A stretch of DNA of 33,441 nt from Pseudomonadota bacterium (GTDB lineage: Bacteria; Desulfobacterota; Desulfobulbia; Desulfobulbales; SURF-16), in contig JAHILF010000144.1 of the NCBI GenBank assembly GCA_018897105.1, positions 1 to 33,441 on the forward strand, in the 5' to 3' direction. The translations under genes were made by a program, and so were the position numbers. Under the pieces are notes generated by a model, which was not told the origin of the DNA, did not search any database, and saw nothing but the letters and a program-made list of their open reading frames with translations. Positions 1 to 33,441 of this stretch are shown here, piece after piece; positions within the stretch are counted from its first letter, which is position 1; every line of letters begins with the position of its first letter.

Positions 1-18
1 AAAAACTGACTACACTCG

Positions 19-90
19 TCGTCACCCCGGCGAAGGCCGGGGTCCAGAATTGTCGTAACTACCTGGATTCCGGCCTTCGCCGGAATGACG
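19..90. repeat. REP-like inverted palindrome pair
   Basis: Two copies of a GC-rich palindromic repeat face each other. The left copy (19-46) has core CCCCGGCGAAGGCCGGGG and the right copy (63-90) has core TTCCGGCCTTCGCCGGAA, each next to a CCAG/CTGG edge. This is the common CCGGCGAAGGCCGG type of dispersed palindrome found in many proteobacteria. It lies just beyond the 3' end of a truncated nucleotidyltransferase and may mark where that gene was cut. No transposase is visible beside it. Confidence 0.75.
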
Positions 91-125
91 AACCTGGGCT
101 CAGGCAACCGGCGAAAAGGCTTAAG

Positions 126-308
126 TTAATGACATTGAGTAATTATGAGTAGATCAATATCACCACCTTTGCGGTTATCATCAATACGGGAACCGAAAAG
201 ATAAATCCGAGAATCAGGATCAATACTTTTTACCGCTTTAATAATAGACTCTTTTTCGAGGTTACATAGTCGCATAATTTGGCTCATAGCTCCTAGCTCA
301 TAGCTCAT
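126..308 (-). pseudogene. Truncated MNT-type nucleotidyltransferase (antitoxin-like)
   Basis: The 60-residue product has the signature of minimal nucleotidyltransferases: LFGSR followed by KGGDIDLLI, which supplies the GS and DxD metal-binding core. Family members usually run to about 100 residues, so this one stops soon after the active-site motif and lacks the C-terminal half. In HEPN/MNT toxin-antitoxin pairs such proteins are the antitoxin, but no HEPN partner is visible. The first eleven residues come from a heptamer array. Three in-frame ATGs exist (308, 287, 275), and the native start was probably 275 (MRLCNLEKES). A REP-like palindrome follows the stop. I read it as a decayed remnant, though a short functional product cannot be excluded. 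Confidence 0.6.
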
Positions 309-364
309 GGCTCATGGCTCATGGCTCATGGCTCATGGCTCATGGCTCATGGCTCATGGCTCAT
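281..364. repeat. Heptamer array A1 (GGCTCAT, 12 units)
   Basis: Twelve units lie in unbroken 7-bp register. The first four vary (GGCTCAT, AGCTCCT, AGCTCAT, AGCTCAT) and the last eight are identical GGCTCAT. The left four units overlap the apparent 5' end of the nucleotidyltransferase fragment and provide two of its possible ATG codons. On the plus strand the array is open in all three frames and reads as a repeating MAHGSWL heptapeptide. On the minus strand each frame meets ATG and TGA once per 21 bp. Confidence 0.95.
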
Positions 365-387
365 GGTAATAGTATATTTGTTTTTGT

Positions 388-1755
388 TTATAAGGGAAAG
401 ACATTGTGGCCTCGTTTTATCAATTCAGCGTGGAGGGCCTTTTGGGCTTCCGGATCACCATGCACCAGCTTGATCCGAGCAGGTTTTGCCGGCATGGATT
501 CTACCCATTCAATTAGTCCCTTCTGATCAGCATGGGCGGAATAACCCGTCAGTTGCTCCACATTGGCCCGGATAAATATTTTTTCATCATCAAGTCGGAC
601 ATACCCGCCAGGCTCTTTGCCGTATCTGATTATATCATATCCCGGGGTTCCTTTAGCCTGATATCCGACAAAAAAGACATCACTTGTCGTATCAGCAAGG
701 CCCTTTTTCAAATGATCGATGATTCTGCCGCCTGTGCACATACCGCTACCGGCGATGATAATGGCAGGTCCGTGAATATCAAGAAGTGCCTTGTGGTCCT
801 TAAACCTTTCTACGCTGTATAGGTGGTCGAAGTCAAAAGGATGGTCGCCGGCCGCCTGCAGTTGTCGTGACTCGGCATCCCAGAATTGCGAAAGTTCTGA
901 GTAAATCTGGGTGATTTTCAGCCCCAGAGGCGAATCGACAAACACAGGCAGCGGCTTTTTGAATTTCTCCCGCCACTCAACTTTATCGAACATCCTGTCC
1001 AGTTCAAAAAGAATCTCCTGGGTACGTCCCAGGGCAAAGGCAGGGATAAAAACCTTGCCGTTGTCAGCCAGGGCTCTGCTCAGTTTTTCAAACAACCGAC
1101 CAATTCGATCTTCCCTGCTTTCGTGGAGGCGATTGCCATATGTGGATTCCAGAATAAGCAGATCACAGGTTTCCGGTGTATCCGGGTCCGGCAGAATCGG
1201 CGTATTCCGGTTGCCCAGGTCGCCGGAAAAAACAACCGTATAGTTTTGTTGATCGCTTACCGGAATGGCGAAACGAATAAAAGCGGAACCAAGAATATGC
1301 CCTGCCCGGGCAAGTTTGAAAGTGACGCCTCGTTTTAACTTAAATTCCTGCTGGTATTCAAAACCCCAGGCGGATTCATCAATCCTATCTGCGAGATTTT
1401 TTATTTCCGAGGCCTCCAAACGCCCAAAGCCCATTGCATCAGTTAACATGGGCACGAGCAAGGCTTTCGTAGGATGGGAGCAGATAATTTCTCCGTTAAA
1501 ACCATTTTGAATCAACTCAGGCAATCTGCCGATATGATCAATATGGGCGTGGGTCAGGAAAAGATAGTCGATTTCCTTTGGCGACACAGGCCAATCAGCC
1601 ATGGGCAGCAGTGCATCATTGCCTTGGGCAGCTCCGCAGTCAACCATGATATTCAAATCAACGGCACGAAGAAGGTGGCATGAACCGGTTACGCAGTTTT
1701 CTCCGCCAAGATGGATTATGGTTGGTTGGCTCATGGAGGATGGTTGTTGGCTCAT
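388..1755 (-). CDS. Beta-CASP metallo-beta-lactamase-fold RNA nuclease
   Basis: This 455-residue protein belongs to the MBL-fold/beta-CASP family of RNA-processing enzymes (YSH1/CPSF73-like). The zinc-binding HAHIDH motif is at residues 69-74. Further downstream come the beta-CASP segments FIPAFALGRTQEIL and GSGMCTGGR (about 335-345) and a late SAHAD histidine motif. It should be a cytoplasmic two-zinc endo- or exoribonuclease; the RNA target is unknown. Two in-frame ATGs, at 1755 and 1734, both lie in heptamer units, so the first ten residues (MSQQPSSMSQ) are array-encoded. Family members usually begin near the IIHLGG strand. No Shine-Dalgarno sequence is evident for either start. It is transcribed in the same direction as the polysaccharide genes, but a functional link is not shown. 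Confidence 0.85.
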   Translation of the reverse strand: MSQQPSSMSQPTIIHLGGENCVTGSCHLLRAVDLNIMVDCGAAQGNDALLPMADWPVSPKEIDYLFLTHAHIDHIGRLPELIQNGFNGEIICSHPTKALLVPMLTDAMGFGRLEASEIKNLADRIDESAWGFEYQQEFKLKRGVTFKLARAGHILGSAFIRFAIPVSDQQNYTVVFSGDLGNRNTPILPDPDTPETCDLLILESTYGNRLHESREDRIGRLFEKLSRALADNGKVFIPAFALGRTQEILFELDRMFDKVEWREKFKKPLPVFVDSPLGLKITQIYSELSQFWDAESRQLQAAGDHPFDFDHLYSVERFKDHKALLDIHGPAIIIAGSGMCTGGRIIDHLKKGLADTTSDVFFVGYQAKGTPGYDIIRYGKEPGGYVRLDDEKIFIRANVEQLTGYSAHADQKGLIEWVESMPAKPARIKLVHGDPEAQKALHAELIKRGHNVFPL

Positions 1756-1769
1756 AGCTGATAGCTCAT
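1728..1769. repeat. Heptamer array A2 (GGCTCAT family, 6 units)
   Basis: Six units are in strict 7-bp register: GGCTCAT, GGAGGAT, GGTTGTT, GGCTCAT, AGCTGAT and AGCTCAT. The array contains both candidate start codons of the beta-CASP nuclease and the stop codon (1766-1768) of the PIN-domain remnant upstream of it. The middle units have diverged, so the array is older than, or differently maintained from, the homogeneous arrays A1 and A6. Confidence 0.9.
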
Positions 1770-1897
1770 GGGTTAGGGTGTTTAAAAATTTTGATACTGG
1801 TGATTACTTTAGCCATCAATGCAAAGTCTCGATCATTATGCAGCAAAATCAAGTCATTTTCCAATAGTATCTGGGCAATAAGGCAACCAATTTCCAT
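1766..1897 (-). pseudogene. VapC-like PIN-domain toxin, C-terminal remnant
   Basis: Reading the minus strand from 1897 gives 43 residues that include GCLIAQILLENDL and LLHNDRDFALMAKV. This matches the C-terminal third of VapC PIN nucleases, which usually read DxLIAATAL then LLHNDRDF. The acidic residue expected before CLIA is glycine here, so a catalytic position is lost, and everything N-terminal is missing. The frame closes at a TGA inside heptamer array A2, and its upstream side runs into array A3. It is a dead toxin fragment enclosed by two heptamer arrays. Assignment is from motif resemblance only. Confidence 0.6.
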
Positions 1898-1905
1898 ACA
1901 CCCTT

Positions 1906-1955
1906 GAGCCAAAAGCCATCAGCTATCCAGCCATCAGCCATCAGCCATCAACTTT
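1906..1955. repeat. Heptamer array A3 (CAGCCAT, about 7 units)
   Basis: Units GAGCCAA, AAGCCAT and CAGCTAT, then one extra base at 1927, then three CAGCCAT units and a decayed CAACTTT. The orientation is opposite to arrays A1, A2 and A4. The TGA stop of the sugar amidotransferase (1934-1936) lies inside it, so the enzyme's last residues LMADG are array-encoded. Confidence 0.9.
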
Positions 1956-2941
1956 TCTTTAGAATATTCCACCATTTTTTGATCTTCTGGCGGTTCGATC
2001 TTTTCAAGCCCTTCATCTCGCGTCATGACACCCTCACGGACCATGTTGGCTATCTCCCACACATAAGGGTGAAAGTTATATTTTTTCCGGTGAACATGAT
2101 TAGCAAACGCATTAAGAATACAGTTTGATGAATTGGGGTCGGTATCATCCGGCTTCTCCCAGCCTATTTCCTTAATTCGCTTAATGATGTTACCCTCGTC
2201 ATATTCAAGAAAGGACAGCGGATGGATATTCCACGGAAATTTTTCCGGATGGGCAAACTGCTCGGCAGTAACAAAGTAAGGATTGATGACATCACCGACG
2301 ATATTATGTAGAGGACCGAAAATGGCCTTCTGCGTCGTCTGCATCAGGCTGGCATTGGTCTTCATAACTGAGGACTGGACAGGAGCCTGGCCCGGTGACC
2401 AGCCAAACCCGACAAAGGGGATTTCTTTTTCAATAGCGGTACGCAATACGATTGCTTTTACCATCCCGATACATGACGTACAGATCGTGCTGGCCCGTTC
2501 CAGAGTCTTGGCGGAATAGAGTTCTTCCTGGGCTGCAGTGCGAAAAATCCTGTAAAGCGTTTTCGGGCTTGGCCTGACGAACAGGGTGTCAACAGACAGA
2601 GCAGCGCATACCTTTTTAATGTTTTTCTCCGCTTTCGGAGAAATAAAAGCATTGTCAAACACCAGGGTCAGAACCCGTAATTTGTAGCGGTTGACAAACA
2701 CATCAAGGGTATACGTGCTGTCCTTGCCTCCGCTGTAAGCCATGAGCACATCATAGGTTGAAGATCGTTTCTCATGACTGATAAGATCGAGAAACTTCTC
2801 TTCATATTTCTTTTTTATCTCGCCGGTTGCCTTTTTACCTCGGTATTTTTGACAATGGTTACAAACACCTGTTTCATCAAACGATATTCCGGGAAAAGTT
2901 GCGGGCAGAATGCAGTTGGTGCAGATGGTTTGTTGGCTCAT
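1934..2941 (-). CDS. PP-loop N-acetyl sugar amidotransferase (WbpG/WbuX-like)
   Basis: This 335-residue protein opens with a cysteine pair typical of the N-acetyl-sugar amidotransferase family, CTNCILP then GVCNHC. It then has the ATP-pyrophosphatase P-loop YSGGKDST and a later CTSCIG. In O-antigen loci such enzymes convert a carboxyl or N-acetyl group on a nucleotide sugar to an amide or acetamidino group with an ammonia-supplying partner. That fits the uronic-acid enzymes and AsnB homologue in this cluster. The ATG start (2939-2941) falls in a GGCTCAT heptamer and the stop falls in array A3, giving the C-terminal tail LMADG. No Shine-Dalgarno sequence is seen. The exact substrate is unknown. 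Confidence 0.75.
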   Translation of the reverse strand: MSQQTICTNCILPATFPGISFDETGVCNHCQKYRGKKATGEIKKKYEEKFLDLISHEKRSSTYDVLMAYSGGKDSTYTLDVFVNRYKLRVLTLVFDNAFISPKAEKNIKKVCAALSVDTLFVRPSPKTLYRIFRTAAQEELYSAKTLERASTICTSCIGMVKAIVLRTAIEKEIPFVGFGWSPGQAPVQSSVMKTNASLMQTTQKAIFGPLHNIVGDVINPYFVTAEQFAHPEKFPWNIHPLSFLEYDEGNIIKRIKEIGWEKPDDTDPNSSNCILNAFANHVHRKKYNFHPYVWEIANMVREGVMTRDEGLEKIEPPEDQKMVEYSKEKLMADG

Positions 2942-2985
2942 AATTCATAGCTCATAGGGTGCGATTTGGTTGCCTCATGGCTCAT
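2935..2985. repeat. Heptamer array A4 (GGCTCAT family, interrupted)
   Basis: GGCTCAT, AATTCAT and AGCTCAT (2935-2955), a 16-bp unrelated stretch, then GCCTCAT and GGCTCAT (2972-2985). The first unit contains the ATG of the sugar amidotransferase. The right edge lies 5 bp from the stop of the four-helix-bundle pseudogene. Array A5, on the far side of that pseudogene, has the opposite orientation. Confidence 0.85.
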
Positions 2986-2990
2986 AAAAG

Positions 2991-3357
2991 TTATTTTGTT
3001 TTTATTGAGTTAGCAAGGTTTGAAAGCATTTTTCCTATTATTTCTGCTTCGTTGCGAAAAGTTTCCAAATCATTTTTTTAAATCCATCCTAATCTCCTGA
3101 CTATCATAAGATAGAGTAATTACTTCAAAAAGTGATCCGCGGGCAATATAAAGATATTGTTTAAATTCTTTTTATGAGTATCGTCCTTTTCCTTCAGCAA
3201 TGTTCATTGCCACAGAAGTAACCGCGGCTTCCAGTTGTTCCAATAGTCGCTAGTGCTTACCTGAAGTTTTCCATTGCTCGCTTGACATTATAACCGACTC
3301 GGCAAAGTTCACTGCACGTTGCCAAACTTCAAGCTCTTCAAAAGAAAACCGCCCCAT
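2991..3357 (-). pseudogene. Four-helix-bundle (23S rRNA IVS / Avd-like) pseudogene
   Basis: The minus strand from the ATG at 3357 reads FEELEVWQRAVNFAESV, a TAG stop (3250-3252), then AAVTSVAMNIAEGKGRYS, a TAA stop (3172-3174), then KEFKQYLYIARGSLFEVI. After a frameshift near 3070 it ends ETFRNEAEIIGKMLSNLANS. These are the hallmark segments of the short four-helix-bundle protein family named after the 23S rRNA intervening-sequence protein (about 120 residues): ELEVW, NIAEGKGR, EF..YLYIARGS and a closing helix. Two in-frame stops and one frameshift make it dead. Opposed heptamer arrays (A4, A5) stand on either side. A second copy of its last 76 bp lies at 5289. Confidence 0.85.
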
Positions 3358-3384
3358 CAAATCTCCTAATAGACCGTCACCTAT

Positions 3385-3426
3385 CGGCTATCAGCCATGA
3401 GCCATCAGCCATCAGCCATGAGCTGA
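3385..3426. repeat. Heptamer array A5 (CAGCCAT/GAGCCAT, 6 units)
   Basis: Six units in perfect register: CGGCTAT, CAGCCAT, GAGCCAT, CAGCCAT, CAGCCAT and GAGCTGA. The stop codon of the AMP-forming ligase (TGA, 3405-3407) is inside, and the enzyme's last five residues LMADG are array-encoded. The array is opposed to A4, so in minus-strand RNA the two can pair across the four-helix-bundle pseudogene. Confidence 0.93.
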
Positions 3427-4931
3427 CGTTTTATGATTTTCCCGGTGGCTGTTTTCGGCAGCTCATCAAAAAAAACAATCCGATGGGGCACCTTAAAGGC
3501 CGGCAAATTTCTTCGGCAATGGAGCAACAGCTCTTTCGGCAGGCATGTTACGCCTGGTTTTAATACCACACACGCCTTGATAGTTTCCCCCAGAATCTCA
3601 TCTTCCACGCCCAGCACTGCCACTTCATGGACCGCCTCATGCTCATGGATTATCTCTTCAATTTCCTTCGGCGCGATTCGGTGCGAACCACTTTTGATCA
3701 TATCACTTTTTCGACTGACAATATAGAAGTACCCTTCGTGGTCTCTGCGGGCCAAATCACCTGTCCATAAACCTTCCTCACGCAAAACCTGATCCGTCTC
3801 AGGCCTTCGCTCCCAGTAACCTGCCATGATATTATCACCGACGGCAACAATCTCCCCTGTCTCACCATCAGCAACCGAACGGCCATCACGATCAAGCAGT
3901 TTCAAGGTTACACCAGGAATCGCTCTGCCAATCGAACCCATCTTGCGTTCAAGATCTTCGGGAGGAAGATAACTCAGGCGAGCCGAAGCCTCTGTCTGAC
4001 CGTACATGACAAATATCTCCGCTTCCGGAAAAACCTTTTGTAACTGCCCGGCAAGTTTCGGAGACATGGCCGCCCCTGCCTGGGTGAGATACCGTAACTT
4101 TGGGAAATGGTATTTATTGATGGCAGACCGGTTGAGCAGCAGAGCAAAAGTAGAGGGAACCCCTGAAAATCCGGTCACCTCACGCTCCAACATCTCATCA
4201 AGAATCACATTGGGGTAAAGAAAATTCTGGTTGACAACAAGACTGCCGCCAACTGCAATGTGGGTTAAGAGGACAGAATTGCCGTAGGAATAAAAAAACG
4301 GCAAAACAGCCATTACCTTGTCATTTTCCGTAAGCTTTAGATAGGTGATAATTGAAGATGTATTGGCGACAAGATTGGCGTGCCTCAACATAACCCCTTT
4401 AGGGCTTCCTGTTGTTCCGGATGTGTAAATAATCTGCGCTATGTCATCAGGTTTCACAACAGGAAAATCTGTAATTTGTAGATCTGTCTTCAAAATAACT
4501 TGTCGGTCCATCCAGATAGAAGTTGCCCCGTTGCAAGAAAATTCCTCATCCGAAACAATCAGTTTCAATGACGGCAGTTGGGAGGCAAACGGGGCAAGGT
4601 AACGATGAAATTTTTTTTGCGCGAAGACAACAGAGATGCGGCTATCGGTCAACAGAGTCTTTAACGACCGTTCCGATGTCTGTGTATTGAGGCCGACCAC
4701 GATTCCGCCAGCGAGCTGGATGGCAAAATAAGCCGAAATATACTCAAAAGGGTCATCCGTGAGGATCCCACACCTGAAACCTGCATCAAACTTCTGGGAA
4801 ATCAACCAGGAAGCTTGGGAGCGCACAAGGGATGAAAGTTCATGATAGGTCAGGCTTTTGTTTCCATGAAAAACAACGGGCTTTTCCGGATACTTGTTTG
4901 CCGACTGAAGGAGGTAATCATAAACGAGCAA
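3405..4931 (-). CDS. AMP-forming acyl-CoA/acyl-ACP ligase
   Basis: This 508-residue adenylate-forming enzyme (ANL superfamily) has the phosphate-binding loop YTSGTTGSPKGV at 169-180. It also has a YGQTEAS segment, the TGDLARRD hinge region, and the C-terminal catalytic lysine in TATGKIIKR (Lys498). It activates a carboxylic acid as an acyl-adenylate and loads it onto a thiol, most simply the acyl carrier protein encoded 12 bp upstream. Comparable ligases accompany exosortase-A-type EPS loci; the acyl substrate is not predictable. The start is TTG at 4931 with GAGGG nine bases upstream, and no better ATG exists in frame. The last five residues (LMADG) come from heptamer array A5 and lie beyond the family's usual end at the lysine motif. 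Confidence 0.85.
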   Translation of the reverse strand: MLVYDYLLQSANKYPEKPVVFHGNKSLTYHELSSLVRSQASWLISQKFDAGFRCGILTDDPFEYISAYFAIQLAGGIVVGLNTQTSERSLKTLLTDSRISVVFAQKKFHRYLAPFASQLPSLKLIVSDEEFSCNGATSIWMDRQVILKTDLQITDFPVVKPDDIAQIIYTSGTTGSPKGVMLRHANLVANTSSIITYLKLTENDKVMAVLPFFYSYGNSVLLTHIAVGGSLVVNQNFLYPNVILDEMLEREVTGFSGVPSTFALLLNRSAINKYHFPKLRYLTQAGAAMSPKLAGQLQKVFPEAEIFVMYGQTEASARLSYLPPEDLERKMGSIGRAIPGVTLKLLDRDGRSVADGETGEIVAVGDNIMAGYWERRPETDQVLREEGLWTGDLARRDHEGYFYIVSRKSDMIKSGSHRIAPKEIEEIIHEHEAVHEVAVLGVEDEILGETIKACVVLKPGVTCLPKELLLHCRRNLPAFKVPHRIVFFDELPKTATGKIIKRQLMADG

Positions 4932-4943
4932 AACGGCATACCC

Positions 4944-5192
4944 TCAACAACTTTTTTTACCTATAAAATCAGCTAACTTAGTGACACTGTCAAGATTTTC
5001 AGGGATCAGTTCTTCATCGAGAACCTTAATTGTGAATGTCTCTTCAAGCCAGTCGACTAGTTCCAGTATTCCAGTCGAATCGATGATTCCCTGTTCCAGG
5101 AATGAATCATTATTTCCAAGAGCACTTTCATCAGCGTCAAAAAGAAAATTTTCAAATATGAAGGAACGTATTTTAGATATAGTTTGGTTCAT
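4944..5192 (-). CDS. Acyl carrier protein
   Basis: This 82-residue acidic protein has the acyl-carrier fold signature. Ser39 in GIIDSTG is the predicted 4'-phosphopantetheine attachment site, followed by an acidic recognition helix (LVDWLEETF). It ends 12 bp before the AMP-forming ligase, so the two very likely form an activation-and-tethering pair. The usual DSL of fatty-acid ACPs is DST here, as in many specialised carrier proteins. The ATG at 5192 has no clear ribosome binding site and sits 10 bp from heptamer array A6, so the array may have displaced the native leader. A role in EPS decoration is inferred from position. Confidence 0.85.
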   Translation of the reverse strand: MNQTISKIRSFIFENFLFDADESALGNNDSFLEQGIIDSTGILELVDWLEETFTIKVLDEELIPENLDSVTKLADFIGKKSC

Positions 5193-5201
5193 TGGGTTGT
5201 T

Positions 5202-5283
5202 GGCTCATGGCTCATGTCATGGCTCATGGCTCATGGCTCATGGCTCATGGCTCATGGCTCATGGCTCATGGCTCATGGCTCAA
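5202..5283. repeat. Heptamer array A6 (GGCTCAT, about 11 units)
   Basis: Two GGCTCAT units, a 5-bp partial unit (GTCAT, 5216-5220), then eight identical GGCTCAT units (5221-5276) and a final GGCTCAA. With A1 it is the most homogeneous array here, which suggests recent expansion. It lies just upstream of the acyl carrier protein start and 5 bp from a four-helix-bundle gene fragment. Confidence 0.95.
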
Positions 5284-5288
5284 AAAGG

Positions 5289-5366
5289 TTATTTAGTTAT
5301 TAATGAGTTTACAAGGTTTGAAAGCATTTACACTATTATTTCAGCTTCCTTTCGAAATATTCCCAG
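5289..5366 (-). pseudogene. Four-helix-bundle gene fragment (last ~25 codons)
   Basis: The minus strand reads GIFRKEAEIIV, a TAA stop, then MLSNLVNSLITK and TAA. This is the same C-terminal segment as the four-helix-bundle pseudogene at 2991-3357. The two segments align base for base over about 76 bp without gaps. The 5' part is gone, replaced by heptamer array A7, and array A6 lies on the 3' side. The fragment cannot encode a functional protein; its interest is that cargo of the same family is again framed by heptamer arrays. Confidence 0.75.
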
Positions 5367-5375
5367 CTATCCGAT

Positions 5376-5417
5376 AGCTGATAGCTGATAGCTGATAGCT
5401 GATAGCTGATAGCTGAT
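5376..5417. repeat. Heptamer array A7 (AGCTGAT, 6 units)
   Basis: Six identical AGCTGAT units in register, preceded by a partial unit (CCGAT) and an AGCTAT stub. It ends 3 bp before the stop codon of the AsnB-like gene (5421-5423). The unit differs from GGCTCAT at two positions and occurs singly inside array A2 (1756-1762), so A7 looks like a separately amplified variant of the same family. Confidence 0.93.
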
Positions 5418-5420
5418 AAT

Positions 5421-7388
5421 CTATGAAATTATCTTAATATTGTCCAGCCTATTGGGCATATCTATCCGAAAATTTTTAACAAACTTTTCATACACTATCT
5501 GGGTAGACAGAATTCCCACAAAGGCCATATTTTCCCGGAAACCCTGCCTGACCTTTTTCCTGCATTTGCTTAAGAGTTGCTCCACAGCCCTTGGGTTAAA
5601 AAAACCAGCCTCTTTTACCATTTGAGGGGACAGATAATAATTGAGATATTCAGGCTCCTTGCCACCAAAAAAACTTAAAATATCAGGGGCCATATATGGT
5701 TGCTTCTTTCTTTTCACTATGGATTTCGGCAGCAGGTTATCCATTGCTTTTTTCAAGATATTTTTCTCGTTTAAAACCTTCATTTTCATGTTCGGAGGAA
5801 TGGTACAGGCGAACTCCACAAGCCGATGGTCAAGAAACGGGAAACGGCCTTCAACAGAATGGGCCATGGCCATCCTGTCACCCTGGGAGGAAAGGAGATA
5901 GTTGCCCAGCAGGAGTTTGGCTTCCAGATACTGAGCCCTGGAAAAATAATCGAGCCCGACAAGTTTGTGGGAAAATCTAGAAATAAGTTTGTCGACAACA
6001 TGATGGACATTGGCCCTTTTCAGTTTTTCGGCAAAAAAAACGGATGTCCCGCCGGTGGTCTTCCAGCGGGGCATGTGGGCGTAAAACAGATCGTCAATAG
6101 AGGCGTCTGTATTAAAAAAAATTTTGGCGAATTCCGCTGATTTTGTTGGAGACAAAGCAAGATACGGATAAAGTCGCTTTAACAACATTGGCCGGATGGA
6201 AGATGTGAGATCTTTTTTAATAAATGCCCGAATCTTTGCCTCTTTGAAGATATCGTAGCCTCCGAGAATTTCATCTGCGCCTTCACCTGTCAAAACCACT
6301 TTATAGTGATTTTTCCGAACCAATGACGAAAGCAGATAAAGAGGGGCTGGCGCTGTGCGCAAAATCGGCATTTCCGTATGCCAGATCACATCAGGAAATG
6401 ATTCCCCGATTTTTTCATAGGTGCAATGCTCGACATGATGATCCGTGGCAAGAAAATCAACCATCTCCTTTTGCTGAGCCTGTTCATCGTATACCCGGTC
6501 GCTAAAAGTAACGGAAAAGGTTTTTAATGGGTTATCAGTGTAATGATGAATGAGTGAGGTAATTGTCGACGAGTCAAGACCGCCACTCAGATATGCGCCA
6601 ACAGGAACATCCGCCCGTAGCCGGAGACGAACCGAATCAATGAGCAACTCGCGTAACTTTTCGGCGTAGTCTGCTTCCTTATGGAACTCACCAGACACCC
6701 CAATACCAAAAGGGATATCCCAGTATTCCTTCGAGACAAACCCTTTATTGACAGAGATACGTGCCCAGTGCCCGGCTTCCAGCTGATGAACGCCTTTAAA
6801 GATTGTTTCAGTGCCACCTGGCATCCACAGGGTAAAAACTTCCCGCAGAACCTCCAGGTTCATTTCTCTGGGCAGAGAAGAGTTTGCAGCAAAAAGAGAT
6901 TTTATCTCCGAGGCAAAATAGAAAAGTCCTTCATGTTGGACATAAAACAGAGGCCGGATCCCCATTCTGTCCCGCGCCAATATAAGTGCTTTCTCTCTTA
7001 CATCATATAAAGCAATAGCAAATTGGCCGTTTAACCTCGATAAACATTCTTCTCGGTTTTCCTCATAAAGATGAACAATGACCTCTGTATCTGAATTTGT
7101 GTAGAAACGATGCCCCTTAGCTTCAAGCTCCTTTCGCAATTCGCGATAATTGAAAATCTCGCCGTTAAATATGACCCAAAGCGACTTATCCTCGTTATGA
7201 ATTGGTTGCCAGCCCCCTTCCAAGTCAATGATACTCAATCGAGCATGAGCCAACCCCGCTTCATTTCCGACATAAAAACCATAACCGTCCGGCCCCCTGT
7301 GGGCTACTGGATATATCATTCTTTCCAGATCATTCTGCCCTGGAGAATTATCAGAAGATATGTTAAAAAACCCGGCTATTCCGCACAT
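5421..7388 (-). CDS. Asparagine synthetase B-like amidotransferase
   Basis: This 655-residue class II glutamine amidotransferase has Cys2 exposed after Met removal (MCGIAGFFN), with RGPDG and FNGEIFNY in the glutaminase domain (about 1-210). The synthetase domain has the P-loop SGGLDSS at 268-274. Such enzymes make asparagine or, in surface-polysaccharide clusters (WbpS-like, and the exosortase-A-associated amidotransferase group), amidate a uronic acid. The neighbouring uronic-acid pathway, acyl carrier/ligase pair and PP-loop amidotransferase favour the polysaccharide role. The ATG is fixed by the need for Cys2. The gene follows a terminator that ends the PEP-CTERM transcript, so it needs its own promoter in 7389-7440, which I could not identify. 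Confidence 0.85.
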   Translation of the reverse strand: MCGIAGFFNISSDNSPGQNDLERMIYPVAHRGPDGYGFYVGNEAGLAHARLSIIDLEGGWQPIHNEDKSLWVIFNGEIFNYRELRKELEAKGHRFYTNSDTEVIVHLYEENREECLSRLNGQFAIALYDVREKALILARDRMGIRPLFYVQHEGLFYFASEIKSLFAANSSLPREMNLEVLREVFTLWMPGGTETIFKGVHQLEAGHWARISVNKGFVSKEYWDIPFGIGVSGEFHKEADYAEKLRELLIDSVRLRLRADVPVGAYLSGGLDSSTITSLIHHYTDNPLKTFSVTFSDRVYDEQAQQKEMVDFLATDHHVEHCTYEKIGESFPDVIWHTEMPILRTAPAPLYLLSSLVRKNHYKVVLTGEGADEILGGYDIFKEAKIRAFIKKDLTSSIRPMLLKRLYPYLALSPTKSAEFAKIFFNTDASIDDLFYAHMPRWKTTGGTSVFFAEKLKRANVHHVVDKLISRFSHKLVGLDYFSRAQYLEAKLLLGNYLLSSQGDRMAMAHSVEGRFPFLDHRLVEFACTIPPNMKMKVLNEKNILKKAMDNLLPKSIVKRKKQPYMAPDILSFFGGKEPEYLNYYLSPQMVKEAGFFNPRAVEQLLSKCRKKVRQGFRENMAFVGILSTQIVYEKFVKNFRIDMPNRLDNIKIIS

Positions 7389-7439
7389 TTTGGCTTATTT
7401 GTGACTTATTAGATGCTTGATGAGAGGATTAAATGACAT

Positions 7440-7477
7440 AAAAAAAACCGCCCGACCAAAAGAGTCAAGCGGTTTTC
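7440..7477 (-). terminator. Rho-independent terminator of the PEP-CTERM gene
   Basis: In minus-strand RNA, AACCGCUUGAC pairs with GUCGGGCGGUU (two G-U pairs) around a loop of about 7 nt, and is followed by a run of U (plus-strand A at 7440-7447). The G-U pairs are favourable only in the minus-strand transcript. It lies about 55 bp beyond the PEP-CTERM stop and about 50 bp before the AsnB-like gene. Confidence 0.8.
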
Positions 7478-7532
7478 TCATTATAAAACAATTAATCAAT
7501 GCTTAGATTATAATAATTGTCTGTATTTTATA

Positions 7533-8165
7533 CTATTTTTTGCGAAATTTTCTCCGTCCATAGCCAGCAAGCCCTGCAAGGCCTGAACCAAAGAGCAGCA
7601 TGGTTGCTGGTTCGGGGACGGGGGCTACGTCTGTGGCCAAAACCGTCGGATCAAAAATTCCATCCAAATTAGCATCCAACGAAATTGTAGCCACGCTTAG
7701 GCCGTTAAAATCGATAAAAATGTAGTCAGTACCATTATTAAACTGAGCATCAGTATAATATGTTTCATCAGGAGTTGCCGCGGTATCCTTGAAGTAAAAT
7801 CCAAAAACATCGTTGAAGGCTACATCATTCAAGCCATCCCAAGTATTATCTAGGCTTATCAGAGTGCTCCCCGCATCCTGTTTGAAGAAAACACTTTGCC
7901 AAACGGAACCTGGATAAGAAAAAACCTTAAACTCTACATCTACTGCGGTAGGATTGGTATAATCATCCACTGTATAAAAACCAAATTCCCCTTCGAAGCC
8001 CGATATATTCGATAATTTCACCTCTGTAGTTTCGCCATCGACTCCAGTAGTAAAATCAGTCAGAGTCCAATAATCGGCAGATGTAGGCAACGCCATCGCA
8101 CTGCCAACCATCATTAATGATCCCACAAAGGCTAATGCCAAACCTTTTACCATTACCTTTTTCAT
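7533..8165 (-). CDS. PEP-CTERM sorting-domain protein
   Basis: This 210-residue secreted protein begins with a signal peptide (MKKVMVKGLALAF, ending near SAMA). It ends with a canonical PEP-CTERM signal at 183-210: VPEPATMLLFGSG, a short hydrophobic helix and the basic tail RRKFRKK. Exosortases cut such tails and attach the protein to the surface. The mature part is acidic, lacks cysteine, and carries a DANLDGIFD loop resembling a calcium-binding EF-hand/dockerin loop. The ATG at 8165 is chosen because AGGAG lies nine bases upstream and the signal peptide starts there; a longer frame to 8234 would spoil it. A sigma-54-type promoter lies at 8228-8243 and a terminator follows the gene, so it is monocistronic. 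No exosortase is in the window. Confidence 0.88.
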   Translation of the reverse strand: MKKVMVKGLALAFVGSLMMVGSAMALPTSADYWTLTDFTTGVDGETTEVKLSNISGFEGEFGFYTVDDYTNPTAVDVEFKVFSYPGSVWQSVFFKQDAGSTLISLDNTWDGLNDVAFNDVFGFYFKDTAATPDETYYTDAQFNNGTDYIFIDFNGLSVATISLDANLDGIFDPTVLATDVAPVPEPATMLLFGSGLAGLAGYGRRKFRKK

Positions 8166-8227
8166 TTTATTTCTCCTCACGTATTTAGTGTTGATTGACA
8201 CAAAAAAAATTATTGCAATCATTGAAA

Positions 8228-8243
8228 AGCACATATTATGCCA
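8228..8243 (-). promoter_or_regulatory. Candidate sigma-54 promoter for the PEP-CTERM gene
   Basis: The minus strand reads TGGCATAATATGTGCT. This fits TGGCAC-N5-TTGCA with the invariant GG and GC at the right spacing and mismatches only at less conserved positions. Transcription would start near 8215, giving a leader of about 50 nt. PEP-CTERM genes in exosortase systems are known to be sigma-54 dependent, which supports the call. Confidence 0.6.
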
Positions 8244-8642
8244 CCATCAACAAAATCATACAAAAAACGCTAAAAAAATAAAAACTATATAATTTCGGGG
8301 TGTTAAAAGTGAAAACCGCTAAGCAACTTCTATCATTCACACCCAATATGCCCAACAAAAACTTCCGGTTTCCTTAATTTTGAACTTGAAACTCCATCGA
8401 AATCCACTTTTCCGGAAAACAAAGAGCCTGTCAAGCCAAGCCAGCAAAGGGAATTTCTTTTTTTTCCTTGAAACCGAACCATATTCCGTTAAACAACATG
8501 CAATTCGAAATTTATACCCTACAACAATATATTGTTAACAAAAAAGGCCCAGAAAAAGAGGTGAGAATGTTAATTGGTCGGAGAGGATCAAATCTTCAGC
8601 GTATGATTTATTTTTCTTTGCTCAAGATTCCAGAATTTTGGA
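8244..8642. other. AT-rich intergenic region, no gene recognised
   Basis: This region separates the PEP-CTERM promoter from the PilZ terminator. It is rich in A and T tracts. The only open frame of any length (8468-8674) begins with TTG, has no ribosome binding site and reads through the terminator. Binding sites for an activator of the sigma-54 promoter would be expected here, but I see no clear inverted repeat. Confidence 0.5.
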
Positions 8643-8670
8643 CAAAAAAAATGGGCTGCGCAGCAACCCC
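8643..8670 (-). terminator. Rho-independent terminator after the PilZ gene
   Basis: In minus-strand RNA, GGGUUGC and GCAGCCC form a 7-bp stem around a 3-nt loop (8653-8669), followed by AUUUUUUUU. It lies about 90 bp downstream of the PilZ stop codon and would insulate the PEP-CTERM promoter. Confidence 0.8.
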
Positions 8671-8757
8671 TTGAAATAACGTTTTAATAAATTTTTCTCA
8701 ATTTCGGCAAAATTGAAAAACCGTTCATTTTGTAGGAAAAAGCTCTATTGCTTTCTA

Positions 8758-9318
8758 TTACATCATTGGTAAGCCTAAATGGTTGCCGATTGCCTGGGTC
8801 AGACTGAAATCAGAAAAAGCTATCCCTGCTTCAAAGAGGCCGGATTCAAGCTTGGACTCGCACCACTTCACCTCCCCGACCCCGGTTAGTTCCGGGGCGG
8901 AAAAATCCGGGCCAAACTCAAAGGCAACCAGAGTATCTTTGGGCATCTCCCTATGGCTTTCGACCCTTACCCCCCCAAGGCTCAAATCAAGGGTCATGGC
9001 CCGGTCATCAAGCAGTTCTATTGGTCGCCTGTCATTGTCACATAATGATACAGCCAGAGAAATACGTTCGGCAACCCTACGAAACCTCCGACGCCCGCCA
9101 TCAACAATAAACCCATATTTCTTGGCTGTTTCCTGAAGAAGTTCACACCCCCTCATATATTGATGGCATTTAACGTAGTGCAGTGTCGAGCAAAACAAGT
9201 CAATATGCTCAGGCATCGGGATATAGAGACCGCCCTTGGTCATCCTACAATCATGGCCATTATTCTTTGACCAATACGGGCACTTTTTATCGTTCGGATT
9301 GCATGTCACATTTCCCAT
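8758..9318 (-). CDS. PilZ-domain protein with Cys-rich N-terminus
   Basis: The C-terminal half of this 186-residue protein is a PilZ domain, the common cyclic-di-GMP receptor. It has an arginine cluster RRRFRR (76-81) for the RxxxR motif and DLSLGG (111-116) for (D/N)xSxxG. The N-terminal 60 residues hold six cysteines (6, 13, 24, 43, 51, 58) in a spacing that suggests a metal-binding or redox module. It could link second-messenger level, and perhaps redox state, to polysaccharide production. The gene stands alone between a consensus-perfect sigma-54 promoter (9434-9449) and a terminator (8643-8670). The activator gene just upstream is the obvious candidate regulator. Confidence 0.8.
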   Translation of the reverse strand: MGNVTCNPNDKKCPYWSKNNGHDCRMTKGGLYIPMPEHIDLFCSTLHYVKCHQYMRGCELLQETAKKYGFIVDGGRRRFRRVAERISLAVSLCDNDRRPIELLDDRAMTLDLSLGGVRVESHREMPKDTLVAFEFGPDFSAPELTGVGEVKWCESKLESGLFEAGIAFSDFSLTQAIGNHLGLPMM

Positions 9319-9433
9319 TTCACATCAGCCCTTCATTTTCTCGTTTAGAATGGGGATTTCAAATATCCCTAGCAAATCCAGTAATTTCTCAAATATGGCT
9401 TTGCAATTGAAAGTCAAAGCTAATAAAAAACCT

Positions 9434-9449
9434 TGCAACTCATGTGCCA
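9434..9449 (-). promoter_or_regulatory. Sigma-54 (RpoN) promoter of the PilZ gene
   Basis: The minus strand reads TGGCACATGAGTTGCA, matching TGGCAC-N5-TTGCA at every consensus position. It lies about 115 bp upstream of the PilZ ATG and about 100 bp beyond the stop codon of the PAS/sigma-54 activator gene. The predicted transcript start is near 9423, giving a leader of about 105 nt. No other promoter in the window fits a consensus this closely. Confidence 0.88.
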
Positions 9450-9546
9450 TCAAAAAAAATGACAGGGACTGAATTTATTTTTTTATTTTAGCGTGTTGGG
9501 GGACAAAAATACTCAATGGGAAAGTGCGGCAGAGGTTTAGGATTTA

Positions 9547-11043
9547 TCATTTTGTCTTGAGTCCGAAGCGTTTCATCTTATCGTACAGACCGGTTTTACC
9601 GACCTTCAGCTCATTGGCTGCGACTTGGACATTACCCTCATTTTTTTGCAGACAGTTAACAATAATCTCCCGTTCAAAATCGGTGATGATGTCTTTAAGT
9701 GATTTTTTGCCAAATTGTTGACATACCTGAGTAAGATAATCATTGGTGGAAGAAGAGGCTGCCTTTGTATCAAATATCAGCTCATTTTCAGTAATAACAG
9801 AATTCTTGCACATTAATACCGCTCGCTGTATCACATTCTCCAACTCTCTGACATTACCCGGCCAATCATGCATTAACAAACGGCTGATGATGCTGTGCGG
9901 CAGGAAATCGATATCCTTTTTAAAAGCTTCGCGATAGCGCTTGACAAAAAATGTGGCAAGATCGACAATATCCTCTTTTCTCTCACGCAGAGCAGGAATC
10001 ATAATATTTATGATATTTAACCGATAGTAGAGATCAAGCCGGAATACCCCATCCTGCACAGCCTTGGCAAGATCGACATTGGTTGCGGCAATTACCCGGA
10101 CATCGACATGAACAGGCGAGTTGCCGCCAACCCGGATCACTTCCCCATTTTGCAGAACACGAAGCAATGAAGACTGCATTTTGGGACTGATGTCCCCTAT
10201 CTCATCAAGAAAAATGGTGCCGTTGTCAACAATCTCAAACTTTCCTTTTTTACGCCCGCCAGCGCCGGTGAAAGCCCCCTTTTCATAGCCGAAAAGGTCA
10301 CTTTCAAGGAGGTTGTCATTGATACTGTTGCAGTTTACTTTTAAAAACGGCTTGTCTGCTCTTGAACTACATTTCCTGATCAGATTAGCCACAAGTTCCT
10401 TGCCAGTTCCTGACTCACCGGTAATTAATATGGTGGCGTCCGAACCGGCCACCTGGTCAATCATCTCGCGTAATTCCCGCATTTTACGGCTCGTGCCGAT
10501 CATCTCATCGGCCTGATCCTTATTTTGCAGTTTGCGTTTCAGGACATTTATTTCACGGAATAGATTCTGCTGTGTCTTCTCGCTTTCCTTTAGTTCACTA
10601 ATCTTCTGCTGGAGGATTTCTTCAATATTGTTATGAAAGCTGGAAAGCTCCTGCTCATGGAGTTTTCTCTCGGTGATGTCTCGCATCACCATCATAACCA
10701 AACGATCACCCATATAACCTTGGAAGGGAACAAAGCTGTATTCTACATCAACATCGCCGATGCGGGTTTCCTCAAGGCCGCTTTTTCTTTTCCCACTGGC
10801 AGACAGGGTTATCGGACAACAAAGTTTACAACGATCATCAGCATGACATAAGTTCTTCCGGCAATCCTGTCTGCACAAATCGCCAAAGACCGTAATTGCG
10901 CTGGGATTCATGTACTCAATGATACAGTCCTCCCGGATCAGCACAACCATCTCAGGCATGACATCAAGCAACGCCCTCCAGTTTCTGACCAAGCGGTCAA
11001 TTTCTTCTTTTGTCTTCCGCAGTTCCAGGTTCAAAGTGTCCAC
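9547..11043 (-). CDS. PAS-domain sigma-54-dependent transcriptional activator
   Basis: This 498-residue bacterial enhancer-binding protein has a PAS sensor (about 20-125), a coiled-coil linker (about 125-175) and an AAA+ domain. The AAA+ domain carries Walker A GESGTGKE (209-216), the sigma-54 contact loop GAFTGA (256-261) and Walker B FLDEIGD. A Fis-type helix-turn-helix ends the protein. There is no receiver domain, so it senses a ligand or redox state rather than phosphorylation. The PAS domain holds a tight cysteine cluster (57, 61, 66, 72, 75, 76). The GTG start at 11043 has GAGGG close upstream. Only 10 bp separate it from the UDP-glucose dehydrogenase stop, so it is probably cotranscribed with the sugar-nucleotide genes. 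Sigma-54 promoters at 9434 and 8228 are likely targets. Confidence 0.9.
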   Translation of the reverse strand: MDTLNLELRKTKEEIDRLVRNWRALLDVMPEMVVLIREDCIIEYMNPSAITVFGDLCRQDCRKNLCHADDRCKLCCPITLSASGKRKSGLEETRIGDVDVEYSFVPFQGYMGDRLVMMVMRDITERKLHEQELSSFHNNIEEILQQKISELKESEKTQQNLFREINVLKRKLQNKDQADEMIGTSRKMRELREMIDQVAGSDATILITGESGTGKELVANLIRKCSSRADKPFLKVNCNSINDNLLESDLFGYEKGAFTGAGGRKKGKFEIVDNGTIFLDEIGDISPKMQSSLLRVLQNGEVIRVGGNSPVHVDVRVIAATNVDLAKAVQDGVFRLDLYYRLNIINIMIPALRERKEDIVDLATFFVKRYREAFKKDIDFLPHSIISRLLMHDWPGNVRELENVIQRAVLMCKNSVITENELIFDTKAASSSTNDYLTQVCQQFGKKSLKDIITDFEREIIVNCLQKNEGNVQVAANELKVGKTGLYDKMKRFGLKTK

Positions 11044-11053
11044 TTTACCCTCG

Positions 11054-12361
11054 TTAGCCTCTACCGACGCCTATATACGAAAAACCAGCTTCTTTCATCT
11101 GTTTCGGGTTGTACACATTACGCAAATCAATAAACACAGGAGATTTCATTCTGGATTTCAGTTCCTGGAGATCAAGAGCACGATATTGATTCCATTCCGT
11201 AAAAAGTACCAATACATCAGCGTTGTCACTCGCCTCATAGGCATTTTTCACATATGAGAATTCAGGAAACAATTTGGCGGCTTCGACCATTCCCTGGGGA
11301 TCATGGGCCTGAATTTTTGCCCCCTTCTCAACAAGCGGCGGCAAAATAGTCAATGCAGGAGAATCCCGCAGATCATCCGTTTCCGGTTTAAATGTCAAGC
11401 CCAGCACCCCAATTGTCTTCCCGACCTCAGAGCCTCCCAGGGCATCACGGATCTTTTTCACCATCCGTGCCTTCTGAGCGGCATTAACCTCCACAGCCGC
11501 CTCAACGGAACGGACGGGAACTCCGTTTTCTTGGGCTATCCGCAGCAGGGCCAATGTATCCTTGGGAAAACAGGAACCACCATACCCTGGCCCTGCATGG
11601 AGAAACTTGCGGCCAATTCGCCCATCAAGCCCAACGGCTTTGGCCAGATCGATAACATCCGCCCCTAAAGCCTCACACACATTTGCCATCTCGTTAATAA
11701 ACGAGATCTTGATCGACAGAAAAGCATTTGCAGCATACTTGATCAGTTCGGCGGTTTCAAGTCCAGTTAAGACAAATGGGGTTGCGATCAGGTACAGAGG
11801 ATTATAAATTTCTTTCATGACCTCGATTGCCCGTTCCGTCTCAACTCCGATGACCACCCGATCAGGACGCATGAAATCGTTTATTGCAGCGCCCTCCCGT
11901 AAAAACTCCGGGTTAGAAACCACATCAAACTGCGCTGCAGGATTTGCCTCCTTTATGACCCGGGCAACCTGCCTGGCTGTGCCAACAGGGACGGTGCTCT
12001 TATCAACCACAACCGTATATTTTCCTAAATATGGCGCCAAATCCCTGGCAGCAGCATAAATATAGGTCAAATCAGCATACCCGTCGCCACGCCGGGATGA
12101 AGGTGTTCCCACCGCGATGAAAACTGCTTTGGCTTGACTGACACTTTCTTCCATATTGCTGGTAAACGACAACCTGCCATCTTTGACATTCTTGGCTACC
12201 AAGGCATCCAAGCCCGGTTCGTAAATTGGAATCTCACCATTACGAAGCCTTTCGATTTTATTGCTGTCTTTGTCCATGCAGATGACCCGGTGGCCAAATT
12301 CCGCAAGGCATGCACCGGTAACAAGGCCGACATAGCCGGTGCCAATCATGGTTATATTCAT
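11054..12361 (-). CDS. ugd: UDP-glucose 6-dehydrogenase
   Basis: This 435-residue NAD-dependent enzyme oxidises UDP-glucose to UDP-glucuronate in the cytoplasm. It has the Rossmann motif GTGYVGLVTG (7-16), a conserved VVDKSTVPVGT segment, and the catalytic cysteine Cys264 in GPGYGGSCFPKD. Length and motifs are standard for the family. The product feeds the UDP-glucuronate 4-epimerase encoded just upstream (12554-13567). The ATG at 12361 starts directly at the first beta-strand, with only a weak Shine-Dalgarno sequence. Repeats C1 and C2 fill the gap between the two genes. The sigma-54 activator gene follows within 10 bp. Confidence 0.93.
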   Translation of the reverse strand: MNITMIGTGYVGLVTGACLAEFGHRVICMDKDSNKIERLRNGEIPIYEPGLDALVAKNVKDGRLSFTSNMEESVSQAKAVFIAVGTPSSRRGDGYADLTYIYAAARDLAPYLGKYTVVVDKSTVPVGTARQVARVIKEANPAAQFDVVSNPEFLREGAAINDFMRPDRVVIGVETERAIEVMKEIYNPLYLIATPFVLTGLETAELIKYAANAFLSIKISFINEMANVCEALGADVIDLAKAVGLDGRIGRKFLHAGPGYGGSCFPKDTLALLRIAQENGVPVRSVEAAVEVNAAQKARMVKKIRDALGGSEVGKTIGVLGLTFKPETDDLRDSPALTILPPLVEKGAKIQAHDPQGMVEAAKLFPEFSYVKNAYEASDNADVLVLFTEWNQYRALDLQELKSRMKSPVFIDLRNVYNPKQMKEAGFSYIGVGRG

Positions 12362-12431
12362 TTTTCTGTTGACTCGTTTTATTTAAGTGTTGATGAAAGC
12401 TGCTTTCCTAAGCGGAACTCTGAGTATAGAC

Positions 12432-12461
12432 GAGGTTGATAGTCTGAAGGTATTTAGTATG
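12432..12461. repeat. 15-mer array C1 (2 units)
   Basis: Two 15-bp units, GAGGTTGATAGTCTG and AAGGTATTTAGTATG, belong to a family with consensus TAGGTNNNTAGTCTG. They lie 70 bp upstream of the ugd start. The orientation is opposite to array C2, about 27 bp away. Confidence 0.7.
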
Positions 12462-12488
12462 TTAGCAACTGCTCGATTATCGCCCTAT

Positions 12489-12548
12489 CTGCTAAACACC
12501 TAAAGACTATTCCCCTAACCACCTAAAAACCTACAGACTATCCACCTG
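12489..12548. repeat. 15-mer array C2 (4 units, inverted to C1)
   Basis: On the minus strand there are four units of 15, 15, 16 and 14 bp, including CAGGTGGATAGTCTG (12534-12548) and TAGGTTTTTAGGTGG (12519-12533). It ends 5 bp from the stop codon of the UDP-glucuronate 4-epimerase. With C1 it forms an opposed pair that could fold into an imperfect hairpin. Confidence 0.75.
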
Positions 12549-12553
12549 AGATG

Positions 12554-13567
12554 TTATTTATAATATCCACGGTACCACTCGACAAATCTGTGTAAACCTT
12601 TCTCAATGGTGGTGGTTGGTTTGAACCCCACATTCCGGACAAGATCATCCACATTAGCATAAGTTGCAGGCACATCGCCATTCTGCATGGGCAGAAATTC
12701 CTTTTCCGCCTTCTTGCCCAGGCAATCTTCAAGCACCTCAATAAAATGCATCAGATCTTCCTGCTGATTATTGCCGATGTTATAGATTCGATACGGGCAG
12801 TAACTTGTTGCCGGATCAGGATGCTCCCTATTCCACGCCGGATCTGAAGCAGGAATTTTGTGGATGACACGCTGCACGCCTTCCACAATATCATCAATAT
12901 AGGTAAAATCCCGCTTCATTTTGCCATGGTTGAACACCTTAATCGGTTTACCTGCCAGAATGGCTTTGGTAAAAAGGAAATAAGCCATATCAGGTCTACC
13001 CCATGGGCCGTATACCGTAAAAAACCGCAACCCGGTGGCAGGCAAGCCATATAAATGGCTGTAAGCATGGGCCATTAGTTCATTTGCTTTTTTGGTGGCA
13101 GCATAGAGAGATACTGGATGATCAACATTATCATGAACGGAAAACGGCATTTTGGTATTGCCGCCATAAACGGAACTTGAAGAGGCAAAAACAAGGTGCT
13201 TGACACCGTTATGACGGCAGCCCTCAAGGATATTCACAAAACCTACTACATTGCTGTCCACGTAAGAATGGGGATTTTCCAGGGAATAGCGCACTCCTGC
13301 CTGGGCCGCCAGATTGACGACCGCATCAAAACTGTGGCGGTTAAAAAGCTCAGCCACGGCCATACGGTCTACCAAATCAATCTGCACGAAGTCAAACCCG
13401 CGCAACGGAGATAACTCCGCAAGCCGGCTTCTTTTTAAAGCCGGATCGTAATAATCATTGAGATTATCGAGCCCGACAACCTCAATGCCGTCAGACAGCA
13501 GCCGTTTGGCCAGGAAGAAACCGATGAACCCGGCCGCCCCGGTGATAAGTATTTTTTTGATTTCCAT
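12554..13567 (-). CDS. UDP-glucuronate 4-epimerase (LpsL/CapI type)
   Basis: This 337-residue extended short-chain dehydrogenase has the NAD-binding motif TGAAGFIGF (9-17), the catalytic SSSSVYGG and YAATK (YxxxK) motifs, and [12 protein letters not shown]. The last is a signature of the UDP-glucuronate to UDP-galacturonate epimerase group. It should use the product of the neighbouring dehydrogenase to supply UDP-galacturonate. The ATG at 13567 begins immediately before the first strand and lacks a clear Shine-Dalgarno sequence. Short 15-mer arrays abut the gene on both sides (C2 at the stop, C3 at the start). Confidence 0.88.
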
Positions 13568-13572
13568 GAAAT

Positions 13573-13602
13573 TAGGTTGATAGCCTGTAGGTGTTTAGTC
13601 TG
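13573..13602. repeat. 15-mer array C3 (2 units)
   Basis: TAGGTTGATAGCCTG and TAGGTGTTTAGTCTG stand 5 bp upstream of the epimerase start codon. They match C1 closely in sequence and orientation. C4, at the other end of the same gap, is inverted. Confidence 0.75.
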
Positions 13603-13644
13603 TTTATCCGAAAATCTTAGTCGCTGCGTAGCATGTCTTCCTGC

Positions 13645-13720
13645 AGTAGAAGCGGGCCATGCCCGCGATAACGGAGTTTTGGCAATGCCAAAGGTCGCGG
13701 GAAAAAGAGCAGGTCCTACC
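13645..13720. repeat. REP-like palindrome, GTAGAAGCGGGC family, copy 1
   Basis: It starts GTAGAAGCGGGCCATGCCCG, has an inner palindrome TTTTGGCAATGCCAAA and ends GGTCGCGGG then GGTCCTAC. The right arm has diverged. It lies in the gap framed by the opposed arrays C3 and C4. Two better-kept copies occur at 14938 and 20108. Confidence 0.7.
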
Positions 13721-13799
13721 CGCGAACTTTCATACCTTGTTGTTCCCGCTTGCGGAAATGGCAGTTAGTCTGATAGCAAAAAGTTTAGGTTTTCCCTAT

Positions 13800-13829
13800 C
13801 CACCTAAACACCTACAGACTATTCAACCG
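13800..13829. repeat. 15-mer array C4 (2 units, inverted to C3)
   Basis: On the minus strand: CGGTTGAATAGTCTG then TAGGTGTTTAGGTGG, followed by a decayed third unit. The stop codon of the TviC-like epimerase (TGA, 13823-13825) lies inside the first unit. Confidence 0.78.
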
Positions 13830-14851
13830 AGTTGGCTCACATACCACTCAGCTGCCTGATCCAGTCCGTCTTTTACAGAATAGAGCGGCTCATAGCCTAA
13901 TAAGTTACTTGCCTTACTGATGTCAGCCAGGGAATGCCTTACATCCCCCGGCCGGAAATCACGATACGTAGGAGTTGTCGCCTTTATCTCCGGCAGGATG
14001 GCGTGTACGCGCTGTTGGATAAGATTAAACAACTCGTTCAAGGTTGTTCTTTCTCCGAAGGCGATGTTATAAACCTGATTCAAGGCTGCGGGATTGCTGG
14101 CTGTGGCGGCCAGCAGGTTTCCCTGTACGCAGTTGTCTATATAGCAAAAATCACGGCTTGTTTCCCCATCCCCATTAATAAAAAGGGCCTCACCCCGAAT
14201 GAGAGCCGAAAACCATTTCGGCATGACTGCGGCATAGGCGCCGTTGGGATCCTGACGCCTGCCGAAAATATTGAAATAGCGCAGACCGATGGTTTGAAAG
14301 CCGTAGGTTCTGGCAAAAACATCCGCATACAGCTCGTTAACATATTTAGTTACCGCATATGGGGATAGGGGTTTACCGATTGTATCTTCCACCTTGGGTA
14401 GATCCGGGTGATCCCCATAGGTCGAACTCGAAGCGGCATAGACAAAACGTTGCACCCGGGCATCACGCGCAGCCACCAACATATTAAGAAACCCGGTAAG
14501 ATTGTTCTCATTGGTAAGCAATGGGTCATCGATGGACCGGGGGACAGAACCGAGTGCAGCCTGATGAAGGACAAAATCAACCTGACCGCACACATCACGG
14601 CAGGTCGCCAGATCACGAATGTCACCCTGCACAAAAGAAAACCGTTGCCATTGTTTGTCACTGACAAGTTGCTGCACCTCATCAAAATTATGCTGAAAGC
14701 CGGTGGAAAAATTATCAAGCCCGACCACATGCTGATCAAGTTTTAAAAGGGTCTCAAGTAGATTGGAGCCGATAAAACCGGCCACCCCGGTCACCAGCCA
14801 GCGTCGCGGTGCTTGCCTTAATTCATTTTTCAGTTTTTCGTATTGGGTCAC
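13823..14851 (-). CDS. UDP-GlcNAc(A) 4-epimerase, TviC/WbpP type
   Basis: This 342-residue SDR epimerase has the N-terminal extension typical of WbpP/TviC before [13 protein letters not shown] (about 21-33). It also carries [26 protein letters not shown] (YxxxK) and [16 protein letters not shown]. This group interconverts UDP-GlcNAc with UDP-GalNAc, or UDP-GlcNAcA with UDP-GalNAcA. Together with the dehydrogenase upstream (15054-16337) it recreates the Vi-antigen / O6-antigen route to UDP-GalNAc-uronic acid. The start is GTG at 14851 with GAGAG upstream; there is no in-frame ATG nearby. The stop codon lies in array C4. Confidence 0.87.
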
Positions 14852-14937
14852 GCATCACTCTCTTTATAAATTCGTTGCCAACATACAGTTGGTGCCTTGC
14901 ATTGTCATTCCTGGCCCTCAGCAAATCCTCTTTCGGG

Positions 14938-15010
14938 GTAGAAGCGGGCAATGCCCGCGATAGAATGACCCCAAAAGCCAATAAATCGCGGGCATGGCCA
15001 GCTTCTACTT
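14938..15010. repeat. REP-like palindrome, GTAGAAGCGGGC family, copy 2
   Basis: The left arm GTAGAAGCGGGCAATGCCCG and the right arm ATCGCGGGCATGGCC then GCTTCTAC are inverted repeats about 25 bp apart. It lies in the 200-bp gap between the TviB-like and TviC-like genes. No short tandem array is seen in this gap. Confidence 0.85.
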
Positions 15011-15053
15011 GATGGCATAACTTTTATCGCCCAGATTGAAGTTCCTTGGCAGA

Positions 15054-16337
15054 TTAAAGTCGCCAGAAATTCACACCACTCTGCCGCACTTCATTTACAT
15101 CAAGGACTGATTTGACATCAATCAAGCAACCGCCATCAACGAGTCGTCCGATGAAATCCTGTACCGGTCTTGCTAAATACTCTTTATGAGGTACGGCAAT
15201 AATCAAGGCCGCGAGATCTTGCATTTCCTCCAACTCAGAGGGTGTTACACCAAAGTAACGTTGCAGATCAGATCGATCAGCCCGGGGGTCATGGACAAGA
15301 GGTTTTATGCCAAAACTCTGCAACTCTTGAATAATATCAAAAACCTTAGAATTCCGCAAATCCGGACAATTCTCCTTAAAGGTCAGCCCCAAAATCCCCA
15401 CCCTGGCTTGCTGCAGATTAATCCCCCCCTCAAGCATGAGTTTTACCGTTTTCTCAGCGATAAATTTTCCCATGCCATCATTGATCCGGCGGCCGGCCAG
15501 AATTACCTGGGGATGATAACCGACGGTTTCCGCCTTATAGGTCAGATAATAGGGATCCACCCCGATACAGTGTCCTCCGACAAGCCCTGGCCTGAAAGGC
15601 AGAAAATTCCATTTTGTTCCTGCCGCCTTGAGAACATTCAAGGTATCGATCTCCAGGTGATCGAAGATAACGGCCAGCTCGTTCATCAGCGCAATGTTCA
15701 GATCACGCTGGGTATTTTCAATTACCTTCGCAGCCTCCGCCTCTTTAATGCTGCCGGCACGGTATATCCCTGCCTCAATAATGGCTCCGTAGACACCGGC
15801 TACCTTTTCAAGAGTTTCATCTGTGTCACCGGATACCACCTTGACAATCTTAGTCAAGGTGTGTTCTTTGTCCCCCGGGTTAATGCGCTCTGGAGAGTAG
15901 CCCACATAAAAATCCCGCTTCCACTGCATTCCCGACTCTCTCTCCAGAATCGGCACGCATACCTCTTCCGTTGTCCCGGGATAGACCGTGGACTCAAAGA
16001 CAACCACTGCGCCTTTTTTCATATTCTTCCCTACAATCACACTTGCCCCTTTCAAAGGAGAGAGATCAGGCTGCCGGGCATTATCAATGGGCGTGGGCAC
16101 TGCTACTACAATAAAATCCGCTTTAGCAATGGCGGCTGGATTACTGGTGAATGAAATCTGCGAAGCGGCGTGAAACCCCTCGGCTGAAACCTCACCGTTT
16201 GGATCAACCCCATTATTGTAGCTTTTTATGGCCTGCTCCTTGATGTCAAAACCAATGGTCGGGAAAAACTTGCCAAAAGTCACCGCCAGGGGCAGTCCAA
16301 CATAGCCCAGACCGACAACCGCAATAGTTGCTTCCAT
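15054..16337 (-). CDS. UDP-N-acetyl-hexosamine 6-dehydrogenase, TviB/WbpO type
   Basis: This 427-residue nucleotide-sugar dehydrogenase has the NAD motif GLGYVGLPLA (9-18), VVFESTVYPGTTEE and the catalytic Cys257 in GLVGGHCIGVDPYYLTYKA. That last segment separates the TviB/WbpO/CapL group from plain UDP-glucose dehydrogenases. It oxidises UDP-GlcNAc (or UDP-GalNAc) to the uronic acid. The ATG at 16337 has AGGAG eight bases upstream. It follows the GalE-like epimerase by 65 bp and precedes the TviC-like epimerase, so all three are probably cotranscribed. Confidence 0.9.
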   Translation of the reverse strand: MEATIAVVGLGYVGLPLAVTFGKFFPTIGFDIKEQAIKSYNNGVDPNGEVSAEGFHAASQISFTSNPAAIAKADFIVVAVPTPIDNARQPDLSPLKGASVIVGKNMKKGAVVVFESTVYPGTTEEVCVPILERESGMQWKRDFYVGYSPERINPGDKEHTLTKIVKVVSGDTDETLEKVAGVYGAIIEAGIYRAGSIKEAEAAKVIENTQRDLNIALMNELAVIFDHLEIDTLNVLKAAGTKWNFLPFRPGLVGGHCIGVDPYYLTYKAETVGYHPQVILAGRRINDGMGKFIAEKTVKLMLEGGINLQQARVGILGLTFKENCPDLRNSKVFDIIQELQSFGIKPLVHDPRADRSDLQRYFGVTPSELEEMQDLAALIIAVPHKEYLARPVQDFIGRLVDGGCLIDVKSVLDVNEVRQSGVNFWRL

Positions 16338-16402
16338 TCAATATACTCCTTTTATCTGCGCAGGCACAAAGGCCTGGGTGAGCACAAAAAATTGCTATAG
16401 GA

Positions 16403-17359
16403 TTATTTCTTCCCGAGTCTCCATGCAACTGTTTTTTCCAGCCCTTGGGACAATGAAAATTTTGGCGCAAAACCAAGTTCCTGTTTCGCCTTATCGCAGA
16501 GCAGGCAGCTTTTTGTCAGATCTCCCAATCGGGCGGCCCCTCGATTAAACTTCAGCAACTCCTCATTCAAATCAGGTTTTGCCTTTTTCATGGCAGCAAA
16601 TACCTCAGAAAAAAGATCTGCCGTATGTGTCTCTATTCCCGTCCCGATATTAAAAGCTCCGCCGTTGCCTTTGCCAAGGGCCAGAAGATTAGCCTGAACG
16701 ATATCGCCGACAAAGCAATAGTCCCTTGTCATTCCCCTCGGCTCATTGGGGTAATGATAGACACTGCTGGTTTGACCGGCCAGCAATCTATCCATAAAAA
16801 CCGCCACCACACCTGCTTCTCCATGGGGTATCTGCCTGGGACCGTAAACATTGGCATAGCGCAGGATGGTAAAATCCAAACCAAACTGATGCCTGTAAAA
16901 GGCGAGATACTGTTCCGAAACTGATTTGGTAATAGCATAAGGTGAGAGCGGTAAGGCCGGAGATTTTTCCGAGGTGGGGAACTCCTCTGCCTCACCGTAA
17001 ATCGCTCCCCCTGATGAGATAAATATGACCTTTTTAACTCCGTTTTCTTTTGCTGCCTCAAGCAGGTTAACAAAGCCTTTAACGTTGACGTCCGCATCAA
17101 AAAGTGGATTTTCCACTGAAGCCGGAACAGACATCTGGGCCGCGTGGTGATTGATCAAATCAAATTTTTCCTTTTCGCAAACCTTGACAACCTCTGCGGA
17201 ACGGATATCCATCAGGTAAAATTTTGCCTTTGGGTTAATATTTTCCCATTTCCCACTGAAAAGATTATCCATGATATAGACATCATGGCCGGCTTCCAGG
17301 TAGGCGTCAACTACATTTGAGCCGATAAATCCGGCGCCGCCTGTGACAAGAATTTTCAT
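16403..17359 (-). CDS. NAD-dependent sugar epimerase (GalE-like)
   Basis: This 318-residue SDR protein has TGGAGFIGSNVVD (6-18), ISSGGAIYG, the catalytic SPYAITK (YxxxK), RYANVYGPRQ and an RDYCFVGDI segment. It resembles UDP-glucose/UDP-GlcNAc 4-epimerases, but motifs alone do not fix the substrate. A UDP-hexose 4-epimerase fits the sugar-nucleotide block. The ATG at 17359 begins the first strand and has GGAGG about eleven bases upstream. It is followed directly by the TviB-like gene. Heptamer array B1 lies about 40 bp upstream of the start. Confidence 0.8.
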   Translation of the reverse strand: MKILVTGGAGFIGSNVVDAYLEAGHDVYIMDNLFSGKWENINPKAKFYLMDIRSAEVVKVCEKEKFDLINHHAAQMSVPASVENPLFDADVNVKGFVNLLEAAKENGVKKVIFISSGGAIYGEAEEFPTSEKSPALPLSPYAITKSVSEQYLAFYRHQFGLDFTILRYANVYGPRQIPHGEAGVVAVFMDRLLAGQTSSVYHYPNEPRGMTRDYCFVGDIVQANLLALGKGNGGAFNIGTGIETHTADLFSEVFAAMKKAKPDLNEELLKFNRGAARLGDLTKSCLLCDKAKQELGFAPKFSLSQGLEKTVAWRLGKK

Positions 17360-17396
17360 TATGTGGCACTCCTCCGTTTATTGAAACTGTGTTCAT

Positions 17397-17431
17397 ATTG
17401 CGGATTTGGGAATGCGGATTGCGGATTTATT
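17397..17431. repeat. Heptamer array B1 (ATTGCGG family, 5 units)
   Basis: ATTGCGG, ATTTGGG, AATGCGG, ATTGCGG and the decayed ATTTATT in strict 7-bp register. The complement (CCGCAAT and similar) equals the units of B2 and B3, so B1 is inverted relative to them. It lies upstream of the GalE-like gene. Confidence 0.85.
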
Positions 17432-17501
17432 GCATACCCAGGCTTTTTGCAAAATTTGTTAATTTGGATTCCCAACTGCCTTGAAAATCCATATCCTCAT
17501 C

Positions 17502-17536
17502 AATCCGCGATCCGAAATCCGCATTCCCAAATTATC
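17502..17536. repeat. Heptamer array B2 (AATCCGC family, 5 units)
   Basis: AATCCGC, GATCCGA, AATCCGC, ATTCCCA and AATTATC in register. It ends at the base adjacent to the stop codon of the four-helix-bundle gene. B1, 70 bp away, is inverted; B3, beyond the gene, is in the same orientation. Confidence 0.88.
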
Positions 17537-17890
17537 TCATTTATTGCTTTTGCAGGTTTTTATTGAAGCAACGACAATAGCAATGAGTTCATTGTTTTCC
17601 TGCATAACCGATAACAATTGATCTTTGCTGAAAATTTCCATTTCACATAGAAGTTCAAGCCAGAACAGCGTCTCATCAGCCTCTTCTTCAACAATCCCCA
17701 TTTTTGAGATAAATTCCGCGAGAGAGCGAGTTCGACATGCTGCACGATAATTGGCTGCTACAGATGTTCCAGATCGAAAAATCTGATTCCCTATTAATCT
17801 CGCTTCTCTGGTTTCAGGCAGATTACGGCATAGTTTGATAATTCTTTTGGCAAACTCCTTGGTTCGCTCTTTCATCTCCTGCTGATTCAT
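17537..17890 (-). CDS. Four-helix-bundle protein (23S rRNA IVS / Avd-like family)
   Basis: This 117-residue, wholly helical protein matches the short four-helix-bundle family. It has an N-terminal helix RTKEFAKRIIKLC, then GNQIFRSGTSVAANYRAA, a third helix with EADETLFWLELL and a closing helix. Members are found inside 23S rRNA intervening sequences and, as Avd, in diversity-generating retroelements; most stand-alone copies have no known function. This one is of the RSGTSVAANYRA subtype, unlike the IAEGKGR subtype decayed at 2991. The ATG at 17890 is preferred to GTG at 17896; neither has a good ribosome site. It sits between glmS and an epimerase gene, framed exactly by heptamer arrays B2 and B3, which suggests an inserted cassette rather than an original operon member. 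Confidence 0.8.
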   Translation of the reverse strand: MNQQEMKERTKEFAKRIIKLCRNLPETREARLIGNQIFRSGTSVAANYRAACRTRSLAEFISKMGIVEEEADETLFWLELLCEMEIFSKDQLLSVMQENNELIAIVVASIKTCKSNK

Positions 17891-17899
17891 AACCACATC

Positions 17900-17934
17900 A
17901 ATCCCAAATCCGCATTCCGCAATCCCAAATCACT
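17900..17934. repeat. Heptamer array B3 (AATCCCA/AATCCGC, 5 units)
   Basis: AATCCCA, AATCCGC, ATTCCGC, AATCCCA and AATCACT in perfect register. The glmS stop codon (TGA, 17930-17932) lies in the last unit, and the four-helix-bundle start is 10 bp from the first. Confidence 0.9.
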
Positions 17935-19765
17935 CCACGGTAACGCTCTTTGCCAGATTTCTCGGCTGATCCACATCGCAACCACGAAGGTTAGCAATCA
18001 GATAGGAAAGAAGTTGCAAGGGGATGACATAGAGCAAAGGCGTGAGGTCTTCATGGACATCAGGCAGGCCGATCACAAACTCACTGAGTTGGGCAAGACG
18101 CGCATCAGAGGCACTTCCCACCAGGATCATTCTGCCATGCCGGGCCTTCACCTCCTCCACATTTGAAATGAGCTTGCCATAAACACTATCCTTCGGCGCC
18201 AGGGCAAGAACCGGCATATCCCGGTCAATCAGGGCAATTGGGCCATGTTTCAGCTCTCCGGCGGCATATCCTTCTGCATGGATATATGAAATCTCTTTAA
18301 GCTTTAATGCCCCTTCCAGCGCGATGGGAAAGTTGGCGCCCCTGCCGAGATAAAGAAAATCTCGACTGCGGGAAAATTCTTCGGCAATGGTATTTAATTC
18401 TTCTTGCAGACGCGGCAGTTCATTTTCAATAATCCCTGGAAGTTCAATCAATTGTTTGCCAAGCTCTCTCGCCTTTTCCGGCAAAACGGTTCCCCGAACT
18501 TGCCCCAGGAAAAGGGTCAGTAAAAAAAGGGCGGTTAATTGACTTGTAAAGGCCTTGGTGGAGGCCACGCCAATTTCCGGACCTGCGTGGGTATAAATCG
18601 TCCCGTCAGCTTCGCGGGTGATCGTGCTGCCCACCACATTGCAGATGGCAATAACCTTAGAGCCAAGTTTCTTAGCCAGACGAAGCCCGGCCAAGGTATC
18701 GGCGGTTTCACCTGACTGGGAAATAGGGATGACGATCACATCCGGTCCCAATAATAAACGCCTGTAACGAAATTCCGAGGCAATATCCACCTCTACGGGC
18801 AGTCCAACCCACTTCTCCAGCCAATATTTCGCTACCAGGGCAGCATGCCAGGAAGTACCGCATGCCACCAGGGAGATACGGCCAATCGAACAGAGTTCTT
18901 CTTTGCTCAGGCCAATTTCCGGCAATTTTACCTCGCCTGTTTCCGGATCAAGCCTGCCCCGGAAGGTATCCAAGATGGATTGAGGCTGTTCATAGATTTC
19001 CTTGAGCATGAAATGCCGGTAACCTGATTTTTCCGCCATGCCGGCATTCCAGTCAATATGCTGCACGACCTTTTCCACCGGCTTTCCATCATCAAGGCGG
19101 GAAATTTGCACTGTATGCCCCTGCAGAACTGCCATCTCCCCGTCGTCAAGGAAGATAACATCCCGGGTGAAGGGCAGAAGTGCCGGAATGTCAGATGCCA
19201 TGAATGATCCACCTTCATGCACACCCAGCACAAGAGGACTCTGATAGCGAGCAGCCACAAGTCGATCAGGCTGTTTAAGCCACATTACTCCCAGGGCAAA
19301 TGACCCTTCCACCTCTTTTAAGGCTTCCCGTACCGCTTTGACCAAATCCTCACGGAGATGTTCTTCGATCAGATGGGCCAGCACCTCTGTGTCGGTTTGA
19401 GAGGTAAAGACATGGCCCTGGGCAATGAGCTTTTCCCGCAGCGTCTGAAAATTCTCGATGATGCCGTTATGAACCACCACCAACTCGCCACTGCAATCGC
19501 TATGGGGATGGGCATTGGCTTCAGAGGGAGGTCCATGGGTCGCCCAGCGAGTATGACCAAGTCCGACAGTGCTGTCAGTGAGCACCTTATCCATCACCTC
19601 TTCCAGATTTACCAGCTTACCTTCACTGCGATATTTATGCAGTCTGCCATCCTGCAGGTAAACAAGCCCGGCTGAATCATACCCCCGGTATTCAAGCCTT
19701 TTCAAGCCTTCGAGAAGAATAGGCACCACCCGCCGCTGCCCGATATAGCCAACTATGCCGCACAT
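17930..19765 (-). CDS. glmS: Glutamine-fructose-6-phosphate aminotransferase
   Basis: This 611-residue enzyme makes glucosamine-6-phosphate from fructose-6-phosphate and glutamine, the first step to UDP-GlcNAc. The N-terminal glutaminase domain starts MCGIVGYIG with nucleophile Cys2, followed by GHTRWATHG and HNGIIEN. Two SIS sugar-isomerase domains follow (SQSGETADT; GRGANFPIALEGALKLKE). The C-terminus is the usual AKSVTVE. Placed at the head of the sugar-nucleotide genes, it probably boosts UDP-GlcNAc for the polysaccharide; whether the genome has a second housekeeping copy cannot be seen. The stop codon overlaps array B3. Upstream (19766-20237) are nonamer arrays and a REP element, and no clear promoter. 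Confidence 0.96.
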   Translation of the reverse strand: MCGIVGYIGQRRVVPILLEGLKRLEYRGYDSAGLVYLQDGRLHKYRSEGKLVNLEEVMDKVLTDSTVGLGHTRWATHGPPSEANAHPHSDCSGELVVVHNGIIENFQTLREKLIAQGHVFTSQTDTEVLAHLIEEHLREDLVKAVREALKEVEGSFALGVMWLKQPDRLVAARYQSPLVLGVHEGGSFMASDIPALLPFTRDVIFLDDGEMAVLQGHTVQISRLDDGKPVEKVVQHIDWNAGMAEKSGYRHFMLKEIYEQPQSILDTFRGRLDPETGEVKLPEIGLSKEELCSIGRISLVACGTSWHAALVAKYWLEKWVGLPVEVDIASEFRYRRLLLGPDVIVIPISQSGETADTLAGLRLAKKLGSKVIAICNVVGSTITREADGTIYTHAGPEIGVASTKAFTSQLTALFLLTLFLGQVRGTVLPEKARELGKQLIELPGIIENELPRLQEELNTIAEEFSRSRDFLYLGRGANFPIALEGALKLKEISYIHAEGYAAGELKHGPIALIDRDMPVLALAPKDSVYGKLISNVEEVKARHGRMILVGSASDARLAQLSEFVIGLPDVHEDLTPLLYVIPLQLLSYLIANLRGCDVDQPRNLAKSVTVE

Positions 19766-19877
19766 AAAAACCTCATACTTTTGAGTTGAAATGCCTGACG
19801 TACAGAACTCATGATCTCGTAACGTAATTTCAATAAGTTATGCCACCGCCTGGGATTCTGCACTGCTACCAGTTATT

Positions 19878-19922
19878 AAGTGCCTAAAATACTTAAAGTA
19901 CTTAGAGTGCCTTAAGTTAAAG
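19878..19922. repeat. Nonamer array D1 (AAGTGCCTA family, 5 units)
   Basis: Five 9-bp units in register: AAGTGCCTA, AAATACTTA, AAGTACTTA, GAGTGCCTT and AAGTTAAAG. It lies about 110 bp upstream of glmS. A near-copy of its first 42 bp with about five differences occurs in reverse orientation at 29589-29633. Confidence 0.85.
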
Positions 19923-19943
19923 GTGTTATCTGATCAGAAAGTA

Positions 19944-19970
19944 CCGCAACTTCAAGTACTTTAGGGACTC
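19944..19970. repeat. Nonamer array D2 (3 units, inverted to D1)
   Basis: On the minus strand: GAGTCCCTA, AAGTACTTG and AAGTTGCGG. It opposes D1 across 21 bp. Confidence 0.75.
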
Positions 19971-20021
19971 TTCGCGAACTACAATTCGAGTATCACGGCA
20001 AAATATACCGAAGTCATGTTG

Positions 20022-20039
20022 TCTAAAGTTAAGGGACTT
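20022..20039. repeat. Nonamer pair D3 (2 units)
   Basis: On the minus strand: AAGTCCCTT and AACTTTAGA. A short, degenerate member of the AAGTGCCTA family in the gap between glmS and the sugar transferase. Confidence 0.5.
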
Positions 20040-20107
20040 TGTCTGATCAATAAACCTTTATCTTTATATTATGAAAGTCCTTCCCGTTGCCTTGCATGTC
20101 ATTTTGA

Positions 20108-20183
20108 GGTAGGAGCGGGCCATGCCCGCGACCTTTTAGCATTGCTAAAAACACCGCTATCGCGGGCATGGCCCGCTCCTACC
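20108..20183. repeat. REP-like palindrome, GTAGGAGCGGGC family, copy 3
   Basis: A near-perfect inverted repeat. The left arm GTAGGAGCGGGCCATGCCCG and its complement at the right enclose a smaller palindrome, TTTTAGCATTGCTAAAA. It lies between nonamer arrays D3 and D5, as copy 1 lies between C3 and C4. Confidence 0.9.
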
Positions 20184-20209
20184 CTGCTGTGGTTAGCATC
20201 TTCTCCGCA

Positions 20210-20236
20210 GTTCAACTTTAGGCATTTTAGGAACTT
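20210..20236. repeat. Nonamer array D5 (3 units)
   Basis: On the minus strand: AAGTTCCTA, AAATGCCTA and AAGTTGAAC. It ends 1 bp from the stop codon of the sugar transferase (20238-20240). Confidence 0.75.
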
Positions 20237-20237
20237 T

Positions 20238-21626
20238 TCATCTTGCACCCTTCTGAAACAAGACAATCTTGATGGTTTGAAAAATGATCCACAGATCCAT
20301 CCGCAGAGACAAATTTTTTATATAATAGAGATCATACTCAAGTTTGCGCAAGGCATCCTCTTCGGAGGCGCCATAAGGGTAACACACCTGAGCCCAGCCG
20401 GTTATGCCCGGCTTGACGATATGCCGCAGTGCGTAATAGGGTATTGTCCTGGTGAGTTGCTCGACAAATACCGGTCTCTCCGGCCGTGGCCCGACAAAAC
20501 TCATCTCACCCTTTAAAACATCCCACATCTGAGGAATTTCGTCAATTCGCGCCTTGCGCATAAAATTGCCATACCGGGTCACTCTTGTGTCATTTTCCAT
20601 GGCCCACACGGGTCCATCCTTTTCCGCATCGCTGCGCATGGAGCGAAATTTCACCACCTTAAATACCTTTCCATTCTCACCCACCCTTTCCTGTTTATAA
20701 AAAACCGTCCCAGGCGATTCCAGCTTGATAATCAAGGCGCTGAGCAAGGTAACGGGCAACGAAAGAGTCAACCCGACAAAGGAAAGCACAATATCAAGAA
20801 ATCTTTTACTAAAGATTGCCCAGCGGTTTATCTTAAATCCGGATGAATAGATAAGCCAGGAAGGATTAACATTCTCAACCAGAATTTTTCCGGTAAGTCC
20901 TTCATAAAAGGTGACGCCGTTTTCGATTGTCACGCCCTGCAACTTGCACTGCAGCAAATCCTGCACCGGCGTCTTCCCTCGAGCGTCGTCCAGAGCAACA
21001 ACAACTTTTTCCACCTTGTGCGTCCGGCACAATAAAGGAAGTTGTCCCGTTTCGGGAACCAGCGGAATATACTCGGGCACTGGGCATGCCGGATCGCGCT
21101 GCTGCCCGACAAAACTGACGATTTTATAACCTGAATCACGTTTCCCTTCAATTTCAGCGGCAATCCTTGATGCGAGCTTCCCCGCCCCCAGAATGACAAC
21201 AGGCTGAACAAACATCTTTCTGTCGAGCGCCTTATTATAAATAAAACGCCACAATAGAATACTGGTACAGATGGCTCCATAGCCCGTCCAGAAAACCCGG
21301 GACGAAATCATAATAAGCGGGAAAAAATAATAGACAAAAGCCAAGACAACGCAACCTACACCAAAGGCCTGCATCACCCGGGCAACCACTTCACCCCCAG
21401 AGACTTGTCCGCCCAAGTCATAGAGATCGAAAAAATAGAGGGAGAATTGAAAAATCAAGGTGACAATTAAAGCTCTTAACCCGTAGAGGAAGACAGCTTC
21501 ACAGTAAAGTTGGGAGCCCTTAAAAATGAAATAGACGCTATTAACCGCCAGAAATATAATCAGGCCTTCACCCAGAAAAAAAAATATATTTCTGGCCGGG
21601 TAATATTTTTTCAGGATAAACGGCAT
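20238..21626 (-). CDS. Initiating phosphoglycosyl transferase (exosortase-type EPS)
   Basis: This 462-residue polyprenyl-phosphate sugar transferase has four N-terminal membrane helices (within about 15-150) and a Rossmann-like middle domain starting VVILGAGKLASRIA. Its C-terminal catalytic domain contains RFLDIVLSFVGL, KFRSM and GEMSFVGPRPE. It starts polysaccharide repeat synthesis by moving a sugar-1-phosphate onto undecaprenyl phosphate at the inner membrane. The architecture and the adjacent kinase and chain-length genes match the exosortase-linked EpsB-type group. The ATG at 21626 is 6 bp after the tyrosine kinase stop, so the two are coupled. Array D5 abuts its stop codon. It is the only enzyme in the window that transfers sugar. 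Confidence 0.9.
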   Translation of the reverse strand: MPFILKKYYPARNIFFFLGEGLIIFLAVNSVYFIFKGSQLYCEAVFLYGLRALIVTLIFQFSLYFFDLYDLGGQVSGGEVVARVMQAFGVGCVVLAFVYYFFPLIMISSRVFWTGYGAICTSILLWRFIYNKALDRKMFVQPVVILGAGKLASRIAAEIEGKRDSGYKIVSFVGQQRDPACPVPEYIPLVPETGQLPLLCRTHKVEKVVVALDDARGKTPVQDLLQCKLQGVTIENGVTFYEGLTGKILVENVNPSWLIYSSGFKINRWAIFSKRFLDIVLSFVGLTLSLPVTLLSALIIKLESPGTVFYKQERVGENGKVFKVVKFRSMRSDAEKDGPVWAMENDTRVTRYGNFMRKARIDEIPQMWDVLKGEMSFVGPRPERPVFVEQLTRTIPYYALRHIVKPGITGWAQVCYPYGASEEDALRKLEYDLYYIKNLSLRMDLWIIFQTIKIVLFQKGAR

Positions 21627-21632
21627 GGTATA

Positions 21633-22505
21633 CTAATATTCTTCAGAATAATATTTATAATATCCTTCGTCCTGCAATCGTTTATCGAGAATATTCATTT
21701 CAAACGCATTAAAGACTATGCCAAGGACTTTCTCCCGGCCAAACTGCTCAACAAGCTTTTTCACCTGCTCCCGGCCGGCCCCGTTCCACCTGACTACCAG
21801 CACTACCTTATCAACATGCTGGGCCAGCACAGCAGTCTCGGAAGCTGCCTGAGCCGGAGGACTGTCAAGGACAATAAAGCGATCGTCATACCTATCGACA
21901 ACTTCTTTGATCAGGTTGGACATGCCTTGGGAAGCCAGAAGCTCCGAAGGATTTTCAGGGGGAGTACCTGCCGGAATAAGTGAAAGCCTGTCAAGTCCTG
22001 TCTTGACAATTAAGCTGGAGAGATCCCTTCCATCACGCAGATGGTCAACTAATCCAGCCCCGTCACTCTCGATACCGAAAAAACGCCCAAGATTCGGCCG
22101 ACGCAAATCGCAATCAACCAGCAGAGAATGCTGGTCGACCCCGTGAGCCATAATGACACCCAAATTGGCGCAGACAAAACTTTTCCCTTCGCCCGGACTG
22201 GCACTTGTCACCAATATTGACCGGGCAGGATTGCCTTCAGCCGGATGAAGAATCTTGGCCCTGAGCCGTCTGAAACTTTCAGCCACACCGGAGTAATTTT
22301 CAATTGCTGCGACAAGTCTTTCATCCCAGCCCTTGCAGACCTCAAAAGATGGAAAAGACCGCGGAGACTTAAATTTTCCCCCTGTCTTATTCTTATCTTT
22401 CCCGGGTCGAGCACTAATTTTCTGATCATTCCCAGCAAAACCGGCATCTGCACCAGGCTTTATATCGGCCCCCGCCTTTGACAGGGCCTCGGCAACCTTT
22501 CCCAC
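21633..22505 (-). CDS. BY-type tyrosine autokinase of the EPS system
   Basis: This 290-residue cytoplasmic ATPase is of the bacterial tyrosine-kinase family. It has Walker A SASPGEGKS (102-110 region), Walker A' LLVDCDLRRP (128-137) and Walker B IVLDSPPA (211-218). The C-terminus is a tyrosine cluster, GYYKYYSEEY, with five Tyr in the last nine residues as the autophosphorylation site. It acts with the chain-length protein (stop 10 bp upstream) to cycle polymer assembly, as Wzc or CapA/CapB pairs do. The N-terminal 60 residues are charged and probably flexible. Confidence 0.92.
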   Translation of the reverse strand: MGKVAEALSKAGADIKPGADAGFAGNDQKISARPGKDKNKTGGKFKSPRSFPSFEVCKGWDERLVAAIENYSGVAESFRRLRAKILHPAEGNPARSILVTSASPGEGKSFVCANLGVIMAHGVDQHSLLVDCDLRRPNLGRFFGIESDGAGLVDHLRDGRDLSSLIVKTGLDRLSLIPAGTPPENPSELLASQGMSNLIKEVVDRYDDRFIVLDSPPAQAASETAVLAQHVDKVVLVVRWNGAGREQVKKLVEQFGREKVLGIVFNAFEMNILDKRLQDEGYYKYYSEEY

Positions 22506-22515
22506 TCTTATTCTC

Positions 22516-24111
22516 CTACAGTATGATCATGCCCTGCTTCCAAAAGTAGCCTGTTGCCACGACAATGAGAATGACAAAAACAAAAAGAAGAACTCCCCAG
22601 AAAATCTGCCGAATTTTTCTTTTTTTCAGCTCAGGCTTGGTATAAATATTCGGTATGGCACAGACGATGGGGATGCCTAGATACTTTTCTACATCTGCAG
22701 GATCTTTAAAGGAAGTTCCTATCAACTCAAGCCCTAAAGTCAATGCACAGCCAATACCTAGCCCCAGCCCTACGGCGATTATCATGATCTTCTTAAAATC
22801 AGGCTTGAATGGAGTTTCCGGAAAATGGGCAGGGTCAACAATCTTGAACTGACTCCCCTTCTGATGCTTTTCCAAGCTATAGGCAGACTCAGCCTGCAGG
22901 CCCTGTCCTACCAATTCCTGATAACGTTGATGCAACTGCTCGTAATCCCTTGTCAATGCAGCCCACTCCGCTTCGCGGACAGGAGCAGCCTCGACCCAGC
23001 TCTGGTATTTTTCTATCTGGTTTTTGATCTCCGCCCGTTCCTGTTTTAATCTTTCAATATTGTACTCCAAATTACTTAACTGCTGCTTCAGTTGCTCAAT
23101 CTGCGGATCAATGTAAGGTTGATTCTGCTCATCATTGACCGCTCCATTTTCAGCAGTCGCTTCTCCTTTTTGCTGCATTGAGCTCTTCTGCTCTGCTTCA
23201 AGTTCCTGAAGTTGCTTTTGCACCCGCCTGACTTCCGGATGCTTGTCGGTATACCGGGCCTGGAGGTTCTGCAGTTCCATGCGTAACTGACTGATCTGGG
23301 CAAATATCCCGGTTGGCTGTTGCTTCCCTGACATAACTGGTGCTGCTCCGGTACCGTGCAACTGCTGGGCAAGCAATTCCCCCCGTAAAGAAATCTGCTC
23401 CTGCACCATCACTTTTGTCCGCTCAAGATCCTGGGCGCTCACCTGATTATTCTGATATTGTTCCTGCAACGCATTGAGACGGGTCATATTATTCGTAAGT
23501 TGCATGGGCATTTCATTATAATATTGCAACTTATAGTCCCGCATCACTGCCTCTTTCTTGTCCAGAGTCTCCTTAGCCATTCTCAATTCATCCTGTATAT
23601 AGACAGAAGTTTCAGAGGCCCGCTCTTCACGGTACCGGAGATTTTCTTCAATAAACTTGGCGGCAATGGCATTGGTCACCCGCAACACCTTTTTGGGGTC
23701 GTCTCCCTGATAGGAAACCCTGAAAATATCACCCTTCTCCTGGCTGAATTCAATATGTTTTTCCCGCATCATATCAACCACATCCTCCATGGGAAGACTG
23801 GCGCGCATTCCGGCATAGAGGTCAAACTCTTTGATCATTGCCTCAAGACTGCTTCGACTGGTGATCTGCTGACTTACCGTGGAAACAACCTCCTGGGTTC
23901 TGGACCTTACATCATCCGGAGACATGGCTGACGGGTTAACCTGTTGCCGCTGATACTTAATGAGCGATGTGCATTGATATACTTTAGGAGTCCTTAAATA
24001 CTGGCCAAGTCCCGCGACCACGCCGAGGAGAAAGAAAGTGATGATCATTTTCTTGCGCCGCAGAAAGATATCGAGGTATTTTTTAATAAGCTGTCGCTGT
24101 TCTTGATCCAT
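22516..24111 (-). CDS. EPS chain-length determinant (Wzz/GNVR family)
   Basis: This 531-residue polysaccharide co-polymerase is anchored by an N-terminal membrane helix (about 21-38) and a second helix at about 442-465. Between them is a long periplasmic region that is strongly coiled-coil (about 190-390), with the GNVR-type segment before the second helix. A third hydrophobic helix near the C-terminus (about 503-526) follows a cytoplasmic stretch with the usual DPADVEKYLGIP motif. It controls polymer length with the tyrosine kinase. The ATG at 24111 has no Shine-Dalgarno sequence but starts the conserved cytoplasmic lead. About 190 AT-rich bases separate it from the beta-barrel gene upstream. 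Confidence 0.9.
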   Translation of the reverse strand: MDQEQRQLIKKYLDIFLRRKKMIITFFLLGVVAGLGQYLRTPKVYQCTSLIKYQRQQVNPSAMSPDDVRSRTQEVVSTVSQQITSRSSLEAMIKEFDLYAGMRASLPMEDVVDMMREKHIEFSQEKGDIFRVSYQGDDPKKVLRVTNAIAAKFIEENLRYREERASETSVYIQDELRMAKETLDKKEAVMRDYKLQYYNEMPMQLTNNMTRLNALQEQYQNNQVSAQDLERTKVMVQEQISLRGELLAQQLHGTGAAPVMSGKQQPTGIFAQISQLRMELQNLQARYTDKHPEVRRVQKQLQELEAEQKSSMQQKGEATAENGAVNDEQNQPYIDPQIEQLKQQLSNLEYNIERLKQERAEIKNQIEKYQSWVEAAPVREAEWAALTRDYEQLHQRYQELVGQGLQAESAYSLEKHQKGSQFKIVDPAHFPETPFKPDFKKIMIIAVGLGLGIGCALTLGLELIGTSFKDPADVEKYLGIPIVCAIPNIYTKPELKKRKIRQIFWGVLLFVFVILIVVATGYFWKQGMIIL

Positions 24112-24301
24112 TTAAATATATTTTTTAATAATAACCATTATTTGATTTTAGATAAACAGAGATTTTTTGTTGAATGGTCATCTGTTTTAGGGAATTTTCA
24201 CGAAGTCAGTCGTCGCTTATTGACTAGATCTATAATAAAGTAAACGAAGGCAAAAGTAAAAGAACTTAAAAAAACCTCATCAGCCGTTTAATCCACCCCG
24301 A
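24112..24301. other. AT-rich spacer, no gene recognised
   Basis: A 190-bp gap inside the EPS export set, rich in A/T, with no clear hairpin terminator and no convincing sigma-70 or sigma-54 promoter. It also lacks the short tandem arrays that fill other gaps in this cluster. Confidence 0.4.
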
Positions 24302-25750
24302 TTACCAGCGCATGAGCTCCTTGGAGGCAGAGAGTCCCACCATTATCAAATGTTCATCATAACCTGAAACAATACTATTATTGCTCTCCAGTTTGCTATA
24401 TGTATAGCTGCAGGTCAGAGCAAACCAGCGCAAAAATGTGTAGGTTACCGAAGCCCCTGCCTCATAATCGTCAAAATCTTCCTTGCTGCCTAGTTCCGGC
24501 CACAAATATCTTTTTTCATAGGCAAGATTAAATGTCCCGGTTACATCTTGAAGCAGGGTATAACTGATACCACCATCAACTGTCCAATTTTCTCGGAGAT
24601 CTTCCCAGGAACCATCTCTTTTCTGCTGGCCAGACAAATAGCCCGCGCCCAAAGTAATTGATCCTCTTTGCAAACGCCTTGAAATTCCGAAATCAAGACC
24701 AGCCTCTGTTTCATCTCCATTATATTCCCGGGCAAGATAATTTTCGGACACTGTGGTTGTCAGTCGGGTATTTGCAGAGAGGTCATGGTTCCACCCCAAC
24801 TCCCCTGTTTGGTCAACGATATCCTCGCTGGTCCCCTGAAAATTAGTTGTATCATATCCATAAGAAGCTGAGAGTTGATCTGTTTGACTTAATGTATAAT
24901 CAACCGCAAAAAGCGTATTATGCTTATTTAAATCATTTGCCGTGTCATACTGCCCTTTGGTAAACTCATAACTGACCGAGGCAAGCCACTGAGGGTTAAA
25001 TCGGTAGGAAAGACCGACACTGGGAGAGTGCTCATAATATTCGGAGATATTGGCAGATCTGTCATCATTGGCAAAATACCTGTAGCCTAGCGTCAAAAGG
25101 CTGTCCCGGGCAAACTCATATTCTGCACCAATTGAGAATTCATTGTCCGAATACCGCCGGCGGCCTTCCGTATTGGAAAGATAACGATCCACCTCCTGCT
25201 GTGTGCTGAGACTGGCCTGGGCATAACGCCTTTCCAATTCCGTCAAGACGTAGAGATAATCGTCAGGCGTATAGCTCAATTCAGGGAACAACAGCCTTGC
25301 CACCTCAGCCTGCTCATATTGACCTGCCCGCTGAAAACGCCCGGTAACGCTGAGACCAGCATCCATATCCCGCTCAGGTGACTGATCATTGTAAGAATAG
25401 TTGTCCGATATGGTTACACGCCAATACTGAGAGATCTGCCTGCTGCCGGAAAACGCCAGATTATGCGTAAAATCTCTTTCATCAAGACGTTGGTCCCAGC
25501 CTAAATCCGAACTTGCTGTAAGGGATACCTCGTCCTTTTCCCCTATAGAAACGAGGGTCAATGTCGGCAGCAATGTCGTGGTCCAGCTATCCTCTTCATC
25601 ATTTTCCAGTTGAAAAATATTTGAGTCGTATTCCTGCTGCATACTCAAACTTCCGGAAAGGACATTCTCTCGACAGTCCGCCGAATTGCTGTTGCCCAGC
25701 AACGAAACAAGAAATAATGAGCCAATTGCAAGTATGTTTTCTTTATTCAC
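24302..25750 (-). CDS. Outer-membrane beta-barrel protein of the EPS export system
   Basis: This protein of about 482 residues has an N-terminal signal peptide (NKENILAIGSLFLVSLLG) and then many short amphipathic strands rich in aromatic residues, such as LTLGYRYFAND, VSYEFTKGQ and LTCSYTYSKLES. This suits an outer-membrane barrel of the kind found in exosortase-type EPS loci, likely the export pore or its partner. I chose the GTG at 25750 because it begins the signal peptide; an upstream TTG (25771) is possible. It follows the export gene closely and precedes the chain-length gene, whereas many such loci place the barrel after the kinase. Function is inferred from fold and position. Confidence 0.75.
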   Translation of the reverse strand: MNKENILAIGSLFLVSLLGNSNSADCRENVLSGSLSMQQEYDSNIFQLENDEEDSWTTTLLPTLTLVSIGEKDEVSLTASSDLGWDQRLDERDFTHNLAFSGSRQISQYWRVTISDNYSYNDQSPERDMDAGLSVTGRFQRAGQYEQAEVARLLFPELSYTPDDYLYVLTELERRYAQASLSTQQEVDRYLSNTEGRRRYSDNEFSIGAEYEFARDSLLTLGYRYFANDDRSANISEYYEHSPSVGLSYRFNPQWLASVSYEFTKGQYDTANDLNKHNTLFAVDYTLSQTDQLSASYGYDTTNFQGTSEDIVDQTGELGWNHDLSANTRLTTTVSENYLAREYNGDETEAGLDFGISRRLQRGSITLGAGYLSGQQKRDGSWEDLRENWTVDGGISYTLLQDVTGTFNLAYEKRYLWPELGSKEDFDDYEAGASVTYTFLRWFALTCSYTYSKLESNNSIVSGYDEHLIMVGLSASKELMRW

Positions 25751-25787
25751 GGTATTAGTCTCGCATTTCAATCAGGTTTTAATTGCC

Positions 25788-26381
25788 CTATGGCACAATT
25801 ATCGTATCTCCCGGAACAATTAAGACATTCTGTTGTAAATTCCTTCCTTTTGTGAAATCGTCATAATCAAAGCTTAAAAACTCTTCTTTACCGCCTTGCC
25901 GGCGAACAACTTTAATCTCTTCCCGCTTGGCCCATTCCTGAAAACCTCCGCTTCGGGCAATAGCCTGTAAAATAGTCAGCGGAAACTCAATGGGAAACTC
26001 GCCGGGCTGTCCGACCTGCCCAACCACATAATACCGCCGGCTGCGATTTTCAACAAGCATAACTGATACTGCAGGTTCAGTTACCAGATCAGAAATTTTT
26101 TTCTCTAGAAACTGATCAAGCTCACCTGTTGTTTTGCCTGCTGCCTGCACATCACCGGCAAGGGGCAACGAGATCTTGCCATCGAGACGGACCTTAACCG
26201 TCCTGGACAAGTCAGGCTCCTGCCAAACCTGAACTTCTAGTACGTCCCCCACACCGATTAAATAATCTTTTTCCACCTCGGTTGATTGATCAGCCCTCAC
26301 GGCCAATGGCCAAATAGTTGTAAAAAGAATCGTAAGAGAGAATAGAAAATATGACATTTTATTTTTATGTGCATTTTCCAC
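25788..26381 (-). CDS. Polysaccharide export protein (Wza-like, SLBB domain)
   Basis: This 197-residue periplasmic/outer-membrane export protein has a signal peptide (MENAHKNKMSYFLFSLTILF, ending near AVRA). Next come the Poly_export domain (YLIGVGDVLEVQVWQEPDLS at about 38-57, then VRLDGKISLPLAG) and one SLBB domain (VVGQVGQPGEFPIEFPLTIL onward). It lacks a lipobox cysteine, unlike Wza. The GTG at 26381 is chosen because AGGAGG lies seven bases upstream and gives a clean signal peptide; the frame stays open to 26477 without one. It is the first gene of the minus-strand EPS set and is divergent from the TPR lipoprotein gene. Confidence 0.88.
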   Translation of the reverse strand: MENAHKNKMSYFLFSLTILFTTIWPLAVRADQSTEVEKDYLIGVGDVLEVQVWQEPDLSRTVKVRLDGKISLPLAGDVQAAGKTTGELDQFLEKKISDLVTEPAVSVMLVENRSRRYYVVGQVGQPGEFPIEFPLTILQAIARSGGFQEWAKREEIKVVRRQGGKEEFLSFDYDDFTKGRNLQQNVLIVPGDTIIVP

Positions 26382-26480
26382 GGCAAAACCTCCTCCAAAA
26401 AACAATGCAAACCTTAAAAAACCAATAGCGAATAATAAAATCATGTTATGCGCCGTTAAATAAAAAGGCAACAACATTCT

Positions 26481-26502
26481 ATGGTTCTAACCATGTTATA
26501 AT
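26481..26502. promoter_or_regulatory. Palindrome and TATAAT box in the divergent promoter region
   Basis: The 14-bp palindrome ATGGTTCTAACCAT (26481-26494) stands 2 bp before TATAAT (26497-26502) in the 233-bp gap between the export gene and the TPR lipoprotein gene. A regulator bound to the palindrome could cover a promoter reading right. I see no good -35 box, so the promoter call is weak. Confidence 0.35.
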
Positions 26503-26614
26503 ATTTTTTATCCGAACACTTCTGCCTCTTTTTATTGCCTTTTCCCCCGCTTTCTTCTATCCTGACTTACAAAACAGTTCCTATTTTAAATTGGAAAACC
26601 GTGAGAGGAATTTT

Positions 26615-28906
26615 ATGGTCACTTCATCCCGTTCCGCGCTTTTTGTAATTTTATTATCTTTTTCCTTTCTTCTTTTTTCCGGCTGCTCCAATCCTGATGT
26701 CAAAAAGCAGGCCCATTACGATAAGGGCATGGAATATATCAAAAAGGACCAAACCAAGGCCGCGATCCTGGAATTCAAAAACGCCATCCAGATTGACCCC
26801 AAATATGCCGAAGCCCGTTACCAGCTTGGCTTGGCCTATCTCAAGACAGGCGAAGCAAAAAGCGCTTTCCCGGAACTGCAGCGAGCAGCAAGCCTTGACC
26901 CGAAAAATTATGACGCCATACTGAAGACTGCGGAATTTCTGCTTCTTGCCAAACAACCCGAGGAAAGCCGGGCGCAGATCGACAAAATCCTGGCGGCCCA
27001 GCCTGACCACGCGGAAGCCCTGGCGGTGCTGGCTAATATTGAACTTGCGAAGGGCAATATCGATAAGGCCCAGGAGGCCTTGACCAGAGCCTTGGCCAGC
27101 CAACCAAAACTCGACCGGCTTTATATCCTGCAGTCCAGAATCTATTCGGCCCAGAAAAAGTATGACCAGGCGGAACAGGCACTCCTGAAGGCTGTGGAAC
27201 TCAATCCTGAAAAAATGTCAACCCGCCAGGCACTGACCGCCTTTTACCTGAGCCGGAAAGAGGATGAAAAGGCGAAAGAAAATGTACTCAATACCGTCAT
27301 CGCCTTCCCCTCTTCTCCGGTCCCGCTTTTAGAGCTAGCATCCTTTTATATGAACAGAAAAGAATTCCCGCAGGCGGAAGAGACCATCAAAAAAGCCCTG
27401 GCTCTTGAACCGGACAATGAGCGCATTGCCCTTTCCCTGGTTGACTTTTACAAAAAAACAGTCAATTTCAGCAAAGCTGAGGAAACGCTGAAACAACTCA
27501 TCTCCACCAGCAAAAATCCCTTGGCCGTGAAGGCCATGTTGGCTGATTTTTATTTTGACCAGAGAAGATTTGCTGAGGCCCAAACCCTTGTTGCCGAAAT
27601 ACTGGGCGAAAATGAAAAACTCCCCCTGGCCCTGCTGGTCAAGGCCAAGCTTGCCATTAAAGACGGCAAAAATGATGAAGCCATTGCCAACTTAGACCAG
27701 TTGATCAAGGAAAACCCCCGCTGGGGCGAAGCATATTTTCAGCTTGCCCTTGCTCATCTGAATAAGGGCAACATGGAATCATCCCAAAAAGCAGCAGACG
27801 AGGCCGTTAAATTCATGGGCCGCAGTTCTCAGGTCCACACCCTCCTGGCCCATCTTCACCTGCGCAAACGGGAATTTGACAACGCTCAAAAGGAGGCGGC
27901 TATTTCACTAAAACTTGACCCGCGCAATATTCAGGCAGCGATTATACTCGGGCAAAGTTTACTCTATGCAGGCAAGACAGATAATGCCTTGAAGGCCTTT
28001 ACCCAGATGCATGAAATGCTGCCGGAAAGCATCGAAATCCTCCAAAATCTGGCCATGACCAGACTTGCGAGAAAAGAATATGCCGAAGCAATTCCACTAC
28101 TTGAAGAAATACTGAAGAAAAAGCCTGATTACACCCCGGCCCTGGCAACTTTGGCGGCCATTGATATGCGCAACAAACAGCCCAAGAAAGCCATTGAACG
28201 CATTCGCCGCCAGCAGGAGAAATCACCTGACAACCCCGGCAATCTTCTGCTCTTGGGCGATCTGCTGTTAAGCCAGGGCGAACTAGATGAGGCGACCACC
28301 GTTTTCCACAAGGCACAGGAACTTGCCCCTGAAAATCCCCAGCCCTATATGATGATTGCCCGCATCATGGTAAAAAGCGGCAAAAGCAATGAGGCGATTG
28401 CTCAATACCAGTCATTGCTGAAGAATCAGCCGAACTCTTTACAGGCCCTGATGGCATTAGGACCACTTTATGAACAGGTCGGCAAGCCTGAAGAAGCGAA
28501 AAAAACCTACCGCCATGTACTTGAGCGTGACCCAAAGTTTGCCCCGGCGGCTAACAATCTGGCCTGGCTCGTTACCCAGGAAGAAAATCCCGATCTTGGT
28601 GAGGCCATGCGGCTTGCCTTGGTTGCCAAAGAGCGCCTGCCGAACGACCCGAATATCAGCGACACCCTGGGATTCATCCATTACAAACGAGGCGCCTATG
28701 ACCTGGCAACCACCCAGTTCAGAGATGCCATTGCTGCTATGCCCAATGTCCCCACCATCCGCTATCATCTAGCCCTTTCCCTCAAAGGCCAGGGTGCTGA
28801 CGCCGAGGCGCTTCAGGAATTAAAAGAATGCTTAGGGGAAAATATTGAATTTCCTGAACGTAAGGAGGCAGAGGAACTTCTTCGCTCCTGGCAGGCCAGC
28901 CAATAA
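26615..28906 (+). CDS. TPR-repeat lipoprotein (PEP-CTERM/EPS-associated type)
   Basis: This 763-residue protein has a lipoprotein signal ending in the lipobox LFSGC (Cys24) and then about twenty tandem tetratricopeptide repeats to the end. Typical TPR spacing shows in AILEFKNAIQIDPKYAEARY and YDQAEQALLKAVELNPEK. It should be a membrane-anchored periplasmic scaffold. Large TPR lipoproteins of this kind (about 900 residues) are regular members of exosortase/EPS loci, and alginate and Pel systems also use TPR proteins between the membranes. The ATG at 26615 with AGAGG just upstream is preferred to the TTG at 26591. It is transcribed divergently from the export gene, and the phosphatase gene follows 7 bp after its stop. 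Confidence 0.85.
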   Translation: MVTSSRSALFVILLSFSFLLFSGCSNPDVKKQAHYDKGMEYIKKDQTKAAILEFKNAIQIDPKYAEARYQLGLAYLKTGEAKSAFPELQRAASLDPKNYDAILKTAEFLLLAKQPEESRAQIDKILAAQPDHAEALAVLANIELAKGNIDKAQEALTRALASQPKLDRLYILQSRIYSAQKKYDQAEQALLKAVELNPEKMSTRQALTAFYLSRKEDEKAKENVLNTVIAFPSSPVPLLELASFYMNRKEFPQAEETIKKALALEPDNERIALSLVDFYKKTVNFSKAEETLKQLISTSKNPLAVKAMLADFYFDQRRFAEAQTLVAEILGENEKLPLALLVKAKLAIKDGKNDEAIANLDQLIKENPRWGEAYFQLALAHLNKGNMESSQKAADEAVKFMGRSSQVHTLLAHLHLRKREFDNAQKEAAISLKLDPRNIQAAIILGQSLLYAGKTDNALKAFTQMHEMLPESIEILQNLAMTRLARKEYAEAIPLLEEILKKKPDYTPALATLAAIDMRNKQPKKAIERIRRQQEKSPDNPGNLLLLGDLLLSQGELDEATTVFHKAQELAPENPQPYMMIARIMVKSGKSNEAIAQYQSLLKNQPNSLQALMALGPLYEQVGKPEEAKKTYRHVLERDPKFAPAANNLAWLVTQEENPDLGEAMRLALVAKERLPNDPNISDTLGFIHYKRGAYDLATTQFRDAIAAMPNVPTIRYHLALSLKGQGADAEALQELKECLGENIEFPERKEAEELLRSWQASQ

Positions 28907-28913
28907 GCAGATC

Positions 28914-29591
28914 ATGCCAAGAACGTATGTGATCGGTGATATCCACGGTTGCCATGCATCTCTGCTGGAACTGCTCCATAAGACCCAGCCGGATCTCAAC
29001 CGTGACACGATTATTTTTCTTGGCGATTATATTGACAGAGGGCCGGATTCAAAAAAGGTGGTCTCAGAGGTGATCCGGTTGATGGAGGAGGCTCCGGGCC
29101 GGGTGATTCCCCTGATGGGCAATCACGAACAGATATTTCTCGCCTCGCTGGCTGGCGAGGAACGGGACTTCTACCTGCGGATGGGCGGCGACAAAACCCT
29201 GGAAAGCTACGGCATCATGCCCCCATTTACCGGGCGGATCGCCGCCAGAATTCCTGTAAGTCATCTTCATTTTTTTAATGAACTGCTGCTTTACTGGGAA
29301 GACAAAGAGTACATTTATGTCCATGCCGGCCTGCAACCCCATGTCCATTTAAGCCAACAGTCACCCCGCTGGTGCTGCTGGGCCAGGGACCAGTTCCTGG
29401 ATTCCCGCTATGACTTCGGCAAGCAAGTCATCTTCGGCCACACCCCCTTTGACACACCACTCATTGACAAAAACAAAATTGGCATTGATACCGGAGCGGT
29501 TTATGGCGGCCGCCTGACCTGCCTGGTGCTGCCGGACTTTGAGTTTATCAGCGTTAACGGATTGCGGATTGGGGATTTCTTGGTGCCGTAA
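28914..29591 (+). CDS. PPP-family serine/threonine-type metallophosphatase
   Basis: The 225-residue protein has the full PPP metal-site set: GDIHGC (Asp9, His11), GDYIDRG (37-43), GNHE (69-72), YVHAG and FGHTPF. It should be a two-metal phosphoprotein or dinucleotide phosphatase of the lambda-phosphatase/PrpE/ApaH group. Its place directly behind the TPR lipoprotein gene (7 bp gap) suggests cotranscription. A role opposing EPS kinases is only a guess. The ATG at 28914 starts the first beta-strand; earlier codons in the same frame overlap the TPR gene. The stop codon lies inside the first unit of nonamer array D4. Confidence 0.85.
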   Translation: MPRTYVIGDIHGCHASLLELLHKTQPDLNRDTIIFLGDYIDRGPDSKKVVSEVIRLMEEAPGRVIPLMGNHEQIFLASLAGEERDFYLRMGGDKTLESYGIMPPFTGRIAARIPVSHLHFFNELLLYWEDKEYIYVHAGLQPHVHLSQQSPRWCCWARDQFLDSRYDFGKQVIFGHTPFDTPLIDKNKIGIDTGAVYGGRLTCLVLPDFEFISVNGLRIGDFLVP

Positions 29592-29633
29592 TAACTTTAG
29601 GCACTCCAACTACTTCAAATATTTTAGGCACTT
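29589..29633. repeat. Nonamer array D4 (5 units)
   Basis: On the minus strand the units are AAGTGCCTA, AAATATTTG, AAGTAGTTG, GAGTGCCTA and AAGTTATTA. It exactly fills the gap between two convergent genes: the phosphatase stop (29589-29591) is in one end unit and the nadA stop (29635-29637) is one base beyond the other. It is a near-copy of D1, 9.7 kb away. Confidence 0.88.
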
Positions 29634-29634
29634 T

Positions 29635-30690
29635 TTATATCTCCAGCATGCGGTCCAGGGCCAGTTTAGCCCCGACAGCGGTTTGCCTATCAACCGTGAT
29701 CTGATTGACCACCTTGCCCTGCGCCAGATTATCAAGCACCCACAGCAGATTGGCGGGGGTTATGCAACTCATGGTGGCACAGGTGCATGGAGTTGGGGCC
29801 AGCAGATGAATGGTCTTGTCCGGATGCTGTTTTTTCAGCCGGTTGACCAGGTTGACCTCAGTGCCGATGGCCCAGACAGCCCCTGCCTCGGATTCCCGGA
29901 CGGCCTCGATAATCCTTTCGGTGGATCCATAGTAATCCGACCGCCGTACTACCTCACAGGGGCTTTCAGGATGCACGATGATGCGGATGGCAGGGATCTT
30001 TTCCCGCCATTTATCAATCTGTTCCACCAGAAACTCCTGATGAACATGGCAGTAACCGTTCCACAGGATGGTCTTGGCCTTCACCAGCTGCTCCACACTG
30101 TTGCCGCCAAGCTTCTTTCCCCGCTGCCAGACAACAATCTCATCATCCCCAATTCCCAATGCCTTGCTGGAATTTCTGCCCAAATGCTCATCCGGGAAAA
30201 AGAAAACCTTCTCTCCCCTTGTCCAGGCCCAAGTCAAAACCCGCTCCGCATTGGACGAGGTGCAGACCGAACCTCCCCGATTGCCGACAAAGGCCTTGAT
30301 GCTTGCTGAAGAGTTCACATATGTAATCGGGATTACCGTCTGTCCCCCGCAAACCCCTGCCAACTCATTCCAGGCGGCGGCAACCTGCTCAACAGTGGCC
30401 ATGTCCGCCATGGGACAGCCTGCATTGAGATCCGGCAGAATAACCGACTGATCATCATCCGTCAGAATATCGGCGGATTCCGCCATGAAATGCACACCGC
30501 AAAAAATGATATAGGGGTATTTCCCCGATTCAGCGGCTTCGCGGGCAAGCTTAAGAGAATCCCCGGCCAGATCGGCAAATTGAAAGACATCTTCCTGCTG
30601 ATAATGATGGCAGAGAATCAACACCTTGCCGGCAAGTTCCTTTTTCCTGGCAGCTATTTTTTCAAATATAATTTCCTGCTGTTGAGTCAT
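29635..30690 (-). CDS. nadA: Quinolinate synthase A
   Basis: This 351-residue [4Fe-4S] enzyme condenses iminoaspartate with dihydroxyacetone phosphate to quinolinate in NAD synthesis. The expected cluster cysteines are seen in LNAGCPMADM (Cys92), NGYCHVH (Cys213) and the C-terminal PCTCATMSC (Cys302/304). ILCHHYQ, YVNSSA and PDEHLGRN are also typical. The ATG at 30690 is used because GGAAG lies eight bases upstream; a TTG at 30708 is less likely. No other NAD gene is adjacent. It is convergent with the phosphatase gene across array D4. Confidence 0.95.
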   Translation of the reverse strand: MTQQQEIIFEKIAARKKELAGKVLILCHHYQQEDVFQFADLAGDSLKLAREAAESGKYPYIIFCGVHFMAESADILTDDDQSVILPDLNAGCPMADMATVEQVAAAWNELAGVCGGQTVIPITYVNSSASIKAFVGNRGGSVCTSSNAERVLTWAWTRGEKVFFFPDEHLGRNSSKALGIGDDEIVVWQRGKKLGGNSVEQLVKAKTILWNGYCHVHQEFLVEQIDKWREKIPAIRIIVHPESPCEVVRRSDYYGSTERIIEAVRESEAGAVWAIGTEVNLVNRLKKQHPDKTIHLLAPTPCTCATMSCITPANLLWVLDNLAQGKVVNQITVDRQTAVGAKLALDRMLEI

Positions 30691-30713
30691 GTGCAATGCT
30701 TCCTTCAATGAAA

Positions 30714-30746
30714 ATAAAAAAGGGGCTTACCTTTCAATAAGCCCCG
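30714..30746 (-). terminator. Rho-independent terminator after the HPF/cold-shock gene
   Basis: In minus-strand RNA, GGGGCUUA and UAAGCCCC form an 8-bp stem (30722-30745) followed by a run of U. It lies about 30 bp beyond the stop at 30775 and separates this gene from nadA, which needs its own start nearby. Confidence 0.88.
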
Positions 30747-30774
30747 GTCTTTAGAACTTAATTGTTACTGTTAA

Positions 30775-31308
30775 TCAGGCGGTGCGCACCCAGGTTGCCT
30801 GGGGCCCTTTATGTCCCTCGGTAACGCCGAAGGAAACCGCATCGCCCTCGGCAAGTTGGTCCATAACAAGATCCTTCAAGGCATTCTCGTGAAAATAAAT
30901 CTCGCGGCCGTCATCGGCAAAAATAAAACCATAAGATTCATAGGGAGAAAGACGCTTGATCACGCCTAATCCAGCCCCTATTTCACCTCCGGCTTCAGGC
31001 ACCTTACTGGTCTGCCTCCTTTTTCGCTGTAATTCCTTTAACTGCAGTCCCAACGTATCAAATGCTTCAACAAGCAAGGGTGCTACCGAATCTCCTTTTC
31101 TCTTGACGACAACTGTATCATTAGGAACACCCGTTACAAGCCGGACTTCATAGCCGCCCTGCTTGTGGGACGTCGTCTCCTCAATGGTTACACGAAGGTT
31201 GAGAATAAGCCCGGGATGATGACGCATCAAGCGCTCTTTTTCTTCCTCAATTCTATCCTGCCAAGATTTTCTTACTTCGAGATTACGGCCTTCAACCTTT
31301 AGTTCCAT
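30775..31308 (-). CDS. HPF/RaiA ribosome-binding domain fused to a cold-shock domain
   Basis: In this 177-residue protein, residues 1 to about 95 follow the ribosome hibernation factor fold (beta-alpha-beta start, then LRVTIEETTSHKQGGYEVRLVT and an alpha-helix with DTLGLQL). Residues about 110-175 form a cold-shock/OB domain with the RNA-binding motifs YGFIF and IYFHENAL. It probably binds the 30S subunit, or structured RNA, under stress. The ATG at 31308 has GGAGG six bases upstream. A strong terminator follows it. A TTGACA hexamer about 30 bp upstream lacks a good -10 box, so the promoter remains undefined. Confidence 0.85.
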   Translation of the reverse strand: MELKVEGRNLEVRKSWQDRIEEEKERLMRHHPGLILNLRVTIEETTSHKQGGYEVRLVTGVPNDTVVVKRKGDSVAPLLVEAFDTLGLQLKELQRKRRQTSKVPEAGGEIGAGLGVIKRLSPYESYGFIFADDGREIYFHENALKDLVMDQLAEGDAVSFGVTEGHKGPQATWVRTA

Positions 31309-31473
31309 ACACGTCCTCCATGAAAAATTTTGCCGCTTCAGCTGTCAATACGGCAATGGAACGTCCATCCGGCCTCGGCAGTCGGGGCCGAACACATCGA
31401 GTACACTTATGGTATCATATTATTTTTTTTGGCTCCACCATTCTCTCGTTATTAGTTGTTTTTTTTCAGACCG

Positions 31474-32469
31474 TTAGGCAAATCTCTGCCTCACCGCATC
31501 CACTCTTGCAAGCGACTTGGCGCAACGCGGTAAGGTGACCCTGCCGGCAGAAATTTCTTCCATCAAACTACCATAAGCCTGACAAACCTTTTCATGTTCA
31601 TGACAGATCAAAATCATATCAGCCCCGGCAGTAAATGCCTGAACGGCAGCCGAAGACACAGTTCTTTCATTTTCAATGGCTCCCATTTCCAGATCATCGG
31701 TGATAATTAGCCCGTCAAACCCGAGCTCGGAACGGAGCAGATCAGTGAGAATATGTTTTGACAATGTTGCCGGCGTTGCTGCATCCAGATGCTCATAAAT
31801 AGTATGGGAGGTCATAATTGCTGCCACATCTGCGGCAATAGCCTTTTGAAAGGGCACAAGATCAAACTCTCTGATCTCTGACAGTGCACGTGCAACAACG
31901 GGCAGCTGCAGATGGGGATCAAGCTTTGCCGCCCCAAGCCCTGGGAAATGCTTGCCGCAGGCGGCTACCCCTCCCCCCTGCAGGCCCTTTATCACCCGAC
32001 TGCCCAATTGCCCGACAAGCTGAGGGTCCGCTCCCAGTGAGCGTTTTTCCATGAAAAAACCCTGCCCAGCAGGGCACACGTCAAGCACCGGGGCCAGATT
32101 CATATTGATGCCGGCCTGCACCAGCTCCCTGGCACATGTGTTAGCGTAGTCCGCCAGAGCGGCAACAGGGTCAGCAGACCCGGCCAGCTGCCTGGCATTG
32201 GCAAACTGGGTAAAGGGAACCGGCAGACGGGCTACCGTGCCGCCTTCCTGATCTATGGCGATCAGCGGAGGCGGCAGCTTGACCTGTTGGCAGGCTGCCT
32301 TTACATCGGTGCAGAGCTGGCTGAGCTGCTCCGGGTTATCAACATTGCGCTTGAAGATGATGAAATTATTGATGCCGCGTTCACCAATCAGACGCAAGGT
32401 GGAATCGTCAAGATCCTTGCCGGGTATACCAACCATAAAAAGCTGGCCCAGCTGGGCAAATTTGCTCAT
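31474..32469 (-). CDS. nagZ: Beta-N-acetylhexosaminidase (glycoside hydrolase family 3)
   Basis: This 331-residue enzyme resembles NagZ, which removes GlcNAc from cell-wall muropeptides. It has AIDQEGG early, the KHFPGxGx4DxH dyad motif (KHFPGLGAAKLDPH, with Pro in place of the usual Ser/Thr), and the nucleophile Asp in ITDDLEMGAI. There is no signal peptide, so it is cytoplasmic. The ATG at 32469 is 1 bp after the queC stop, indicating translational coupling although the functions are unrelated. A role in recycling wall or polysaccharide amino sugars is plausible. Confidence 0.88.
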   Translation of the reverse strand: MSKFAQLGQLFMVGIPGKDLDDSTLRLIGERGINNFIIFKRNVDNPEQLSQLCTDVKAACQQVKLPPPLIAIDQEGGTVARLPVPFTQFANARQLAGSADPVAALADYANTCARELVQAGINMNLAPVLDVCPAGQGFFMEKRSLGADPQLVGQLGSRVIKGLQGGGVAACGKHFPGLGAAKLDPHLQLPVVARALSEIREFDLVPFQKAIAADVAAIMTSHTIYEHLDAATPATLSKHILTDLLRSELGFDGLIITDDLEMGAIENERTVSSAAVQAFTAGADMILICHEHEKVCQAYGSLMEEISAGRVTLPRCAKSLARVDAVRQRFA

Positions 32470-32470
32470 T

Positions 32471-33181
32471 TCATTTCCACCCTTTTAACTGATAGACAAC
32501 AGGATCAACTAATCCCGCTTCTTGGAATCCCTTCAACCGCAGCTGGCAGGCATCGCACCTGCTGCAGGCCCTACCCTCACTGTCGGGGTCATAACAGCTG
32601 TGGGTGCGGCTGTAATCAACACCCAAGGCCATTCCTTTTAAAATAATCTCTTTTTTCGTCAATTGCATCAGTGGGGCCTGAATTTTATAATTTCTGCCGC
32701 TTTCCACCCCGGCCCGGGTACCCAGATTGGCCACCTTTTCAAAGGCTGCGAGATATTCCGGCCGGCAATCAGGGTAGCCGCTGTAATCAAGCACATTGAT
32801 ACCGATGAAAATATGAAAAGCTCCCAGCACTTCAGCCCAGGCCATGGCATGGGACAGGAAAATGGTATTGCGCCCCGGCACATAGGTCACCGGAATGGCT
32901 GCTTCCATCTCCTCGGCGCTACGGTTTTTCGGCACGTCAATATCTCCGGTCAAGGCGGAGCCGCCGATCTTGTCAAGATCAAGATTCAGAACAAGATGAC
33001 TCTTCGCGGCCATTAGTCTTGCGTTCTCCCTGGCGCGGTCCAGCTCAACGGTCTGACGCTGACCATAGGAAAAACTGAGGCAATAACAGTCGTACCCTTG
33101 CTGTATCGCCATTGCCAGCACTGTGGTGGAATCAAGTCCGCCACTTAGCAGAACAACGGCTTTTTCTTTATCTGTGCTCAT
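32471..33181 (-). CDS. queC: 7-cyano-7-deazaguanine synthase
   Basis: This 236-residue PP-loop enzyme makes preQ0, the precursor of queuosine, from 7-carboxy-7-deazaguanine and ammonia using ATP. It has the ATP loop SGGLDSTT (13-20), PGRNTIFLS, and the zinc site Cys196, Cys206, Cys209 and Cys212 near the C-terminus. Length is typical. The ATG at 33181 has only a weak Shine-Dalgarno sequence. The gene just upstream is truncated by what looks like an insertion-sequence end, so the original promoter may have been lost. nagZ follows immediately. Confidence 0.95.
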
Positions 33182-33193
33182 GATATTTTCGCA

Positions 33194-33300
33194 TTAATTA
33201 GAGCTCGACCGAAAACCCTTCCAAGCGTCTTCCGGCACATAGGATTTAAGTAAACGCTTAACCTTTTTTTCCACTTCACAACCATATGGAGGCAGTTAGG
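33194..33300 (-). pseudogene. C-terminal fragment of an unrecognised gene
   Basis: The minus strand carries an open frame ending CEVEKKVKRLLKSYVPEDAW then KGFRSSSN and TAA (33194-33196), 12 bp before the queC start. The charged amphipathic helix and close spacing suggest the real 3' end of a gene once cotranscribed with queC. Upstream the frame meets a stop near 33300, next to the presumed insertion-sequence end, so the rest is missing or displaced. I cannot name the family. Confidence 0.4.
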
Positions 33301-33315
33301 CCCAATACTGTTCAC

Positions 33316-33441
33316 TTAATATTTATGAATCGTTATTTCAATTATCATGATCTGGGTTTTCATCCTTCCTCGTGGGCGAAGAGGATAGTTGCTCATTTTA
33401 CGTTTTACTCCGCGTGGATTACAGCGAGATTTACGTTCAGC
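33316..33441 (-). mobile_element. IS4-type transposase, C-terminal end (runs off window)
   Basis: The last 41 codons of a minus-strand frame run off the right edge. They include RCNPRGVKRKMSNYPLRPR and end in TAA at 33316-33318. The NPRxVKRKMSNY segment is characteristic of the C-terminus of IS4-group DDE transposases. Whether the element is intact cannot be judged. Its end probably lies between 33300 and 33316, but I could not identify a terminal inverted repeat without the other end. Confidence 0.65.

Follow-up and report, generated by a model that had tools for sequence, protein, structure and literature searches.

How do two gene junctions lying far apart in one genome come to carry nearly the same short tandem array? 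The question arises in a window of 33,441 nucleotides, the whole stretch of DNA analysed here, from a relative of Desulfurivibrio, in which the array D1 (positions 19878-19918, + strand) finds its counterpart in D4 (29593-29633, - strand).

Two distant arrays share one unit order

Each array consists of four 9-mers followed by AAGTT, with a repeat period of 9, and the middle letters of the units read, in order, GCC, ACT-like, ACT-like and GCC in both. The preliminary description, which was silent on the opposite strands of the two arrays, had reported near-identity and a common unit order, and our analysis bears out both points. Aligned to D1, the reverse complement of D4 shows 5 differences in 41 positions, and the pair was recovered by whole-genome BLAST with an E value of 2.0e-8. 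When the units of D4 were permuted in all 24 orders, the real order was the closest to D1 (5 differences over 36 bases), against 7 differences for the next best order and a mean of 11.5. Pairwise differences between units amount to 1-5 of 9 bases within D1 (mean 2.8) and to 1-6 of 9 within D4.

A degenerate 41-bp pattern, searched with at most 3 mismatches, matched 36 places in 5 of the 6 genomes of the genus, the source genome (G000) included; in the latter, D1 and D4 were the only matches. The same pattern read backward as a control gave no match at this threshold. The 41-bp arrays, too short for a tree, were compared by Hamming distance: among the 14 sequences compared, the nearest to D4 was an element arm of genome G005 with 4 differences, followed by D1 and three others at 5. 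These results support a common ancestry of the 41-bp module in D1 and D4, with copying possible in either direction.

D1 lies within a MITE-like element

Analysis of the D1 surroundings revealed a MITE-like element of about 223 bp (19803-20025, + strand; 225 bp, 19802-20026, if the outermost T and A are included), located just upstream of the start codon of a glmS-like gene (17930-19765, - strand; PF01380 and PF13522). D1 forms its left arm, between a left terminal inverted repeat, acagaactcatgatctcg (19802-19819, + strand), which resembles the TCAGANNNNCTGATNTCG ends of the family with some letters changed, and a central palindrome, TCTGATCAGA (19929-19938). The right arm harbors an inverted nonamer array (19948-19970, - strand), about 18 bp, or two units, shorter than in most of 14 aligned copies, and is closed by a right terminal inverted repeat (20009-20026, - strand) that is imperfect relative to the left end in this copy.

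Multi-copy homologues with both ends were aligned, and in the 14-copy alignment the element ends align and pair in the consensus structure. Many conserved columns are found in the ends and around the central palindrome, which appears to read like both terminal tips placed back to back; the nonamer arms vary in unit number, several copies having gained or lost units. Both sides have changed in 5 of the 31 predicted pairs, with a covariation term of only -0.27. A long hairpin whose main stem is made of the two arrays is the fold of one well-preserved copy (RNA z -4.3; DNA z -3.4), and the RNA fold of D1's own element is no better than that of shuffled sequences (z -0.63). No Rfam family matched the window at gathering scores, and no terminator-like site was detected in 19600-20300.

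The D1 element region has 20 matches in the source genome, and as a query it matched 11 of 38 genomes at E<=1e-3, the source included; left and right ends, searched separately, were each present in 6 of 6 chosen genomes. From the fetched loci we collected 20 distinct elements with both ends and flanks, ranging from 164 to 501 bp. D1's copy is too short to encode a transposase. The element combines several features of a MITE: it is short and multi-copy, with terminal inverted repeats and a target duplication of fixed length.

The length of this duplication depends on where the border is placed. With TCAGA/TCTGA as borders, an identical 3-bp flank repeat was found in 13 of the 20 elements (about 0.3 by chance), 11 of these 13 being of the ANT form, and an identical repeat of 4 to 10 bp in none of the 20. 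With CAGA/TCTG as borders, one base further in, 11 of the 20 showed an identical 5-bp repeat (about 0.02 by chance). Seven elements, including D1's, lack the identical 3-bp repeat and nine the identical 5-bp repeat; in D1's copy the duplication has decayed, the left remnant acgta (19798-19802) and the right copy aagtt (20026-20030) being alike at 3 of 5 positions. Four copies have an outermost left base other than T; in three of them this base is identical to base five of the right flank repeat and so follows the flank, for which reason we prefer the 5-bp reading. The sites are the same under both readings, with 5 bp the better fit. The flank letters point to an AANTT-like target, with A at -4 in 30 of 31 rows and T at +4 in 25 of 31; these rows include some elements twice, in both orientations, as well as other families with like tips, and the 20-element counts are cleaner.

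Visual inspection of the gap between the glmS and sugar-transferase genes showed no element in any of the five readable relatives (G002, G004, G005, G011 and G018), a count that leaves out G003, where nadA adjoins glmS, and G001, where the glmS match begins at a contig end. D1's element therefore looks like a lineage-specific insertion.

Other repeats were observed in the same surroundings and loci. About 80 bp from D1's element lies a perfect, REP-like 24-nt inverted repeat, ggtaggagcgggccatgcccgcga (20108-20183), and the 3' end of the sugar transferase gene contains a short degenerate nonamer array, tcaactttaggcattttaggaactt (20205-20240). Repeats of ~19 bp, tacccacaaggggcacaag, occur in varying number in the element's right arm at four G004 loci (L063, L064, L065 and L066). 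A second family of short elements in the source genome, 273-380 bp long (L153:99-478, L157:547-821 and L159:385-657), has like tips, TCAGA...CCTGATGTCG, and no nonamer arrays by eye. A third short element of 257 bp, in G005 (L165:1104-1360), with tips TCAGACATCCTGACCTCG, is located within the right array of a nonamer element and is flanked by the 5-bp repeat ACTTT.

Search for a mobilising transposase

No autonomous element sharing these ends was found in the draft genomes with the two transposase families searched. PF01609 gave 50 matches in 7 genomes; among the 30 of these loci examined for element-like ends, only at L173 and L197 was the transposase enclosed by weak pairs of end-like sequences, which agreed at 10-11 of 13 positions and had no flank repeat. 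PF13359 had no match in the same number of genomes, and scanning every fetched locus for paired ends returned weak pairs only. PF01609 was without a match in G004 and in G005, even though the latter contains near-identical element copies. At G005 locus L142, which carries a further tip variant, no frame was recognisable by eye as a transposase, and plasmid and phage records gave no match to one well-preserved element copy. Duplications of 3 bp with the ANT form are typical of the ISL2 group of the IS5 family; a link to this group, which had rested on such duplications, is not claimed, as the 5-bp reading speaks against it and no transposase was linked.

D4 fills a convergent gene junction

D4 occupies 41 of the 43 bp between the stop codons of a calcineurin-like phosphoesterase gene (28845-29591, + strand; PF00149, E 9.1e-20; stop 29589-29591) and of nadA, encoding quinolinate synthase (29635-30708, - strand; PF02445, E 2.7e-98; stop 29635-29637), both of which abut it. 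The array had been said to fit exactly between two convergent stop codons, and it does fit there. The start given for it, 29589, took in the phosphoesterase stop codon; the array begins at 29593. A further tandem array (29558-29577) lies beside D4, inside the final phosphoesterase codons.

No terminal or central element sequence was found around D4 or around its counterpart in the close relative G002. REP palindromes have a palindromic unit of 20-40 nt, which D4 does not show: no inverted repeat of at least 12 was found in 29300-29900, around D4. The fold of D4 is no better than that of shuffles (z -1.1).

The nadA junction was read in seven genomes, G003 being left out for its different neighbour. 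G002 carries an array of the same order (C151:43476-43516) with 6 differences from D4, G004 an array of alternating 9- and 10-mers, and G018, from another genus, GTGAC nonamers followed further on by a heptamer-like array; with the source genome, nonamer arrays are thus present in four of the seven. G001 has heptamer arrays at this place, and no array was found in G005 and G011. The presence of a D4-type solo array at the orthologous G002 junction makes it unlikely that D4 is a recent copy of D1. On the 3' side of nadA (L105, L109), different relatives show different kinds of tandem repeats, as if the junction tolerated or attracted them.

Arrays are copied as blocks and also change locally

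Between element copies, units at the same position differ at ~1.0 of 9 bases, whereas those of a single copy differ from one another at 2.9 of 9, in a comparison of six chosen left-arm sequences, one from the window and five from other copies. Unit orders were also surveyed in 65 distinct arrays of at least three units, a biased sample drawn from loci fetched for holding such arrays or elements. We relied only on the unit orders from this survey, some right arms having been labelled left arms owing to the palindromic centre. The D1/D4-type order, counting GAaG and GagG as variants of GAAG, was found in 17 of the 65; the others read GAGA, GAGG or GGAG or are long single-unit runs, and a few hold the D1/D4-type order within longer arrays. 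Such runs comprise 8 identical units in G027, 11 in G005 and 13 nearly identical units in G243. Conservation of unit order across copies, by which the preliminary description would have its copying claim judged, is not universal. Since orders differ among loci and single-unit runs exist, local growth of arrays takes place alongside their copying as blocks, and our data support the operation of both processes, block copying by transposition and local gain or loss of units.

Analysis of the wider distribution revealed four contiguous nonamers of a general pattern in 7 of 257 genomes of the class, the source genome not among them, with 0 matches for the backward control. An exact pattern scan of named genomes returned 11 stretches: three in Desulfurivibrio sp. 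SURF_16, a member of Desulfobulbales, six in Deltaproteobacteria bacterium NC_groundwater_1637, and one each in two other MAGs, of which one bears the label Bacteroidales. Viral contigs contained 19 stretches matching a nonamer pattern; all lie inside open frames with no element parts near, presumably resemble collagen-type repeats, and were taken as unrelated coding repeats.

Simple motif scans of 23 distinct array contexts found no element part near 8 of them; one of these 8, in G001, in fact abuts an element end. The frame calls around arrays are too ambiguous for us to propose that solo arrays favour convergent junctions. The window itself contains further short tandem arrays, mostly heptamers (280-366, 5201-5282, 5373-5418, 1907-1950, 3383-3423, 17397-17427, 17502-17532 and 17899-17925, besides the one next to D4), including TGGCTCA repeated about 12 times in two places, GATAGCT repeated 6.6 times, and AGCCATC and CAATCCG types.

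Origin of the two arrays

We consider it probable that D1 is the left array of a transposed MITE and D4 an older solo copy of the same module. D1 would be the left subterminal array of a non-autonomous DNA transposon, which a putative transposase acting in trans would move to AANTT-like targets; transposition in trans is what the duplications and the copy pattern suggest. The whole nonamer block would travel as cargo, which would preserve the unit order, and after transposition units could be gained, lost or mutated in place. At the nadA/phosphoesterase junction, the 41-bp module would be present in D4 as an older copy standing on its own, and common descent would be the simplest reason for its occurrence in G002 as well. 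The earlier view that the array had been copied as a whole can thus be kept for D1, as the cargo of a transposable element; for the D1-D4 pair, only a common ancestry of the module is supported. We infer that the element arm and the solo module share this ancestry, and an element eroded to its array, an array captured by an element, or elements inserted into arrays are possible routes.

The first of these routes, applied to D4, would make it the remnant of an old MITE insertion at the nadA junction of which only the left array escaped deletion. Internal deletions at the arrays do occur in elements, as seen in a 174-bp copy of the source genome (C146) in which both arrays are fused, and unit 2 of D4 carries AAAT, as do most listed element left arms. 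Yet the G002 counterpart and three solo or nearly solo G004 arrays carry AAGT in unit 2, and the lack of terminal and central element sequence around D4 and its G002 counterpart also speaks against a remnant, an origin that we regard as doubtful but worth keeping in view.

Another reading, which we find improbable, takes solo nonamer arrays as a dispersing repeat system of their own, captured by the MITE and also serving as landing pads for elements with these tips. The AAGTT at the end of the arrays agrees with the AANTT target, and the left flank of the element that holds D1 resembles an array unit, gaaatgcctgacgt. In G005, the short L165 element, with related tips and no nonamers of its own, sits in a nonamer array with an exact 5-bp repeat, and in G001 (L052) the element end directly abuts the solo array. 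The unit sequence is lineage-specific even at one gene junction, with GTGCC in the source genome and GTGAC in G018, as if the arrays of each lineage were kept alike by homogenisation across the genome or by a protein that reads nonamers.

Selection might instead keep the solo array for a job at gene ends, for example as a bidirectional terminator or a binding site. The recurrence of nonamer arrays at four of seven nadA junctions would agree with such a role, but their absence from G005 and G011, the heptamers of G001 and the unremarkable fold of D4 argue against it; moreover, an open frame starting MVKLA follows closely downstream of the solo array G004:C40, so that not all sites are gene ends. 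We rate this role as slightly more improbable still. Finally, minisatellites each grown by slippage from a common nonamer, with a merely coincidental common order, would account for the long single-unit runs and the differing orders between loci, but are very improbable given the permutation result, the better agreement of same-position units across copies than of units within one, and the position of D1 inside an element with defined ends.

Relation to known repeats and significance

The STRR heptanucleotide repeats of cyanobacteria are short tandem repeats dispersed genome-wide in non-coding DNA; their unit is 7 bp, whereas the period here is 9, and we know of no link between STRR repeats and a MITE. 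In Beggiatoaceae, most direct repeats of the heptamer TAACTGA lie just upstream of putative start codons in the genome studied (PMC4679880). As outlined in the passages devoted to them, they resemble the present arrays in being short intergenic tandem repeats, dispersed genome-wide with a patchy distribution and with no known mover, and differ in the unit, 7 there and 9 here, and in that these passages describe no transposable carrier (PMC4679880). A closer analogy for the element is the Chunjie MITE of Geobacter uraniireducens, 235 bp at full length, with further intergenic copies of 178-235 bp and many partial copies; in the account given of it, Chunjie also has conserved terminal inverted repeats and direct repeats (PMC10969869). 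This likeness is one of description, not of sequence, and the present element differs from Chunjie, as there portrayed, in that both arms are nonamer arrays also found solo. Our searches of open-access papers returned no description of this element family.

The match between D1 and D4 is real but mostly ordinary mobile-DNA biology. It indicates that a tandem array can spread whole as transposon cargo yet still turn over unit by unit, and it provides orthologous junctions on which transfer from solo array to element, or from element to solo array, is testable.
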